64,000 nt of DNA, from assembly GCF_023923205.1 (NCBI RefSeq), contig NZ_CP099490.1, positions 1 through 64,000 on the forward strand, written 5' to 3'. Made by a program: the position numbers and the translations under genes. Under the pieces are notes generated by a model. It had not been told where the DNA came from. It was given only the letters and a program-made list of their open reading frames with translations, and ran no database searches. Each line of letters opens with the position of its first letter. The stretch's first letter is position 1. The DNA is from Ornithinimicrobium cryptoxanthini. Its GTDB lineage: Bacteria > Actinomycetota > Actinomycetes > Actinomycetales > Dermatophilaceae. Positions 1 through 64,000 of this stretch are shown piece after piece.

Positions 1-82
1 ATCTTGACCATACCCGGGCCGTGCGGGCAGCGCGACACGCCGACGATGACAGGCTTCCGCAGAAGAAAAGTTGTCGTGGCAC

Positions 83-170
83 TTGCCCCGAGCCCTCAGT
101 TCTTGTTAGGTTCCGAAGTCGGTTGTCCGTCCACGATGTTATGCACACCTGTGGATAACACTGTGGATAC
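83..170 (+). promoter_or_regulatory. dnaA upstream region: promoter-like hexamers and DnaA boxes
   Basis: Three DnaA-box-like 9-mers lie close together: TTATGCACA at 139-147, a perfect TGTGGATAA (reverse of TTATCCACA) at 150-158 and TGTGGATAC at 162-170. They sit 68-99 bases before the chosen dnaA start, where DnaA autoregulation is expected. Just upstream, TTGCCC (83-88) and TAGGTT (107-112) are 18 bases apart and could be the -35 and -10 of the dnaA promoter. The boxes are clear; the promoter hexamers are a weaker call. The rest of 1-237 shows no gene. Confidence 0.6.
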
Positions 171-237
171 TCGGGGTACGGTAGACGGCACCGAGCACAC
201 CGCGAGGCACACCGCGAGCGAAGGACGCCTGTTACCG

Positions 238-1767
238 ATGACGCAGCCAGAGGTCGACTACACGCAGGTCTGGCGCGACACGGTGGGCAAGCTCGATGCG
301 AGCACCTCCCCGCGAGACCGCGCCTATCTGGCGATGGTGCGCCTGGTCGGGCTCATCGACTCCACCGCGCTGCTGGCCGTGCCCTATGAGCACACCAAGG
401 AGACGCTGGAGACCTCTCTGCGCGATCCCGTGCAGCAGGCTCTCTCCACCCTGCTCGAGCTCGACGTCCGGCTGGCCGTCACGGTGGACGACATGCTCCG
501 CCGCGAGGTCGAGGGTGAGGCCGACCGTCCGACGCCCCCGAGAGAGAGCGAGGATGACGGGGAGCAACGCCCCTTTGCCGCCTCGGCCACGGTGACCGAG
601 CAGACCGACGGCCAGCCACTCGACAACGGCAGCGGCCCCTCAGCCGGTCACTCCTCCCTCAACAGCGCGACGAACGTCAGCCCGCGCGTCGGAGACCGCG
701 CAGGCTCCAGCCGCCCGACCGGGGCAGACATGGACCCTCGACTGAACCCGAAGTACACCTTCGACACGTTCGTCTCCGGCTCGTCCAACCGGTTCGCCCA
801 CGCTGCCTCGCTGGCCGTCGCCGAGTCGCCGGCCCGGGCCTACAACCCCTTGTTCATCTATGGCGAGTCCGGCTTGGGCAAGACCCACCTGCTGCACGCG
901 ATCGGGCACTACGCGCGCAGCCTCTATCCCGGGGTCCGGGTGCGCTACGTGAACTCCGAGGAGTTCACCAACGACTTCATCAACAGCATCCGGGACGACA
1001 AGGCCGGCGCGTTCCAGCGGCGCTACCGCAACGTCGACTTCCTCCTCATCGACGACATCCAGTTCCTGCAGGGCAAGGAGCAGACCGTCGAGGAGTTCTT
1101 CCACACCTTCAACACGCTGCACAACAGCGAGAAGCAGGTCGTGATCACCTCCGACCAGCCGCCCAAGAAGCTCTCCGGCTTCGCGGAGCGCATGCGCAGC
1201 CGCTTCGAGTGGGGACTGCTGACCGACGTCCAGCCCCCAGACCTGGAGACGCGGATCGCGATCCTGCAGAAGAAGGCCGCCCAGGAGGGCATGGACATCC
1301 CCAGCGACGTGCTGGAGCTGATCGCCAGCAAGATCACCACCAACATCCGCGAGCTCGAGGGTGCCCTCATCCGGGTCACCGCCTTCGCCTCCCTCAGTGG
1401 GATGCCGGTCAGCGTCGAGCTGGCCGCGCACGTGCTCAAGGACATCATCCCCAGCGGCGACGCGGGCACCATCTCCGCCGGCACGATCATGACCGAGACG
1501 GCCGACTACTTCCGGATCAGCGTCGACGACCTCTGTGGCGCCTCTCGCTCTCGCACCCTGGTCAACGCACGCCAGATCGCGATGTACCTGTGTCGCGAGC
1601 TGACCGACCTCTCGCTGCCCAAGATCGGCCAGGAGTTCGGCGGCCGCGACCACACGACAGTCATGCACGCCGAGCGCAAGATCCGCCAACTGATCGGGGA
1701 GCGCCGCGCGCTCTATGACCAGATCACCGAGCTGACCGGACAGATCCGCAAGGCATCTTCGCGCTGA
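238..1767 (+). CDS. dnaA: Chromosomal replication initiator DnaA
   Basis: AAA+ ATPase that binds DnaA boxes at oriC, melts the origin and loads the replicative helicase. The 509-residue product has the N-terminal interaction domain (about 1-90), a long low-complexity linker (about 91-165), the AAA+ core with Walker A GESGLGKT (209-216) and Walker B IDD around 271-273, and the C-terminal DNA-binding domain with the DnaA signature [13 protein letters not shown]. The frame stays open to position 4. I chose the ATG at 238 because it follows AAGGA (221-225) and gives a family-like N terminus ([12 protein letters not shown]); the upstream extension is unlike DnaA and contains the DnaA boxes. It is followed by oriC and dnaN, the classic origin order. 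Confidence 0.98.
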
Positions 1768-2383
1768 TCTCGCCCGCTCGTGACCGCTCTGCACCCGCCG
1801 TCCTGCACAAGCTCGTCCACTGGGGTTACCCGCCGGTCACCTGCACATCCACCAGTTTATCCCCAGCCTGTGGATAACTCTGTGGGCAACATCCTGCCGT
1901 TCATCTGCCCTTCATCCGGTCCCGTCGGTGCTCGTCCGGCGCCGGTCCGTCCCCACCTGTGGACGGACCGGGGAAACCTTGTGCTCAGAGGGTGCTCGGC
2001 CTGGGCATGGCATGGGTATGACGCGGCACCGGTCTGTGCACGACGCCAGCTCGTCCCCAGGTGCGGTCGGTACTCCACAGAGGTGTCCACGCGGCATACA
2101 CAGGATGACATCCGCGGCGACCAGCGACGTTGCAAGCTGTCCACAGGATCCACAACACCTATGACGACTACGAACTATTCTCTGGGAGGGCCTCGCCCCG
2201 CGTCCCTGGTGGACAACCCTGCCGACCCTGACACTCCAGCCGGGAAGTCGGCCCAGGTGTTGGCGCAACGGACGTGGGCGGCTAATGTCGTCATTCCATG
2301 CGCCGACGCCAGTGTCGGCCCGGGGCACCACTGTTCTCACCGCATCCGTACGTTCTATCCGCATCCGTGAAGGGCTGACCATC
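1768..2383. other. oriC: dnaA-dnaN intergenic region
   Basis: A 616-base gene-free stretch rich in DnaA-box-like 9-mers on both strands. They are TTATCCCCA 1857-1865, perfect TGTGGATAA 1869-1877, TGTGGGCAA 1881-1889, TGTGGACGG 1958-1966, TACTCCACA 2071-2079, CTGTCCACA 2137-2145, GGATCCACA 2146-2154 and GGTGGACAA 2208-2216. Only one is a perfect consensus box; the others are one or more bases off, as is common in high-GC actinobacterial origins. A locally AT-richer stretch at about 2159-2182, just after the 2137-2154 boxes, is the best candidate for the unwinding element. No convincing protein is encoded here. Confidence 0.85.
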
Positions 2384-3517
2384 GTGAAGTTCCGCGTCGA
2401 GCGCGATGTCCTGTCCGAAGCCGTCGCGTGGGTCGTGCGCGGGCTCAGCAGCCGGCCACCCGTCCCGGTGCTCGCCGGCGTGCTGCTCCAGGCCGACGAA
2501 CAGGGCACGCTGACCCTCTCCGCCTTCGACTACGAGATCTCCGCCACCGTCACCGTCGAGGCCGACGTGACCGAGTCCGGTGAGGTGCTCGTGCTCGGGC
2601 GTCTCCTGGCCGACATCTCCCGCAACCTGCCGACCAAGCCGGTGGAGTTCTCCACCGACGGCAACAAGGTGCAGCTGGTCTGTGGCTCCAGTCGCTTCTC
2701 GCTGATCCAGATGCCGGTGGGCGACTACCCGGCCCTGCCCACCTCCAGCGAGTCGAGCGGCAGCGTCGCCGGCGACGTCTTCACCAACGCCGTGGCCCAG
2801 GTCTCCATCGCGGCCGATCGCGGGGACACCCTGCCGATCCTGACCGGCGTGCGGGTGGAGATCGACGGCGAGAAGATGACCCTGCTGGCCACCGACCGCT
2901 ATCGGCTGGCCATGCGCGAGCTGACCTGGCACCCGCAGGACCCCAGCGTTGCCCACGTCGCGCTCATCCCGGCACGGACCCTGTCCGAGACGTCCAAGGC
3001 TCTCGGTGCTGCCGGCTCCATCGAGGTCGCCCTCGGTGACGCGGCGCGTGGGGAAGGTCTGATCGGCTTCGAGGCCGGCTCCCGCAGGGCGACCACACGG
3101 CTGCTCGACGGCGAGTACCCCAAGGTCACCTCGATCTTCCCGAACAGCGTCGACACTGTCTCTGTCGTGGACACCCACACCATCCTCGAGGCGGTGCGCC
3201 GGGTGGCCCTGGTCGCCGAGCGCAACACCCCGGTGCGGCTGCGGTTCACCGACGGCCAGGTGGCGATCGAGGCCGGCACCGGCGACGACGCCCAGGGCAG
3301 TGAGGCCATCGAGGCCTCGCTCACCGGCCCCGAGCTGGAGATCGCCTTCAACCCACAGTTCCTGATCGAGGGGCTGTCGGCACTGGGCACCGCGTTTGCC
3401 CGGATCAGCTTCACCCAGCCCTCCAAGCCGGCTGTCCTCTCCGGTCAGTCCGAGATGGACGGTGAGTCTGACGAGTCCTACCGTTATGTGTTGATGCCTG
3501 TGCGTTTTGCGGGCTGA
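2384..3517 (+). CDS. dnaN: DNA polymerase III beta subunit (sliding clamp)
   Basis: Ring-shaped processivity clamp that tethers DNA polymerase III to DNA. The 377-residue product has the usual bacterial beta-clamp length, with three repeated clamp domains. It starts MKFRVERDVLSEAVAWVV and ends with the typical YVLMPVR-type C terminus (here YRYVLMPVRFAG). The GTG at 2384 is preferred over upstream in-frame starts because it follows GAAGGG (2369-2374) and gives the canonical clamp N terminus; the extra 33 upstream residues are unlike the family. It is followed after 27 bases by gnd. Confidence 0.97.
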   Translation: MKFRVERDVLSEAVAWVVRGLSSRPPVPVLAGVLLQADEQGTLTLSAFDYEISATVTVEADVTESGEVLVLGRLLADISRNLPTKPVEFSTDGNKVQLVCGSSRFSLIQMPVGDYPALPTSSESSGSVAGDVFTNAVAQVSIAADRGDTLPILTGVRVEIDGEKMTLLATDRYRLAMRELTWHPQDPSVAHVALIPARTLSETSKALGAAGSIEVALGDAARGEGLIGFEAGSRRATTRLLDGEYPKVTSIFPNSVDTVSVVDTHTILEAVRRVALVAERNTPVRLRFTDGQVAIEAGTGDDAQGSEAIEASLTGPELEIAFNPQFLIEGLSALGTAFARISFTQPSKPAVLSGQSEMDGESDESYRYVLMPVRFAG

Positions 3518-3544
3518 GCACGCAACCGACGAAGGAGCACGACC

Positions 3545-4666
3545 ATGCAGCTGGGAATGATCGGCCTGGGCAAGATGGGCGCCAACATGCGCGAGCGTCT
3601 GCGCAAGGCCGGCCACGAGGTCGTGGGCTTCGACCTCAACCCAGACGTCCGTGACGTCGACAGCCTGGAGGTCATGGTCGAGGCGCTGGACGCCCCGCGC
3701 GTGGTCTGGGTCATGGTGCCGCACGGCGAGCCCACCCAGCAGACGGTGGACCACCTCGGCGAGCTGCTCGATGAGGGCGATCTGGTCATCGAGGGTGGCA
3801 ACAGCCACTTCACCGACGACATCAAGCACCATGCCGAGCTGGCCGGCAAGGGGATCGGCTATGTCGACTGCGGCGTCTCCGGAGGCATCTGGGGCATCAC
3901 GGAGGGCTATGGCCTGATGTGCGGCGGGGAGACGGAGTGGGTCGAGAAGGCGATGCCGATCTTCGACGCGCTCCGGCCTGAGGGACCGCGCGAGGAGGGC
4001 TGGGTGCACGCCGGCGACGTCGGCTCCGGGCACTACGCCAAGATGGTCCACAACGGCATCGAGTACGGCCTGATGCACGCCTATGCCGAGGGCTTTGAGC
4101 TGCTCACGGCCAAGGACGAGGTCAAGGACGTCAAGGGCGTCTTCCAGGCCTGGACCCGCGGCACGGTGGTCCGCTCCTGGCTGCTCGACCTGATGGTCAA
4201 GGCGCTGGACGAGACGCCGGGTCTGGAGGGGATCAGCGAATACACCACCGACTCCGGTGAGGGCCGCTGGACGCTGATCGAGGGCATCGAGAACGCCGTC
4301 CCGATGCCGGTGCTGAGCGCTGCGCTGTTTGCCCGCTTCGCCTCCCGCCAGGAGAACTCTCCCGCCATGCAGGCCGTCGCCGCGCTGCGTGGCGAGTTCG
4401 GGGGCCACGCCGTGCAGATGCTCGACGAGGAGGCACCCCAGGTCCACCACGGGGCCGAGCCCAAGCACGACGAGGGCGCCGCACGCCCCGGTGCCGGTGC
4501 GGACTCCGCCGGCGACGCGGCCGACGCAGGTCCCACCTCCGGCTCGGGCGACACCGACGGGTCCGGTGGTGACTCCGCCGCCGATGCCGGCCCCTCCTCG
4601 GGCTCGGGCGACACCGACGGCTCCGACGGGTCCAATGGTGACTCCAACGCCGGTCCGCAGGGCTAG
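3545..4666 (+). CDS. gnd: 6-phosphogluconate dehydrogenase, decarboxylating, short (NAD-type) form
   Basis: Oxidative decarboxylation of 6-phosphogluconate to ribulose 5-phosphate in the pentose phosphate pathway. The Rossmann motif GLGKMGANM is at residues 7-15, and the catalytic-lysine segment HYAKMVHNGIEY has Lys166. The enzyme part ends near residue 300, the size of the short NAD-preferring class rather than the ~470-residue NADP class. Residues ~301-373 form an unusual acidic Gly/Ser/Asp/Pro tail with two copies of GSGDTDGS, encoded by a DNA duplication around 4540-4625. An RBS (GAAGGAG) precedes the ATG. Its place between dnaN and recF is normal for actinobacteria. Cofactor preference is inferred from length and family only. 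Confidence 0.93.
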   Translation: MQLGMIGLGKMGANMRERLRKAGHEVVGFDLNPDVRDVDSLEVMVEALDAPRVVWVMVPHGEPTQQTVDHLGELLDEGDLVIEGGNSHFTDDIKHHAELAGKGIGYVDCGVSGGIWGITEGYGLMCGGETEWVEKAMPIFDALRPEGPREEGWVHAGDVGSGHYAKMVHNGIEYGLMHAYAEGFELLTAKDEVKDVKGVFQAWTRGTVVRSWLLDLMVKALDETPGLEGISEYTTDSGEGRWTLIEGIENAVPMPVLSAALFARFASRQENSPAMQAVAALRGEFGGHAVQMLDEEAPQVHHGAEPKHDEGAARPGAGADSAGDAADAGPTSGSGDTDGSGGDSAADAGPSSGSGDTDGSDGSNGDSNAGPQG

Positions 4667-4690
4667 CTGGCGGCATACCGCCGACTGACT

Positions 4691-5965
4691 GTGCACCTGC
4701 GCCACCTGAGCCTGATCGACTTCCGGAGCTATCACAGCGCCGAGGTGGCCCTGGCCCCGGGCATCACCACGCTGCTGGGGCGCAACGGGCAGGGCAAGAC
4801 CAACCTGGTGGAGGCCGCGGGGTTTGTCGCCACGCTGGGCAGTCACCGGGTGGCGACCGATGCTCCACTGGTCCGCCACGGTGCGGAGTCGGCGATCGTG
4901 CGCGCAGCAGTGGTCCGCGACGGGCGTGAGACCACCGTCGAGCTGGAGATCGTCCCCGGTCGCGCCAACCGTGCACGCCTGAACAAGTCACCGCTGACCC
5001 GTCCGCGGGATGTCCTCGGGACCCTGCGCACCGTGCTCTTCGCGCCCGAGGACCTGGCGCTGGTCAAGGGGGACCCGGCCGAGCGACGCCGCTTCCTCGA
5101 CGACCTGCTGGTCGCCCGGCAACCGCGCTGGGTGGGCGTGCGCGGTGACTATGACAAGGCGCTGCGCCAGCGCAACGCCCTGCTGCGCTCGAGCCAGCAC
5201 CTGTGGCGGGCGGGCCGCCGTGGGGTCGCCGAGCACCGGCTCGCTCCCGGTGAGACCGTTGAGCAGGCGCGGGCGTCGGCCGAGGAGACGCTGGGCGTCT
5301 GGGACGCACAGGTGGCCCAGGTCGGCGCCTCGCTGACCTATGCGAGGTTGCGTCTCCTGCGCGACCTGACCCCCTATGTCGCCGAGGCCTACGCCACCAT
5401 CAGCGATGACACCACCCCGGCCACGGCGACCTATCGGTCCAGTGCCGAGGGGTCGGTCGCCGAGGCGATCGCCGCTGGTGAGGTGCCGGACCAGGAGCAG
5501 CTGTATGCCGCCACCCTGGAAGTCATGCAGGCGCGCCGCCGCGAGGAGCAGGAGCGCGGGGTCACCCTGGTGGGACCGCACCGCGACGAGCTGGTCCTCG
5601 CCCTCGGTGAGCTGCCGGCCAAGGGCTACGCGAGCCATGGTGAGTCGTGGTCGATCGCGCTCGCGCTGCGGCTCGCGGCGTTCCGGCTGCTGCAGCACGA
5701 CGTCGGGACCGATCCAGTGCTCGTGCTCGACGACGTCTTTGCCGAGCTGGACACGGGCCGACGCGAGCGGCTGGCGCAGCTGATCTCGACCTGCGAACAG
5801 GTGCTGATCACCGCCGCGGTCCCGGACGACGTCCCCACCTGGCTGTCCGGGCGCGGGGTCATCCTGGACGTGGTCGACGGCACGGTGACCCCCCGCGGGC
5901 AGGAGCGCGGCGCCGGAGAGGTGAGTGACCCCGAGCCTGATGCGGGGGACACTGAGACGTCATGA
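4691..5965 (+). CDS. recF: DNA replication and repair protein RecF
   Basis: SMC-like ATPase that helps load RecA at single-strand gaps together with RecO and RecR. The 424-residue product opens with the RecF signature ([14 protein letters not shown]), has Walker A GRNGQGKT at 30-37 and a late Walker B/D-loop region ([12 protein letters not shown]). The GTG start at 4691 gives the canonical N terminus. The C terminus (after [11 protein letters not shown]) is about 30 residues of acidic low complexity. The stop codon overlaps the start of the next gene as ATGA at 5962-5965, so translational coupling is likely. Confidence 0.96.
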
Positions 5966-6513
5966 GCGACGAGAGCACGAGCGGCGACAGCACGAGCGGG
6001 GGCACCGGGCCCGAGCCCGTCAGCGCGGCCGCCGACGCGTTGGCGCGGGCTCGCGCCAACGCTCGCGCCAAGGGTCTGCGCCCGGGCCCGGCCGACCGTC
6101 GGCGCACTGCGGGGGACGCTCTGGCGGAGCGCCGCTCGGGCACCGGCGACGGTGCCGGCCGGGACCCACGGCTCGTGGGGGCCGAAGTCGAGCGCCTCGT
6201 CAGCTCCCGCGGTTGGGACTCCGAGGTGCAGGTCGGTGCGGTCATCGGCCGTTGGGCCACAATCGTGGGACCCGAGGTGGCCCAGCACGTGCAGCCGCTC
6301 GGGTTCGACGCCAGCGTGCTCACCGTCCAAGCCGACTCGACAGCCTGGGCCACCCAGGTGCGCCTGCTGACCCACTCCATCCTGACCCGGATCGAGGTCG
6401 AGGTCGGCGAGGGGCTGGTCACCGAGATCGTCGTGCGTGGACCGGCCGCCCCGAGCTGGCGCAAGGGCCGGCTGCGGGCCGAGGGGCGAGGGCCGCGCGA
6501 CACCTACGGCTGA
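5962..6513 (+). CDS. dciA: DUF721 / DciA-family helicase-loading protein
   Basis: A 183-residue DUF721 protein. The family includes DciA, which helps load the DnaB helicase in bacteria that lack DnaC or DnaI, and the position between recF and gyrB is the standard actinobacterial location. The N-terminal ~60 residues are Ser/Gly/Ala/Arg-rich and probably disordered. The conserved DUF721 core runs about 68-165, with a segment around [19 protein letters not shown] and a hydrophobic strand containing [19 protein letters not shown]. The ATG overlaps the recF stop. Family assignment is firm; the helicase-loading role is inferred from homologues. Confidence 0.88.
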
Positions 6514-6538
6514 GCTGCGGACGGCACCTGGGAGAGAG

Positions 6539-8837
<2,299 letters not shown>

Positions 8838-8840
8838 ACG

Positions 8841-8887
8841 TCCGGGGGCCCGGCCCCCCGGAGACCCCCCGCGGGGGCTTCGCCCCC
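8841..8887. other. Two adjacent GC-rich hairpins between gyrB and gyrA
   Basis: TCCGGGGG (8841-8848) pairs with CCCCCGGA (8855-8862). GGGGGC (8873-8878) pairs with GCCCCC (8882-8887) across a TTC loop. There is no T tract, so these may attenuate or protect the transcript rather than fully terminate it. They fill most of the 100-base gap before gyrA. Confidence 0.5.
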
Positions 8888-8937
8888 TGGCCCGCGGCAA
8901 CGCAGACTGAGCCACACGACATACGAGAAGGACAGGC

Positions 8938-11589
8938 GTGACCGACATCAACCCGCCGGAGACGGACCGCACCGAGGAAATCGACCTCAACACGGAGATG
9001 CAGCGCAGCTACATCGAGTATGCGATGAGCGTCATCGTGTCTCGCGCGCTGCCCGACGTGCGCGACGGTCTCAAGCCCGTCCACCGCCGCGTCATCTATG
9101 CGATGTATGACGGTGGCTACCGACCCGAGCGCGGCTTCAACAAGAGCGCGCGCGTGGTCGGCGACGTCATGGGTCACTACCACCCGCACGGCGACAGTGC
9201 GATCTATGACGCGCTGGTGCGCCTGGTCCAGGACTGGTCGCTGCGCTACCCCCTCGTGCTCGGGCAGGGCAACTTCGGCACCCCCGGGGACGACCCGGCC
9301 GCGGCTGCGCGCTACACCGAGGTCAAGATGGCACCGCTGGCCATGGAGATGGTCCGCGACATCAACGAGGACACCGTCGACTTCACCGACAACTATGACG
9401 GCAAGACCCAGGAACCGTCCGTCCTGCCTGCGCGCTTCCCGAACCTGCTGGTCAACGGCTCTGCCGGCATCGCGGTCGGGATGGCCACCCAGATCCCGCC
9501 GCACAACCTCGGTGAGGTGGCCGAGGGGGTGCAGTGGCTGCTCAGCAACCCCGAGGCCACCCGGGAGGAGCTGCTCGAGGCGTTGATCCGGATCATCCCG
9601 GGGCCAGACTTCCCCACCGGCGCCCAGATCATGGGTCGCCGTGGCATCGAGGAGGCCTACCGCACCGGCCGCGGCTCGATCATGATGCGGGCCAACGTCG
9701 AGGTCGAGGAGATCCAGGGCCGGACCTGCCTGGTGGTGCGCGACCTGCCCTACCAGGTCAACCCGGACACGCTGGCCAAGAAGATCGCGGACCTCGTCAA
9801 CGACGGCAAGCTCAAGGGCATCGCCGACATGCGAGACGAGACCTCCGGTCGCACCGGGCAGCGCCTGGTCATCGTGCTCAAGCGCGACGCCGTGGCCAAG
9901 GTCGTGCTCAACAACCTCTACAAGCACACCCAGCTGCAGCAGAACTTCGGCGCCAACATGCTGGCGATCGTCGACGGCGTGCCGCGGACCCTGCCGATCT
10001 CAGCCTTCATCCGGCACTGGGTCGAGCACCAGATCGAGGTTATTGTCCGGCGCACGAAGTTCCGGCTCAAGCGCGCCGAGGAGCAGATCCACATCCTGCG
10101 CGGCTATCTCAAGGCGCTCGACGCCCTTGACGAGGTCATCGCGCTGATCCGCGCCAGCTCCACGGTGGAGAACGCCCGTGAGGGCCTGATGGAGCTGTTG
10201 GAGATCGACGAGACCCAGGCCCGCGCCATCCTGGAGATGCAGCTGCGCCGGCTCGCGGCCCTGGAGCGCCAGCGGATCATCGACGAGCACGACAAGCTGG
10301 AGGCGCAGATCGTGGAGTTCCAGGAGATCCTGGACCGGCCCGAGCGGCAGCGCCAGATCATCAGCGACGATCTGACCGAGATCGTCGAGAAGTATGGCGA
10401 CGAGCGCCGCACGCAGATCGTCGGCTTCGATGGTGACGTGTCCATGGAGGACCTGATCCCTCAGGACGACGTCGTGGTCACCATCACGCGTGGCGGCTAT
10501 GCCAAGCGCACCAAGGTCACCGAGTACCGCCCCCAGAACCGTGGCGGGAAGGGCCGTCGTGGCGCGGCGCTGCGGGCCGACGACGTGGTCTCGCACTTCT
10601 TCACCACCAACACCCACCACTGGTTGCTGTTCTTCACCAACCTCGGGCGGGTCTATCGCGCCAAGGGCTACGAGATCCCCGAGGGCGGGCCGACCGGCAA
10701 GGGCCAGCACGTGGCCAACCTGATGGCCTTCCAGCCCGGAGAGCAGATCGCGTCGGTCCTGGCGGTGGAGGACTACGAGCAGGCGGACTATCTGGTCCTG
10801 GCGACGAAGAACGGCCTGGTCAAGAAGACCCGGCTGGCGGACTACGACTCGCCACGCTCCGGTGGCCTCATCGCTGTCAACCTGCGCGACGGGGACGAGC
10901 TGGTCGGCGCGGGCCTGGCCGGTGCCGCCGACGACATCCTCCTGGTCTCGGTCAAGGGTCAGTCGGTCCGGTTCACCGCCACCGACACCGCGCTGCGCCC
11001 GATGGGGCGCGCGACCTCCGGTGTCACCGGCATGAAGTTCCGTGGCGCGGACCGGTTGCTGTCCATGTCCGTCGTCCCGGACGGCAGCGAGCCCTTTGTC
11101 TTCGTCGTGTTCGAGAACGGCATGGCCAAGCGGACGTCGGTCTCGGCCTATCGGGTCCAGGGCCGCGGCGGTCTCGGCATCAAGGTGGCCAAGGCGACCG
11201 AGAAGGGTGGCGACCTGGTCGGTGCCCTCACCGTCGAGGAGGGCAACGAGGTCCTCGTGGTGATGGAGCGCGGCAACGTGGTGCGCTCCTCGATCGACCA
11301 GGTCCGGGTCACCGGCCGGGACACCGCCGGAGTCAAGTTCGCGACCCCGGGCAAGGGCGACTCGATCGTGGCCGTCGCGGTCAACGCCGAGACAGCTCTG
11401 CCCGAAGAGGTGGAGTCCATCCTCGGTGCGGATGCAGAAGTCACCGGCGCTGATGAGGCTTCCACCCCCGTCGATGCACTACCGTCTGATGAGTCGGCGG
11501 ACGTTGCCGAGGTGAGTGACGCGACGGAGGAGCTCTCGAGCGAGACCACCGCGGACGCCGATGAACCGGACACGGGAGGCGAGCAGTGA
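8938..11589 (+). CDS. gyrA: DNA gyrase subunit A
   Basis: DNA-cleaving subunit of gyrase. The active-site tyrosine is Tyr126 in AARYTEVKM. The quinolone-resistance region reads [10 protein letters not shown], with Ser87 and Asp91 at the two classic resistance positions, i.e. the unmutated form. The GyrA box QNRGGKG lies at 533-539 and begins the beta-pinwheel. At 883 residues it carries a long acidic Asp/Glu/Ser/Thr tail after the pinwheel, from about residue 815. The GTG at 8938 has the RBS AGAAGGA. The stop overlaps the GTG of the DUF3566 gene (GTGA at 11586-11589). Confidence 0.98.
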
Positions 11590-12230
11590 GCACGACTGGG
11601 CAGGGCACCTCGGCGGGTGCACCCCGGGCGTCAACGCGCCCGGCCGGTGCAGGCGATGAGACCCAGAAGATCCGCCGCCCCGGCACCCAGACCGGACAGG
11701 GCACGGGGATGCGGGACGGCGCGATGGCGCGGACGGCACCCCGGCGTGACCTGAGCGCCGCAGCGGCCAGGGCGCGCGGGGGCAGTGGCTCCCCGGGCTC
11801 GTCCCAGGCGCGCGGCCCGGCCCCGCGCAGCGCCCCCGGGCGACCAGTGCGGCGCACCGGTCCGCGTCGGGTCCGCTTGACCCTGCAGCGGGTCGACCCG
11901 TGGTCGGTCATGAAGATCAGCTTCCTGGTCTCCGTCGCGCTGGGCGTGGCCACGGTGATCATGGTCTCCGTCCTCTGGACGGTCCTGAACGGCATGAACG
12001 TCTTCTCCACCGTCAACGACCTGATCGTGGAGATCACCACCGGTGAGAACTCCGCGAGCGACTTCAACCTGATGGACTACATCGGGTTCGGCCGGGTGGT
12101 GTCGCTGTCGGTGGTCATCGGCGTGATCAACGTGATCCTGCTGACGGCGCTCTCGACGCTCACGGCGTTCCTCTACAACGTCTGCACGGCGTTGGTCGGT
12201 GGGGCACAGCTGACCCTGTCGGACGAGTAG
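11586..12230 (+). CDS. DUF3566 membrane protein
   Basis: A 214-residue protein of the actinobacterial DUF3566 family, nearly always found directly after gyrA. The first ~95 residues are Ala/Gly/Pro/Arg-rich and probably disordered and cytoplasmic. The conserved part has two hydrophobic segments, about 115-137 and 170-197, separated by a loop with the family-typical [14 protein letters not shown]. The GTG start overlaps the gyrA stop, indicating coupled translation. Function is unknown. The family's constant link to gyrase genes suggests a housekeeping membrane role, but nothing in the sequence shows a mechanism. Confidence 0.9.
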
Positions 12231-12404
12231 GCCTCCGCTCTTCCACGCGGTCCGCTCTACCAGCTCCTCGCAATATTGGGCCAAAGAGTGTAGCCCTCTT
12301 GACCCGCTTTGCACATCCCTCTTGGGGTATATTGCCAGCGCCTCCTCCCCCGCAATAGCGTGAGTTGTTTGCCGTTTCTGTGACAACCACGTTCAGGAGG
12401 AGCC

Positions 12405-13655
12405 ATGCGCTCAGCATCACGTCGCGCCCTCGCGGGGGCAGTCGCTGTCGGTCTCACGATGACCGCGTTCACGTCTATCGCCACGGCTGGCGGGCGCGAT
12501 CACCGCCCGGACCCTGGCGACGGCGGCAAGGGAAAAGTGGTCGCGAGCGAGCTGAACAGCCCGAGGCACCTGACGGCTGCTCCCAATGGTGACCTGTATG
12601 TCGCCGAGGCGGGCACCGGTGGCGAGGACTGTGTCGTGCTCAGTGAGGCGGGACCGATCTTCGGAGATGACGAGAACCTCCTGCTGTGCGGCAGCTACGA
12701 TCCTCTAGAGCACCCGGAGTGGTTTGAGATCCGGCTGGGTGAGACCGGATCGGTGACCAAGATCTCCCGCAAGGGCGGCCAGCATCGGGTCGTCACTGGC
12801 CTGCCCTCGGTCGACCTCGGTGGTGGCGAGAGCACCGGCCCCAGCGACGTCGCGATCAAGGGCAACAAGCTGATGGTCACCATTGGTCTGGGGGCTGACC
12901 CTGCCTCCCGGGACCTGATGGTGGAGCTCTTCGACAACGAGACCTACGCCGACCTCGCCACGGTCCAGGAGGTCAGGTTCAAGGGCAAGAACAGGGTCAA
13001 GATCCGGGAGTTTGCCGACCTCGCCCAGTTCGAGACGGAATCCAACCCGCACCCGGACAACCTCGACACCAACCCCAACGCGATCGTCGCGGACAAGAAG
13101 GGCGGTTGGCTGGTCACCGACGCGGGAGGAAACGCCGTCCTGAAGCTCAGCAAGCGGGGCAACGTGTCCCTGGTGGGCGTGCCTCCGGGCGGGATGGCCG
13201 AGGCACCGCCGTTCCTGGGGCTGCCTCCGGGCACGCCGATCCCGTTCGAGCCGGTGCCCACCGCCGCTGAGCGAGGTCCTGACGGCGCCATCTATGTCAG
13301 CCTCCTGACCGGCTTCCCCTTCCCGGTGGACGGCTCGATCATCTGGCGGATCGATCGGCACGGCAACATGACCGAGTGGGCCACCGGCCTGACCAACGTG
13401 ACCGACCTGACCTGGGCCAAGGGCAAGCTGTATGCCGTGCAGCTGTCGAACAATGGCCTGCTGTCCGAAGACCTCACCGGTTCCCTGGTCCAGGTGCGCA
13501 AGGGCAAGAGCACTCACAAGGTCATCGCCGACGACCTGTTCGCTCCCTATGGCGTCACAGTCCACAAGGACTATGCCTATGTCACGACGGGCGCGGTCGT
13601 GCCCGGCGGTGGTGAGGTCGTGCGGTTCGACCTGGACAGGCACAAGCGTCGGTGA
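12405..13655 (+). CDS. Secreted ScyD/ScyE-family beta-propeller protein
   Basis: A 416-residue exported protein. The Sec signal peptide covers about 1-29 (RR near the start, then a hydrophobic Ala/Val/Leu core ending around ATAGG). The mature part is a repeat-rich beta-propeller with segments such as LNSPRHLTAAPNGDLYVAEAG, GPDGAIYVSLLTGFPF and AYVTTGAVVPGGGEVVRF, as in proteins annotated ScyD/ScyE family. An RBS (AGGAGGAG) sits at the proper distance before the ATG. ScyD/ScyE proteins were named from the cyanobacterial scytonemin cluster, but actinobacterial members need not share that role. It stands alone: gyrA/DUF3566 upstream are separated by 174 bases and the next genes run the other way. 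Confidence 0.75.
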   Translation: MRSASRRALAGAVAVGLTMTAFTSIATAGGRDHRPDPGDGGKGKVVASELNSPRHLTAAPNGDLYVAEAGTGGEDCVVLSEAGPIFGDDENLLLCGSYDPLEHPEWFEIRLGETGSVTKISRKGGQHRVVTGLPSVDLGGGESTGPSDVAIKGNKLMVTIGLGADPASRDLMVELFDNETYADLATVQEVRFKGKNRVKIREFADLAQFETESNPHPDNLDTNPNAIVADKKGGWLVTDAGGNAVLKLSKRGNVSLVGVPPGGMAEAPPFLGLPPGTPIPFEPVPTAAERGPDGAIYVSLLTGFPFPVDGSIIWRIDRHGNMTEWATGLTNVTDLTWAKGKLYAVQLSNNGLLSEDLTGSLVQVRKGKSTHKVIADDLFAPYGVTVHKDYAYVTTGAVVPGGGEVVRFDLDRHKRR

Positions 13656-13677
13656 GCCGGACCGCCCGCACGTGAGC

Positions 13678-13718
13678 GGTGCTGGCGCGGGGCTGATCAG
13701 TAGCCGCGCGTCAGCACC
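13678..13718. terminator. Hairpin between convergent genes
   Basis: A 17-base arm (13678-13694) pairs with 13702-13718 with two mismatches and a 7-base loop that includes the stop codon of the - strand permease gene. Its position between the ends of the ScyD-like gene (+) and the ABC permease gene (-) suits a two-way terminator. Confidence 0.6.
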
Positions 13719-14536
13719 CGTTCGCGCGCGGAGGCGAGCGCAGAGCCGGACTGGCGCCGCGACATACGACGCAGTGCGATCGGCGCGAGGAGCAGACCGA
13801 TGACGACCCAGATCCCCAGCACGCCGAACGTCTCCCAGGTGCGCCAGGACTCCCCGATCTCCAGGGCGACCGCCTCGGCCGGCAGGATCACGGAGCGGAA
13901 CCCGAGGCCGAGCCAGTAGACCGGGAAGACTTGCACGACCCACTGCAGCCATCCGGGCATGGCCGTCATCGGATAGAACAGCCCCGACACCGCGCAGAGA
14001 CCATAGATGGCCATCGTGGTGAAGAGCAGCGCCAACGGCCCCTTGAAGATCGAGCCCAGCACCGCACCCAGCGGGAGCATCGCCGCGATGGTGAGGATGG
14101 ACAGCAGCAGCAGCCGGATCCACCCCCAGGCGGTCGTCGGCGTGACGCCGTCCACGATGAACGAGGCGCCGATCAGGATGACGGCGATCGGCAGCAGGGT
14201 GGTGACGATGCTGGCGAAGAACTTGGCGAGCAGGTGGCCCGTCATCGCGTGCGGCACGGTCTTGGCGCGCAGCAGGGTGCCGTCGTCGCGCTCGGTGGTG
14301 ATCTCGCCGGAGACGCCGAGCACGCCGCCGCTGATGATGCCGAACGCGAGATAGGCCGGCACCAGGAACTGGCCGAGCGACAGCGCACTCTCCATCAGCT
14401 GCGAGTCCCGCAACCAGAACAGCACGGCGAGCATGACGACCGGTCCGAGCAGCGCGAGGAGCACCAGCGGGGACATGATCTGCAGCCGCAGCTCGATCGT
14501 GGCCCGGCGCAGGGCAGCGCGCAGGACGGTCGCCAT
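13697..14536 (-). CDS. ABC-2 type transporter permease
   Basis: A 279-residue integral membrane protein with about six transmembrane segments in the ABC-2 arrangement: an N-terminal segment (VLLALLGPVVMLAVLFWL), segments around the AYLAFGIISGGVLGVSGE loop, and a last segment near VLGIWVVIGLLLAPIAL. The cytoplasmic loop ISGEITTERDDGTLLRAKTVP is typical of drug/polysaccharide exporters of this class. Two bases separate it from the upstream ATPase gene, so the pair forms one operon and one exporter. The substrate cannot be told from sequence. Confidence 0.88.
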   Translation of the reverse strand: MATVLRAALRRATIELRLQIMSPLVLLALLGPVVMLAVLFWLRDSQLMESALSLGQFLVPAYLAFGIISGGVLGVSGEITTERDDGTLLRAKTVPHAMTGHLLAKFFASIVTTLLPIAVILIGASFIVDGVTPTTAWGWIRLLLLSILTIAAMLPLGAVLGSIFKGPLALLFTTMAIYGLCAVSGLFYPMTAMPGWLQWVVQVFPVYWLGLGFRSVILPAEAVALEIGESWRTWETFGVLGIWVVIGLLLAPIALRRMSRRQSGSALASARERVLTRGY

Positions 14537-14538
14537 AT

Positions 14539-15510
14539 TTAGGCTCCCTCTCGTGCGCGGGTTGGGTCGGTCTCGTCCCCAGTCTCGGTCGCCTCGTCGG
14601 GCAGTATGCCGAAGCTCGCCGCCTGCGTGTCGGCGCCGGTCTCGACCTGATGGACGAGGGCGAGGTAGGCCTCCTCCAGGGAGGCTCGGCGCACCTCCAG
14701 GTCCTCGATCTCGCCCGGCTCGGCGAGGACTGAGCGAAGGTAGCTGACCGGGTCGTCCGTGGACTCGGTGTGCAGGTGCCCGTCGCGCCGGAATCTCACC
14801 GAGGCGGTGGCCGACATCCGGTGGCGCAGGTCGTCGGGGCTGCCGTCAGCGACGATCGTGCCGCCGGCCAGCACCAGGATGCGGCTGGCGAGGATCTCCG
14901 CTTCCGTCAGGTCGTGGGTGGTCAGCAGGATCGTGGTGTCCAGGTCGGACAGGGACCGGATGAGCTTGTGGAAGTCACGGCGTGCCTGAGGGTCGAAGCC
15001 GGCGGTCGGCTCGTCGAGGAAGAGGACCTCGGGGCGGCCGAGCAGCCCGACTGCCACGTCCAGGCGACGGCGCTCACCACCGGAGAGCCGGTCGAGGCGG
15101 CGCAGCGTCTTGCCGGCCAGACCCACCCGCTCGATCAGGTCGGTGGTCGGCCACGGGCGCTCGACAGCAGCCGTCGCGTAGTCGGTGTAGTACATCCCGA
15201 GATAGTCCAGGAACTCGCCGACGCGCCACTTGCCGTGGTCACGCCAGGACTGCAGCACGACACCCACGCGGGCCCGCCAGGCCTCGCCAGCCGTATGCGG
15301 TGTCTCACCCAGGACCTGCACCTCACCACCGGACGGGACCCGGAAGCCCTCGAGGATCTCGATCGTGGTGGTCTTGCCGGCGCCGTTGGGACCCAGGAGA
15401 GCCACGACCTCACCGGTGCCGATGCTCAGCGTGACGTCGTCGAGGACCCGCGTGTCGCCATACTGCATGGCAAGGCGGTGGGTCTGGATCGCCGGCCCGC
15501 GATCGGACAT
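14539..15510 (-). CDS. ABC transporter ATP-binding protein
   Basis: A 323-residue ATPase that powers the ABC-2 permease encoded directly downstream. Walker A is GPNGAGKT, the signature is LSGGERRRLDVA and Walker B is EVLFLDEPTAG, followed by the H-loop LTTHD. A ~100-residue C-terminal region typical of DrrA/CcmA-type exporters follows the core. RBS AGGAGC precedes the ATG. It is transcribed away from tRNA-Ile. The codon for Ile in its C-terminal FGILPDE is the rare ATA, inside the recurring CGGGCAGTATG motif (opposite strand). Confidence 0.92.
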   Translation of the reverse strand: MSDRGPAIQTHRLAMQYGDTRVLDDVTLSIGTGEVVALLGPNGAGKTTTIEILEGFRVPSGGEVQVLGETPHTAGEAWRARVGVVLQSWRDHGKWRVGEFLDYLGMYYTDYATAAVERPWPTTDLIERVGLAGKTLRRLDRLSGGERRRLDVAVGLLGRPEVLFLDEPTAGFDPQARRDFHKLIRSLSDLDTTILLTTHDLTEAEILASRILVLAGGTIVADGSPDDLRHRMSATASVRFRRDGHLHTESTDDPVSYLRSVLAEPGEIEDLEVRRASLEEAYLALVHQVETGADTQAASFGILPDEATETGDETDPTRAREGA

Positions 15511-15589
15511 CTGGTGCTGCTCCTGTCGTCACGGTGTCGGGTCGGTCCAATGTAGTGGACGCGAGCCCTCGGGTCGGGCAGCCCCCGCT

Positions 15590-15619
15590 TTGGAGCATGA
15601 GCCCGCGATGGGGTAATCT
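15590..15619 (+). promoter_or_regulatory. Probable promoter of tRNA-Ile
   Basis: TTGGAG (15590-15595) and TAATCT (15614-15619) are separated by 18 bases and lie 35 bases before the tRNA. The same hexamer TAATCT occurs 13 bases before tRNA-Leu (39620-39625), supporting it as a -10 element used for tRNA genes here. Confidence 0.5.
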
Positions 15620-15653
15620 CGGGCGGCGCGTGTCCGTCGGGCACAGCACTCAC

Positions 15654-15730
15654 GGGCCTATAGCTCAGACGGTTAGAGCGCTTCCCTGATAAGGAAGAGG
15701 TCACAGGTTCAAGTCCTGTTAGGCCCACCA
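15654..15730 (+). tRNA. tRNA-Ile (GAT)
   Basis: Complete cloverleaf. The acceptor arms GGGCCTA/TAGGCCC and the anticodon stem CTTCC/GGAAG enclose loop CTGATAA, with anticodon GAT at 15688-15690. The T-arm contains GGTTCAAGTCC. Discriminator A is followed by an encoded CCA. Its place after the gyrase block is standard for actinobacteria, although here a 3-kb insert intervenes. Confidence 0.98.
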
Positions 15731-15732
15731 CC

Positions 15733-15759
15733 ACCGCAGACCACCTGGTCTGCGGTTTT
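15733..15759 (+). terminator. Rho-independent terminator after tRNA-Ile
   Basis: ACCGCAGACC (15733-15742) pairs perfectly with GGTCTGCGGT (15747-15756) around a four-base loop and is followed by TTTG. Confidence 0.85.
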
Positions 15760-15813
15760 GTGTTTGTCGAGAACGCACCACGCGCCGACAGGTCTCGTCG
15801 TAGGCTCGTGCCG

Positions 15814-16776
15814 ATGTCAGTGCACGCGAGCCAGCCTGGGGACCAGCACGCCGACGAGGAGAGAGCCGCCGGCGGATCGGGCCTGGCCGCTAGCGCGGTC
15901 ATCGGCCTCGTGGTGGGCGGCCTGCTGTGGCTGGCGTGGGAGCCCACGACGCGTGAGTGCAACGGCATCAGCGAGTGCTTCGGCCCGCCGGTGTCGGCCG
16001 CGGTGCTGACGCTGGGCGCGTTCGTCGCGGTCCTGGTGGTGCGCCGGATCCTGAGGCTGCGACCGGTCTTCCTGCCGTCGTTGCTCGGCTTTGTCGGCGG
16101 CGGTGGGCTGCTGTTGATGGCAGAGAGCCTGACCAACATCTGGCCGCGTGAGATCCATGATCCCCTGGCGCCGTGGTGGAGCTGGCTGCTCGTCGGCGGC
16201 GTGATCGGCGGACTGGCGCACTGGATGCACCAGCCCGGGCGGCGCTGGGTGGAGCGCATCGTGCCGGTCGCGGTGGTCCTGGGACTCATCATCGCGGGTG
16301 TCACCTGGGTGTCCGTGGAGCGGGACCGCAGGCAGCTCGCCGAGCTGGAGTCGGTGGGGGTGGACACGGTGATGGCACCGACGTTCGATGACTTCTCGGT
16401 GTCCTTTGCGCGGCGCGGACAGAGTGCGGGCGCCGGCGACTTCGTGCGCATCCACCTGTCCCCGCACGAGGGCAGGGCCCCCGCCTGGCCGCACACCTAT
16501 CTGGTCCCGGTCCACGACCGTGACCTGTGTGAGCTGGCGGTTGCGCTCACGCGCGAGAGTGTGACCTGCGTCGAGACGGCTGCTGGGGTCGAGCTCACCG
16601 ACGACTTCCTCGAGGGGGCCGGGGTCGTCGAGGGCGACACCTTGCTCCTGGTCACCGCTCGGGTGTCGCCGGAGCGCGACGAGCCCGACGAGTGGACCCA
16701 GCAGGCGCTGCGCACCGGCGTGGACCAGCGGGTGCTGACCACGCTGGAGGAGCTGCGTGACGGCGACGTCGACTGA
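15814..16776 (+). CDS. Hypothetical membrane protein
   Basis: No family recognised. The 320-residue product (from ATG 15814) has four hydrophobic segments in its first half: SAVIGLVVGGLLWLAW, VSAAVLTLGAFVAVLVV, FLPSLLGFVGGGGLLLM with WSWLLVGGVIGGLAHWM, and IVPVAVVLGLIIAGVTWVSV. A soluble region of about 170 residues follows, probably outside the cell. Two cysteines lie close together after the first segment (ECNGISEC), and two more in the soluble part (DLCEL, VTCVE). The frame is open upstream to 15760, and GTG 15808 is an alternative start; no good RBS decides between them. It sits between the tRNA-Ile terminator and the DLW-39 gene. Confidence 0.6.
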   Translation: MSVHASQPGDQHADEERAAGGSGLAASAVIGLVVGGLLWLAWEPTTRECNGISECFGPPVSAAVLTLGAFVAVLVVRRILRLRPVFLPSLLGFVGGGGLLLMAESLTNIWPREIHDPLAPWWSWLLVGGVIGGLAHWMHQPGRRWVERIVPVAVVLGLIIAGVTWVSVERDRRQLAELESVGVDTVMAPTFDDFSVSFARRGQSAGAGDFVRIHLSPHEGRAPAWPHTYLVPVHDRDLCELAVALTRESVTCVETAAGVELTDDFLEGAGVVEGDTLLLVTARVSPERDEPDEWTQQALRTGVDQRVLTTLEELRDGDVD

Positions 16777-16800
16777 GCTGGTCGGGTCCGGGTGCCCACC

Positions 16801-16831
16801 GGCGGTGGTGTGACGGTTATGAGCCACCGCC
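16801..16831 (+). terminator. Weak hairpin after the hypothetical membrane protein gene
   Basis: GGCGGTGG (16801-16808) pairs with CCACCGCC (16824-16831) around a 15-base loop, 24 bases after the stop of the upstream gene. There is no T run. A possible -10 for the next gene, TATCCT, follows at 16842-16847. Confidence 0.35.
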
Positions 16832-16877
16832 TCGCGGCAGGTATCCTTGCCGGGCACGATCGACGCAAGGAGATCTT

Positions 16878-17015
16878 ATGAAGCGCCTGATGGCATTTGC
16901 CGCACTCGCCGCCGGGGCACTCGCCCTGGTCAAGAAGCTGCAGGACGAGCAGGCCGAGCGTGACCTGTGGGCCGAGGCGACCGACGGGGTCTCCGAGACG
17001 CCGCCGAGCAGCTGA
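16878..17015 (+). CDS. DLW-39 family microprotein
   Basis: A 45-residue protein of the actinobacterial DLW-39 family, named for the Asp-Leu-Trp motif, here Asp29-Leu30-Trp31 in ERDLWAEATD. The N-terminal half is a hydrophobic or amphipathic helix (MKRLMAFAALAAGALALVKK), so it may sit at the membrane. A strong RBS (AAGGAGA, 16867-16873) precedes the ATG. Members of this family are typically found next to tRNA-Ala after gyrA, exactly as here; tRNA-Ala begins 14 bases downstream. Function is unknown. The gene is easily missed because of its size. Confidence 0.9.
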   Translation: MKRLMAFAALAAGALALVKKLQDEQAERDLWAEATDGVSETPPSS

Positions 17016-17029
17016 CCACAGCTCAACAC

Positions 17030-17102
17030 GGGGACTTAGCTCAGCTGGTAGAGCACCGCCTTTGCAAGGCGGGGGTCAGGGGTTCGAGCCCCCTAGTCTC
17101 CA
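17030..17102 (+). tRNA. tRNA-Ala (TGC)
   Basis: Complete cloverleaf. Acceptor GGGGACT/AGTCTCC includes one G-T pair. The anticodon stem CCGCC/GGCGG encloses loop TTTGCAA, with TGC at 17063-17065. The T-arm is AGGGGTTCGAGCCCCC. CCA is not encoded (the discriminator A is followed by CAC), unlike tRNA-Ile and tRNA-Leu in this window. Confidence 0.98.
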
Positions 17103-17116
17103 CACTTCGTGTGTCC

Positions 17117-17144
17117 AGAGGCCCCTCCCCCGGGAGGGGCCTCT
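17117..17144 (+). terminator. Terminator after tRNA-Ala
   Basis: AGAGGCCCCTCCC (17117-17129) pairs perfectly with GGGAGGGGCCTCT (17132-17144). It is a very stable GC stem with a short loop and no clear T run. Confidence 0.75.
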
Positions 17145-17213
17145 GCTTGTGGTCGCCAGGCGAGGAGGGCCGGGAGCACCCGGTGTGCGGAGCCTGATGA
17201 TGGACCGCAAGAG

Positions 17214-17229
17214 CATGACGACTGTCATG
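17214..17229. promoter_or_regulatory. Palindrome CATGAC-N4-GTCATG, probable response-regulator site
   Basis: A perfect six-base inverted repeat with a four-base spacer, 58-73 bases before the ABC-DesKR-like operon. NarL/LuxR-type regulators bind as dimers to short inverted repeats of this layout, and the operon encodes such a regulator (20196-20801). A partial copy of the half-site (GTCGTGAC) follows at 17236-17243. The assignment to that regulator is inferred from position and type. Confidence 0.55.
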
Positions 17230-17286
17230 TCGAGGTCGTGACGGCGGGCACTACTGCCGCAGCGCTCGCTCCGGAAGCCTTGGGGC

Positions 17287-18240
17287 ATGACAACCACGCA
17301 ACTCACAGACCACAGCGCGCGCTCCAGCCACGACACCCCGCTCCTGGCAGAGCTGCTCGGGGTGTCGAAGCAGTTCGGGAAGGGCGAGAGCGCAGTCCAG
17401 GCGGTGAGTGGACTCGACCTGGACGTGCGTCCAGGGGAGCTCCTGGCCGTCTTGGGACCCAACGGTGCGGGCAAGTCCACCGCGATAGGGATGCTGACCG
17501 GCCTGACCTCACCTACGTCCGGAAGGGCTCGTCTGTTCGGGCGCGCGCCGCGCGACGTGCGGGCGCGGCGGCGGCTGGGCGTGATGCTGCAGGCCTCGGG
17601 CGTCCCGGACACGCTGCGGGTGCGCGAGCTGCTCACTGAGTTCCGCGGCTACTACCCCGCCCCCCTGTCGATGGCGCAGGTCGTCTCCGCGGCGGGCCTC
17701 GACGGGCTCGAGGGGCGCATGTTCGGCGAGCTCTCCGGCGGCCAGCAGCGACGAGTGCTGTTCGGGATCGCCCTGGCCGGCGACCCTGATCTGCTGGTCT
17801 TCGACGAACCGACCACCGGCCTGGACGTGGAGGCTCGCCACCGCCTCTGGGACACGTTGCGCGAACTGGCCGGCTCGGGTCGCGGAGTGGTGCTGACAAC
17901 GCACTACCTCGAAGAGGCCGACGCTCTGGCTGACCGCATCGTGGTGATCGACCACGGGGTGGTGATCGCCCAGGGAACGCCCACCGAGATCAAGGCCCTG
18001 GTGCCGGGGCGCCGGGTGCGAGCACAGAGCTCCGTCAGTGTCTCGGTGGCCCAACAGTGGCCCGGCGTGGCTGGCGCCTCGCGCGAGGGTCCCTGGCTGG
18101 TGCTGCTCGTCGCCTCCGCCGAGCCCGTCCTCCGAGCCCTGCTCGACCTGGACGCTGCGGCCACGGGCGTGACCGTCACCGAACCAAGCCTCGAGGAGGC
18201 CTTCCTCGCCCTCACCCACCACATGGAGGAAACACGATGA
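17287..18240 (+). CDS. ABC transporter ATP-binding protein (exporter with own two-component system)
   Basis: A 317-residue ATPase: Walker A GPNGAGKS, signature LSGGQQRRVLFG, Walker B LLVFDEPTTG, H-loop LTTHY, and a C-terminal domain ending EPSLEEAFLALTHH as in DrrA-like exporters. It is the first gene of an exporter-permease-kinase-regulator operon, and its stop overlaps the permease start (ATGA, 18237-18240). A palindrome upstream suggests control by the operon's own regulator. The substrate is unknown; systems of this layout often handle membrane-active compounds or lipids. Confidence 0.92.
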   Translation: MTTTQLTDHSARSSHDTPLLAELLGVSKQFGKGESAVQAVSGLDLDVRPGELLAVLGPNGAGKSTAIGMLTGLTSPTSGRARLFGRAPRDVRARRRLGVMLQASGVPDTLRVRELLTEFRGYYPAPLSMAQVVSAAGLDGLEGRMFGELSGGQQRRVLFGIALAGDPDLLVFDEPTTGLDVEARHRLWDTLRELAGSGRGVVLTTHYLEEADALADRIVVIDHGVVIAQGTPTEIKALVPGRRVRAQSSVSVSVAQQWPGVAGASREGPWLVLLVASAEPVLRALLDLDAAATGVTVTEPSLEEAFLALTHHMEETR

Positions 18241-19052
18241 ACAACCTCACAGCAGCACCGATGACGACAAACCCTCGCCCGCCGCGAGCCAATCCGGTGC
18301 GCCTCTATGTCACCGAGGCCCAGCACGAGTTCCTCAAGCTGATCCGGATCCCCATCTTCGCGGTGAGCACCATCGCCCTGCCGGTGTTGTTCTACGCGCT
18401 CTTCGGGTTGGCCTTCGGCGGGGGCGGCGACTCCGGCCCGGTCGGCGCGACGACCTACCTGCTGGCGACCTACGGCACCTTCGGAGTCATCGGCGCCGCA
18501 CTCTTCGGCTTCGGGGTCTCGGTCGCCACCGAACGCGGGCAGGGCTGGATGCGACTGAAGCACGTGTCACCGATGCCCCCACAGGCCTACTTCGTGGCCA
18601 AGGTCGCCATGAGCACGACGGTTGCCGCCATGATCGTCGCCGCGCTGTTCACCCTCGGCGCCTCCCTGGGGGGTGTGCGCATGTCCCCCACGCAGTGGAT
18701 CAGCCTCGGTCTGGTGCTCATCATCGGGGCCCTGCCGTTCTCGGCCATGGGACTGGCCTTCGGCTATCTCGTCGGCCCCAACTCGGCACCGGCCATGGTG
18801 AACCTCATGTATCTGCCGATGGCTTTCGCCTCCGGCCTCTTCATCCCGATCCACCAACTGCCCACCGTCGTGCAGGACTTCGCTCCCGCACTACCGCCCT
18901 ATCACTTCGCTCAGCTCGCCCTGGGCACGGTCTCCGCTTCTGAGGGCGGATCCCCTGCCGTGCACGCCCTGGTGCTGCTAGCGTTTACCGCAGTCTTTCT
19001 GACCGTGGCCGCGTGGGGTTTCCGGCGCGACGAGGGCCGGACCTACGGATGA
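18237..19052 (+). CDS. ABC-2 type permease
   Basis: A 271-residue membrane protein with about six transmembrane segments (e.g. IFAVSTIALPVLFYALFGLA, TYGTFGVIGAALFGFGVSV, ISLGLVLIIGALPFSAMGLA, LVLLAFTAVFLTVAAWGF) and the ABC-2 loop SVATERGQGWMRLKHVSPMP. The start at 18237 is fixed by the ATGA overlap with the ATPase gene. The kinase gene follows 7 bases after its stop. It forms one exporter with the preceding ATPase. Confidence 0.9.
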   Translation: MNNLTAAPMTTNPRPPRANPVRLYVTEAQHEFLKLIRIPIFAVSTIALPVLFYALFGLAFGGGGDSGPVGATTYLLATYGTFGVIGAALFGFGVSVATERGQGWMRLKHVSPMPPQAYFVAKVAMSTTVAAMIVAALFTLGASLGGVRMSPTQWISLGLVLIIGALPFSAMGLAFGYLVGPNSAPAMVNLMYLPMAFASGLFIPIHQLPTVVQDFAPALPPYHFAQLALGTVSASEGGSPAVHALVLLAFTAVFLTVAAWGFRRDEGRTYG

Positions 19053-19059
19053 GGCGCCC

Positions 19060-20199
19060 TTGAGCCAGAGCCCACAGCACCCCGCCAACTTCACGCGCTA
19101 CGTCTGGCTGGTCTATCTCGGTGCCCTGTTCTTCCCGCCCGCCTTCGACCCGACGGCCGATGCCCTGGACTGGCTGGTTGCGGCGGCGCTCATCGCAGGG
19201 TTCCTGCCGATCTATGCTGCGACGTTCCGGACCCGCAACGACCGGCAGACGTTGATCCTCATCGCCTCGCTCGCCGTCCTCGCCCTGGCCGGTTCGCTGG
19301 TCAACAGCGGGGCCAGCGTGTTCGTGATCTATGCGGCGGCCGCAGCCGGGGGCCTCTATCCCACCCGCAGGGCCGTGGCGGTGCTGACCGCCCTCGTCGG
19401 TGTGGTCGCGGTGATGATCCTGATCTCCCCGGACCCCACGTCGTGGCGGCTGGGCACGTTCGTCTCCGCCCTGGTCTTCACGATGGTCGTCGGTGCGACA
19501 AGCATCTTTGACGCCGAGCGGGGCAGGGCCAGCAAGCGTCTGTTGCGCGCCGATGAGGAGATCGAGCGGCTAGCGACGATCGCTGAGCGGGAGCGGATCG
19601 CCCGGGACCTGCACGATCTGCTCGGACACACCCTCTCGGTCGTGGTGCTGAAGTCCGAGCTGGCGGCGCGGCTGGTCCGCGCAGACCCTGAACAGGCAGC
19701 GGCCGAGATCACGGACATCGAACGCATCGGCCGCAAGGCGCTGGGTGAGGTGCGGGCCGCGGTCGCCGGCTACCGAGCCCGCGGTCTCGGCGCCGAGCTC
19801 GACGGAGCCTGCGTGGCGCTGCGGGCGGCCGGTCTCGACGTCGAGGTGCACGCCGACCCGACCGATCTGCGCCCCGAGCAGGAGTCAGCCCTGGCCATGG
19901 CGCTGCGCGAGGCCGTGACCAACGTGGTCCGGCACGCCCGGGCCGAGCGGGCCGCGATCAGCATCACGACCGCCGGGAGCCAGGTGCGCCTGCGGGTCAC
20001 CGACGACGGCCGCGGTCCGTCCGGGCAGACGGGATTCGGGATCACGGGCATGCACGAGCGGATCGCTGCCCTCGGGGGACTGGTGGAGGTCGGTGGCGCG
20101 AAGGGACTCGACGACCACGGGACCGTCGTCGAGGTGACCCTGCCGGTGGCGCAACCGGGCGGCCATCGGGTCCGAGCACGGACGGTGGGTGGCCGATGA
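19060..20199 (+). CDS. DesK-like sensor histidine kinase
   Basis: A 379-residue membrane kinase of the HisKA_3 class. About five transmembrane segments fill residues 15-145 without a sizeable outside domain, so it probably senses membrane state, as DesK does. The H-box is ERERIARDLHDLLGHTLS with phospho-acceptor His185. The HATPase region has the N-box ALREAVTNVVRHA and the G-box DDGRGPSG. The start is TTG at 19060 with GAGG six bases upstream. The stop overlaps the regulator start (ATGA, 20196-20199). What it senses is inferred from architecture only. Confidence 0.9.
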   Translation: MSQSPQHPANFTRYVWLVYLGALFFPPAFDPTADALDWLVAAALIAGFLPIYAATFRTRNDRQTLILIASLAVLALAGSLVNSGASVFVIYAAAAAGGLYPTRRAVAVLTALVGVVAVMILISPDPTSWRLGTFVSALVFTMVVGATSIFDAERGRASKRLLRADEEIERLATIAERERIARDLHDLLGHTLSVVVLKSELAARLVRADPEQAAAEITDIERIGRKALGEVRAAVAGYRARGLGAELDGACVALRAAGLDVEVHADPTDLRPEQESALAMALREAVTNVVRHARAERAAISITTAGSQVRLRVTDDGRGPSGQTGFGITGMHERIAALGGLVEVGGAKGLDDHGTVVEVTLPVAQPGGHRVRARTVGGR

Positions 20200-20801
20200 C
20201 GGTCACCGTCGTCCTGGCCGAGGACCAGCTCATGGTGCTCGGCGCCCTGAGCACCCTCCTGGCACTGGAAACCGACATCACCGTCGCGGGCACCGCCTCC
20301 GACGGCGAGGAAGCAGTCCGCCTGGTGGACGCGCTGCGTCCCGACGTCCTGCTGGCGGATATCGAGATGCCCGGGCTTACCGGCCTCGAGGTGGCCGCGG
20401 AGCTCCGCAGACGGGGCCTGCCGACCAAGGTGGTCATTTTGACGACGTTCGCCCGCAGCGGATACCTCCGCCGCGCGCTGGACGTCGGCGCTGCCGGCTA
20501 CCTGCTCAAGGACGCGCCCGCCAGCACCCTGGCCCAAGCCGTCCGCGACGTGCACGCCGGGGGCCGAGCCATCGACCCCCAGCTCGCCGCCGACGCCTGG
20601 GGTGAGTCGGACCCGCTCACCGCCCGGGAGCGCCAGGTCCTGCGGCTGGCCGGTGATGGGCTGGCCAACGGCGAGATCGCCGGGCAGCTGCACCTGTCCG
20701 AGGGCACGGTGCGCAACTACCTGTCCGAGGCGATGCACAAGCTCGGAGCCGCCAACCGGGTCGCGGCTGCCCGCCAGGCGCGGGACCGGGGATGGCTGTG
20801 A
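20196..20801 (+). CDS. NarL/DesR-type response regulator
   Basis: A 201-residue regulator. The receiver domain has phospho-acceptor Asp55 (LLADIEMPG) and the conserved KDAPA lysine. The C-terminal LuxR-type helix-turn-helix (about 140-200) contains LTARERQVLRLAGDGLANGE and LSEGTVRNYLSEAMHKL. It is translationally coupled to the kinase gene. It likely binds the CATGAC-N4-GTCATG palindrome at 17214-17229 and controls the exporter in the same operon. This is inference from the linkage and the site symmetry. Confidence 0.92.
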   Translation: MTVTVVLAEDQLMVLGALSTLLALETDITVAGTASDGEEAVRLVDALRPDVLLADIEMPGLTGLEVAAELRRRGLPTKVVILTTFARSGYLRRALDVGAAGYLLKDAPASTLAQAVRDVHAGGRAIDPQLAADAWGESDPLTARERQVLRLAGDGLANGEIAGQLHLSEGTVRNYLSEAMHKLGAANRVAAARQARDRGWL

Positions 20802-20807
20802 AGCGGC

Positions 20808-21383
20808 CTAGAGGAACCCGGTCGGGTCGAACTCCTCGATCGGGATGACCCGCAGACGGGGCAGCATCGAGGTGAACGCGTGCACGTCATACTCCAGGTC
20901 AAAGGGCTCGAGGCCCTGCTCGATCAGGGGTGTGAAGCCGTGGTTGCGGAACTCGGCGAAGGCGATCACGCCCACGCGGCGCTCGGTGCCCAGCAGCGGC
21001 TCGAGGTCCTCCAGGAAGTCGCCGTCGTGGCTGACCAGCATGACGTCGCCGTCGCGCTCGGCCAGCGACTGCAGGGTGCGCTGGATCGCGATGTCGACGA
21101 TCTTCTCGTCGGGCGGTCCGGACAGCGGCACGGGGACATAGCCGATGGCCCGCAGCGCCTGGACGAACGACATCGGCATGCCGCTCGAGGCGTTGAGGAA
21201 GAACAGGCCGCGCGGCGAGCCACCCCACTTCTCGCGGGTGAAGGCCAGCAACCGGTCCCAGCGGGGCCGCTCCTGCGGCTCGGGCCGCCGGCCCAGGATG
21301 GAGGTGCCGAGGGTCGCGTCGATGTTCTCACCATCGACCAGCAGGTATGACGTGGGCTGGGTGTTGTCGTCCACCGCGGCCAC
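20808..21383 (-). CDS. NYN-domain (PIN-like) putative ribonuclease
   Basis: A 191-residue NYN-domain protein. Acidic residues typical of the metal-dependent PIN-like fold are visible in YLLVDGENID (near the N terminus), DEKIVDIAIQ and VSHDGDFLEDLEPLL. Families with this domain include LabA/DUF88-type proteins and RNA-processing nucleases. It lies 18 bases after the esterase gene and on the same strand, so it may be the last gene of the acyltransferase/ATP-grasp/S51/esterase operon; a separate promoter cannot be excluded. The substrate is unknown. Confidence 0.82.
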   Translation of the reverse strand: MAAVDDNTQPTSYLLVDGENIDATLGTSILGRRPEPQERPRWDRLLAFTREKWGGSPRGLFFLNASSGMPMSFVQALRAIGYVPVPLSGPPDEKIVDIAIQRTLQSLAERDGDVMLVSHDGDFLEDLEPLLGTERRVGVIAFAEFRNHGFTPLIEQGLEPFDLEYDVHAFTSMLPRLRVIPIEEFDPTGFL

Positions 21384-21401
21384 CTTCTTTCTTAGGAGGA
21401 A

Positions 21402-22586
21402 CTATTCATAGACAAACTTCTGCGGCCCGGGATAGATCCAGGACAGGCCGTCGCGCAGGCGGTCGCGCCAGTTCTCCCAGGAGTGCCCGTCCCGCGCCTC
21501 GACATAGCGGACGCTACTCCCCGTCGACTCCCACACGGGGACCATCGAGCGGTTGGGCACGATGAGCGGCTCATAGATGCCGCACGAGACGAAGAGCCGG
21601 TCGGCCACCTTGCGCGGGCGGGCGCGATAGCGGTTCATGAACTTCACGACCGGGTCGAACACCGGTCCGCCGCCGTGCTCGCTGCCGATGTCGGTGAAGA
21701 CGAACGACCCCGACTGCAGCAGCAGCGAGCCGAAGACGTCGGGGTTGCGGAAGGCAACCGACATGGACGCGACCGCACCGAAGCTGGCGCCCATCAGGGC
21801 CCGTCCCTCCGGCCGCCGCATCACCGGGTAGTGCTCCTCCAGGTGCGGGATGAGCTCGTGGATCAGGTGCCGGGCGTGCGGGGCATAGTTGGGGTACTCC
21901 CGGTTGCGGTCCCCCGGGTTGGTGAAGACCACGATCGTCTCGGCCATGTCCAGGCTGTGGATCAGGTTGTCGAGCACGATCTTCATCGAGGAGAAGTTGA
22001 GGTAGTCGTCACCGTCGTGCACGATCAGCAGGGGATAGATCGTGCTCGGGCGGAAGCGGGCCGGCAGATAGACGCGGCTGTGCGTCTCTCGCCGCAGAGC
22101 CTTGGAGTGCAGCACCAGGTCGTGCAGCTCCCCCGGACGGGCATCGGGGTCGAACTGGGTCCACTCCGGCGTCTGGTAGCCGATCGCCTGGCACACCGAC
22201 GAGGAGCCGACGGGGCTGTGGGCGACGAGCGGGTTGAGCGGGTCGTTGCCCTGCACCACCTGCTCGCCGTGGCGCACCTCCAGCTGATACTCCACCCGTG
22301 AGCCGTAGGGGAGCTCGATGACGCAGAACCAGAGGCTGGTGCCCTCGATGCGGTGCAGGGGCACCCGCTGGGGCTGGTTGACGATGCGGTGCAGCAGGTG
22401 CACCTCGTCGGCCTCGCCCCGGAAGAGGAAGGTGCAGTTGGCTCCCTCGACGATCGGCACGGCCCGGTCCTGCAGGAAGCCGTCGACGGACTCCTCGGAG
22501 CGGTGCTCCAGCGCCCGGAACGCGTTGATCGCCAGCTTGACCCTGGTCGTGTCCCGCATCGGCTGGGGCGGCAGCGAGATGCTCAT
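21402..22586 (-). CDS. Alpha/beta-hydrolase esterase with Fes-like N-terminal domain
   Basis: A 394-residue putative cytoplasmic esterase (no signal peptide). Residues ~45-125 look like the beta-sandwich domain of enterochelin-esterase-type proteins (FRGEADEVHLLHRI ... VEYQLEVRHG). Residues ~150-394 are the esterase-D-like alpha/beta hydrolase with the nucleophile elbow GASFG (Ser268) and a late DGHSW (His368), fitting a Ser-Asp-His triad. Start ATG 22586 overlaps the stop of the S51-like gene (ATGA), so the two are co-translated. Enzymes of this architecture split ester or amide bonds of siderophore-like or peptide-like substrates, but the substrate here is unknown. Context points to a small molecule made by the ATP-grasp enzyme. 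Confidence 0.85.
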   Translation of the reverse strand: MSISLPPQPMRDTTRVKLAINAFRALEHRSEESVDGFLQDRAVPIVEGANCTFLFRGEADEVHLLHRIVNQPQRVPLHRIEGTSLWFCVIELPYGSRVEYQLEVRHGEQVVQGNDPLNPLVAHSPVGSSSVCQAIGYQTPEWTQFDPDARPGELHDLVLHSKALRRETHSRVYLPARFRPSTIYPLLIVHDGDDYLNFSSMKIVLDNLIHSLDMAETIVVFTNPGDRNREYPNYAPHARHLIHELIPHLEEHYPVMRRPEGRALMGASFGAVASMSVAFRNPDVFGSLLLQSGSFVFTDIGSEHGGGPVFDPVVKFMNRYRARPRKVADRLFVSCGIYEPLIVPNRSMVPVWESTGSSVRYVEARDGHSWENWRDRLRDGLSWIYPGPQKFVYE

Positions 22587-23530
22587 CGCAGGTTCCCCCT
22601 CACGGTCGCGCGGCCGTCGATGCCGAGCACCGGGGCGGTGTCGGGCAAGCCTCCGTCGGGCAGTATGTCGACCCGGGCCCGTTCGTCGAGCAGCAGACAG
22701 TGTGCGGGGGCGAACCGCCGGGCGAGCACGCCCATGCGGCCTGCGTTGGACAGCTCGAGCCGCTCCCGGGCCGCCGGCAGCGCGACGGTCTCTCTGACGA
22801 GGCCGAGCCCCTGGGTGAACACCTCGCTGACCGAGGGTCCGTGGGCCGCCCGGTCGTGGAAGAGCACCACCTGGTCGGTCAGGGCCATCGCCCCCGCCCC
22901 CCAGGCGATGACCGGCACCTGCAGATGGGGGCCGATGTTGAACAGGTGCAGCGCCCCCACGAGGACCCCCACATGCCCACCGGGGATGAGGATCACCTCT
23001 GCGTCCGCGAGCTCCCTGCTGATCAGCTCGCGCAGCAGGGCCACGGCAGCCCGCTCGTGCGGTGGCCACCTGCTCCAGAACTCGGCGTGCACCTCGCTGA
23101 CCCGCTCCAGGTGGCGCGTGTCGATCTCGCGCATGATCTGCTCGGCGTCGGCCTGGGCCATCTCCTGGACATGCGCTGATCGGGGCGCCCGGTCAGCTAT
23201 GGCCCGCAGGGCAGCGACAACGTGGTCCAGCGCCACGACATACAGATCCTGCATCTCCTCCAGGACCAGCCGGCGCGCGCGGTCGGCTGCGGCGAACTCG
23301 GGGTCGGCCTCCCAGACCTCCTGCATCCGGTGCCAGAGCCGCAGGTTGACGGCGTTGCCCTCCGCGAACTGGACCAGCAACCCGTCCTCCGGCTCGCGCT
23401 CGCGCCAGCCGGCGTTGATGATGGCCGCCCGCGCACCCGTGAGCTGCAGGGATGCCAGCACGCCCTCGATCCGCGGCGTGCGCTGGGGTCCCAGGAGAGT
23501 GATCGAGGCCGGCTGGTCCTCAGCTGGCAT
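22583..23530 (-). CDS. Peptidase-S51 / type-1 glutamine-amidotransferase-like protein, nucleophile apparently lost
   Basis: A 315-residue protein of the S51/cyanophycinase-like fold. It has the N-terminal LLGPQ strand, a glycine turn LIPGGHVGVLVGALH (181-195), a strand-turn VPVIAWGAGAMAL (205-217) and a GLGLV segment (241-245). In active family members the strand-turn holds the nucleophile in a W-S-A-G-A type motif. Here it reads W210-G211-A-G-A, so the serine is replaced by glycine, which suggests a non-catalytic or altered protein. Residues ~75-160 are a helical insert. It overlaps the ATP-grasp gene by 11 bases and the esterase gene by 4. Confidence 0.72.
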   Translation of the reverse strand: MPAEDQPASITLLGPQRTPRIEGVLASLQLTGARAAIINAGWREREPEDGLLVQFAEGNAVNLRLWHRMQEVWEADPEFAAADRARRLVLEEMQDLYVVALDHVVAALRAIADRAPRSAHVQEMAQADAEQIMREIDTRHLERVSEVHAEFWSRWPPHERAAVALLRELISRELADAEVILIPGGHVGVLVGALHLFNIGPHLQVPVIAWGAGAMALTDQVVLFHDRAAHGPSVSEVFTQGLGLVRETVALPAARERLELSNAGRMGVLARRFAPAHCLLLDERARVDILPDGGLPDTAPVLGIDGRATVRGNLR

Positions 23531-24740
23531 GGACCTGCACAGCCTGGCCCACGTTGTCCATCATGGAGCGCAGCACGTCGTAGTCGGGGTGCCGCATCCG
23601 GATGTAGGCGTTGGCCATGTAGCCCGCCTCGATGGGCTGGGTGGGGGTGCCGGCGCCGGGCAGGTGCGCGTCGATGATCCACCGCCCGAGCCGGTTCTCG
23701 ACATCCTCCAGGCCGCTGTAGCCGGTGATGACGCCGTCGCGGTCCGGGCGCAGGGCGATGATGCCGGCCGAGTGGCTGCGCGTGGGCCGCGTCCGCACCT
23801 CGCCGTGCACGATGGCGTCGGCCCAGGCGCGATAGGTGTCCAGGTCGTTGCCGGCGGAGTAGAGGTCGTAGCAGCCGACACCGGGCGGTCGGGCGCCGAT
23901 CTCGCTGAACTTCAGGCCCTTGGGGCCGTGGAACCACTCCATGTGGGTCGCGGAGGTCCCGATGCCGAGGGCGGTGATGACCTTCTGGCCCAGCTCGCGG
24001 ATCTCGTCGTAGAGCCCGCCCCCGTCGATCCGGTTGGTGGAGATGTAGACCGGTGAGATCCAACGGGTGCGCATCGCCTCCAGCACACCGGGGAAGTAGT
24101 GGCAGGCGAAGTCCACCTGCGGGCGCCCGTCGACGCAGATCGTGTCATAGAAGCCCTCGTGCCCCTCGATGAACTCCTCGACCGCGATCGAGGTCGTGCC
24201 GGGGCCAAACGTGGCCAGTGCCGCCTCGAGCTGACTGTCGTCCTCGACCTTGCTGGTGCCGGCCGCCCCCGCGCCGTCGCGAGGCTTGAGGATCAGCGGG
24301 TAGCCGACGCGCTCGGCAAACTCGCGCACCTCCGCCAGGCTGGAGGCAGCCGTCGAGGCCGCGGTGGGCACCCCGACCTGGCGCAGCGCCTCCTTCATCG
24401 AGGGCTTGTCGCGGCAGAGCCAGGTGGTGTGCACGGAGGTGCCGGGGATGCCAGTCGCCTCACGGACCTGAGCGGCCGGCATGGTGTGCGACTCGATGGT
24501 CGACTCCAGTGCGTCCACCCAGACCAGGCCCTGCAGCTTGCGGACCACGTGGGTCATCGCGCCGACGTCGGTGACGGACCCGACCTGCTCGTAGTGCTGC
24601 ATCCACGACTTGAGCTCGTCGTCGAGGTAGTCCACCGGTGTCTCGCCCACTCCCAGCACGTTGGCGCCGGCCTCGGCCAGCGCCCGCACGAACTCGCGCT
24701 GGTTGCGAGGGAAGTGCGGCTCGACGAAGACGATGTTCAC
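23520..24740 (-). CDS. ATP-grasp ligase (carboxylate-amine ligase-like)
   Basis: A 406-residue ATP-grasp enzyme of the class that joins a carboxylate to an amine through an acyl-phosphate. The pre-ATP-grasp Rossmann half starts MNIVFVEPHFPRNQREFVRALAEAG. The ATP-binding lysine is in YPLILKPRDGAGAAGTSKV. The metal-binding end reads LKFSEIGARPPG, where many members have E-I-N-x-R. GTG 24740 gives a clean Rossmann start; GTG 24758 adds six residues. No clear RBS precedes either. It is the first gene of a trio overlapping by 11 and 4 bases, and lies 75 bases after the acyltransferase-SGNH gene. Product unknown: a peptide or amide is the family expectation. Confidence 0.85.
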   Translation of the reverse strand: MNIVFVEPHFPRNQREFVRALAEAGANVLGVGETPVDYLDDELKSWMQHYEQVGSVTDVGAMTHVVRKLQGLVWVDALESTIESHTMPAAQVREATGIPGTSVHTTWLCRDKPSMKEALRQVGVPTAASTAASSLAEVREFAERVGYPLILKPRDGAGAAGTSKVEDDSQLEAALATFGPGTTSIAVEEFIEGHEGFYDTICVDGRPQVDFACHYFPGVLEAMRTRWISPVYISTNRIDGGGLYDEIRELGQKVITALGIGTSATHMEWFHGPKGLKFSEIGARPPGVGCYDLYSAGNDLDTYRAWADAIVHGEVRTRPTRSHSAGIIALRPDRDGVITGYSGLEDVENRLGRWIIDAHLPGAGTPTQPIEAGYMANAYIRMRHPDYDVLRSMMDNVGQAVQVHAS

Positions 24741-24815
24741 GAGACGAGCCTGCCACACAACAGGCCCACGCGGCAGTATGCCGAGGGTCGGGTCCCGGTG
24801 TTCAGGTGCCGGTGG

Positions 24816-27131
24816 TCAGCCGCCGGTGCGCGCCAGCTCGTCGAAGGCCCTGGCGACGACGGCGGCATAGACGTGCATGCCCTCGATGTCGGGGTGCACC
24901 CGGTCGGACTGCAGCACGCCCGGCTGCTCAGCGATGGTGGCCTGCCAGTCGCCGACGACTGCGTTGGGGTAGTCAGCGACAACCTTCTCGATGGTCTCGT
25001 TGGAGTCGGGGATGAAGGTGCTCGAGCCGTAGAGGTTCATCACCACGACCTGGCGGTCCGGGCCGAGGGTGTCGAGGAAGGTGCGCAGCGCCTCCCCGTC
25101 GACGCCGGCGTTGGTGCCGAAGTGGACGATGACGTTGTCCCGGACCTCGCCCTGGGCCAGCGCGGAGGCCAGCACCGGGTTGGCGTCCTTCCACTGCCGG
25201 TTGGACTTGGCCGCGAAGTTCATCTCGGGGAAGCGCCATTTCAGGCCGTCGGCGCTGGTCACGACCAGGGAGTCGCCGATCGCGGTGAGCCGCCCGCTGT
25301 CGGGGACCAGCAGTCCCTCGTCGTCCTCGTGCCAGCCGTCGGGGATCGCGCCGGGCGCGTGGGGTGCGTCGGCCTCGGGCTGCCCGCCCGCCTCGTGCCC
25401 GTCCTGGTCAGCGTCCTTGCTGTCGCTGTCGGCCTGCTCCTGCGCGGCGGCCGTCCCGGCGTCGACCAGTCCGCCCATGGCCTGGGCGAAACCGTCGGCG
25501 GCCGAGTCACCCGTGACCTCGCCCGCCGCGCCGGCCTCCCCCGCGGTGTCCCCGTCCGTCTGGGCTCCGTCGGTGGTCTGGCCGTCGGTGGTGTCTCCGT
25601 CTGCTGCCGCTGGCGCGGCCTGGGGTGTCGGCATCCCCAGCGAGACCCCGCCGAGCAGGCCCGCGCGGGCACTGACGTCCGGCGCGGATCCGTTGAGCTG
25701 GGCCTCGGCGGTCTCGATGGCCTGCTGCGTCTGCGACTTCTCGGGGGCGGTGGCGATCGCCACCGCCGCGAGCAGGAGCAGTGTCGCCGTGGACCCGGCC
25801 ACGACGCGGGAGGTGAGCGTGCCGGCGCCGACCATTCGCTGGCGCACCGCGCCGAAGGAGGCGCGGAAGCCGTCGCGCCGCACGGGCGTCTCGATGAACC
25901 GGAAGGAGAGCTCGCTGAGCACCAGGGTCAGGACCAGCGCCCCGGTGAGGGTGAGCGCCCCGCGCACGGTGCCCTCGGCATACGGGAAGAGGGTCGCGAC
26001 GATCATCAGCACGGCCCAGTGCCACAGGTAGATGCCATAGGACCGCTCGCCGATCCACCGCAGCGGTGCCAGCGACATCATCGTCCGCCAGGGGCTGCCT
26101 GACTCCAGCAGCCCGGCGATGAGCACGACCGTGGCCAGGCAGGCCAGCAGGAGGCCGCCGCGGAAGGTCCAGGGGTTGCCCTCGCTGAGCAGGGCCATCA
26201 GCCCGACCAGGACCAGCAGGGCCACCCCGACGGCCGGCATGCGCCAACGCCTCCAGGCGGCCGTGCGCAGGCCGGCCCGGTGCGGGGCGGCCCAGGCGAA
26301 GGCGAGCGCCACGCCGAGCATCAGCCCGAACAGGTGGGTGTCGGTGCCGTAGTAGATGCGCGTCGAGTCCTCGTCGGGCGAGAACAGCACAGCCATGGCC
26401 ATCGCGGAGGCGAGGGCGAGCGCCAGGACGAAGCCGATGCGCTGCTTCGCAGTGCGGGTGACCGCCAGCAGGACCACCAGCCCGATCGGCCAGAGGAGAT
26501 AGAACTGCTCCTCGACGGCGAGCGACCAGAAGTTGATGAAGAGCAGTGGCGAGGTGCTGTGGAAATAGCTGGCGCCAGCTGCCACCTCGAGCCAGTTGGT
26601 GCTGAAGGTCATCGCGCCGAGCGCCTGGCGGCCGATGTTGACCAGCAGGTCGCCGCCGACGAGTCTGGCTGCGGCCACGCTGAGGACCACCACCGTGACG
26701 AGGGCGGGCAGGAGGCGGCGCGCGCGCCGCAACCAGAACTGCGGCAGGTCGATGCGACCCTGTCGGCTGATCTCGCGCAGCAGCAGGGTCGTGATCAGAA
26801 AGCCGGAGAGCACAAAGAAGACGTCGACGCCGATGAAGCCGGCCGGCAGCGTGTTGGGAGTGAAGTGGAAGACCAGGACGCCGATGATGGCGATGGCCCG
26901 CAGGCCGTCCAGACCGTGGATGTGTCCCGGTCGCGGGTCGACGTCCGTGGGACCGCGCCCCCGCCGACGCTGCTCAGAGACGGTCGTGGTGGGCGCGATC
27001 ACGGGGCGTTCGAGGAGGGCGGTGTCGGCGGAGGAGCTGCGCGACGCCGGGCTGGAGCGAGCCTGCGTGGCTCGCGGGTCGTGGGCAGGCGTGGAGGATC
27101 GCCGACGTGACTCCTCGGCCTGAGCGGACAC
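24816..27131 (-). CDS. Acyltransferase-3 membrane protein with C-terminal SGNH domain (OatA-like)
   Basis: A 771-residue fusion. Residues ~60-430 are the acyltransferase-3 membrane domain: the first conserved motif HIHGLDGLRAIAIIGVLVFHF, then VFFVLSGFLITTLLL and about ten transmembrane segments. A long Gly/Ala/Asp/Thr linker (~470-600) follows. The C-terminal SGNH hydrolase-like domain has the Ser block AIGDSLVV, HFGTNAG and the catalytic pair in DRVHPDIEG. Such proteins move acyl groups across the membrane onto peptidoglycan or surface sugars. The GTG at 27131 is preferred to GTG 27164 because GGGGAGGAGG lies just upstream of it. It may head the operon containing the ATP-grasp trio. Confidence 0.88.
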   Translation of the reverse strand: MSAQAEESRRRSSTPAHDPRATQARSSPASRSSSADTALLERPVIAPTTTVSEQRRRGRGPTDVDPRPGHIHGLDGLRAIAIIGVLVFHFTPNTLPAGFIGVDVFFVLSGFLITTLLLREISRQGRIDLPQFWLRRARRLLPALVTVVVLSVAAARLVGGDLLVNIGRQALGAMTFSTNWLEVAAGASYFHSTSPLLFINFWSLAVEEQFYLLWPIGLVVLLAVTRTAKQRIGFVLALALASAMAMAVLFSPDEDSTRIYYGTDTHLFGLMLGVALAFAWAAPHRAGLRTAAWRRWRMPAVGVALLVLVGLMALLSEGNPWTFRGGLLLACLATVVLIAGLLESGSPWRTMMSLAPLRWIGERSYGIYLWHWAVLMIVATLFPYAEGTVRGALTLTGALVLTLVLSELSFRFIETPVRRDGFRASFGAVRQRMVGAGTLTSRVVAGSTATLLLLAAVAIATAPEKSQTQQAIETAEAQLNGSAPDVSARAGLLGGVSLGMPTPQAAPAAADGDTTDGQTTDGAQTDGDTAGEAGAAGEVTGDSAADGFAQAMGGLVDAGTAAAQEQADSDSKDADQDGHEAGGQPEADAPHAPGAIPDGWHEDDEGLLVPDSGRLTAIGDSLVVTSADGLKWRFPEMNFAAKSNRQWKDANPVLASALAQGEVRDNVIVHFGTNAGVDGEALRTFLDTLGPDRQVVVMNLYGSSTFIPDSNETIEKVVADYPNAVVGDWQATIAEQPGVLQSDRVHPDIEGMHVYAAVVARAFDELARTGG

Positions 27132-27290
27132 GGAACCTCCTCCCCGCAGCGCGACACCTGGCACTCAGGTTAGGGCGACCGCACGGGTTGAGTGCCGACG
27201 CCACGCGGACGAAGACCTGAATCTTCTGTGACTCCTGGTGCACGTGTGGCTCACGCTGTGCTCCTCCACGGTGTGCCACAGCGGTCTGCG

Positions 27291-27358
27291 ACGCCCGCAC
27301 ACCACAGACGCCCGCACACCACAGACGCCCGCACACCACAGACACCCGCACACCACAG
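27291..27358. repeat. Four tandem copies of a 17-bp unit
   Basis: The unit ACGCCCGCACACCACAG occurs at 27291-27307, 27308-27324 and 27325-27341, then once more with one change at 27342-27358. It lies in the 305-base gap between the acyltransferase-SGNH gene and the DUF5324-like gene, directly next to the hairpin at 27359-27393. The remainder of the gap (27132-27290 and 27394-27436) shows no gene or clear signal. Confidence 0.9.
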
Positions 27359-27393
27359 TGGGCGCGCGCCACACTCTCTGTGACGCGCGCCCA
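27359..27393 (-). terminator. Long GC hairpin, probable terminator of the DUF5324-like gene
   Basis: Fifteen-base arms TGGGCGCGCGCCACA (27359-27373) and TGTGACGCGCGCCCA (27379-27393) pair with one mismatch around a five-base loop. It lies 43 bases past the stop of the - strand gene at 27437. Confidence 0.7.
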
Positions 27394-27436
27394 TCGTGGA
27401 TGGTTGGTGCCCGAGGGCACCGCGGGGTTTAGTGGG

Positions 27437-28549
27437 TCAGGGCAGGTCGGTCTTTCGGTCGGTGGCGTCCTCGACGGACTCCCCTGCGTCCTCGGCGTTG
27501 TCCGTGGCCGTGTCCATCTCACCGAAGTCGGTGCCGAAGCCGGCGTGGCCGCCGCTGCCGGTGCCGCCCTTGACGTCCGGGGTCTCCTTGGCGAGGTCGT
27601 CGATCTCCTCGCTGGAGAGCAGGTGGCTCGCCTCGGCACCTGCGTGGTCTGGGGTGTCGGTGGACCTGGCGCTGGCTGCGCGGTCAGCAGCCTCCCTGGT
27701 CAGGCTGTCCGCGATCGGGGTGTCCGAGGCGGTGCCGCTCGTCGAGCCGGTGCTGCCGACGCCCGCGCCGGTGCCGCGCAAGCCAGCTGCGGCAGTTCCA
27801 CCTGCTCCAGCGCCAGCCGCAGCGGTGGTGCCGGTGCCGGTGGTGGCGGTGCCGGAGGTGGCGGTGCCGCGGTCGGCGAGCGATGCGCGCACCTGGGTGT
27901 CCACACCGGGGGCACCGCCGACGTGGTGCTCGGTCCCCCACGGGTCGGTGGCGGGCTTCTTCTGCGAGTTCAGGTAGTAAGCCACGGCAGCACCGATGGC
28001 AGCGGCGACACCGAAGACGATGAGGGCCCCGCCCTTGCGCTTCTGCTTCTTGGGAGCGCCGGTCACAGTCGCGATCGGCCCGTTCTGGCGGCTCAGCAGC
28101 TCGTCCTTGCTCTGCTGCAGGTTGCCGAGCAGCTCAGAGAGCTTGGGGAGGACCTCGTCGACGATCACGTCACGTGCGTGGTCCACCTTCGGTGCCATTG
28201 AGGCGACTGCCTCCTGGCCCTTGGGGACGGCGGAGTCGATGCCGTGGTCGAGGCCCGACACGGCACGGTCGCGGGCGTGGCTGGCCTTGTCGCGGGCCTG
28301 GTGGCGCAGGTCGCTCGTCGCGTCCATGGCCTGGTGGCGCAGGTCGCTCGACCTCTCCTTGGCCGCGTCGGCGGCCCCGGCGGCCCTGACGCTCGCGGCC
28401 TCTGCTGCGGCACTTGCCTTGGGAGCGACCTTCCCGTCGAACGCCTCCTTGACGGCGGTCAGCACGCTGCCTGCCCCGGCCACGGCCTTGTCCTTGACGG
28501 CGGACGCCGACTCCTGGACCTGCTCGGGCTTGCTCTTGCGCTGGAACAC
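27437..28549 (-). CDS. DUF5324-like membrane-anchored, helix-rich protein
   Basis: A 370-residue protein. Residues 1-165 are Ala/Lys/Asp/Glu-rich amphipathic helix with repeated HQAMDATS / HQARDKAS style heptads, suggesting a coiled-coil or LEA-like membrane-surface segment. A single transmembrane helix follows (GGALIVFGVAAAIGAAVAYYL, about 172-192). The rest is a low-complexity Thr/Ala/Gly tail with an acidic end. Position, length and layout match the DUF5324-like proteins that sit opposite ppiA in actinobacteria; the family call is by context and composition. It is divergent from ppiA (171-base shared upstream region). Confidence 0.65.
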   Translation of the reverse strand: MFQRKSKPEQVQESASAVKDKAVAGAGSVLTAVKEAFDGKVAPKASAAAEAASVRAAGAADAAKERSSDLRHQAMDATSDLRHQARDKASHARDRAVSGLDHGIDSAVPKGQEAVASMAPKVDHARDVIVDEVLPKLSELLGNLQQSKDELLSRQNGPIATVTGAPKKQKRKGGALIVFGVAAAIGAAVAYYLNSQKKPATDPWGTEHHVGGAPGVDTQVRASLADRGTATSGTATTGTGTTAAAGAGAGGTAAAGLRGTGAGVGSTGSTSGTASDTPIADSLTREAADRAASARSTDTPDHAGAEASHLLSSEEIDDLAKETPDVKGGTGSGGHAGFGTDFGEMDTATDNAEDAGESVEDATDRKTDLP

Positions 28550-28720
28550 AAAGTCCTCCTCAGTAGTCGTGCACTACATCCATCCTGCACTGCATCTATC
28601 CTGCACTGTGTTCCTGACATGATCCACCCGGGGCGCGGTGCGGGGGACCACCCTCGGCGCACAGCACCTCAGGCCCCCCACGCGCACCATTCGAGATGGC
28701 GTGCGTGCGAGGATGGGCAC

Positions 28721-29236
28721 ATGAACGTGACGCTGCAGACCAACAAGGGTGACATCAACCTGGTCCTCTTCCCGGACCACGCCCCCAAGACCGTCCAGAA
28801 CTTCGTGGGCCTGGCCAAGGGCGAGCAGGACTACAAGGACGACGCCGGCCGCACCAACCCGCAGCCGTTCTTCGACGGCTTGATCTTCCACCGGATCATC
28901 GACGGCTTCATGATCCAGGGCGGCTGCCCGCTGGGTGAGGGCTTCGGCGGCCCCGGCTACACCTTCGACGACGAGATCCACCCGGACAAGAACTTCAACC
29001 AGCCCTACACGCTGGCCATGGCCAACGCCGGCAAGCAGATGGGCAAGGGCACCAACGGGTCCCAGTTCTTCATCACGCTCGGCCCGACCCCGCACCTGAT
29101 GGGCAAGCACACCATCTTCGGTGAGGTCGCCGACGAGGAGAGCAAGGCCGTCGTCGACGCGATCGGCAAGGTCCGCACCGGCCGCGGCGACAAGCCGGTT
29201 GACCCGGTCGTGATCGACAAGGTCATCGTCTCCTAA
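28721..29236 (+). CDS. ppiA: Peptidyl-prolyl cis-trans isomerase, cyclophilin type
   Basis: A 171-residue single-domain cytoplasmic cyclophilin that speeds up proline isomerisation during folding. Family motifs are FFDGLIFHRIIDGFMIQGGCP, GPGYTFDDE, LAMANAG and NGSQFFITLGPTPHLMGKHTIFGEV, with the catalytic Arg in FHRII. ATG 28721 begins the normal N terminus (MNVTLQTNKGDINLVLF); the frame is open further upstream but that part is not cyclophilin. Its neighbours (DUF5324-like, rhomboid, crgA, DUF881) are the usual actinobacterial set. Confidence 0.96.
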   Translation: MNVTLQTNKGDINLVLFPDHAPKTVQNFVGLAKGEQDYKDDAGRTNPQPFFDGLIFHRIIDGFMIQGGCPLGEGFGGPGYTFDDEIHPDKNFNQPYTLAMANAGKQMGKGTNGSQFFITLGPTPHLMGKHTIFGEVADEESKAVVDAIGKVRTGRGDKPVDPVVIDKVIVS

Positions 29237-29250
29237 GTGAGACCGACCCG

Positions 29251-30150
29251 ATGACGGCCCCCGCCCCACCGGTCTGTCCCCGCCATCCCGACCGCACGTC
29301 ATACGTCAGCTGTCAGCGCTGCGAGCGGCCCACCTGTCCCGAGTGCCAGCGTCCGGCGGCCGTGGGCATCCAGTGCGTCGACTGCGTCAAGGAGCAGGCG
29401 CGCACGGTGCGGCAGCCGACCTCACGGTTCGGAGCGCCGGTCCGGGGCGGGCGACCGCTCGTCACCATGACGCTGATCGCGATCTGCGTGGTGGTCTATC
29501 TCGGCCAGCGGGTGGATGACAGAGTCACCACCGAGCTGATGTTCATCCCGTTGCTGGCCGAGACCGAGCCGTGGCGCTTCCTGACCGCGGCCTTCGCGCA
29601 CTCGCCGAGCGGCTTCATGCACATCGCGTTCAACATGTTCGCGCTGTGGATCACCGGGCAGTACCTCGAGCCCCTGCTCGGGCGGCTGAAGTTCCTGGCT
29701 CTCTTCCTCGTGAGCGCGGTCGGCGGTTCCGTCGGATTCCTGCTGCTGGCCCAACTGCCCGAGCGGATCGGTCAGCCCTCCGGCTGGACCACCCCGACGG
29801 TAGGTGCCTCCGGTGCCGTCTTCGGGCTGTTCGCCGCGGTGCTCGTGCTCAACCGGCACCTCGGCCGGGAGACCGGCAGCATCGTCGCCGTGCTGGGGAT
29901 CAACGCGGTGCTCGGCTTCGTCCTGCCCAACATCGCCTGGCAGGCCCACCTGGGCGGTGCGGTCACCGGTGCGGTCCTCGCGGTGGTGCTGGCGCTGACC
30001 GCCCCGAAGGATCGGACCGCCGTGGCCTCGGCCTCGCGGCGGCGGTGGTTCTGGCCCGCGGCTCTCGGGGTGCTCGCGCTCCTGGCGATCGCGTCGTTCT
30101 GGCGGATCATGTCCGTCGAGAACGCGCTCCTGCTCCAGCTCTATTCGTGA
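29251..30150 (+). CDS. Rhomboid-family intramembrane serine protease
   Basis: A 299-residue protein. The N terminus carries a small Cys-rich zinc-binding-like motif (Cys9, His12, Cys21, Cys24, Cys29, Cys32, Cys42, Cys45). A six- or seven-helix rhomboid domain follows, with the catalytic serine in GASGAVFG (Ser187), the histidine in AWQAHLGG (His233), and HIAFNMFALW in the first core helix/L1 region. Rhomboids cut membrane proteins within the bilayer; the substrate is not known here. It starts 14 bases after ppiA and is probably co-transcribed with it. Confidence 0.93.
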   Translation: MTAPAPPVCPRHPDRTSYVSCQRCERPTCPECQRPAAVGIQCVDCVKEQARTVRQPTSRFGAPVRGGRPLVTMTLIAICVVVYLGQRVDDRVTTELMFIPLLAETEPWRFLTAAFAHSPSGFMHIAFNMFALWITGQYLEPLLGRLKFLALFLVSAVGGSVGFLLLAQLPERIGQPSGWTTPTVGASGAVFGLFAAVLVLNRHLGRETGSIVAVLGINAVLGFVLPNIAWQAHLGGAVTGAVLAVVLALTAPKDRTAVASASRRRWFWPAALGVLALLAIASFWRIMSVENALLLQLYS

Positions 30151-30185
30151 GCGCCTTCGCTCCCCGGCACCCCTGCGCCACTGAA

Positions 30186-30244
30186 CCCGAGAAGGTGTTC
30201 CTCAACCCGGGAAAACTCCTCGGGTTGTGGGACACCTTCTCGGG
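30186..30244. terminator. Long imperfect hairpin after the rhomboid gene, with a partial direct repeat
   Basis: Arms of 24 bases (30186-30209 and 30221-30244) pair with two mismatches around an 11-base A-rich loop. The right arm is part of a ~21-base direct repeat beginning GGGACAC (copies start near 30229 and 30249 and differ at one or two bases). There is no T tract, but the length and position (36 bases after the rhomboid stop, before convergent crgA) suit a two-way terminator. No gene lies in 30151-30435. Confidence 0.6.
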
Positions 30245-30376
30245 CTGAGGGACACTCTCTCGGGCTGAGCGCAGGATGGTGACGCGCTGGTGGTGGGGGC
30301 GGGGGTGGTCGTGGGTGCGGCGCCGAGCGGCCGGGGCCACGCGGCCGCTGAGTCAGACGCGCGAGACGCTCCGGCC

Positions 30377-30428
30377 TGTGAATAACACCCGTGTAGTTAT
30401 CCCCATCCTGTGGATAACCTGGGGATAA
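30377..30428. promoter_or_regulatory. Cluster of four DnaA-box-like sites 28 kb from oriC
   Basis: TGTGAATAA (30377-30385), TTATCCCCA (30397-30405), a perfect TGTGGATAA (30409-30417) and TGGGGATAA (30420-30428) fall within 52 bases. The outer pair forms a perfect 10-base inverted repeat, GTTATCCCCA (30396-30405) and TGGGGATAAC (30420-30429), with the consensus box in the middle. This density is comparable to the core of oriC at 1857-1889 and contains the same TTATCCCCA/TGTGGATAA pair. It lies just past the 3' end of crgA. A DnaA-titrating or regulatory site is likely; the arms could also act as the crgA terminator. Confidence 0.65.
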
Positions 30429-30435
30429 CGCTGGG

Positions 30436-30687
30436 TTAGCGCCAGCGGGTCGCCATCATGAAGCCGGCCATGATCGCGCCCATCCCGATGACCAGGTTCC
30501 AGTAGCCGATGGGCGCCGGCCAGTTGCCGCTGGTGACATAGAAGGTCGTCACCCACAGCACCCCGAAGATCATCAGTCCGCACATCACCGGCACGAACCA
30601 CGACGGGTTGACCTGGGGCGCCGCGGCGACGTCGACGGGTCGGTCCTGGCGGGTCTTCTTCTTGGCTCGGCCCTTGGACTTCGGCAC
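30436..30687 (-). CDS. crgA: Cell division protein CrgA
   Basis: An 83-residue protein with the CrgA layout: a basic N terminus (MPKSKGRAKKKTRQ), two transmembrane helices (about 31-50 and 62-79) and a short RWR end. CrgA binds FtsZ and septal PBPs and helps coordinate septum formation in actinobacteria. The PSWFVP and GxWN elements (NPSWFVPVMCGLMIFGVLW; IGYWNLVIGMGAIMAGF) are family-typical. It is divergent from the DUF881 gene. A DnaA-box cluster lies 7 bases beyond its stop codon. Confidence 0.95.
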   Translation of the reverse strand: MPKSKGRAKKKTRQDRPVDVAAAPQVNPSWFVPVMCGLMIFGVLWVTTFYVTSGNWPAPIGYWNLVIGMGAIMAGFMMATRWR

Positions 30688-30829
30688 GACTACTCCTTGG
30701 TGTGGGGGACCAGCGCGACCTCACTGCCGCCTGGCTCCGCGACCGGGGCAGTATGCCGGCCGCTCGCCCCCACAGGATACGTGGCCGGAGCACTAGACTG
30801 GCACCGCACACACGACACGGGGATGAGCG

Positions 30830-31603
30830 ATGACCGAGCAGCACGACCGGACCACCTCGCACAGCCGGGCCTGGCAGGTCCTGGTGCCCGTCCTCGCGCT
30901 GGGGGCCGGCCTGCTGTTCGGCACGTCTGCGGCGCTGGCCGACCTCGACTCGTCGCCGAGCCACCCCGAGACGCTGGTCGGTCTGATCCAGGAGCGCAAC
31001 GCCGCGGTCGAGCAGCTCGCCGATCAGGCGACCGTGCTCCAGGAGCAGATCAACGCCGCCAGCGACGCGGGCCCGCGGGCCGAGGTGGTGACCGCCAACG
31101 GGCTGGCCCCCGTCGTGGGCACGACCGCGGTCGAGGGTCCAGCGGTGCAGGTCGTGCTTGACGACGCCGGCTACACCCTCGAGACGCTGCCCGAGGGCTA
31201 CACCGTCGATGATGTGGTGGTCCACCAGCAGGACGTGCAGGGGGTGATCAACGCGCTGTGGGCCGGCGGCGCGGAGGCCATGATGGTGCAGGACCAGCGC
31301 ATCATCTCCTCGAGTGCGGTGCGCTGCGTCGGCAACACCCTCTATCTCCAGGGCCGGGTCTACTCCCCGCCCTACACGATCACCGCCATCGGCGATCCCG
31401 GCTCCCTGATGCGATCGCTGCAGGATGACCCGACGGTCAGCAACTATCGCGCCTGGGCCGACATCCTCGGACTCGGCTACGAGGTGAGCGACCTGGGTGA
31501 GACCGAGCTGCCGGCCTTCACCGGCACCGTCCGGCCGCAGTTCGCGAGCCTCGTGGAGCCGAGCGACCGGCCCACCGAGGAGGAGGGCCCGATCCAGCGC
31601 TGA
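30830..31603 (+). CDS. DUF881 family protein
   Basis: A 257-residue membrane-anchored protein. One N-terminal transmembrane helix (WQVLVPVLALGAGLLFGTSAALA, about 15-37) is followed by a short coiled coil (LIQERNAAVEQLADQATVLQEQI) and a globular DUF881 domain outside the membrane (GPAVQVVLDDAG, VVHQQDVQGVINALWAGGAEAM, CVGNTLYLQGRVYSPPYTITAIGD). DUF881 proteins are found near crgA and division genes in Gram-positives; their exact job is unsettled. The stop codon is within a TGACGTCA palindrome repeated 17 bases later. Confidence 0.9.
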   Translation: MTEQHDRTTSHSRAWQVLVPVLALGAGLLFGTSAALADLDSSPSHPETLVGLIQERNAAVEQLADQATVLQEQINAASDAGPRAEVVTANGLAPVVGTTAVEGPAVQVVLDDAGYTLETLPEGYTVDDVVVHQQDVQGVINALWAGGAEAMMVQDQRIISSSAVRCVGNTLYLQGRVYSPPYTITAIGDPGSLMRSLQDDPTVSNYRAWADILGLGYEVSDLGETELPAFTGTVRPQFASLVEPSDRPTEEEGPIQR

Positions 31604-31668
31604 CGTCAACCCGGCGCTGACGTCACCGCCACGGGTGCCCGGCTGCCGGTGCGCACACCGCGGCAGGC

Positions 31669-33654
31669 TCAGTCGTCGGGGGGCGGCGTCGTCTCGGTGG
31701 GGCCGGTCTCGGTGGGATCAGGCGGGTCGGTCGGCCCCGTCGTGGGCCCGGTCGTGGGCTCGGACGGATCCGGTTCGGTCTCCGTGGGCTCCGGCTCGGT
31801 CTCGGTCGGCTCCGGTGGTCCCACCGTGACGGTCTCTCGCGGAGGCTCCACCGTGACGACATCCGGCGGTGCGATCGCGACCACGAGGGTGACCTCGGTG
31901 TCGTAGACGACGATCTCGCCTGCCTCCACCGACTGAGACAGGACCGTCCCGGGCTCCACGTCGCCGCGCGCCTCCTCCTCGCGGATCGTCACCAACCGCG
32001 CCTCGCGCAGCTCCACGGAGGCATCGACGATGTCCTTGCCCTCCACGTCGGGCACCTCGGTCTGGCCACTGGCCACCACCAGCGTCACCGGGTCGTCTGG
32101 CGCCACCGGCGTGCCCTCAGCAGGCTCGGTGCGGATCACGATGCCCTCGTCATACGCCGGGTTGTCCTCCTCGATGACCTCGGCCGCCACGGTAAGCTCC
32201 CGGGCCTCCAGGATGCTGCGCGCGGAGGCCTCGTCGTTGCCCTCGACGTCGGGGATCACGATCGAGTCGGGTCCGCTGGAGACGGTCAGCACGATCTCCG
32301 TGCCCTCCGGCACCTGCTGGTTGGCGGGTGGGTCCTGGTCGAGGACCGTGCCCGCAGAACTGTCGTCCGCCTGCGGGATCGCCTCCCCAACCCCAAGGTT
32401 GCGGGCGCGGATCGCGGTCTCGGCATCAGCCTCGGTGTCACCGATGACGTGCGGCACGGCGACCATCACGACGTCATCTGCCTGGGGCCCCAGCGCCTGA
32501 TAGGTGACCCAGCCGATCCCGGCGAGCGCCAGCAGGGCCAGCACGGAGAGCACCAGCCAACCGCCCGAGTGGCGCTGTTCACGCACCGGGATCTCGTCGG
32601 TCCGCTCATAGCCGTCGTCGTATGCCGCAGCGGCCGAGGTCTGCGCGCGCCGGTCACCCTGGGGTCGGCGGGGTGCCTCACCGCGGGCGGGATAGACCGC
32701 CTCGGTGGGGAAGCCGCTGGGCGGGACCGCGCCGCCGGAGAGGACGTCCGGGGCGCCGGCGGCGGCGCCGAGGGAGGCGAGGGCGGTGGCGCTGACCTGG
32801 TGTCCCGCCCGGGCGGCGTTCAGGTCCTCGCGGAACTCGTCCGCGGTCTGGTAGCGCTCGTCCGGGGACTTGCGCAGGGCGTGCAGCGTGATCGCGTCAA
32901 GGGACTCGGACAAGTCTCCCTGGAACGACGAGGGAGCCTTGGCCTGCTCGCCGAGGTGCTGATAGACGAGCGAGACCGGGTCGCCGACGAAGGGGGTGCG
33001 TCCGGTGAGCAGCTCAAAGAGCAGGCAGCCGGTGGAATAGAGGTCGGAGCGGGCGTCGACGTCCTCGCCCTGGGCCTGCTCGGGCGACAGATAGCGCGCG
33101 GTGCCCAGCACGGACTGCGTCTGGGTCATCGTCGCCGCGGTGTCGGCCAGGGCTCGGGCGATGCCGAAGTCCATCACCTTGACAGCACCGCCGCGGGTGA
33201 TCATCACGTTGGCCGGCTTGATGTCCCGGTGCACGATCCCGCGCTCGTGGGAGTAGGCCAGCGCGGACAGCACGGCGGCCGTGACGCGGGCCGCCTCGTC
33301 CGGGTCGAGCACCTTCTCGTGGTTGAGGATGTCGCGCAGCGTCTGACCCTCGACCAGCTCCATGACGATGTAGGGCACCGACACGGGTGCGCCCCCGGAC
33401 TCACGCATCTCCTGCTCACCGGAGTCGTAGACCGCCACGATGGAGGGGTGGTTCAGCCCCGCCGCGGACTGCGCCTCACGGCGGAAGCGGGCCAGGAAGG
33501 AGGTGTCGCGCGCCAGGTCGGAGCGCAGGATCTTGATCGCCACGGTCCGGCCGAGCCGCAGGTCATGACCGCGGTGCACCTCGGCCATGCCTCCACGACC
33601 GACCAGCTCCCCGACCTCGTAGCGACCGCCGAGGACCAACGTCTCCTCGCTCAT
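31669..33654 (-). CDS. pknB: PASTA-domain Ser/Thr protein kinase PknB
   Basis: Receptor-like kinase controlling cell-wall growth and division. Residues 11-275 are the kinase: glycine loop GRGGMAEV, Lys41 (VAIKIL), Glu60, catalytic Asp144 (HRDIKPANV), Asp162 (DFG), and an activation loop with Thr175/Thr177 (TMTQTQ) before [11 protein letters not shown] juxtamembrane linker and one transmembrane helix ([20 protein letters not shown]) precede three PASTA domains outside the cell, one fewer than the four of M. tuberculosis PknB. The C-terminal ~70 residues are a Thr/Glu/Pro-rich tail. The ATG overlaps the pbpA stop. It is the last gene of the operon. Confidence 0.96.
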
Positions 33655-35108
33655 GGGTTGACTCCTGCCTCAAGGACCGCGCGGGCGATCGGCGCCGCCA
33701 CCACGCCACCGGTCTCTCCGGTCCAGTCCGCGGTCGCGCTCTCGACGAGGACGGCCACGGCGATCGTCGGGTTGTCTGCCGGGGCGAACCCAGTGAACCA
33801 TGCGTGCGCGGCCCCCGTCGTGCCGAACTCTGCGGTGCCGGTCTTGCCGGCGACCTGGATCCCGGGCAGTGCGGCAGCCCCGCCCGAGCCGGCGTCGACG
33901 ACGGCGACCATCATGTCGGTCAGCTCCTGGGCGGTGGTGACGCTGATCGGAGTGCTGAGCTCCTGGGCGCTGGTCGTGTCGATGGGGTCGAGGTCCTTGT
34001 CGCGCACGGTGTCCACGAGGTGGGGCTGCATCAGCACTCCGTCGTTGGCGATGCTGGCCGCGATCATGGCGACCTGCAGGGGGGTGACACGCACGTCATA
34101 CTGCCCGATGCCGGTCAGCCCGACCTGCGCGTCGTCGGCGTCGACCGGATAACGGCTGGGGGTCACCGGCAGGGGCACCTGCAGCGGCTGTCCGAAGCCG
34201 AACGCCTCCGCCTGCGCGTTGAGCTGGTCTGCGCCGAGCTCCCCTGCCAGCCACGCGAAGGAGGTGTTGCACGAGACCCGCACCGAGTCGAACAGGCTGG
34301 TGGTCTCGCCACCACTGCACGAGGAGCCGCCGAAGTTGGGGATCGACGTGCTCGTGCCGGGCAGGGTGTAACGCAGCGGCGAGGGCAGCTCGCTGTCCGG
34401 GTTGAACTCGTTGGACTCCAGTGCGGCCGCGGCCACGACGAGCTTGAACACGGACCCGGGCGGATAGAGGTCACCGGCGATCGCGCGGTTGACCAGCGGG
34501 CGGGACGCGTCCTCGTTGAGGGTCTCGTAGGACTGCTGCACGGCCGACAGGTTGTGGGAGGAGAGCGTGTTGGGGTCGTATGTCGGATGGCTGACCATCG
34601 CCAGGATCGCGCCGGTGCGCGGGTCGAGCGCGACGACGGCGCCCCTGCGGTCACCCAGGGCCTGCGCCGCGGCGCGTTGGACCCGGGGGTCGATCGTGAT
34701 CTCGAGGGTGGCGCCCGTGGGCTCGCGGCCCGTGACGAGGTCCGGCAGCCGGCGATAGAAGAGCGAGTCGGCCGACCCAGAGAGCAGGGCGTTCTCCGAG
34801 CGCTCCAGGCCCAGACCCGCCCCATAGGTGAAGGAGTAGTAGCCGGTGACGTGGGCATAGAGCTGCCCCTGGCTGTAGGTGCGGATCCAGCGCAGGTCGT
34901 CATCGGTCGGCTCGGACTCGGCGATCGGCGTGCCGTCGACGAGGATCGCTCCCCGGTCGCGGCCGTATTGGTCGAGCAGGGTGCGCCGGTTGCCGGCCAT
35001 CTCACGCAGGGTGTCGGCCTGGAAGAACTGGATGTAGGTGGTGCTGATCAGCAGCGCCGCGAACATCGCCGCCACGACGACGGCCAGGCGCCGGATGGGG
35101 GCGTTCAC
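33651..35108 (-). CDS. pbpA: Class B penicillin-binding protein (PbpA, FtsI-like)
   Basis: A 485-residue peptidoglycan transpeptidase with an N-terminal membrane anchor (LAVVVAAMFAALLISTTYIQF). The penicillin-binding motifs are SVFK (Ser219-Lys222), SCN (279-281) and KTG (422-424). Length and the neighbouring SEDS gene match actinobacterial PbpA/PBP2. GTG 35108 overlaps the ftsW/rodA stop (GTGA); the stop overlaps the pknB start. It probably works with the SEDS glycosyltransferase encoded just upstream and is regulated by PknB/PstP. Tyr337 (GQYDV) lies within a copy of the CGGGCAGTATG motif. Confidence 0.95.
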   Translation of the reverse strand: MNAPIRRLAVVVAAMFAALLISTTYIQFFQADTLREMAGNRRTLLDQYGRDRGAILVDGTPIAESEPTDDDLRWIRTYSQGQLYAHVTGYYSFTYGAGLGLERSENALLSGSADSLFYRRLPDLVTGREPTGATLEITIDPRVQRAAAQALGDRRGAVVALDPRTGAILAMVSHPTYDPNTLSSHNLSAVQQSYETLNEDASRPLVNRAIAGDLYPPGSVFKLVVAAAALESNEFNPDSELPSPLRYTLPGTSTSIPNFGGSSCSGGETTSLFDSVRVSCNTSFAWLAGELGADQLNAQAEAFGFGQPLQVPLPVTPSRYPVDADDAQVGLTGIGQYDVRVTPLQVAMIAASIANDGVLMQPHLVDTVRDKDLDPIDTTSAQELSTPISVTTAQELTDMMVAVVDAGSGGAAALPGIQVAGKTGTAEFGTTGAAHAWFTGFAPADNPTIAVAVLVESATADWTGETGGVVAAPIARAVLEAGVNP

Positions 35109-36478
35109 CGGGCCTCCCCGACGACGGCGCTCGCACCCTGACCCTCGAGCTCGACCCGCTCGCCGACCGGGCGCCGCGCGTGGTCACTGATCCGCAGGAG
35201 CAGCGCCACGATGATCCAGTTGGCGATCAGCGAGGAGCCGCCGGCGGACAGGAACGGGGTGGTCAGGCCGGTCAGCGGGATGACGCGGGTCAGGCCGCCG
35301 ACGACGACAAACACCTGCAGGCCGATGGAGAAGGCCAGGCCGGTGGCGAGCAGCTTGCCGAAGCCCTCCCGGGCGCCGATGGCGGTGCGCAGTCCGCGCT
35401 CGACGAGCAGGGCATAGAGCAGCAGCATCGCGAAGACGCCGACCAGGCCGAGCTCCTCGGCGAAGCTGGCAAAGATGTAGTCGCTGTTGGCGAAGTAGGT
35501 CAGGTGCGGGTAGCCCTCCCCGAGCCCGGTGCCGAAGAGTCCGCCGTGGCCCATCCCCATCAGTCCCTTGGCGACCTGGTCCGAGGAGGCGGACGGGTCG
35601 AAGGGGTCCAGCCACAGGTTGACCCGGGTCTGCACGTGCCCGAAGAGCCGCCAGGCGAGCACCGCTCCGGCGCTGAAGAGGAGCAGCCCGATGATGATCC
35701 AGCTGACCCGCTCGGTCGCGACATAGAGCATGGCGACGAACAGGCCGAAGAAGAGCAGTGAGGAGCCGAGGTCACGCTGGGCGACCAGGATGAGCACTGA
35801 CAGGCCCCACGCGGCCAGCAGCGGGCCCAGGTCCCGGCCCCGCGGCAGCTGCAGGCCCAGGAACCGGCGCCCGACGAGGGACAGCGCGTCGCGCGTCGCG
35901 ACGAGGTAGCCGGCGAAGAAGACGGTGAGCGCGATCTTGGCGACCTCACCGGGCTGGAAGCTGAAGCCGCCGAGCCGGATCCACAGCCGTGAGCCGTTCT
36001 CCTCGTGCCCGATCAGCGGCAGCATCGGCAGCAGCAGCAGGACAAAACCGGCGACCATCGCGATGTAGGTGTAGCGCCGCAGGACCCGGTGGTCGCGCAC
36101 CACGAAGAGCACGACCGCCGCCAGGGTGATCCCGAGGGCGCTCCACATCAGCTGCCGGCTGGCGACCAGGCTGCCCACGTCGCGCCCGGCGGCATAGTCC
36201 AGCCGGAGGATCATCACCAGACCCAACCCGTTGAGCAGGGTGGTGATGGGCAGGAGGAGGGGGTCGGCATACCTCGCCTTCCAGCGCAGCACCAGGTGGA
36301 AGCCGACGGTGAAGGCAAGCAGCAGACCGCCGTGCAGCATCAGGTTGGGCGGGACCTCACCCTGGATCGCCAGCGCGACGTTGACATAGGCGAGCAGCAC
36401 GATCGCGATCGCGAATAGGACCAGGACCAGCTCGGTCGTCCGCCCCGTGCGCGGCCGGAACGTGGTGATGGTGCTCAC
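35105..36478 (-). CDS. FtsW/RodA/SpoVE-family SEDS protein
   Basis: A 457-residue SEDS peptidoglycan glycosyltransferase with about 12 transmembrane segments. Family motifs include GGFSFQPGEVAKIAL, AQRDLGSSLLFFGLFVAML, GLFGTGLGEGYPHLTYFANS and DYIFASFAEELGLVG, and the C-terminal PFLSAGGSSLIANW. The GTG at 36478 overlaps the pstP stop (GTGA). In M. tuberculosis the gene at this place is named rodA, and in other annotations ftsW. It polymerises glycan strands for the PBP encoded next. Confidence 0.95.
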   Translation of the reverse strand: MSTITTFRPRTGRTTELVLVLFAIAIVLLAYVNVALAIQGEVPPNLMLHGGLLLAFTVGFHLVLRWKARYADPLLLPITTLLNGLGLVMILRLDYAAGRDVGSLVASRQLMWSALGITLAAVVLFVVRDHRVLRRYTYIAMVAGFVLLLLPMLPLIGHEENGSRLWIRLGGFSFQPGEVAKIALTVFFAGYLVATRDALSLVGRRFLGLQLPRGRDLGPLLAAWGLSVLILVAQRDLGSSLLFFGLFVAMLYVATERVSWIIIGLLLFSAGAVLAWRLFGHVQTRVNLWLDPFDPSASSDQVAKGLMGMGHGGLFGTGLGEGYPHLTYFANSDYIFASFAEELGLVGVFAMLLLYALLVERGLRTAIGAREGFGKLLATGLAFSIGLQVFVVVGGLTRVIPLTGLTTPFLSAGGSSLIANWIIVALLLRISDHARRPVGERVELEGQGASAVVGEAR

Positions 36479-37884
36479 GGCACGCAGTCCACGGGGCGGG
36501 GCAGCACCTGACTCGGTGGTGAGGTCGTGGTGGCGCTGTCCGGCCCGGTGGTGCCGGCTGCGTCGTCCGGCCCTCTCGTCGCCCGCGCGCCATCGGGACC
36601 GTTCGTGGCGGTCGCGGTGTCCGGGCCGCTCGTGGTGGCCTCGGCGTCGCCCGGCAGCGGGAGCTGGACGACGTCGCTGCACCGGGGCAGCGCCAGGCTG
36701 CGCAGCTCGGTGACGATCCGCTCGGCGTCGGGGCGGTCGTCTGCGGTCAGGGTGTTGACGACACGGGTGCGGTAGTGGCTCGGCAGCGTCTCCAGCGCGA
36801 TGTCGGTCTCCTCGTCGGGCTCGGAGAGGACGAACGGACCGAGGTCCTGGCTGACGCCGCGGAAGATGGTGACGTTGCCGTTGGCCTCGCCGACGTAGTA
36901 CTGCCGCTGAGACCAGTCATAGGTCGCCCACGCGCCGAAGGCGACGACGGCCAGGATGGCCAGCCCCACCAGGGAGCGCCGCAGCCAGGTGGCGATCGCG
37001 CCGCGGCCGGTCTCCTCAGCCAGTTCCGGCGCTGCGTCGACACCGTGCACGCTGTGGTCGAGCGCGGCGGCCTTCTCCGCGGGCGTCTGCGGGGTGAGCA
37101 GGTGGGTGCCCCGGCGCTCGCTGGCCGCCCCCACGACCTGGGGATCGGTGCTGCCGTCGCCGGAGGAGACGACGTCGACCACGATGACCGTGACGTTGTC
37201 GCGGGTCGAGGCCCGCAGGGAGATGGCGATCAGCTGGTCGGCGACCGGGCCGGCGGACTCCTCGCTGCGCAGCAGGTCCGCGACCGTGGACTCGGCGACA
37301 TAGTCGGTCAGGCCGTCCGACGCCAGCAGGAGGCGGTCGCCGACCCGCAGCTCGCGCATGCTCAGGTCGGGGCGGTCGTCGGGCCGTCCGGTGAAGACAC
37401 GGGTGACCAGGGAGCGCTGGGGGTGGTGCAGCGCCTCGTCCTCGGAGATCCGCCCCTCGTCGAGGAGCTGCTGGACAAAGCTGTGGTCCTTGGTGATCTG
37501 CGTGACTCGGGTGCCGCGGCGCAGATAGGCGCGCGAGTCGCCGATGTTGGCGACGGCGAGCTTGGTGCCCGAGCGCATCATCGCGATGCAGGTGGTGCCC
37601 ATGCCCTCGGTCGACTCGGACTCGTCGGCCACCTCGGCCAGGCGCGCGTTGGCGGCCACCATCGCCTGCTCGAGGACGCTGCTCATGTCGTCGCCGCCGT
37701 GGCTCTCACCGTCTAGGTGGACGAGCTCGCCCACGACGAGTGAGCTGGCGACGTCGCCCGCGGCGTGACCGCCCATCCCGTCGCAGAGGACGAGCAGCTC
37801 AGGACCGGCATACGCCGAGTCCTCGTTGCGGCTCTTCGTGCCCAGCCCCAGGTGGGAGCGGGCGGCATAGCGCAGCGCGACCAT
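36475..37884 (-). CDS. pstP: PP2C-family Ser/Thr phosphatase PstP
   Basis: Reverses PknB-type phosphorylation. Residues 1-235 are the PP2C domain: RNEDSAY, the metal-binding CDGMGGHAAGD, ANIGDSRAYL, LLLASDGLTDYV and a final TRDNVTVIV. A linker, a single transmembrane helix (SLVGLAILAVVAFGAWATYDW, about 302-322) and an outside domain follow. The last ~70 residues repeat the pattern GPD[ST]A/GPDGA several times and are probably disordered. It overlaps the SEDS gene by four bases, and six bases separate it from fhaB. Confidence 0.95.
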   Translation of the reverse strand: MVALRYAARSHLGLGTKSRNEDSAYAGPELLVLCDGMGGHAAGDVASSLVVGELVHLDGESHGGDDMSSVLEQAMVAANARLAEVADESESTEGMGTTCIAMMRSGTKLAVANIGDSRAYLRRGTRVTQITKDHSFVQQLLDEGRISEDEALHHPQRSLVTRVFTGRPDDRPDLSMRELRVGDRLLLASDGLTDYVAESTVADLLRSEESAGPVADQLIAISLRASTRDNVTVIVVDVVSSGDGSTDPQVVGAASERRGTHLLTPQTPAEKAAALDHSVHGVDAAPELAEETGRGAIATWLRRSLVGLAILAVVAFGAWATYDWSQRQYYVGEANGNVTIFRGVSQDLGPFVLSEPDEETDIALETLPSHYRTRVVNTLTADDRPDAERIVTELRSLALPRCSDVVQLPLPGDAEATTSGPDTATATNGPDGARATRGPDDAAGTTGPDSATTTSPPSQVLPRPVDCVP

Positions 37885-37890
37885 CCGGGG

Positions 37891-38361
37891 TTACCGCTGC
37901 AGCTCGAGGATCGTCTGGCCGATTCTGACCTGGGTGCCGACCCCGAGCGGGTGGCCGGTGCCGATCCTCTGGTTGTTGATGAAGGTGCCGTTGGTCGAGT
38001 TCAGGTCATCGGCATACCAGACGCCGTCCGGCCCGAGATAGATCCGGAGGTGCCGGCCGGAGGCGTAGTCGTCGGTCAGGACCAGGGAGCACTCGGGGTT
38101 GCGGCCGATCAGCAGACCGCCCTCGTGGAGCGGCAGGGTCGTGCCGCGCAGGCTGCCGGCCACGACCGCCAGGCTGGTCGGCCCTTTTCGGGCCGCCCTC
38201 GGGGCCCGGGGGACGCCGCGCTCGCGTCCGCCGCCGCCCGCGCGGGTGAGCACCCGGGTGCCATAGAGGTCGCCGCGCAGGGCCCCGACGACGCTGAAGA
38301 CGAACGCCCACAGCAGGGCGAGGATCCCCAGCCGGATGATGTTGAGGGTTAACTCACTCAT
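37891..38361 (-). CDS. fhaB: FHA-domain protein FhaB (FipA-type)
   Basis: A 156-residue protein with an N-terminal transmembrane helix (LNIIRLGILALLWAFVFSVVG) and a C-terminal FHA domain that binds phosphothreonine: GRNPECSLVL, ASGRHLRI and LNSTNGTFINNQRI. ATG 38361 is chosen over the longer frame because it begins the family-typical MSELTLNIIRLG. In mycobacteria FhaB bridges PknA/PknB signalling and FtsZ. Operon position is between fhaA and pstP. Confidence 0.94.
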   Translation of the reverse strand: MSELTLNIIRLGILALLWAFVFSVVGALRGDLYGTRVLTRAGGGGRERGVPRAPRAARKGPTSLAVVAGSLRGTTLPLHEGGLLIGRNPECSLVLTDDYASGRHLRIYLGPDGVWYADDLNSTNGTFINNQRIGTGHPLGVGTQVRIGQTILELQR

Positions 38362-38389
38362 CGCGTGTCCTCCTCGCAGATCGGCTCGC

Positions 38390-39409
38390 TCATCGGCCGC
38401 CTTCCGCATGGAAGATGAGCGTCGTGCTGCCGATCGTCACGCGGTCGCCCTCGGAGAGCTGCTCGGTGCCCACCTGGTCGCCGTTGAGATAGGTGCCGTT
38501 GGTCGACCCCAGGTCACGCAGCAGCACCTGCTGGTGCGGGCCGTCGTGGGTGATCCTGACCTCGACGTGCCGACGTGAGACACCGGGGTCGTCGATCACC
38601 AGGTCCGCCGAGGCGTCGCGCCCGATCACGGTGACCGCCGCGGACAGCGCGTGGGCGCGGCCGTGCAGGTCGAGCCAGGGACGCGGTCCGCGACCACTCA
38701 CCGGGCGCTGCGAGCGAGGGGGCGAGGCGGGGAACTCGCGGGTGCTGGGTCCCCGGTCACCCGGTGGTGCGTATGCCGGGGCACCGGCCCCGCCCTGACC
38801 GTGCCGGGCGGCGATGGCCGCGGCGGCCCCCACTCCGGGTGGGGCCTGCCGTGCTGCACCCGGGCGCGCTGGCGGGCGGCCCTCGGCCGGCTGACCAGAC
38901 TGTGGGGGCCGTCGGAACACCGCATCGGGATCGCCGCCACCGGACTGGCCGGGGCCGCGCGACTGGGCTGGCGGCATACTCCTGCGGTCCCCGTGGCGCG
39001 GACCCTGGCCGGCTGGTGGGCGCTGGCCCTGTCGCCGACTGTTCTTGCTGGCAGGGCGCACGCGGAAGATGCCGGTCTCGAGCTCGTCGTCGGACAGGAG
39101 CCGGACCTCGACGGTGCCGGCGGGGGTGTAGCGCTGGGCGTCCGCGTGGTCCTCCGCGGCCGCGACGAGCTCGTCGGTCAGCGCCGTGTCATAGGAGGAG
39201 AGCCGCTCGTAGTCGCTGGAGGCCAGCTCGACCGTGAAGACGTTGGGCACCATGGTCCGACCCGGCCCGAGCACGGCAGCGCGCTCGTCCATCGCACCCC
39301 GCATCGCCGAGGCGATCTCGACTGGTTGGACCTCGGCCTTGAACACCTTGGCGAACGGCGCCTTGATCGCGCGCTCCAAGCCGCGCTCGACGCGGTCAAC
39401 GATCCCCAC
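38390..39409 (-). CDS. fhaA: FHA-domain protein FhaA (DUF3662-FHA)
   Basis: A 339-residue first gene of the kinase-phosphatase-wall operon. The N-terminal DUF3662 domain (about 1-120) starts GIVDRVERGLERAIKAPFAKVF. A ~120-residue Pro/Gln/Gly/Arg-rich disordered linker follows, then the FHA domain with GRDASADLVI, SRRHVEV and LGSTNGTYLNG. FhaA binds phosphorylated MviN in mycobacteria and restrains lipid II export. GTG 39409 has RBS AAGGGAG; upstream in-frame sequence runs into the tRNA-Leu region and is not family-like. Confidence 0.95.
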   Translation of the reverse strand: MGIVDRVERGLERAIKAPFAKVFKAEVQPVEIASAMRGAMDERAAVLGPGRTMVPNVFTVELASSDYERLSSYDTALTDELVAAAEDHADAQRYTPAGTVEVRLLSDDELETGIFRVRPASKNSRRQGQRPPAGQGPRHGDRRSMPPAQSRGPGQSGGGDPDAVFRRPPQSGQPAEGRPPARPGAARQAPPGVGAAAAIAARHGQGGAGAPAYAPPGDRGPSTREFPASPPRSQRPVSGRGPRPWLDLHGRAHALSAAVTVIGRDASADLVIDDPGVSRRHVEVRITHDGPHQQVLLRDLGSTNGTYLNGDQVGTEQLSEGDRVTIGSTTLIFHAEGGR

Positions 39410-39637
39410 GACGCTCCCTTCGCTGGTCGGTGCCCTCCCGCATGGGGCGGGAACGGCCGGTGGCCCCATTGATCGTACTTCGACGACCTCGCTCCGGACG
39501 GGATCTGGGTCGACCGGGCGCTGCTGGGGGAACGCGCATGTCGCCCACAGCGTTCCGCGAGGTCCACCCGCGGCCGCGTAGCACCGACGCCGGATGCGGG
39601 AACAGGCTGAGGTGCGTGCTAATCTTGCTCGGCACTC

Positions 39638-39724
39638 GCGCGAGTGGCGGAATAGGCAGACGCGCACGGTTCAGGTCCGTGTGCCCGAAAGGGCGTGGGG
39701 GTTCAACTCCCCCCTCGCGCACCA
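39638..39724 (+). tRNA. tRNA-Leu (CAG)
   Basis: A class II tRNA of 87 bases with encoded CCA. Acceptor GCGCGAG/CTCGCGC; anticodon stem CACGG/CCGTG around TTCAGGT with CAG at 39672-39674; a long variable arm (TGCCCGAAAGGGCG); T-arm GGGGGTTCAACTCCCCC. A -10-like TAATCT at 39620-39625 precedes it. It faces away from fhaA. Confidence 0.97.
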
Positions 39725-39762
39725 GACGTTACGCAGCGTTCACCGTTCGTTACGTGAACGCT

Positions 39763-39797
39763 AAACTCCCGGCCGGATCTGATCCGGCCGGGAGTTT
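39763..39797 (+). terminator. Perfect 16-bp hairpin after tRNA-Leu
   Basis: AAACTCCCGGCCGGAT (39763-39778) pairs perfectly with ATCCGGCCGGGAGTTT (39782-39797) around CTG, with a T-containing tail. The strong stem stops tRNA transcription and insulates the toxin-antitoxin promoter. A shorter inverted repeat CGTTCAC/GTGAACG lies at 39738-39760. Confidence 0.9.
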
Positions 39798-39821
39798 CGT
39801 CGTTGTGGGCGTCCCCCGGCA

Positions 39822-39843
39822 GTGATATCATCGAGGTGATATC
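39822..39843. promoter_or_regulatory. Probable operator of the FitAB-type module
   Basis: GTGATATC occurs twice (39822-39829 and 39836-39843), and GATATCA/TGATATC form an inverted repeat at 39824-39843. It sits 14 bases before the antitoxin start. Ribbon-helix-helix antitoxins with their PIN toxin repress their own promoter through such repeats; the half-site TGATATCA resembles the known FitA half-site type TGCTATCA. The role is inferred. Confidence 0.6.
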
Positions 39844-39856
39844 GGAGGCGGTCGTC

Positions 39857-40084
39857 ATGGAACAGATCCTGATCCGGAACCTGCCCGCGGGGACTAAGGC
39901 CGCGCTTCGCGCGCGTGCCAAGCAACGTCACCGGTCGGTCGAGGCGGAGGCGCGCGACATCCTCACGAGGGCCCTGGAGGGCGAGCCCCTCACGATCGTT
40001 GACCTCCTGGCCACCGACGAGGGTGCCGATATCGAGTTCGAACCTGAGCGTCTCGGCCTGACGGCTCGCTCAGCGGAACTGTGA
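39857..40084 (+). CDS. fitA: FitA-like ribbon-helix-helix antitoxin
   Basis: A 75-residue protein. The N-terminal ribbon-helix-helix ([35 protein letters not shown]) binds DNA. The C-terminal tail ([19 protein letters not shown]) would wrap and block the PIN toxin. ATG 39857 has GGAGGCG upstream and fits the FitA length; an earlier in-frame start would translate through the operator. Its stop overlaps the toxin start (GTGA, 40081-40084), which keeps the two in ratio. Confidence 0.88.
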
Positions 40085-40503
40085 GGTACGTCTTGGACAC
40101 CAACGTGGTGTCGGCGCTGCGGGTGCGAGGGCGCCACCGGTCCGTCGAGGCGTGGGCAGCGTCGGTCCCCGTCGGTGATCAGTTCGTCTCGGCATTCACC
40201 ATCGCGGAGCTCGAGCGAGGGGTGATTGCCAAGGAGCGGTCGGACGCTCAGCAGGGAGCGGTCCTGCGTCGCTGGTTCGACGACCACGTCTTGCCCACGT
40301 TCGCCGACCGACTGCTGCCGTTCGACCTGTCGGCGGCCCGGATCCTCGCGGCCTATCGGGTTCCCGAGCACGCACCGTTCGATGACGCCCTGATTGCCGC
40401 TGTGGCGGAGTCTGCAGAGATGGCCGTCGTGTCGCGGAACACCAAGCACTTTGAACCCCTCGGCGTCCCTTGTCTCAACCCGTGGGCTTCAACCGCGTCC
40501 TGA
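40081..40503 (+). CDS. fitB: FitB-like PIN-domain toxin (ribonuclease)
   Basis: A 140-residue PIN-domain nuclease of the VapC/FitB group. Conserved acidic residues are Asp6 ([11 protein letters not shown]), Glu43 (TIAELERGV) and Asp101/Asp102 (PFDDALIAA). The late motif VSRNTKHF has Asn120 where many FitB proteins have Asp; Asn here is common in VapC relatives. The C terminus LNPW matches FitB. It is co-translated with the antitoxin. Toxins of this class cleave RNA when the antitoxin is degraded. The module next to tRNA-Leu looks like an acquired cassette, but no integrase or att duplication was seen. Confidence 0.9.
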
Positions 40504-40640
40504 CTGCCGTGCAGCACCTCACGCTGCGGCCCGGGGTAGCGCCATGGGTGTGCCTGGACGGCACGCCGTTGTGTGCCTGGCCCACTTCTCGCGTCAGTTT
40601 CGGAGCAGGTGAGCGTCTTTCAGGAACTACCCACCAGACG

Positions 40641-40674
40641 AAAGTCCCGGTCAGAGACATCTGGCCGGGACTTT
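40641..40674 (+). terminator. Terminator after the toxin gene
   Basis: AAAGTCCCGGTCAGA (40641-40655) pairs with TCTGGCCGGGACTTT (40660-40674) with one G-T pair and a four-base loop. The strong stem lies 138 bases past the toxin stop and just before the DUF2237 gene. Nothing else is seen in 40504-40640. Confidence 0.85.
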
Positions 40675-40738
40675 CTCCGTGTTGAGCCGCTCGAGCCGGT
40701 GGTGGATCAACGTCGTGGACCTCTGACAGGATCGACCT

Positions 40739-41128
40739 ATGACCGCACGCAACGTCCTCGGCGGCGAGTTGCAGGTGTGTGGAACCGACCCCGTGACGGG
40801 GTTCACCCGGTCCGGCAGCTGTGAGGTCACCGCGGAGGACATCGGCAACCACGGCGTCTGCGCCGTCATGACCCAGGAGTTTCTGGCGCACCAGGCCGAG
40901 CTCGGCAACGACCTGGTGACACCGCACCCGGAGTGGCAGTTTGCCGGGCTGACGCCGGGAGATCGCTGGTGTGTCGTCGCGATCCGCTGGTTGCAGTCCG
41001 CGCACGCCGGCCGCGCTGCGCCAGTCGTCCTGGCCAGCACCCACGAGGCGGTCCTGCAGGTCGTCCCACTCGAGCTGTTGCGGCTCCATGCGAGCGATGT
41101 GCCGGACGACCCGTCATCGCTGCTCTGA
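40739..41128 (+). CDS. DUF2237 family protein
   Basis: A 129-residue cytoplasmic protein matching the DUF2237 family almost end to end: RNVLGGELQVCGTDPVTGFTRSGSC, ICAVM-type motif (NHGVCAVMTQEFLAHQ), GNDLVTPHPEWQFAGLTPGD and RWCVVAIRWLQS. The conserved cysteines (Cys14, Cys28, Cys41, Cys78) suggest metal binding or redox chemistry, but the family has no established role. The C-terminal ~20 residues are variable. It lies after the toxin terminator and shows no obvious operon partner. Confidence 0.88.
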   Translation: MTARNVLGGELQVCGTDPVTGFTRSGSCEVTAEDIGNHGVCAVMTQEFLAHQAELGNDLVTPHPEWQFAGLTPGDRWCVVAIRWLQSAHAGRAAPVVLASTHEAVLQVVPLELLRLHASDVPDDPSSLL

Positions 41129-41250
41129 CGGCTCGGGGACCGAGGCGCTGCGGTGAGCCAGGGATGGCCGGGGCGCGGCCGCGGTGGTTAGGTGGGGGAA
41201 CCGGCGACCCACGCCGCGACCGATCGAGTATTGATCCGGAGGAACTGCTG

Positions 41251-42195
41251 ATGACCGAGCCCGCAGCGTCCAGCGCCACGACGGGCGCGGTGCCCATCCC
41301 GACGGCGGGACACATCGCCGAGGCGGAGGTGCCGGTGGGGGCGGAGTATGTCCTGACCCTCGACTGCGCCGAACGAGCCGGGCTGGTCCACGTCGTGACC
41401 GGCTTTCTGCGGCAGCACGAGGGGGACATCCTGGAGCTGAAGGTGTTTGACGACTTCCGCGCCGGCCACTTCTTCCTCCGGGTCCACTTCGTCATCGCCA
41501 CCCCCCACCCGGACCCCGGGGCTGAGGGGCTGCGCAGCTCCTTCGCCGGGGTGGCCGAGGGACTGGATGCGCAGTTCGAGATCCGGGAGGCCGCCTCCGC
41601 GCGGCGGGTGCTCGTCATGGTCTCCAAGTTTGCGCACGGTCTGAACGACCTGCTGTTCCGCGCTCGCACCGGCGACCTGCGGGCCGAGATCGTCGCCGTG
41701 GTGTCGAACCACCCGGACCACCGCGCCCTGGTCGAGTGGCACGGCATCCCGTTCTTCCACGTGCCGCTGACCCGGGACACCAAGCCGGAGGCTGAGGCCA
41801 GGCTGCTGGACCTGGTCGAGCGCTTCGAGGTGGAGCTGGTCGTCCTCGCCCGCTACATGCAGATCCTCAGCGACGACCTCACCCGGAAGCTGGCCGGACG
41901 GGCGATCAACATCCACCACTCCTTCCTGCCCAGTTTCAAGGGGGCCCGGCCCTACCACCAGGCGTATGAGCGTGGGGTCAAGACCGTGGGTGCCACCGCT
42001 CACTATGTCTCCAGCGACCTCGACGAGGGGCCGATCATCTCCCAGACGGTGCAGGAGGTGGACCATGCCTTCGGCCCCGAGGAGCTGGTGGCGGCAGGAC
42101 GGGACACCGAGTGCAAGGCGCTGTCCAACGCGGTCCGCTGGCACTGCGAGGGACGGGTCTTCCTGCACGGCAACCGGACCGTCGTCCTGCGCTGA
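41251..42195 (+). CDS. purU: Formyltetrahydrofolate deformylase
   Basis: Hydrolyses 10-formyl-THF to THF and formate, balancing one-carbon pools and feeding formate to purine synthesis. The 314-residue product has an N-terminal ACT domain (about 30-110, starting EYVLTLDCAERAGLVHVVTGF) and a formyltransferase-like catalytic domain with Asn220-His222 in NIHHSFLPSFKGA and Asp258 in SSDLDEGPI. ATG 41251 has a good RBS (GGAGGA). The first ~28 residues are a non-conserved extension. It converges on the RDD gene six bases downstream. Confidence 0.95.
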   Translation: MTEPAASSATTGAVPIPTAGHIAEAEVPVGAEYVLTLDCAERAGLVHVVTGFLRQHEGDILELKVFDDFRAGHFFLRVHFVIATPHPDPGAEGLRSSFAGVAEGLDAQFEIREAASARRVLVMVSKFAHGLNDLLFRARTGDLRAEIVAVVSNHPDHRALVEWHGIPFFHVPLTRDTKPEAEARLLDLVERFEVELVVLARYMQILSDDLTRKLAGRAINIHHSFLPSFKGARPYHQAYERGVKTVGATAHYVSSDLDEGPIISQTVQEVDHAFGPEELVAAGRDTECKALSNAVRWHCEGRVFLHGNRTVVLR

Positions 42196-42201
42196 CCGCC
42201 C

Positions 42202-42765
42202 TCAGGCTGGGGGCACGCCCTGCACTCTGGTGCCCGCCAGCCGGTCATGGATCCCGCGACCGCCCAGCAGTGAGGGGACCGCGCAGGCAGCCAGCAGGAT
42301 CAGGGAGCCCAGCGTCAGCGACATGGCCCACGGGGTCTGGACCTCAAGGATCGCCCGGCTCACCCCGAGGTGCGCCAACTGCCACGGCAGTGCCTTGACC
42401 ACGTTGCGCAGCCACACCGCTCCGGTCGACGGCGCGCCACCATCGGCGGTCGTGACGACGAGCCCGGCCCACCGCTTGCCCAGCGTGGCGTGTCGGGCAG
42501 AGGTCTCGGTCAGCGCCAGATAGGCGACGTAGGGCAGCACGGTGGCCACCGTGATCAGCAGGTCGGACCGCAGCAGGTCACCAGACGACGGGGTGGCCGC
42601 CATCGGTGGCAGGTCGATCACCGCGCGCACGACGAGGCCGACCAGGGTGAGGACCGCCAGCCACAGACAGACCACGGCCCAGTCACCCAGCCACGACCGC
42701 ACCCTCGCGACCGGAGACGTGCGCCCCGCGCGGGCGACGGAGGATGACGTGGCGGCGATCGGCAT
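42202..42765 (-). CDS. RDD family membrane protein
   Basis: A 187-residue protein with three hydrophobic segments (WAVVCLWLAVLTLVGLVVRAV; LLITVATVLPYVAYLAL; AMSLTLGSLILLAACAVPSLL) and the RDD hallmarks: an early Arg-x6-Asp region (RVRSWLGDW), TLGKRWAGLVV and the closing GIHDRLAGTRV. Roles of RDD proteins are mostly unknown; some are ion antiporters. ATG 42765 is favoured; an upstream in-frame ATG is possible. The stop is six bases from the end of convergent purU. Confidence 0.85.
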   Translation of the reverse strand: MPIAATSSSVARAGRTSPVARVRSWLGDWAVVCLWLAVLTLVGLVVRAVIDLPPMAATPSSGDLLRSDLLITVATVLPYVAYLALTETSARHATLGKRWAGLVVTTADGGAPSTGAVWLRNVVKALPWQLAHLGVSRAILEVQTPWAMSLTLGSLILLAACAVPSLLGGRGIHDRLAGTRVQGVPPA

Positions 42766-42849
42766 ACGCCTCAGGGTGGCATCCCCGCACCGGTCGCGCG
42801 GCAGGCTCACCGGGTGACCGGCAATCTGCGCGGAGGGGAGGATGGGGCG

Positions 42850-43611
42850 ATGAGCTCTCTCATGGACGACACCGGCGAGCAGGTCGTGCCACGTGCGCGT
42901 CCCGTCTCCCGGGTGGTCTCTCTCGTGCCGTCCCTGACTGAGGCGATCGCAGCGTCCCGACCCGGAGCACTGTGTGGTGCGACCGACTGGTGCACCCACC
43001 CGGCCGACCTGGACGTGGTCCGGGTGCGCGGCACCAAGAACGTCAACTGGCGCCGGGTCGTCGACCTGCAACCCGACCTCGTGGTGGCCAACAAGGAGGA
43101 GAACCGCGAGATCGACGTGCGGCGGCTGCGGGAGGCCGGCGTGCCGGTGTGGGTGACGGTGATCGAGGACGTCCCACAGGCACTGACCTCGATGGACCGG
43201 CTCTTCGGTGAGGCGCTGGACTGGGGCGAGCCGGACTGGTTGACTCAGGTCCGGCGGCGGTGGGACCGACCCGTGCCGCCGCCGCGGATCCGCGTCGCGG
43301 TCCCGATCTGGCGCGATCCGTGGATGGTGGTCGGCTCCTCGACCTACACCGGTGACCTGCTCGCTCGGGCCGGCTATAAGAATGCCTTCGGCGATCACGA
43401 GGGACGCTATCCCCAGGTGGAACTGGCCGACCTCGACCGGGCTGACCTGGACGAGGTGCTGCTGCCGGACGAGCCCTACGAGTTCACGGCAGAGGACGGT
43501 CCTGAGGCCTTCACGCTGGCACCGACCCGGCTGGTGTCCGGCCGGCTGCTGACCTGGTATGGCCCCGCCATGCTGGAGGCCGCTGACGTCCTGCTCGGTG
43601 CGGAGGGCTGA
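42850..43611 (+). CDS. BtuF/FhuD-like helical-backbone protein, no signal peptide
   Basis: A 253-residue protein of the periplasmic-binding type II (helical backbone metal receptor) fold: RVVSLVPSLTEAI near the N terminus, CGATDWCTHPADL, LQPDLVVANKEENRE, GSSTYTGDLLARAGYKNAFGD and LVSGRLLTWYGPAMLEA. Classic members bring cobalamin or iron chelates to ABC importers and are exported; this one has neither signal peptide nor lipobox, and no importer genes lie nearby. It may be a cytoplasmic member with another ligand. ATG 42850 follows a GGAGG region; ATG 42814 is a weaker alternative. Confidence 0.82.
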   Translation: MSSLMDDTGEQVVPRARPVSRVVSLVPSLTEAIAASRPGALCGATDWCTHPADLDVVRVRGTKNVNWRRVVDLQPDLVVANKEENREIDVRRLREAGVPVWVTVIEDVPQALTSMDRLFGEALDWGEPDWLTQVRRRWDRPVPPPRIRVAVPIWRDPWMVVGSSTYTGDLLARAGYKNAFGDHEGRYPQVELADLDRADLDEVLLPDEPYEFTAEDGPEAFTLAPTRLVSGRLLTWYGPAMLEAADVLLGAEG

Positions 43612-43691
43612 GGCACCGACGCCTGACCTGCAGCCCGTCGACAGCCCCGCCCCCGCACACGGGCCGGTCCCGCGTGGGGCAGGATCAGCCC

Positions 43692-44897
43692 ATGGGCTAT
43701 GACGTCACACGGATCAGGTCGCACTTCCCGGCACTGCTGGAGGGGGCGGCGCACTTCGACGGACCCGGTGGCACCCAGACGCCCGACGTCGTCGCGCAGG
43801 CTGTCGCGGGCACCCTCACGTCCGCCGTCGCCAACCGCGGCACGGTCACGGCTGCGGAGCGGCGTGCCGAGGCGATCGTGCTGGAGGCGCGCACCGCCGT
43901 GGCGGACCTGCTCGGCGCCGACCCGGTCGGTGTCGTCTTCGGCCGGTCAGCGACCGACCTCACCTTCCACTTCTCCCGGACCCTCTCCCAGGACTGGGGC
44001 GAGGGTGATGAGGTCGTCGTGACCCGCCTTGACCACGACGCCAACGTCCGCCCTTGGGTTATCGCTGCCGAGGCTCGCGGCGCCACGGTGCGCTTCGCCG
44101 ACTTCGATCCTGCGACCGGCGAGCTGACGCCCGACGACATCGCGACCGTCGTCACCGAGCGGACGCGCGTGGTGGCCGTGACCGCAGCCTCCAACCTGAT
44201 CGGAACCCGGCCCGACCTGCCGGCGATCGCCGAGGTCGTCCACGCGGTCGGCGCGCTGCTCTATGTCGACGGGGTGCACGCCACCGCCCACGTCCTGACC
44301 GACCTGCCAGAGTCCGGCGCAGACTTCTGGGTCTGCTCGCCATACAAGTTCCTCGGCCCCCACCACGGTGTGCTCGCCGCCCGTCCGGACCTGCTGGAGA
44401 CGCTGCGGCCGGACAAGCTGCTCCCCTCGCCGGACGACGTCCCTGAGCGCTTCGAGCTCGGGACCCTGCCCTACGAGATGCTGGCCGGGACGACCGCCGC
44501 GGTCGACTTCCTGGCCGGTCTCGACGACAGGGCGACAGGGTCGCGTCGCGCACGACTGACTGCCTCGTATGCCGCGCTCGAGGGTCACGAGGACGCCCTC
44601 CTGGCGACGTTGGAGCCGGGTCTGCGGGAGCTTCCGGGCGTGACGGTCTATGCCAATGCGGGGCGCCGGACCCCCACCACGCTGTTCACCCTCGAGGGCC
44701 ACGACCCGCAGGAGATCCGCCGCGCGCTCGCGGACGTGGGAGTGAACGCGCCGGCCAGTCACTTCTATGCGTGGGAGTGCAGCCAGCACCTGGGCCTCGG
44801 CGACAGTGGGGGCGTCCGAGTCGGACTGGCGCCCTACACGAGCGAGGACGACGTCGTGCGGCTGCTGGACGGTCTGCGAGCCCTCACGGGGTCGTAA
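43692..44897 (+). CDS. Cysteine-desulfurase-like class V aminotransferase
   Basis: A 401-residue PLP enzyme of the SufS/Csd-like fold. The PLP lysine is Lys219 in CSPYKFLGPHHG, with Asp193/His196 in YVDGVHATAH binding the cofactor. The family annotation 'cysteine desulfurase-like protein, TIGR01976' fits the start (DVTRIRSHFPAL, DGPGGTQTP) and length. The substrate need not be cysteine; no Isc/Suf genes are nearby. ATG 43692 is chosen; GTG 43674 would add six residues. Confidence 0.88.
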   Translation: MGYDVTRIRSHFPALLEGAAHFDGPGGTQTPDVVAQAVAGTLTSAVANRGTVTAAERRAEAIVLEARTAVADLLGADPVGVVFGRSATDLTFHFSRTLSQDWGEGDEVVVTRLDHDANVRPWVIAAEARGATVRFADFDPATGELTPDDIATVVTERTRVVAVTAASNLIGTRPDLPAIAEVVHAVGALLYVDGVHATAHVLTDLPESGADFWVCSPYKFLGPHHGVLAARPDLLETLRPDKLLPSPDDVPERFELGTLPYEMLAGTTAAVDFLAGLDDRATGSRRARLTASYAALEGHEDALLATLEPGLRELPGVTVYANAGRRTPTTLFTLEGHDPQEIRRALADVGVNAPASHFYAWECSQHLGLGDSGGVRVGLAPYTSEDDVVRLLDGLRALTGS

Positions 44898-44952
44898 CTT
44901 CCTCGGGCTGCCCGTTCGCCCTCGCGGGCCCCCGTTCGCCTACGCCGCAAGT

Positions 44953-45020
44953 GTCATGCGTTCTCGGTCTTGCAAGGCCGGGGTTCTAGCACCGGAACTG
45001 CAAGACCGGAAGCGCATGAC
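44953..45020. repeat. 68-bp imperfect inverted repeat
   Basis: Arms of 22 bases starting GTCATGCG (44953-44974) and ending CGCATGAC (44999-45020) match with three mismatches; the 24-base centre carries a second TGCAAGRCCGG-like element. It lies between the desulfurase-like gene and the AbiEi/DUF559-like gene, and is followed by a lone DnaA-box consensus TTGTCCACA (45028-45036). It may be the terminator of the upstream gene or a small mobile relic; no transposase is present. Confidence 0.6.
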
Positions 45021-45077
45021 GCAAACCTTGTCCACAGGGCGGACGCGAGGGGAGCAGGATTCAGGCAGGGTGGCCCG

Positions 45078-46046
45078 ATGTCAGCCGAGTCGTCAACGCC
45101 GTTTGGAGACCACCTGCGCCACCGGCGTGAGCGTGGCCTGGTGCGTCGACAGCGGGTCCATGAGGAGCTGGCGGACCATCAGGACAACCTGGTCAGTCCG
45201 GCGCAGTTGGCGCAGCTCGGGCTGACCTATGACGAGGTGCGTGCTGAGCTCGACGCAGGGCGTTGGCACCGGGTGGGACGCAAGACGATCAGCACAGGAG
45301 GGCCTTCGCTGGTCGGTCAGGACGCGGCGTTCCGCCGAGCGGTCTGGGACGTGGGGGGCGCGGCGTGCCTGGATGGTGTCTCGTCCCTGCTGGCCTGGGG
45401 ACTGCAGAAGTGGGACGAGGAGACGGTGCACGTCAGCGTCGAAGCGGGTGCGCGCTATCACCACACGGGTGGTGTGCGGGTGCACGTCCTGCGTCGTCGT
45501 GGCGCCGTGGTCAGTGCAGGCATCCCGCGCACCCCACCGGACGTGGCGAGCCTCCGCGCTGCCATGTGGGCTCGGAGCGACCGTGCGGCCGCGACGCTGC
45601 TGGCCATGGCGGTGCAACAGCGTCTGGTCGAGCCGGGACGTCTGCTCCGGGCCTGGAGAGATGTCGGCCGGTGTCACCGCAGGGCTGTCCTTGACAAGGT
45701 CGTGCCGCTGGTCGCGGACGGGGCACAGGCCCTCTCCGAGATCGACTTCGCCGAACTCGGCCGGTCCCGCGGTTGGCCCGAGCCGGACCGTCAGGTGGTC
45801 GTGCGGACCGTGCGAGGCCGGCCCTACCTTGACGTGCGCTTCACGGCCTACGGCGTCATCGTCGAGGTCAACGGTGTCCAGCACTACGAGTCGCTCGCGA
45901 CGATGGACGATGCGCTGCGGCGCAACAACCACGCGGCCGGTGCCGGCACCGCGCTGGAGATCCCGGCCGTGGCGCTTACCCTCGCACCCCAAAGTTTCCT
46001 CGACCAGGTCGAGGCGGCCCTGCATCGCGGAGGCTGGCACAGGTGA
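45078..46046 (+). CDS. AbiEi-type antitoxin-like / DUF559 (Vsr-like endonuclease) domain protein
   Basis: A 322-residue protein. The N-terminal ~90 residues resemble the AbiEi antitoxin winged helix (VSPAQLAQLGLTYDEVRAELDAGRWHRVGRKTI). The middle is a transcription-factor-like 'HVSVEAG ... VHVLRRR' region. The C-terminal ~90 residues resemble DUF559, a PD-(D/E)xK Vsr-like fold (LDVRFTAYGVIVEVNGVQHYE, MDDALRRNN). The nuclease-like motif has Asp followed by Glu-Val-Asn, so the final Lys of the classic motif is replaced. Proteins of this composite type are frequent in actinobacteria without a partner toxin, and none is adjacent here. Function is unknown; a DNA-related or defence role is a guess. 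Confidence 0.68.
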   Translation: MSAESSTPFGDHLRHRRERGLVRRQRVHEELADHQDNLVSPAQLAQLGLTYDEVRAELDAGRWHRVGRKTISTGGPSLVGQDAAFRRAVWDVGGAACLDGVSSLLAWGLQKWDEETVHVSVEAGARYHHTGGVRVHVLRRRGAVVSAGIPRTPPDVASLRAAMWARSDRAAATLLAMAVQQRLVEPGRLLRAWRDVGRCHRRAVLDKVVPLVADGAQALSEIDFAELGRSRGWPEPDRQVVVRTVRGRPYLDVRFTAYGVIVEVNGVQHYESLATMDDALRRNNHAAGAGTALEIPAVALTLAPQSFLDQVEAALHRGGWHR

Positions 46047-46088
46047 GGGTGGCGCCGCTGCGGAACGGCTGACTGAGAGACTGAGGAC

Positions 46089-46607
46089 ATGCACATCATG
46101 ACTGTCTGCCTGGGCAACATCTGCCGCTCACCTGCTGCCGAGTCGGTGCTGGTGCACAAGCTCAAGGAGGCTGGTCTGGACGACGTGACCGTCTCCTCGG
46201 CCGGCACCGCGGACTATCACATCGGCAAGCGCCCGCACGAGCTGTCGATCGCTGAGGGTGAGAGCCGTGGCTACGCCTTCTCCTCCACGGCCCTGCAGTT
46301 CACTGCAGACCACTTCGAGGAGGCCGACCTGGTCCTGGTGATGGACGGCTCCAACGCGGACAACGTCCGGGCGCTGGCGCGCCGGCCCGAGGACGAGGCC
46401 AAGGTGGTGCGCCTCGGTGCCTTCGCCCCTGACGCCGCCGACGGGGTGCGTGATGTCGCCGACCCCTGGGGTCACTCACGGGAGGCCTATCTGACGATGT
46501 ATGACCAGGTCGAGGAAGCCGTCGACGGGCTGGTGGCCGCCCTGGCCGACGGCACCGTCAGCCAGGTGATCGCGGCGACCGACAATCGTCGCGGTGGACA
46601 ACGGTGA
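46089..46607 (+). CDS. Low-molecular-weight protein tyrosine phosphatase
   Basis: A 172-residue phosphatase with the P-loop CLGNICRS (Cys7 nucleophile, Arg13) at the N terminus and the general acid Asp125 in DPWG. It belongs to the Wzb/PtpA class that acts on tyrosine-phosphorylated proteins; no cognate tyrosine kinase is nearby. The C-terminal ~20 residues extend beyond the family core. It stands alone, 42 bases after the DUF559-like gene. Confidence 0.93.
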   Translation: MHIMTVCLGNICRSPAAESVLVHKLKEAGLDDVTVSSAGTADYHIGKRPHELSIAEGESRGYAFSSTALQFTADHFEEADLVLVMDGSNADNVRALARRPEDEAKVVRLGAFAPDAADGVRDVADPWGHSREAYLTMYDQVEEAVDGLVAALADGTVSQVIAATDNRRGGQR

Positions 46608-46708
46608 GAGTGTCGACAATAGTGGTCCGCAATCTAGCGACGGGTCACCCGGTGGCAGAGGAGTCTTCGGGGCTGTCGTGAGCTGACCGAGACCGAAAGG
46701 CGCCCGCC

Positions 46709-48385
46709 ATGCTGGAGGACCTGGCCGCGAGACTCAGACTCCGAACCAACACCACCATCTTCTTCACCTCAGCCGGGCTGATGATCACCTTCCTCGTGCT
46801 GCTCCTGCTCTTCCCAGAGTGGACCGGTGAGACGTTCACCACCGGACGTGGCTGGGTGGTGACCAACCTCGGGTGGTTCTTCATCTTCGGCGTCACGATC
46901 TGGTTGCTGTTCCTGATCTTCATGGCGCTCAGCAGGTTCGGCAACATCCGGCTCGGGCCTGATGACTCCAAGCCCGCCTACAGCAACGTGTCCTGGTTCG
47001 CGATGCTGTTTGCCGGCGGCATCGGCACGGTCCTGATGTTCTGGGGTGTCGCCGAGCCGATCTCGCACTTCATGGAGCCCCCGCGGGACAACGTGGAGGC
47101 CTTCTCGGTGGAGGCGTCGCAAGATGCGATGTCCTTCTCGCTCTATCACCTGGGCCTGCACACGTGGACCATCTTCACGCTGCCGGGTCTCGCGTTCGGC
47201 TATTTCATCTATCGCAAGGGCCTGCCGATGCGGGTCAGCTCGGTGTTCTATCCGTTCCTGAAGGAGCGGATCCATGGCCCCATCGGTCGGACGATCGACA
47301 TCTTTGCCATCCTCGGCACCCTCTTTGGCCTGGCCGTGTCCATCGGCTTGGGCACCCAGCAGATCAATGCCGGTGCCGCGCACCTGGGCTGGGTGCCCGA
47401 CGCAGTCTGGCCCAAGGTGGCGATCATCGTCTTCATCACCGGCGTCGCGATCTATTCGATCGCCTCCGGCCTGGACAAGGGCGTGAAGCGGCTCTCGAAC
47501 ATCAACATCGGTATGGCGATCGGCCTGATGCTCTTTGTCTTCTTCACCGGGTCCACGGTCTTCCTGGCCCGACAGATCATCGAGTCAATCGGTCTGTATG
47601 GCCAGAACCTGGTGCCGCTGGCGTTCTGGAACGACGCGATGGCTCGCTACACCGATGAGCAGGGCTGGGGCTGGCAGGGCACCTGGACCGTCTTCTACTG
47701 GGCCTGGACGGTGACCTGGTCGCCCTTCATGGGCATCTTCCTGGCCAAGATCTCCCGCGGGCGCACGATCCGTGAGTTCGTCGTGGGGGTGCTGGTCGCG
47801 CCGACCGCTTTCACGCTGATCTGGTTCAGCATCTTCGGCTGGTCCGCCATGGACATTGACGGCATCGGCGGCGACGGTGGCGAGATCTCAGCGGCGGTCG
47901 CCGAGAGCGTGCCGGTGGCGATGTTTGAGTTCTTCGAGCACTTCCCGCTCACCCTGTTCGTCCAGGGCTTCGCACTGCTGATCGTGGCGGTCTTCCTGAT
48001 CACCTCGACAGACTCGGCGGCGCTCGTCGTCGACATGCTGTGCACCGGCGACGGCGATCCCGGGCCCGTCCACCAGCGGGTCTTCTGGGGTGCCTCCATC
48101 GGCTTCCTCGCGGCATCGTTGATCGTGCTGGCCGGGGACGAGGGTCTGGTCGCGCTGCAACAGGTGATCACGGTGGTCGGCCTGCCCATCTTTATCCTCG
48201 TCTTCGCCATGATGTTCGCGCTGATCAAGGGGGTGTTCCGCGAGGTGCCACCGTTGCCCAGGGGGACGATGCGCGCCCTTCGCCGCTCCGGGATGCAGGC
48301 CGTCCCGGTCGGACCGGAGCGCGAGCAGATCGCTGACGACGAGGACGTCGAGGTGGAGGGAAAGGAGGCGACGCCCGCCGACTGA
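46709..48385 (+). CDS. BCCT-family betaine/choline/carnitine transporter
   Basis: A 558-residue membrane transporter with 12 segments. Family hallmarks are GVAEPISHF, a glycine-rich stretch (AVSIGLGTQQINAGAAHLGW) and the Trp-rich WTVFYWAWTVTWSPFMGIFLAKISRGRTIREF. It takes up quaternary-ammonium osmoprotectants such as glycine betaine, probably with Na+. The C-terminal tail (EQIADDEDVEVEGKEA) is acidic and could be an osmosensing extension as in BetP, but it is short. The stop codon lies within the first unit of a 16-bp tandem repeat. Confidence 0.93.
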   Translation: MLEDLAARLRLRTNTTIFFTSAGLMITFLVLLLLFPEWTGETFTTGRGWVVTNLGWFFIFGVTIWLLFLIFMALSRFGNIRLGPDDSKPAYSNVSWFAMLFAGGIGTVLMFWGVAEPISHFMEPPRDNVEAFSVEASQDAMSFSLYHLGLHTWTIFTLPGLAFGYFIYRKGLPMRVSSVFYPFLKERIHGPIGRTIDIFAILGTLFGLAVSIGLGTQQINAGAAHLGWVPDAVWPKVAIIVFITGVAIYSIASGLDKGVKRLSNINIGMAIGLMLFVFFTGSTVFLARQIIESIGLYGQNLVPLAFWNDAMARYTDEQGWGWQGTWTVFYWAWTVTWSPFMGIFLAKISRGRTIREFVVGVLVAPTAFTLIWFSIFGWSAMDIDGIGGDGGEISAAVAESVPVAMFEFFEHFPLTLFVQGFALLIVAVFLITSTDSAALVVDMLCTGDGDPGPVHQRVFWGASIGFLAASLIVLAGDEGLVALQQVITVVGLPIFILVFAMMFALIKGVFREVPPLPRGTMRALRRSGMQAVPVGPEREQIADDEDVEVEGKEATPAD

Positions 48386-48470
48386 TCGGCTCTGCGACTG
48401 ATCGGCTCTGCGACTGATCGGCTCTGCGACTGCTCAGCTCTGCGACTGCTCAGCTCTGCGACTGCTCAGC
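48381..48470. repeat. 16-bp tandem repeat (5.6 copies) spanning two convergent stop codons
   Basis: Units start at 48381, 48397, 48413, 48429, 48445 and 48461 (last one partial). The first three read ACTGATCGGCTCTGCG and the next two ACTGCTCAGCTCTGCG. Every unit of the first type carries TGA on the + strand; every unit of the second carries TCA, i.e. TGA on the - strand. The BCCT gene ends in the first unit and the M3 peptidase gene ends in the last. Confidence 0.93.
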
Positions 48471-50508
48471 CGCCCAGGCCGAGGCGGTGCAGCAGGTGCG
48501 AGACGTCCGGATCGGCGCCACGGAAGTTGCGGTAGGTGTCCATCGCCTCGACGGACCCACCCGGAGCCAGCAGACCACGCCGGAAGGTCTCGCCGGCGGC
48601 GCGTGAGAGGCCCCCGTTGTCGCGGAACCAGGCGACGGTGTCGGCGTCCATGACCTCGGACCACAGATAGGAGTAGTAGCCGGCCGAGTAGCCACCGGCA
48701 AAGATGTGCGCGAAGTAGGTCGACCGGTAGCGCGGCGGGACCAGCGGGAAGGCCACGCCCGCCCGCTCCAGGGCGGCGGCCTCGAACTGTTCGACGCCGG
48801 CGCCGTCCTCGGGCAGCCCCGCCAGCGGACTCTGGTGCCAGGCCTGGTCCAACAGCATCGCCTTGAGCAGCTCCAGGGTGTGATAGCCACTCTCCTGGCG
48901 GGAGGCCACCAGCGCCTCGATCCACTCCGCAGGCACTGGGTCGCCGGACTCGTGGTGGCGCGCGAACTGCGCGATGAGCTCCGGCTCCCACGCCCAGATC
49001 TCGTTGACCTGGCTGGGGAACTCGACGAAGTCGCGCGGGACCGCGGTGCCGGAGCGGGACGGGTAGCGCACGTCGGACAGCAGGCCGTGCAGGTCGTGCC
49101 CGAACTCGTGGAACAGCGTGATCACGTTGGTCCACGTCATCAAGCTCGGTGAGCCGGGCGCGGGGGCCGGCACGTTGCACGTGTTGGTCACCACCGGCAG
49201 GTCACCAGTGAGCCCGGACTGCTTGACGAGTGAGGTCATCCAGGCACCGCCCTTCTTGGACGGCCGCGTCCAGGGGTCGATGACGACGGCTCCGAGGACA
49301 CTGCCATCCTCCTCGCGGACCTCGAAGACGCGCGCCTGCTGGGTGTAGCCGACGAGCTCGGGCCGCTCGTGGAAGGTGATGCCATAGAGCGCGGTGGCTG
49401 CCGCGAAGACGCCGTCGTGCAGCACCCGCTCGAACTCGAGGTAGGGCTTGAGCTGGTCGGTGTCGAAGCTGGTCTCTGCCGCCTCACGGCTGGCCAGGAA
49501 CTGCCAGTCCCACGGCTCCAGGGTCGCGCCCGGCTCCAGCTGCTCCAGCCGCTGCCGCAGGGTCTGCGCCTCCTGCTCGGCGATCGCCACGACGCCCGGA
49601 GCCAGGCGGCCCAGGAGGTCGTTGACGGCATCGGTCGTGCGGGCGCACGAGAGCTCTTGTGAGTATGCCGCGTGGTGCGGGTAGCCGAGCAGCCTCGCGC
49701 GCTCGTCGCGCAACCTGGCCAGCTGCACCAGCAGGTCGCGGGTGTCGTGCTCCCCGCCCAGCCCCCTGGTGGTGGAAGCTCGGTAGATGCGCTCGCGCAG
49801 CCCGCGGTGCTCCAGCACGTCGAGCAGCGGCTGGCCGGAGGTGTTGACGATCGGCACGAGCCAGCCGTCCAGATCCCGGTCCTGGGCTGCCTGCTCGAGG
49901 CCGGCCTTATCCTCGTCGGAGAGTCCGGCCAGCTCGGCGGCATCGGTCACGTGCACGGCCGCCGCGTTGCGTCCCGCGCTGACGACGGTCTCGAACTGCG
50001 TGGACAGCGTGGCCAGCTCGGCGTTGAGCTCGCGCAGCCGCTGCTGGTCCTGGTCGCCCAGGGCGATGCCGCCGCGCTCGTAGTCCTTGAGACGACGCTC
50101 CAGCGAGAAGGAGTCCTGCTCGTCCAGGGTCAGCTCACCGCGCTCGGCACGGTCGGCCAGGGACCGCAGCCGGTCATAGAGGCCGCGGTGGAGCAGGATC
50201 GCGTCGGTGTGGGCCGCGAGCCTGGGCGCGAACTCGGCCATGATCGCGTCCCGTTCGGGCGTGGTGTCCGCCGAGCGCGCCACCCAGAAGGCGGCCAGTG
50301 TGCGGTCGAGCGTGGCGCCGCTGAGCTCCCAGGCGTGCAGCACGTTCTCCACCGTGGCGGGCTCGTCCTCGGCAGCGATGGCCGCGAGGTTCGCCAGCTG
50401 TTCGGCCATGCCTGCCTCGGCGGCCTCGCGGACGTGGGCGTCGGTGAGGTTCGCGTAGTCGGGCAGGGCGAACGGCAGGGTGGATCCACGCAGCAACGGG
50501 TTCGGCAT
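48466..50508 (-). CDS. M3-family zinc oligopeptidase (Dcp-like)
   Basis: A 680-residue cytoplasmic metallopeptidase that degrades short peptides. The zinc motif HEFGH is at 467-471, with the third ligand Glu in DFVEFPSQVNE about 28 residues later; MTWTNVITLFHEFGHDLHGLLSDVRY and the C-terminal HIFAGGYSAGYYSYLWSEVM are M3A hallmarks. Length matches the peptidyl-dipeptidase Dcp/OpdA class. ATG 50508 is chosen over the 20-residue longer frame because it starts MPNPLLRGSTLPFALPDY, as in homologues. It is convergent with the BCCT gene across the tandem repeat. Confidence 0.94.
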   Translation of the reverse strand: MPNPLLRGSTLPFALPDYANLTDAHVREAAEAGMAEQLANLAAIAAEDEPATVENVLHAWELSGATLDRTLAAFWVARSADTTPERDAIMAEFAPRLAAHTDAILLHRGLYDRLRSLADRAERGELTLDEQDSFSLERRLKDYERGGIALGDQDQQRLRELNAELATLSTQFETVVSAGRNAAAVHVTDAAELAGLSDEDKAGLEQAAQDRDLDGWLVPIVNTSGQPLLDVLEHRGLRERIYRASTTRGLGGEHDTRDLLVQLARLRDERARLLGYPHHAAYSQELSCARTTDAVNDLLGRLAPGVVAIAEQEAQTLRQRLEQLEPGATLEPWDWQFLASREAAETSFDTDQLKPYLEFERVLHDGVFAAATALYGITFHERPELVGYTQQARVFEVREEDGSVLGAVVIDPWTRPSKKGGAWMTSLVKQSGLTGDLPVVTNTCNVPAPAPGSPSLMTWTNVITLFHEFGHDLHGLLSDVRYPSRSGTAVPRDFVEFPSQVNEIWAWEPELIAQFARHHESGDPVPAEWIEALVASRQESGYHTLELLKAMLLDQAWHQSPLAGLPEDGAGVEQFEAAALERAGVAFPLVPPRYRSTYFAHIFAGGYSAGYYSYLWSEVMDADTVAWFRDNGGLSRAAGETFRRGLLAPGGSVEAMDTYRNFRGADPDVSHLLHRLGLGG

Positions 50509-50568
50509 GCGGCTATTGCAACACCTGCCGCCGACTCCGACCACCGCAGGGGCGGCCGGGCAGCACAC

Positions 50569-50606
50569 AGGACGTCCGCCGCAGCCGGGGCCGCGACGGA
50601 CGTCCT
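50569..50606 (-). terminator. Hairpin at the end of the Liv-type operon
   Basis: AGGACGTCCGCCGC (50569-50582) pairs with GCGACGGACGTCCT (50593-50606) with one mismatch and a 10-base loop, 64 bases after the substrate-binding protein stop. A second small hairpin GTGGTG/CACCAC is at 50621-50635. Confidence 0.7.
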
Positions 50607-50670
50607 GGGGTGGCTCACACGTGGTGCGTCACCACCTGGTCAGGCAGGCGCTGCGCGCGCCCGCTGTGGG

Positions 50671-52110
50671 TCAGCTGCTCGCCGAGCAGGCCTGGGTGTA
50701 GTCGAGACCCTCGAAGGTCGAGCCGTGGAAGAACTCGTTGGTGGTCTCGATGCCGAGCGGCGCCTCGGCGTTGGGCGTGCCGATGATCAGACCGCTGGAG
50801 GCCACCTCGGCGCCGTTGCCGCCGTAGGTGATCGGCTCGGCCATGCCGTCGAAGTCCACCTCCAGTCCGTCCACCGCGGCACGCAGACCGGCCCGGGTCA
50901 GGTCACCGCTGTCGGCGGCCTTCTGGAGCAGGGCGTGCATCGAGTAGTTCATCGCCCACCCGATGACGTAGCCGCCGTTCGCGGGCTCCTCGCCGTCCAG
51001 CGATGCCTGCATCGCCTCGACTGCTGCACTGGTGCCGTCCCACTGCTCGGTCGGCACCATGTGGTTGTAGAGAGCGGTGAGCGCCGGAGCCGCGGCACTC
51101 TCCAGCAGCGCCGGGTTCCAGGTCGGCAGGGAGCCGAGGAAGCGACCGGTGAACCCGCCGGCCGCGAGCTTGCCGACGATCTCGGCGTTCTCGGCCGGAC
51201 CGACCGCGAGGATGACCACGTCCGGCTGGGCAGCCATGACCGCCGCGACCACCGAGTCCTGGCCACCGGTGACCTGGTTGGGTCCGGTGGGCACCACCGT
51301 GACGTCAGCGACGCCGTTGGCCTCCGCCCAGAGCTGGGCACCGGCCGCGGAGTCGCCTCCGTAGTCACCGGGGTAACCGACGGCGGCCACGGAGCTGATC
51401 TCACCGTGGTTCTCGGCGAACCAGTCCAGCCCGACCATCGACTCGACGCAGTAGGAGTAGCCGAACTCCATGATCAGGCCCATGTCGTTCTCCTCGAACG
51501 AGTAGCCCGACCACCAGGAGGCCGGCACTGCGACGATGTCGTTGGCATCCATGTCGGCCAGGACCGACTCGGTGTTGACCGTGCCCAGCGAGTGGGCCAG
51601 CGCCAGGATGTTGGGCTCGATCTGCTGGTATGCCGCGGCGTGCTCAGCAGGCTGGTACTTGGTGTCGCGGGTGTAGGTGTCGATGTCGACGTCGAACCCG
51701 GCGATGCCACCGTCGGCGTTGACCTGCGCCCAGTAGGCACGCTGAGCGTCGACAATGGGCACGGCGAGCGCCGCGAACGGGCCCTCGGTGAGGTCGGAGA
51801 GGACCCCGAGATAGATGCACCCGTTGTCCGGGTTCACGCCCTCGGGACAGGCCTCCTCGGTGACGCCGTCACCGATGGCGATCTCACCGCCGGCGTCGGG
51901 GTCCTCAGACTCCGCCGCGGGGTCCGACTCGGACGAGGCGTCCGTGTCCGGCTCGGGAGTGTCCTCGGCGGCATCCGCCTCGGAAGGCGTCGTCTCGGGC
52001 TCGTCCTCGACCGCGGTGCACGCGGACAGGACCAACCCGGTTGCAGCAGCCAGGGCGAGCAGCCGCCGCGCGGGAGAGGTGCGCGGCGAGCGCACTGTGG
52101 TGGTGGACAT
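50671..52110 (-). CDS. Liv-type ABC substrate-binding lipoprotein
   Basis: A 479-residue lipoprotein. The signal ends in the lipobox LVLSAC, then an acidic Ser/Glu/Asp/Thr spacer (about 60 residues) tethers the type-I periplasmic-binding domain (YLGVLSDLTEGPFAALAVPIVDAQRAYWAQVNADGGIAG). This fold binds branched-chain amino acids, amides or aromatic/other carboxylates. ATG 52110 has the RBS AAGGAGC. It is the last gene of the operon, 52 bases after livM. The ligand is not predictable, but the operon's acyl-CoA ligase argues for a carboxylic acid. Confidence 0.9.
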   Translation of the reverse strand: MSTTTVRSPRTSPARRLLALAAATGLVLSACTAVEDEPETTPSEADAAEDTPEPDTDASSESDPAAESEDPDAGGEIAIGDGVTEEACPEGVNPDNGCIYLGVLSDLTEGPFAALAVPIVDAQRAYWAQVNADGGIAGFDVDIDTYTRDTKYQPAEHAAAYQQIEPNILALAHSLGTVNTESVLADMDANDIVAVPASWWSGYSFEENDMGLIMEFGYSYCVESMVGLDWFAENHGEISSVAAVGYPGDYGGDSAAGAQLWAEANGVADVTVVPTGPNQVTGGQDSVVAAVMAAQPDVVILAVGPAENAEIVGKLAAGGFTGRFLGSLPTWNPALLESAAAPALTALYNHMVPTEQWDGTSAAVEAMQASLDGEEPANGGYVIGWAMNYSMHALLQKAADSGDLTRAGLRAAVDGLEVDFDGMAEPITYGGNGAEVASSGLIIGTPNAEAPLGIETTNEFFHGSTFEGLDYTQACSASS

Positions 52111-52162
52111 GAGTGCTCCTTCGTGAGGGTGATGCATGGACGGGGCTAGTAGCTACGCATTT

Positions 52163-53431
52163 TCAGTAACTGAAGGGCCAGGCGGTGAAGTAGGTCCGGA
52201 CCCGGTGCCAGAGGCCGAACAGGCCGCGCGGCTCCAGGATCAGGAAGAGCACGATGAGAGCGCCGAACAACATGGACTGCAGCTGGAAGATCGTGATCAG
52301 ACCTCCGCTGCCGGTGGAGACGAAGGGCAGCCACGGGGCGACCCACTCCAGCACCCGCGGGAGGAGCACCACGAAGGCGGCGCCGATCAGCGTGCCCGTG
52401 ATGGTGGACACGCCACCGATGACCACGATGGCCAGCAGGCTGATCGCCATCAGGATGTTCCACTGCTCGGGGGCGACCCTGCCGATGAGGATGGCGTAGA
52501 GACAGCCGGCGACCCCGGCGTAGGCGCTGGAGAGCACGAACGCCAGCGTCTTGGTGCGCAGGAGGTTGACGCCCATGATCTCGGCCGCGATGTCGCGGTC
52601 ACGCACGGCGGCGAAGGCACGGCCGGACCGCGACCGGGCCAGGTTGCGGGCGGCCACCGCCAGCACGACCAGCAGCACGAGACAGACGAGATAGAGCGAG
52701 ACGTGGGGGGCGATGAGGAGCGGACCCACGGCATACGTGCCGGTCAGATCGTTGCCGAAGAGGACCGGCACGGCGCCGGCGCGACCGACCCCTGACCCAC
52801 CGGTCACGGCCGCCCACTGCTTGAAGACCTGCTCACCCAGCATGAGCAGGCCCAGCGTGAGCACGGCGAGGTAGAGGCCGCGCACGCGGGTGGCCAGGGG
52901 TGCGACGACCAGACCGATGATCCCCGGCACGATCGCCGACAGGAGCAGCGCGAGCGACAGGTCCAGCTCCCAGCCGATGACGATGGAGCCGGGGACGCCC
53001 GAGACCACGGCGCCGGTGTAGGCACCGACCGCCATGAAGAACGGGTGCCCCAGCGAGATCTGCCCGGCATAACCGGTGAGCAGGTTCAGGCCGATGCCGG
53101 AGATTGCCATCACGAGAGTCACCGACAGCAGGTGGGTCAGGTCGCGGGTCAGCCAGAACGGCACGATGAGCGCCAGCAGGACCACGGCCAGGGTCCACCA
53201 CCGTTTGGCGGGGGTGTCGAGCAGGGCCGAGTCGGCGGCATAGCTGGTGAAGAGCCTGGGCCGGCCACGACCTGCGCCGCGCCTGACCCGTCCGCCGACA
53301 GCACCGGTGCGCAGCGAGCGCGACTGGCCGGTGAGACGAGCGGTGTCCCACGACGTGGCATCGGGGGTCGGGTTGTCGCCCGACGGTGTGTCCTGCGTCG
53401 AGGTGGTCCGGGGAGAGGTCGCGGACGTCAT
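52163..53431 (-). CDS. livM: Liv-type ABC transporter permease LivM
   Basis: A 422-residue permease. The ~65-residue Thr/Ser/Arg-rich N terminus is non-conserved. The membrane part has about ten segments and LivM hallmarks: AISGIGLNLLTGYAGQISLGH, VGAYTGAVVSG, LARSRSGRAFAAVRDRDIAAE (the coupling loop for the ATPase), and IVVIGGVSTITGTLIGAAFVV. The ATG overlaps the livH stop (ATGA). It pairs with LivH to form the channel. Confidence 0.93.
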   Translation of the reverse strand: MTSATSPRTTSTQDTPSGDNPTPDATSWDTARLTGQSRSLRTGAVGGRVRRGAGRGRPRLFTSYAADSALLDTPAKRWWTLAVVLLALIVPFWLTRDLTHLLSVTLVMAISGIGLNLLTGYAGQISLGHPFFMAVGAYTGAVVSGVPGSIVIGWELDLSLALLLSAIVPGIIGLVVAPLATRVRGLYLAVLTLGLLMLGEQVFKQWAAVTGGSGVGRAGAVPVLFGNDLTGTYAVGPLLIAPHVSLYLVCLVLLVVLAVAARNLARSRSGRAFAAVRDRDIAAEIMGVNLLRTKTLAFVLSSAYAGVAGCLYAILIGRVAPEQWNILMAISLLAIVVIGGVSTITGTLIGAAFVVLLPRVLEWVAPWLPFVSTGSGGLITIFQLQSMLFGALIVLFLILEPRGLFGLWHRVRTYFTAWPFSY

Positions 53432-54342
53432 ACGCGCTGCACCTCCTTGGTCCCGAACAGCCCGTAGGGCCGGATGAGCAGCACCAGGATCATGACGAGA
53501 TAGGGCGCCACATTTTCAAAGTTGGGTCCCAGCCAGGGCGCGTGGATGGGTTGGTAGGCACGCACGAGACCCGAGAGCAGCCCGATGGCCAGACCGCCGA
53601 TGACGGCACCGCGGAAGGAGTCGATGCCGCCGAGGATGAGGGCGGGCAGGGCGACGAGGGCAAACAGTGCGTCGTTGGCCTGGACGACAGACCCGTTCGC
53701 GGCGAGCAGCACCCCACCCAGCGCGGCCAGACCGCCACCCACGGCCCACGCCAGTGAGAACATCCGCCCCACGTTGATGCCCTGGGCCATCGCCGCCTCC
53801 TGGTCCAGCGCGGTCGCGCGCATCGCCAGCCCGACCCGGGACCGGCTGAGCCACAGGCCGAGCGCGGTGAGGACGACCGCGGTGACCGCGATCTTGCCGG
53901 CATCGCTGTGCGAGAGGACCACGCTGCACACCGGGTCGCCCTGGATCAGGCACGTCTGGTCCAGCTGCCACGGGTCGTTGATGGTGCGGGCCCGTGCGGC
54001 AAAGAGGCGGAAGGCGAGCACGAGCAGGATGGTGAAAAGCCCGACGGTGACGAGGGCGGTGGCAAAGATCGGGCGGCCGACCATCGGGCGGATCGCGACG
54101 CGCTCGATGCCCACCGAGATCACGGCCACGACCAGCACCGCCAGCACGACGGCCACCCAGAAGGGCAATCCACGGTCGACCGCCAGCACCGAGGTGAAGT
54201 AGGTGCCCAGGATCAGCAGCCCCGGCTGGGCGAAGTTGAGGACACCGGTCGCCCGGAAGATGACGACGAAGCTCACCGCGATCAGCGCATAGACCGCGCC
54301 GTCGCCGAGACCGGAGATCAGAGCCGTGGCCACGGTGCCCAT
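53428..54342 (-). CDS. livH: Liv-type ABC transporter permease LivH
   Basis: A 304-residue permease with about eight segments: GLGDGAVYALIAVSFVVIFRATGVLNFAQPG at the N terminus, the coupling loop SRSRVGLAMRATALDQEAA, and LPALILGGIDSFRGAVIGGLAIGL near the end. A ~30-residue loop with Cys-containing LDQTCLIQGDPVCSVV is unusual and probably faces outward. The ATG shares one base with the ligase stop. It is encoded together with LivM. Confidence 0.93.
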   Translation of the reverse strand: MGTVATALISGLGDGAVYALIAVSFVVIFRATGVLNFAQPGLLILGTYFTSVLAVDRGLPFWVAVVLAVLVVAVISVGIERVAIRPMVGRPIFATALVTVGLFTILLVLAFRLFAARARTINDPWQLDQTCLIQGDPVCSVVLSHSDAGKIAVTAVVLTALGLWLSRSRVGLAMRATALDQEAAMAQGINVGRMFSLAWAVGGGLAALGGVLLAANGSVVQANDALFALVALPALILGGIDSFRGAVIGGLAIGLLSGLVRAYQPIHAPWLGPNFENVAPYLVMILVLLIRPYGLFGTKEVQRV

Positions 54343-56210
54343 CAGCCGCTCCGCCCCAGGTCGGCGCCGGCGTGCTCGGTGCTGCCGGCATACATGTCCT
54401 CCACCAGGTGGGGGACCGTGGCGGCGAACGCCCCACGCTTGAGCTTCTGGGTCGCGGTGAGCTCACCGTCCTCGTGGTCGAGCTCCTTGTGGAGCATCCG
54501 GAACTTGCGGACGGACTCCACGCGGGCGACCCGGGTGTTGGCGTCGCGGATGATGTCAGAGATGAGCTCCACCGTCTCCGGCTTGGTCGACAGGTCCTTG
54601 TAGGTCGTGTATTCGATGCGGTTGCGCGATGCCCAGTCGGCGACGGTGTCGAACTCGATGCCGATGAGGGCGGTCAGATAGGGACGCTGGTCGCCGATGA
54701 CCACGGCCTCACGCACGAAGGTCGAGGCCTTGATCGCGTTCTCCAGCTCGCTCGGGGTGATGTTCTTGCCCCCGGCGGTGATGATGATGTCCTTGATGCG
54801 GTCGATGATCTTGAGGAAGTCGCCGTCGACCCACGTGCCGACGTCGCCGGTGTGCAGCCAGCCGTCGGCGTCCAGCACCTCGGCCGTCGCCTCCGGCTGG
54901 TGCCAGTAGCCCACGAAGTTGCCGGGGTGGCGGGTGAGCACCTCGCCGGTCTCCTCGTCGAGCCGCAGCTCGATGTCGGGCTGGGTCTGGCCCACGGTCC
55001 CGAAGCGCACGTGCCCGGGCCGGGTCGCGGTGGCCACCGCGGTGTTCTCGGTCATGCCGTAGGCCTCGTGGATCAGCACTCCCATGCTGAGGAAGAACTC
55101 CAGGACCTCGGGGGCGATCGGCGCGGCACCGGACAGGGCATGACGCACCTTGGCCAGCCCCAGGTGACGTCGCAGCTTGCGGTTCACCAGCAGCCAGGCC
55201 ACGAAGAACAGCACGCGGGAGGACAGGTTGGGAGCCCCGTCGGCCAGCTGCTGCCTGGCCGCGCGGGTGCCCAGACGGTGACCCAGGCCGTATGCCGCGC
55301 GCTTGAGTCGCGAGGCGTTGGCCATCCGGATCGCCACGGTCGCCTGGATCTTCTCCCAGATCCTGGGGACGGCGAAGAGCACGGTCGGCTGCACCTCGGC
55401 CAGGTCGCTGACGACCGTCTCGATCGACTCGGCGAAGTGCACGAGCGGGCGGTTGCGCACCCCGCCCCAGGTGCTGATCGCGCGCTCGACGACGTGCGAC
55501 AGGGGCAGGTAGGAGACGAGCACGTCGTCCGCGTGCAGACCCTGGGTGCCGAACATCCCTGGGGCCCGGGCGAAGATGGCGGCCCCGAAGTCGACGTTGC
55601 GCGCGCTGAGCATCGCGCCCTTGGGCGGCCCGGTGGTGCCGGAGGTGTAGATCAGGGTGACCAGGTCGTCCGGCGTGCGCTCGGCGTCGACGCGGCTCAG
55701 CAGGTCGGGGTCGCCGGCGCGGTGCGCCTCGCCCCGGCGCACGAGCTCGTCCACCGACAGCAGGCGCTCATGCCCGTAGTCGGTCATGCCGCGTCCGTCG
55801 AGATAGACCACCCACTCCAGGTGCGGCACCTGCTCGACCAGCTCCAGCGCCTTGTCGACCTGCTCCTGGTCCTCGGCCACCAGGACGCGCGCCCCGGAGT
55901 CGGTCAGCAGGTGGCGCACCTCGGCGACCGGGTTGGTGGGATAGATGCCGACGATGGGCGCTCGCAGCATGTTGGCGGCCAGGTCGGTGTAGAGCCACTC
56001 GGGACGGTTCTCCGACTGGATCGCCACCCGGTCGCCGGCCCCCACGCCCAGGGCCGCGAGGCCGAAGGCGATCGCCTCGACGTTGTGGAGGTAGTCGGCC
56101 CAGGTGATGTCGCGCCACAGGCCGTAGCGCTTCTCACGCAGCGCCACGTGGTCCGGGATCTCTGCTGCGGCCCTGCGCAGGAGCTGGGACAAGTGCTGGA
56201 CCTCGCTCAC
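54342..56210 (-). CDS. Long-chain acyl-CoA synthetase (AMP-binding) within the transporter operon
   Basis: A 622-residue ANL-superfamily ligase of the FAA1/FadD15-like class. The P-loop is LIYTSGTTGPPKGAML, followed by AYGMTENTAVATATRPGHVRFGTVGQ and WLHTGDVGTWVDGDFLKIIDRIKDIIITAGGKNI. It activates a carboxylate to an acyl-AMP and then to acyl-CoA. GTG 56210 overlaps the livG stop (GTGA), and its own stop overlaps livH. Being placed between ATPase and permease genes of the importer, it most likely traps the imported acid as a CoA ester. The specific substrate (fatty, aromatic or branched acid) is not readable from sequence. Confidence 0.93.
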   Translation of the reverse strand: MSEVQHLSQLLRRAAAEIPDHVALREKRYGLWRDITWADYLHNVEAIAFGLAALGVGAGDRVAIQSENRPEWLYTDLAANMLRAPIVGIYPTNPVAEVRHLLTDSGARVLVAEDQEQVDKALELVEQVPHLEWVVYLDGRGMTDYGHERLLSVDELVRRGEAHRAGDPDLLSRVDAERTPDDLVTLIYTSGTTGPPKGAMLSARNVDFGAAIFARAPGMFGTQGLHADDVLVSYLPLSHVVERAISTWGGVRNRPLVHFAESIETVVSDLAEVQPTVLFAVPRIWEKIQATVAIRMANASRLKRAAYGLGHRLGTRAARQQLADGAPNLSSRVLFFVAWLLVNRKLRRHLGLAKVRHALSGAAPIAPEVLEFFLSMGVLIHEAYGMTENTAVATATRPGHVRFGTVGQTQPDIELRLDEETGEVLTRHPGNFVGYWHQPEATAEVLDADGWLHTGDVGTWVDGDFLKIIDRIKDIIITAGGKNITPSELENAIKASTFVREAVVIGDQRPYLTALIGIEFDTVADWASRNRIEYTTYKDLSTKPETVELISDIIRDANTRVARVESVRKFRMLHKELDHEDGELTATQKLKRGAFAATVPHLVEDMYAGSTEHAGADLGRSG

Positions 56211-57013
56211 GGCGCCTCCTCGCCCAGGCCCTGGAGGACCTCGTCGGCCGCTCCGCCCAGGTAGGCCGCGATGACGGCGGGGTCGTGCTGGACCTCCTGC
56301 GGGGTGCCGAGCGCGATGGGGCGGCCGAAGTCGATGACCAGCACCCGGTCGGCCAGGTCCATCACCAGGCGCATGTCGTGCTCGACCATGACGATCGCCA
56401 TCCCGAGCTCGGTGCGGATGTCCAGGATGAACCTGGCCATGTCCTCGGTCTCCTCGGCGTTCATCCCGGCGACCGGCTCGTCCAGCAGCAGGAGCTCGGG
56501 CTTCATTGCCAGGGCGCGGCCGAGCTCGATGCGCTTCTTGATGCCGTAGGGCAGGATGCCGACGGGGTGACGGCGCACCGCGGTCAGACCGAGGAACTCG
56601 ATCAGGTGCTCGATCTCCAGCCGGGCGGCGCGCTCCTCGCGCTGCGCCGCGGGCAGCCACGCCATCGCCTGCCACCACGGCACGCGCATCAAGTGGTGGC
56701 GCCCGAGCAGCAGGTTCTCGAGCACGGAGAGGTTGTCGAACAGCTCGATGTTCTGGAAGGTGCGGGCGATGCCGCGCGCGGCGATCTTGTGCGGGCGCTT
56801 CCCGAGCAGGGACTCACCCTGGAAGCGCACGTCCCCGGCCTGGGGCCGATAGACGCCGGAGATGCAGTTGAAGGTTGAGGTCTTGCCGGCGCCGTTGGGT
56901 CCGATGATCGCCAGCAGCTCGCCCTGGTGGACGTCGAAGCTCACGCCGTCGAGAGCGATGTTGCCGCCGAAGCGCAGCGTCAGGTCGGTGGCCCGCAGGA
57001 GCGGCTCGGTCAT
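56207..57013 (-). CDS. livG: Liv-type ABC transporter ATPase LivG
   Basis: A 268-residue ATPase: Walker A GPNGAGKTS, LivG-typical RGIARTFQNIELFDNLSVLENL, a degenerate signature LPYGIKKRIELGRAL, Walker B LLLLDEPVAGM and the BCA-type C terminus. ATG 57013 overlaps the livF stop (ATGA). It forms a heterodimer with LivF that drives the LivHM channel. Confidence 0.94.
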   Translation of the reverse strand: MTEPLLRATDLTLRFGGNIALDGVSFDVHQGELLAIIGPNGAGKTSTFNCISGVYRPQAGDVRFQGESLLGKRPHKIAARGIARTFQNIELFDNLSVLENLLLGRHHLMRVPWWQAMAWLPAAQREERAARLEIEHLIEFLGLTAVRRHPVGILPYGIKKRIELGRALAMKPELLLLDEPVAGMNAEETEDMARFILDIRTELGMAIVMVEHDMRLVMDLADRVLVIDFGRPIALGTPQEVQHDPAVIAAYLGGAADEVLQGLGEEAP

Positions 57014-57792
57014 GACAGCCACCGCTTGCGGCGCTTGTAGTGCTTGACGTCTCGCAGCGAGGTGCCCTCTGCCCCGATGCCGAGATAGAACTCCTGGATG
57101 TCGGCGTCCTCCCGCAGGCGCCTCGCCGGGGCATCCATCACCGTGATCCCGTTCTCCATGACGTAGCCATGGTGGGCGATCGACAGGGCCATGGCCGCGT
57201 TCTGCTCGATGAGGAGGATGCCGGTGCCGGTGCTGTTGATCTCGACGACAAGGTCGCGGATCCGCTCGACCATCATGGGTGCCAGGCCGAGGCTGGGCTC
57301 GTCCAGGAGGAGATAGGACGGCTCGGCCATCATCGCGCGACCGATCGCCAGCATCTGCTGCTCGCCGCCGGACAGGTAGCCGGCCAGCGAGGTGCGGCGG
57401 TCGGCCAGGACCGGGAACATGCCATAGATGCGGTCGAACTTCTCCTGCATCCCCCGGGTCGAGGCGGTGTGACCGCCCACGCGCAGGTTCTCCTCGACGG
57501 TGAACTCGACGAAGACGCGGCGTCCCTCCATAACCTGGCCGACCCCGGCCCGGACCACGGCGGCCGCGCTGCGAGTGTCGAGCGGGGCACCGTCGATCGT
57601 GGCGTTGCCCCGGGTGATCTTGCCGCGGTGCACGTTGAGCAGTCCGGTGATCGCTCGCAGGAGGGTGGTCTTGCCCGCTCCGTTGGCCCCGAGGAGTGCG
57701 ACGATCTGGCCGCGGTCGACGGACAGACTGGCACCCCGGACTGCCAACATGACGTCCTCATAGACAACCTCGAGGTTGTGCACCGCCAGCAT
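57010..57792 (-). CDS. livF: Liv-type ABC transporter ATPase LivF
   Basis: A 260-residue ATPase and first gene of the operon: Walker A GANGAGKTT, GVGQVMEGRRVFVEFTVEENL, signature LSGGEQQMLAIGRAMM, Walker B LLLDEPSLGLAP. The C-terminal ~25 residues (GTSLRDVKHYKRRKRWLS) are a basic extension. ATG 57792 has AGGGAG just upstream; GTG 57816 would add eight residues. A 192-base gap separates it from the divergent kinase-like gene and holds an inverted repeat. Confidence 0.94.
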   Translation of the reverse strand: MLAVHNLEVVYEDVMLAVRGASLSVDRGQIVALLGANGAGKTTLLRAITGLLNVHRGKITRGNATIDGAPLDTRSAAAVVRAGVGQVMEGRRVFVEFTVEENLRVGGHTASTRGMQEKFDRIYGMFPVLADRRTSLAGYLSGGEQQMLAIGRAMMAEPSYLLLDEPSLGLAPMMVERIRDLVVEINSTGTGILLIEQNAAMALSIAHHGYVMENGITVMDAPARRLREDADIQEFYLGIGAEGTSLRDVKHYKRRKRWLS

Positions 57793-57871
57793 GGAGGCTC
57801 CCTGGGTCGGTTTCACGAAAATCGGCCGGGTGCGCTGACGGTACTGGGTGAGGCGACGTGCTGGTGCTCTT

Positions 57872-57887
57872 GTTACTCAAACGTAAC
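57872..57887. promoter_or_regulatory. Inverted repeat GTTAC-N6-GTAAC upstream of the Liv-type operon
   Basis: Perfect five-base arms in an unusually AT-rich stretch between divergent livF and the kinase-like gene, about 80 bases before livF. The layout suits a TetR- or GntR-type operator. No regulator gene is adjacent, so the binding protein is unknown. Confidence 0.45.
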
Positions 57888-58008
57888 CAAGTGACCCTCA
57901 GCCCGGCGTGCGTCTGGGCTCGTGTGCAGGTCAGCAGGACTCGCCACAGGAGCGGGGCCGGCAGCCTTCTGCTGCTGCGGAGCGGGCGGTCTGCTGGGAT
58001 GATGACGT

Positions 58009-58947
58009 ATGCCCGACGCACCGTTGACTCCCGAGGAACTCACCGCCCGGACCGGGCTGGCCACCGAGGCGGCCTTCAACGCGGCGACCAACCTCGACCT
58101 GCGGGTGGAGGAGACCCGGGTGCTGCACGACGTCTTCTCGCTCGTGCTCCATCTGCATCCCTCGCCGGTGGTCGTGCGGATCCCGCTGGTGCTGGCTCCC
58201 GGGACGACGCCTGAGGACCTGGCGCTTCGGCAACGCCGTGAGCTCGACGTGACGGACTGGCTGTGGCGGGAGGGTGTGCCGGTCGTGCGCCCGTCGCCGC
58301 TGGTGCCGCTCGAACCGGTCCGCGAGGACGACTTCTCGATGACGTTCTGGGAGCTGGTCGACGTCGCGGACGACCACCAGGCCTATGCCCAGGCCGATCA
58401 CGCGGTGTGCGCCGCACTGCACGCTGCCCTGGCGGCATACCCCGGGGTGCTGCCCTTCCTCGCCCCCTTCAACGAAGGACTGCCCGCGATGATGGAGGCA
58501 CTCGAGGGCTCCCCGCACCTGACGGACGACGACCTCGACCGGGCGCACGCCGAGTGGCGGGCGCTGCGACCCGTCCTGGCGAGTGCCAGCGCGTTCCACG
58601 AGCGGTTCCCCCAGCCGGACGTGCAGCCCATCCAGGGTGACACCCCGTCCAACAACGTCATCCGTTCGACCCGTGGCCTGGTCTTCAGTGACTTCGAGGA
58701 TGTCTGCCTGGGGCCGGTCGAGTGGGACCTTGCCGGTCACGGCCCGGAGGCTGTGGCGGCCTATGACGCAGCTGCCGGTCCGTTGGACATGCGCACCATC
58801 GATCCCGAGCTGCAGCAGGTGATGGACACGGCTCGTAGCCTGCAGATGGTGGCGAGCTTCTCCCTGGTGCCGCAGCTGCCGATCCTGAAGCAGGGCCTGC
58901 AGGCTCCGTTGGAGGCGTGGCGCGCCTCGCCGTCGCTGGTGCTCTAG
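58009..58947 (+). CDS. Phosphotransferase-like (APH fold) protein
   Basis: A 312-residue aminoglycoside-phosphotransferase-fold protein. The catalytic loop reads IQGDTPSNNVI, with Asp and Asn kept but the usual His before Gly-Asp replaced by Gln. The metal-binding segment is VFSDFEDVCLGPVEWDLA. Such proteins phosphorylate small alcohols or sugars and are often mis-named as resistance genes; the substrate is unknown. ATG 58009 has no clear RBS and may be read from a near-leaderless transcript. It is divergent from livF. Confidence 0.78.
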   Translation: MPDAPLTPEELTARTGLATEAAFNAATNLDLRVEETRVLHDVFSLVLHLHPSPVVVRIPLVLAPGTTPEDLALRQRRELDVTDWLWREGVPVVRPSPLVPLEPVREDDFSMTFWELVDVADDHQAYAQADHAVCAALHAALAAYPGVLPFLAPFNEGLPAMMEALEGSPHLTDDDLDRAHAEWRALRPVLASASAFHERFPQPDVQPIQGDTPSNNVIRSTRGLVFSDFEDVCLGPVEWDLAGHGPEAVAAYDAAAGPLDMRTIDPELQQVMDTARSLQMVASFSLVPQLPILKQGLQAPLEAWRASPSLVL

Positions 58948-59006
58948 CAGACGCCGGGCCGACGGGCCGGGTTGCGCGGTTCACATCCACGCGGTGTGGT
59001 GGGGTG

Positions 59007-59984
59007 GTGACCCGCTTCGGATTCCACGCCAGCCACGAGCAGATCGACCCCGCGCAGCTGCTCGTGGACGTCCGTCACGCCGAGTCCGTGGGGTTCGACA
59101 TGGCGATGTGCTCGGACCACATCGCTCCGTGGAGCAGCCGCCAAGGTCACTCGGGCAACAACTGGACCTGGTTGGGCGCCGTCCTTGCCACCACGGCGTT
59201 CCCGATCGGCACGCTCGCGATCCCCGGGCACCGCTATCACCCGGTGGTGCTCGCACACCAGCTCGCGACGCTGGCACAGATGTTCCCCGACCGGGTCTGG
59301 GCGGCGCTGGGCAGCGGGGAGGCCATGAACGAGCACGTCACCGGTGCCCGCTGGCCGCAGAAGGAGGAGCGGGTCAGCCACCTCGAGGAGTCCGTCGACG
59401 TCATCAGGAGGCTGCTGACGGGCGAGGAGGTCAGTCACCACGGCAGCTTCACGGTCGACCGCGCCCGGCTCTGGGACGTGCCGGAGGCACCCCCGCTCCT
59501 GCTCGGGCCGGCCATCTCACCGCCGTCCGCCGCCCGCGTCGCAACCTGGGCGGACGGGTTGGTGACCGTCTCCCAACCGGCGGAGGTGCTGCGCGACGTC
59601 GTGACGGCATACTCCGATGCCGGAGGCACCGGCCGCCTGGCGGTGCAGGTGCACCTCAGCTGGGCACCGACCCTGCAGGAGGCCGAGGCGCTCGCACACG
59701 ACCAGTGGAGGAGCAACGTCTTTGCGCCACCGGTGCCGGCCGACACCATGACCACGCAGGCGTTCGACGCCATGGCCGAGCACGTGCCAGAAGGGGTGGT
59801 CACCAAGACCGTGCGCGTCTCCGAGGATCTCGGACGGCACCGCGAGTGGCTCGCGGAGTTCGCCGAGCTCGGCTTCGACGACATCTATCTGCACCACGTC
59901 GGCCAGGACCAGGCCGCCTTTATCGAGATCTTCGGCGAGCAGGTGCTGCCCGCCGTGAGAGGTGTGAACGATGCGAGCAACTGA
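59007..59984 (+). CDS. TIGR03885-like LLM-class flavin-dependent oxidoreductase
   Basis: A 325-residue luciferase-like monooxygenase fold protein. The start VTRFGFHASHEQIDPAQLL and the segments MCSDHIAPWSSRQGHSGNNWTWLGAVLATT, ALGSGEAMNEHVTG and LLLGPAISPPSAARVATWADGL match the TIGR03885 group, which is thought to use flavin rather than F420. GTG 59007 is chosen for the family N terminus; GTG 59004 and 58917 are in frame. The stop overlaps the GH13 gene by 14 bases, so the two are translationally linked. The substrate is unknown. Confidence 0.8.
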   Translation: MTRFGFHASHEQIDPAQLLVDVRHAESVGFDMAMCSDHIAPWSSRQGHSGNNWTWLGAVLATTAFPIGTLAIPGHRYHPVVLAHQLATLAQMFPDRVWAALGSGEAMNEHVTGARWPQKEERVSHLEESVDVIRRLLTGEEVSHHGSFTVDRARLWDVPEAPPLLLGPAISPPSAARVATWADGLVTVSQPAEVLRDVVTAYSDAGGTGRLAVQVHLSWAPTLQEAEALAHDQWRSNVFAPPVPADTMTTQAFDAMAEHVPEGVVTKTVRVSEDLGRHREWLAEFAELGFDDIYLHHVGQDQAAFIEIFGEQVLPAVRGVNDASN

Positions 59985-61647
59985 CACGAGCGATCTCTGG
60001 TGGAAGAGTGCGGTCACCTACTGCCTGGACGTCCAGACCTACCTCGACAGCGACGGCGACGGGGTCGGCGACCTGCAGGGCCTGGCGGACCGGATCGACT
60101 ACCTGGCCAAGCTGGGCGTCAACTGCCTGTGGCTGATGCCGTTCTATCCGAGCCCGCACCACGACGACGGCTACGACGTCGCCGACTTCTATGGCGTCGA
60201 CCCTCGCGTGGGCACGCACGGTGAGCTGGTCGAGGTGATCCGGACCGCGCAGGACCGGGGCATCAAGGTCATCGCGGACCTGCTGATCAACCACACCTCG
60301 GACCAGCACCCCTGGTTCCGCGAGGCGCGACGCAGCAAGAACAGCCGCTACCGCGACTTCTATGTCTGGCGGGACACCGAGCCGCCGGACACCAGCGACC
60401 AGGTCGTCTTCCCCGACGAGGAGGACTCGATCTGGACGTATGACGAGCGGACCGGTGAGTGGTACCTGCACCACTTCTACGCCCACCAGCCGGACCTCAA
60501 CGTCGCCAACCCGGCCGTCCGTGACGAGGTCATGCGGATCGCGGGCTTCTGGCTCCAGCTGGGCGTGGACGGGTTCCGGGTCGATGCCGTCCCGTTCTTC
60601 ATCGAGGACGTCGAGACGTCCGGAGACCCGCAGGGCGCACCGGCCGACCCGCACGACATCCTCAAGGAGCTGCGGGCGTTCCTGTGGCGGCGCAAGGGCT
60701 CCAGCATGCTGCTGGGCGAGGTGAACCTGCCGTTCACGCAGCAGCTGGAGTATTTCGGTGGGGACGCCGGCGACGAGCTGACGATGATGTTCGACTTCGT
60801 CGGCATGCAGGCGATGTATCTGTCCCTGGTCCGCGAGGATGCCCGTCCCATGGCCAAGGCCCTCAAGGACCGCCCGGCCATCCACCCGAGCTGTCAGTGG
60901 GCCAACTTCCTGCGCAACCACGACGAGCTGACCCTCGACAAGCTGACCGAGTCCGAGCGGCAGGAGGTCTTCGACGCGTTCGGGCCGGACCCGGACATGC
61001 AGCTCTTTGACCGCGGTCTGCGGCGCCGCCTGCCCCCGATGCTGGACGGTGACCCCCGACGGATCCGGATGGCCTACAGCCTGATGTTCTCGCTGCCGGG
61101 CAGCCCCAGCATCTTCTATGGGGAGGAGATCGGGATGGGCGAGAACCTGGACATCCCGGGGCGACTGTCGGTGCGCAGCCCGATGCAGTGGGACGGCGAC
61201 CGCAACGGGGGCTTCTCCACGGCGCGTCCGTCACGCTTGACGCGGGCGGTCACCCAGGACGGTTATGCGCCCGAGCACGTCAACGTGGCGGACCAGCAGC
61301 AGAGCCCTGACTCGCTGTGGCGCTTCTTCCGCGAGCTGATCAGCGTGCGGCGCGAGTGCCACGAGTTGGGCTGGGGCGACTTCTCGATCATCGAGCAGGA
61401 CACGACAGCGGTGCTCGCGCACCGGTGTGACCTGGAGGGCAGTTCGGTGATCGCCGTGCACAACCTCGGGGCCGACCCGGTCACGGTGGCTCTGACCATC
61501 GACGGCCCGGACGACGACGCCGTCCTGGTCGACCTCTTCGAGGACTCACGGGTGCCGCTCGACCGTGGCGCCGTGACGCTCCCCCTGGACGGCTATGGCT
61601 ATCACTGGCTGCGGCTCCAGCCCGCCCCGCAGCGCGATCGGGCGTAG
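59971..61647 (+). CDS. GH13 trehalose-synthase-like alpha-amylase family enzyme
   Basis: A 558-residue (beta/alpha)8 enzyme of glycoside hydrolase family 13. The catalytic triad is nucleophile Asp205 (GFRVDAVP), acid/base Glu250 (LLGEVNLP) and Asp318 (FLRNHDELT). DLLINHTSDQHPWF and YGEEIGMGENL match trehalose synthase (maltose to trehalose), TreS/GH13_16-like; hydrolytic alternatives such as alpha-glucosidase cannot be excluded. The ATG overlaps the LLM gene by 14 bases. The TreS partner maltokinase is not adjacent, although the APH-fold gene upstream is a distant relative of that fold. Confidence 0.85.
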   Translation: MRATDTSDLWWKSAVTYCLDVQTYLDSDGDGVGDLQGLADRIDYLAKLGVNCLWLMPFYPSPHHDDGYDVADFYGVDPRVGTHGELVEVIRTAQDRGIKVIADLLINHTSDQHPWFREARRSKNSRYRDFYVWRDTEPPDTSDQVVFPDEEDSIWTYDERTGEWYLHHFYAHQPDLNVANPAVRDEVMRIAGFWLQLGVDGFRVDAVPFFIEDVETSGDPQGAPADPHDILKELRAFLWRRKGSSMLLGEVNLPFTQQLEYFGGDAGDELTMMFDFVGMQAMYLSLVREDARPMAKALKDRPAIHPSCQWANFLRNHDELTLDKLTESERQEVFDAFGPDPDMQLFDRGLRRRLPPMLDGDPRRIRMAYSLMFSLPGSPSIFYGEEIGMGENLDIPGRLSVRSPMQWDGDRNGGFSTARPSRLTRAVTQDGYAPEHVNVADQQQSPDSLWRFFRELISVRRECHELGWGDFSIIEQDTTAVLAHRCDLEGSSVIAVHNLGADPVTVALTIDGPDDDAVLVDLFEDSRVPLDRGAVTLPLDGYGYHWLRLQPAPQRDRA

Positions 61648-61679
61648 CGTGAGGAGTCCGACCACCTGAAGGAGGAACC

Positions 61680-61937
61680 ATGAGTGAGAACTCCATCAAG
61701 GACCCGGAGATGTATGAGTCTCTGCGCGACGAGGGCAACTCCAAGGAGAAGGCCGCCCGCATCAGCAACGCGGCAGCCGCCGAGGGACGCTCTGAGGTCG
61801 GCCACCGCGGCGGTGAGGCCGAGGACTACGAGGACCGCACCGTCGACGAGCTGCAGGACCGGGCCAAGGAGCTCGGGATCGAGGGCTACAGCGACCTGAC
61901 AAAGGACGAGCTCATCGACAAGCTGAGAAATCATTGA
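61680..61937 (+). CDS. Small acidic protein with Rho-N-like SAP helix (DUF7218-like)
   Basis: An 85-residue hydrophilic protein. The N terminus [24 protein letters not shown] part with [13 protein letters not shown] is DUF7218-like. The C-terminal ~35 residues ([29 protein letters not shown]) form a Rho termination-factor N-terminal/SAP-type helical motif seen in nucleic-acid-binding proteins. RBS AAGGAGGA is strong. Its stop overlaps the TTG start of the next gene (TTGA, 61934-61937). A stress-related nucleoid or RNA role is a guess. Confidence 0.8.
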
Positions 61938-62458
61938 CCGAACCCGAGCCCGAGCCGCCCCAGCCGGATGACTCCCGGCGACATGAGACCGAGCTGGAGC
62001 GCTATGACCGCAACTGGGCGGAGATCCTGCAGGAGCTGCGGGTCACCCAGATGGGCACCCAGATCCTCACCGGCTTCCTGCTGGCCGCGGCCTTCCAGGC
62101 CAAGATCGATGAGCTGACCCCGTTCCAGCAGACCACCTATCTGGTCCTGGTCGTGCTCGGGGTCACCACCACCGCGCTCGGCCTGGTGCCGGTCAGCCTG
62201 CACCGCACGCTGTTCCGCCACGGCATGAAGAAGGCGGTGGTCGACATGGGCCACCGGATCCTGTGGCTGGTGATGGTCGGCGTCGGGCTGATGCTCAGCG
62301 GCACCGCGATCCTGATCTTCGACCTGGTGCTCGGGACACCCTGGTCGCTGGTCGCTGGAGCGTATGTCCTGATCGCACTGGTGGCCTTCGTGCTGGTCCC
62401 GAGGGCCATCTCCCGCCGCCCCGAGCCGGACAGCCAGGCCAGGTCAGACCAGGCGTGA
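61934..62458 (+). CDS. DUF6328 family membrane protein
   Basis: A 174-residue membrane protein with four segments (about 48-66, 78-98, 121-143, 146-164) and the family-typical start of the core, [34 protein letters not shown]. It starts with TTG overlapping the preceding stop; no other start fits. Function is unknown. It appears to form an operon with the DUF7218-like gene, perhaps including the GH13 and LLM genes. Confidence 0.85.
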
Positions 62459-62699
62459 GCTCGCGCTCTGCTCTCCCGGTGTCGTGGGCGAGCTCCCTCC
62501 CGGCACGGGCTGCACCTTTTCTGGCGCCCGGTGCCGTACACTGGTGACAGCACCCCGATCCGTCTTGCCGCGGGGCTGCCTGCAGTGCACCCGCTCTCAT
62601 GTGGCGATTTCAGTGCCGCTGCGCCTCCCACTTCTGCAACGATGCAGTCCCTGGCGCGCGATGGGTGAGACACCATTTTGAGAAACCCGGAGTCTCCCT
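62459..62699 (+). promoter_or_regulatory. Long leader of the DEAD-box helicase gene
   Basis: A 241-base gap. TACACT at 62537-62542 is a -10-like hexamer; no -35 at normal spacing is seen. If transcription starts near 62550, the leader is about 150 bases, as in cold-induced helicase genes. It contains a short upstream reading frame of eight codons (ATG 62642 to TGA 62666-62668) and several GC stems. The helicase RBS is GGAG near 62690. Confidence 0.4.
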
Positions 62700-64000
62700 G
62701 TGTCCCAGGACTTTGCACGCCTCGGCGTGCCCGCCCCGCTGTGCGACCACCTCGCGAGCAACGGCATCACCACCCCCACCCCGATCCAGGCAGCCACCCT
62801 GCCGGACAGTCTGGCCGGCCGTGACGTGCTCGGCCGTGGCCGCACCGGCTCGGGCAAGAGCTATGCCTTCCTGCTGCCGATGGTCACCCGCCTGATGGGC
62901 TCGGGCCGTCGCCGCACCCCCAAGCGCCCCCGCGCGCTCATCCTGGCGCCGACCCGCGAGCTCGTCGGTCAGCTCGAGACGGCCCTGGCGCCGCTGGCGC
63001 AGATCGCCGGCCTGCGCACCATGACCATCTTCGGTGGCGTCGGCCAGAACCCCCAGGTCCGCGCGCTCGCCGCGGGCGTCGACATCGTCGTCGCCTGCCC
63101 CGGACGCCTGGAGGACCTGATGGGTCAGGGTCACGTCATCCTCGACCACATCGAGATCACCGTCCTCGACGAGGCCGACCACATGGCCGACCTGGGCTTC
63201 CTGCCCGGCGTCAAGCGGATCATGGACAAGACCCCCCGCGAGGGCCAGCGCATGCTGTTCTCCGCCACGCTGGATGCTGGCGTCAACGTCATCGTCAAGC
63301 GCTTCCTGACCAACCCGGTCACGCACGAGGCGGACTCCGAGCAGTCGCCGGTCGACGCCATGAGCCACCACGTGCTGCACGTCGGTCACGACACCCACCT
63401 GCCGGTGCTGCTGGACCTGACTGCGGCCCCTGGCCGCACGGTCGTCTTCACCCGCACCAAGCACCGCGCCAAGAAGCTGGCCCGCCAGCTCAACGCCTCC
63501 GGTGTCCCGGCGGTGGAGCTGCACGGCAACCTGAGCCAGAACGCCCGCACCCGCACGATGGATGCCTTCCACAGCGGTGCGGCCGCGACCCTGGTCGCCA
63601 CCGACATCGCCGCGCGCGGGATCCACGTCGACGACGTTGCTCTGGTCATCCACGCCGACCCGCCGGTCGAGCACAAGGCCTATCTGCACCGCTCGGGCCG
63701 CACCGCGCGCGCCGGCAACTCCGGCACCGTGATCACCCTGATGACCGATGACCAGGTGCGCGACGTGCGTGACCTGACCCGCAAGGCCGGCATCAAGCCG
63801 ACCACCACCCGCGTCGACACCACGCACCCGCTGCTGCGGGAGCTGGCACCGGGCGAGCGGGAGTATGCCGGCGCTTTCGTCCACGCGGTTCCTGCCGGTG
63901 GGCAGCAGGCCGGTGGCCGCAACGGTGGTGGGCAGGGCAACGGCGGAGGGCGCTCGCACGGTGGCGGTGGCCAGCGCGGTGGCCGTCCCCAGGGCGGTGG
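62700..64000 (+). CDS. DEAD-box ATP-dependent RNA helicase (runs off the window)
   Basis: The 3' end is missing; 433 complete codons are visible. Q motif TPIQ (Gln30), Walker A GRTGSGKS (47-54), PTREL, DEAD at 157-160 (VLDEADHM), SAT and the C-terminal motif HRSGRTARAG make it a canonical DEAD-box helicase of the RhlE/CshA-like group, which remodels RNA in ribosome assembly, decay and cold response. From about residue 400 the sequence becomes Gly/Arg/Gln-rich (GGRNGGGQGNGGG), an RGG-type RNA-binding tail that continues past 64000. GTG 62700 gives the family N terminus VSQDFARLGVP. Confidence 0.93.
   Translation, partial: MSQDFARLGVPAPLCDHLASNGITTPTPIQAATLPDSLAGRDVLGRGRTGSGKSYAFLLPMVTRLMGSGRRRTPKRPRALILAPTRELVGQLETALAPLAQIAGLRTMTIFGGVGQNPQVRALAAGVDIVVACPGRLEDLMGQGHVILDHIEITVLDEADHMADLGFLPGVKRIMDKTPREGQRMLFSATLDAGVNVIVKRFLTNPVTHEADSEQSPVDAMSHHVLHVGHDTHLPVLLDLTAAPGRTVVFTRTKHRAKKLARQLNASGVPAVELHGNLSQNARTRTMDAFHSGAAATLVATDIAARGIHVDDVALVIHADPPVEHKAYLHRSGRTARAGNSGTVITLMTDDQVRDVRDLTRKAGIKPTTTRVDTTHPLLRELAPGEREYAGAFVHAVPAGGQQAGGRNGGGQGNGGGRSHGGGGQRGGRPQGG

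Follow-up and report, generated by a model that had tools for sequence, protein, structure and literature searches.

A three-gene ATP-grasp, S51-fold and esterase locus in Ornithinimicrobium, possibly reduced from an eight-gene set linked to glycogen synthase

L-amino acid ligases carry out dipeptide synthesis, S51 enzymes cut small peptides, and RimK modifies the tail of ribosomal protein S6. The bacterial glycogen operon (glgC, glgA, glgP, glgX) is, to our knowledge, without ATP-grasp ligases. Relatives of these systems, along with esterases related to Fes and to the feruloyl/CE1 enzymes, meet in an eight-gene set composed of the glycogen synthase GlgA, three paralogous ATP-grasp ligases (A, B, and C), a Ddl/RimK-like ligase, an S51-fold protein, and two esterases (EST and est2). 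In the window, by which we mean the whole 64,000-nucleotide stretch of Ornithinimicrobium cryptoxanthini DNA analyzed here, only A, the S51 protein, and EST stand together. We read this trio, with a probability of roughly 45%, as a reduced actinobacterial form of the eight-gene set, which would then be a glycogen-tied, amide-forming system. The larger set and its tie to glycogen synthase were absent from an earlier note on this DNA.

Five minus-strand genes lie at the positions given by that note, with the acyltransferase gene ending 75 bases before A and the NYN gene starting 18 bases after EST. Pfam profiles match four of the five proteins at E ≤ 1, the S51-like protein being the exception. 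The features are as follows.

20808..21383, minus strand: NYN-domain gene, found after EST in the close relatives L007, L008, and L009; outside the wider set
21402..22586, minus strand: EST esterase, 394 aa, with an Enterochelin_N-like N-terminal part and a PF00756 domain (1.6e-22)
22278..22433, minus strand: Enterochelin_N-like stretch of EST, residues 52-103 (window E 0.037, under the cut-off)
22583..22586, minus strand: 4-base overlap (ATGA) of the S51 and EST genes, from the sequence
22583..23530, minus strand: S51/class-I-amidotransferase-fold protein, 315 aa
22898..22900, minus strand: codon of Gly211 at the S51 nucleophile position (AW-G-AGAM), a position assigned by motif (Ser of the xSAGA elbow) and not by residue-level structural alignment; among 45 aligned sequences, counting that of the window, 37 have Ser, 6 have Gly, and 2 have Ala
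23054..23305, minus strand: long helical hairpin in the S51 fold, residues 76-159, from model secondary structure, helix-only structural matches, and conservation
23520..23530, minus strand: 11-base overlap of the A and S51 genes, from the sequence
23520..24740, minus strand: ATP-grasp ligase A, 406 aa, L-amino-acid-ligase-like (PF02222 5.8e-10; profile against 4wd3 E 4.1e-26)
24816..27164, minus strand: Acyl_transf_3 membrane acyltransferase, a neighbor outside the set; seen in a single locus of the 47 compared, at a distance of ~5.6 kb

Ligase A scores above the curated Pfam cut-off for PF02222 (39.5 bits against 27), and its best solved relatives are L-amino-acid ligases. Its profile matches the L-amino acid ligase structure 4wd3, which we take to be RizA, over profile positions 44-349 of 406, and BacD (3wnz) at 3.5e-15. 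A shares with these enzymes and with 3vot the common ATP-grasp domain, a length of ~410 residues, and aligned conserved residues, although its relationship to 4wd3 is remote, at 95 bits over 306 positions. Seven residues are invariant in all 65 aligned sequences (K112, K152, E188, E268, E280, R284, and G287), and the first six presumably fill the corresponding ATP-grasp roles. Close alignment of the ligase with an enzyme of known substrate, which the earlier note named as a ground for refutation, was not observed: besides the best solved match, to L-amino-acid ligases at 4e-26, the best 25 of 58 NCBIfam matches, which include purine and CPSase families, all fall far under their cut-offs, so that a known purine or arginine ligase was rejected as its identity. 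A is an L-amino-acid-ligase-like ATP-grasp enzyme, with dipeptide formation from two L-amino acids as a candidate activity. Its setting differs from that of the described L-amino-acid ligases in that three paralogues travel here with a fourth ligase, two esterases, the S51 protein, and GlgA.

The 315-residue protein has an S51 fold, as the earlier note had proposed. A structure comparison places its model closest to cyanophycinase relatives; PF03575 gives no match at E ≤ 1 in the window protein and matches 28 of 38 aligned relatives at that threshold. Compared with cyanophycinase, pseudo-CphB, and peptidase E (MEROPS S51), it differs in two respects. It carries a helical insertion of ~84 residues, in which Asp137 is present in 45/45, Tyr97 in 44/45 (one gap), and His140 in 37/45 sequences, and the nucleophile Ser has given way to Gly in the window and to Gly or Ala in another 7 of the 45 sequences. 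The nucleophile has gone from this S51-fold protein in more than one lineage. Because the nucleophile position is Gly, the hydrolytic role that the earlier note gave to the protein is doubtful in the window, where hydrolysis has probably been lost and binding kept. The helical insertion (23054-23305) may be a site for binding a partner or ligand.

EST has the same PF00756 domain as Fes and the feruloyl/CE1 esterases, with Ser268, Glu339, and His368 conserved in 45/45 aligned sequences; Glu339 we take, from Fes, to be the catalytic acid. The EST profile matches PF00756 esterase structures at E values from 2e-22 to 4e-13, among them Fes (2b20) at 2.2e-22, and against 6mou, 6ne9, and 7b5v, which are CE1/feruloyl enzymes with a CBM48-like or other carbohydrate-binding N-domain, the match covers the esterase domain only. 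Enterochelin_N matches all 30 EST family members at E ≤ 1 (best 1.5e-7; the window protein is weak). CBM20 is matched weakly by 12/30 (best 0.0019) and CBM48 weakly by 6/30 (best 0.03), and there are hints that the N-terminal part could bind glucan. Unlike the genes for Fes and the CE1 esterases, that for EST comes after the S51 gene in 43/43 loci. The second esterase, est2, keeps a G-x-S-x-G motif in 27/27 sequences.

All three window genes are maintained, since dN/dS against two Ornithinimicrobium loci is low for each (~0.10-0.11 for ligase A, 0.27 for the S51-like gene, and 0.24-0.26 for EST). Ligase A of the window is 92% identical to that of close Ornithinimicrobium relatives and shares 49-68% identity with its counterparts in other phyla or families. 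A promoter scan returned no sigma-70-type site, and one terminator-like site was found where shuffled sequences give 1.0. An anti-phage defense system was also considered and rejected, as PADLOC models match none of the five window proteins at E ≤ 1.

The trio is a conserved unit across genera, as the earlier note had supposed, and reaches at least four phyla. A pattern scan for the S51-like protein over 84,980 species genomes yielded ten loci, including Myxococcales, Kofleriaceae, Planctomycetota, and Gammaproteobacteria, and relatives of A and EST lie near the S51-like gene in eight of them; the exceptions are L008, whose contig begins within the S51 gene, and L011, which has no visible EST. 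Of 197 genomes sampled from the window phylum, five carry the S51-like protein (E ≤ 1e-5), and these are exactly the five with A (E ≤ 1e-160) and with EST (E ≤ 1e-170); below EST, the best-scoring esterase reaches 1.2e-61. In 190 Myxococcota genomes, A (E ≤ 1e-90) and S51 (E ≤ 1e-60) each occur in 62, both in 61, and either in 63, at cut-offs which, like the other family and paralogue cut-offs, were chosen after the score gaps had been seen. The two Myxococcota exceptions are G573, with S51 and no A, and G587, whose contig runs out ~300 bases from the end of A. A-family matches were found in 30/244 Planctomycetota genomes (at 1e-60) and in 2/275 Gammaproteobacteria genomes (at 1e-30), one of the latter being the genome on which that sample was centered.

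To describe the surroundings of A, 20-kb stretches were taken from 32 of the 62 Myxococcota and 19 of the 30 Planctomycetota genomes, picked mainly by flank length, plus others. The main scan covered 67 loci, three of which (L071, L072, and L101) were centered elsewhere than A, and found A in 64, S51, EST, and B in 44 each, C in 36, the RimK-like ligase and GlgA in 32 each, and est2 in 28. A, S51, and EST occur together in 18/32 Myxococcota loci (S51 in 18, EST in 19), 13/19 Planctomycetota, 4/4 of the actinobacterial sample, 2/2 gamma, and 2/2 Ornithinimicrobium loci. All eight families share one stretch in 16/59 grouped loci: 5/32 in Myxococcota, 9/19 in Planctomycetota, 1/4 in the actinobacterial sample, 1/2 in Gammaproteobacteria, and 0/2 in Ornithinimicrobium. 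For the Ddl/RimK-like member, even the best match to a solved ATP-grasp enzyme is distant (7.4e-4).

Gene pairs were scored as linked when on the same strand with centers within 3 kb, the denominator being the loci with both genes. The S51-EST pair is fixed, with S51 just upstream of EST in 43/43 loci, and close linkage also holds for RimK-like-est2 (25/26), EST-RimK-like (26/29), GlgA-A (22/31), and B-C (20/31). The overlapping trio of the earlier note thus stood in part: both of its overlaps are real and the S51-EST junction is general, but the A-S51 overlap is local, as this pair is same-strand and close in 14/44 loci and on opposite strands in 24/44. A common planctomycete layout has est2-RimK-EST-S51-B-C divergent from GlgA-A. 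Pairwise distances of the families correlate with r from 0.49 to 0.84, uncorrected for shared ancestry.

The GlgA proteins of these loci belong to the GT5 starch/glycogen synthases (PF08323 matches of, e.g., 2.8e-67 and 3.6e-73). GlgA was present in the fetched stretch in 17/19 Planctomycetota, 10/32 Myxococcota, 1/2 gamma, 1/4 of the actinobacterial sample, and 0/2 Ornithinimicrobium loci. It adjoins A on the same strand in Myxococcota, Planctomycetota, and one gamma locus, and in 21/29 same-strand pairs it lies directly before A, with a stop-to-stop distance of 1.16-1.33 kb, equal to one A gene length. In 32 hand-picked genomes of 2.9 to 11.1 Mb there are 0 to 3 GlgA copies per genome, so that, judging by copy number, GlgA would seldom fall within 10 kb by chance. 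Compared with the bacterial glycogen operon, GlgA here adjoins A, and a GlgC-type gene is present in some loci (10/67). In the gamma locus (L016/L074), a GlgC-type nucleotidyltransferase, a carbohydrate phosphorylase, and a CBM48/amylase-domain gene surround the set. In genome G199, GlgA and GlgC sit beside C and B (L072:5449-10758), with A, S51, and EST on another contig (L010), which is a second arrangement tying B and C to glycogen genes. A comparable split is seen in Ornithinimicrobium sp. F0845 (G198), where C and B lie side by side (L071:8658-11147) on a contig other than that of its A-S51-EST trio. The trio can also exist without GT5 GlgA, as PF08323 has no match at E ≤ 1e-30 in the window genome, in three of the other four trio genomes of the phylum sample (G072, G082, and G173), or in the two Ornithinimicrobium genomes checked. 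A GlgA profile and single-sequence profiles for GlgC, phosphorylase, and the amylase domain gave no match within the window itself. In the part of a 2024 review of alpha-glucan enzymes that was available, the terms "ATP-grasp" and "esterase" are absent (PMC11046441).

The genes suit a non-ribosomal pathway of amide formation that is tied to alpha-glucan metabolism and whose product is acted on by hydrolases. The ATP-grasp enzymes would activate carboxylates as acyl phosphates and build up, step by step, a short peptide or an aminoacyl group through amide (or perhaps ester) bonds. Synthesis of this product would keep pace with that of the alpha-glucan from GlgA, to which the product may be attached; EST and est2 would cut or transfer the acyl link, and the S51 protein would trim or bind the peptide portion. 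On this view, the window species retains just A, S51, and EST as a group, and the eight-gene set would account for the three-gene remnant, otherwise hard to explain, of Ornithinimicrobium and its relatives. Four amide-forming-type ligases in one set point to a metabolite or a polymer modification that the literature searched does not describe, and the tie to GlgA leads to the specific prediction that amino acids or a peptide occur with alpha-glucan. The portions of the literature that our search reached nowhere describe the eight-gene set, and a survey of ATP-grasp amidoligases, reportedly by Iyer and colleagues in 2009, lay outside that reach and may contain part of it. The set is thus common to distant phyla and apparently undescribed; we found no named pathway for it, in agreement with the earlier note.

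The product may be free or carried on protein or on glycogen, and several readings have to be weighed. The product could be a free small peptide, osmolyte, or secondary metabolite, with glycogen synthase linked by shared switching-on under nutrient or stress conditions and with EST and est2 processing a leaving group or product ester. This is a real possibility, if short of an even chance: the closest solved relatives of A are L-amino acid ligases, the trio is present in genomes without GT5 GlgA, and two amino-acid-type enzymes accompany some loci, a GCS2-CBS gene (6/67) and an N-formylglutamate amidohydrolase-like gene (5/47), but GlgA is a same-strand neighbor of A in three groups and not merely nearby. 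We consider it rather unlikely that glycogen is covalently decorated with peptide or aminoacyl groups, with the four ATP-grasp ligases making the peptide, the PF00756 enzymes adding or removing it, and GlgA in the same operon; if true, this would add a new kind of storage polymer, or a peptide that primes or tags glycogen. That the ligases modify a protein tail, which the S51 protein trims and which could belong to GlgA or a granule protein, is improbable. The distant ATP-grasp/Ddl-like character of one ligase and the small-peptide cutting of S51 enzymes would suit this idea, but it leaves the two esterases with no clear role, and no small conserved target was found among the families common to 47 loci (ORFs of at least 100 aa).

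Cyanophycin-like storage, in which A would polymerize amino acids and the S51 protein would degrade the polymer, draws on the resemblance of the S51 model to cyanophycinase relatives and on a cyanophycin synthetase profile match for A. That match is weak, however, at 42.6 bits against a cut-off of 850, the profile spans 862 positions and A only 406 residues, and the window S51 protein lacks the nucleophile; together, length, profile score, and nucleophile loss largely rule out a pathway of the cyanophycin type and leave it very improbable. Least credible is attachment of the product outside the cell by the trio together with the membrane acyltransferase. The earlier note had included this neighbor, which is on the same strand and 75 bases away, but it was not found in 46 of the 47 loci. 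The NYN nuclease, likewise counted as a part by that note, also dropped out, being present in 2/47 loci, both Ornithinimicrobium, plus L008; after EST in the close relatives it appears to be a local addition.

Two further families extend a minority of loci. One is the GCS2 ligase-type protein, which has two CBS-domain stretches (L014:12092-14014), and the other is the N-formylglutamate amidohydrolase-like family (L014:4385-5287; PF05013 1.7e-9 in L014).

The window genome has a single A-family match at 1e-30 (9 of 18 first-look candidates scored), and hence no B or C. It does contain a Ddl/RimK-like ligase paired with an est2'-type esterase at ~3.52 Mb (L101:8884-11037), with no EST' seen beside the pair in the 20-kb stretch. 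In the phylum sample, the RimK-like family occurs in 17/197 genomes, namely, all five trio genomes and 12 others, and in several of these 12 it sits in a sister module, EST'-est2'-RimK'. This module is present in L105-L109, L112, and L113, and L111, at a contig edge, has it without EST'; A, B, C, S51, and GlgA profiles gave no match in the sister-module stretches. In the trees, the sister-module esterases form clades separate from the esterases of the eight-gene set, and the window-genome esterase groups with eight est2' sequences of the sister module (support 1.0). The window-genome RimK-like ligase falls in a clade that mixes sister-module sequences with those of trio genomes L067, L114, and L115. 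By reading, the genes near the window-genome pair look like exopolysaccharide genes.
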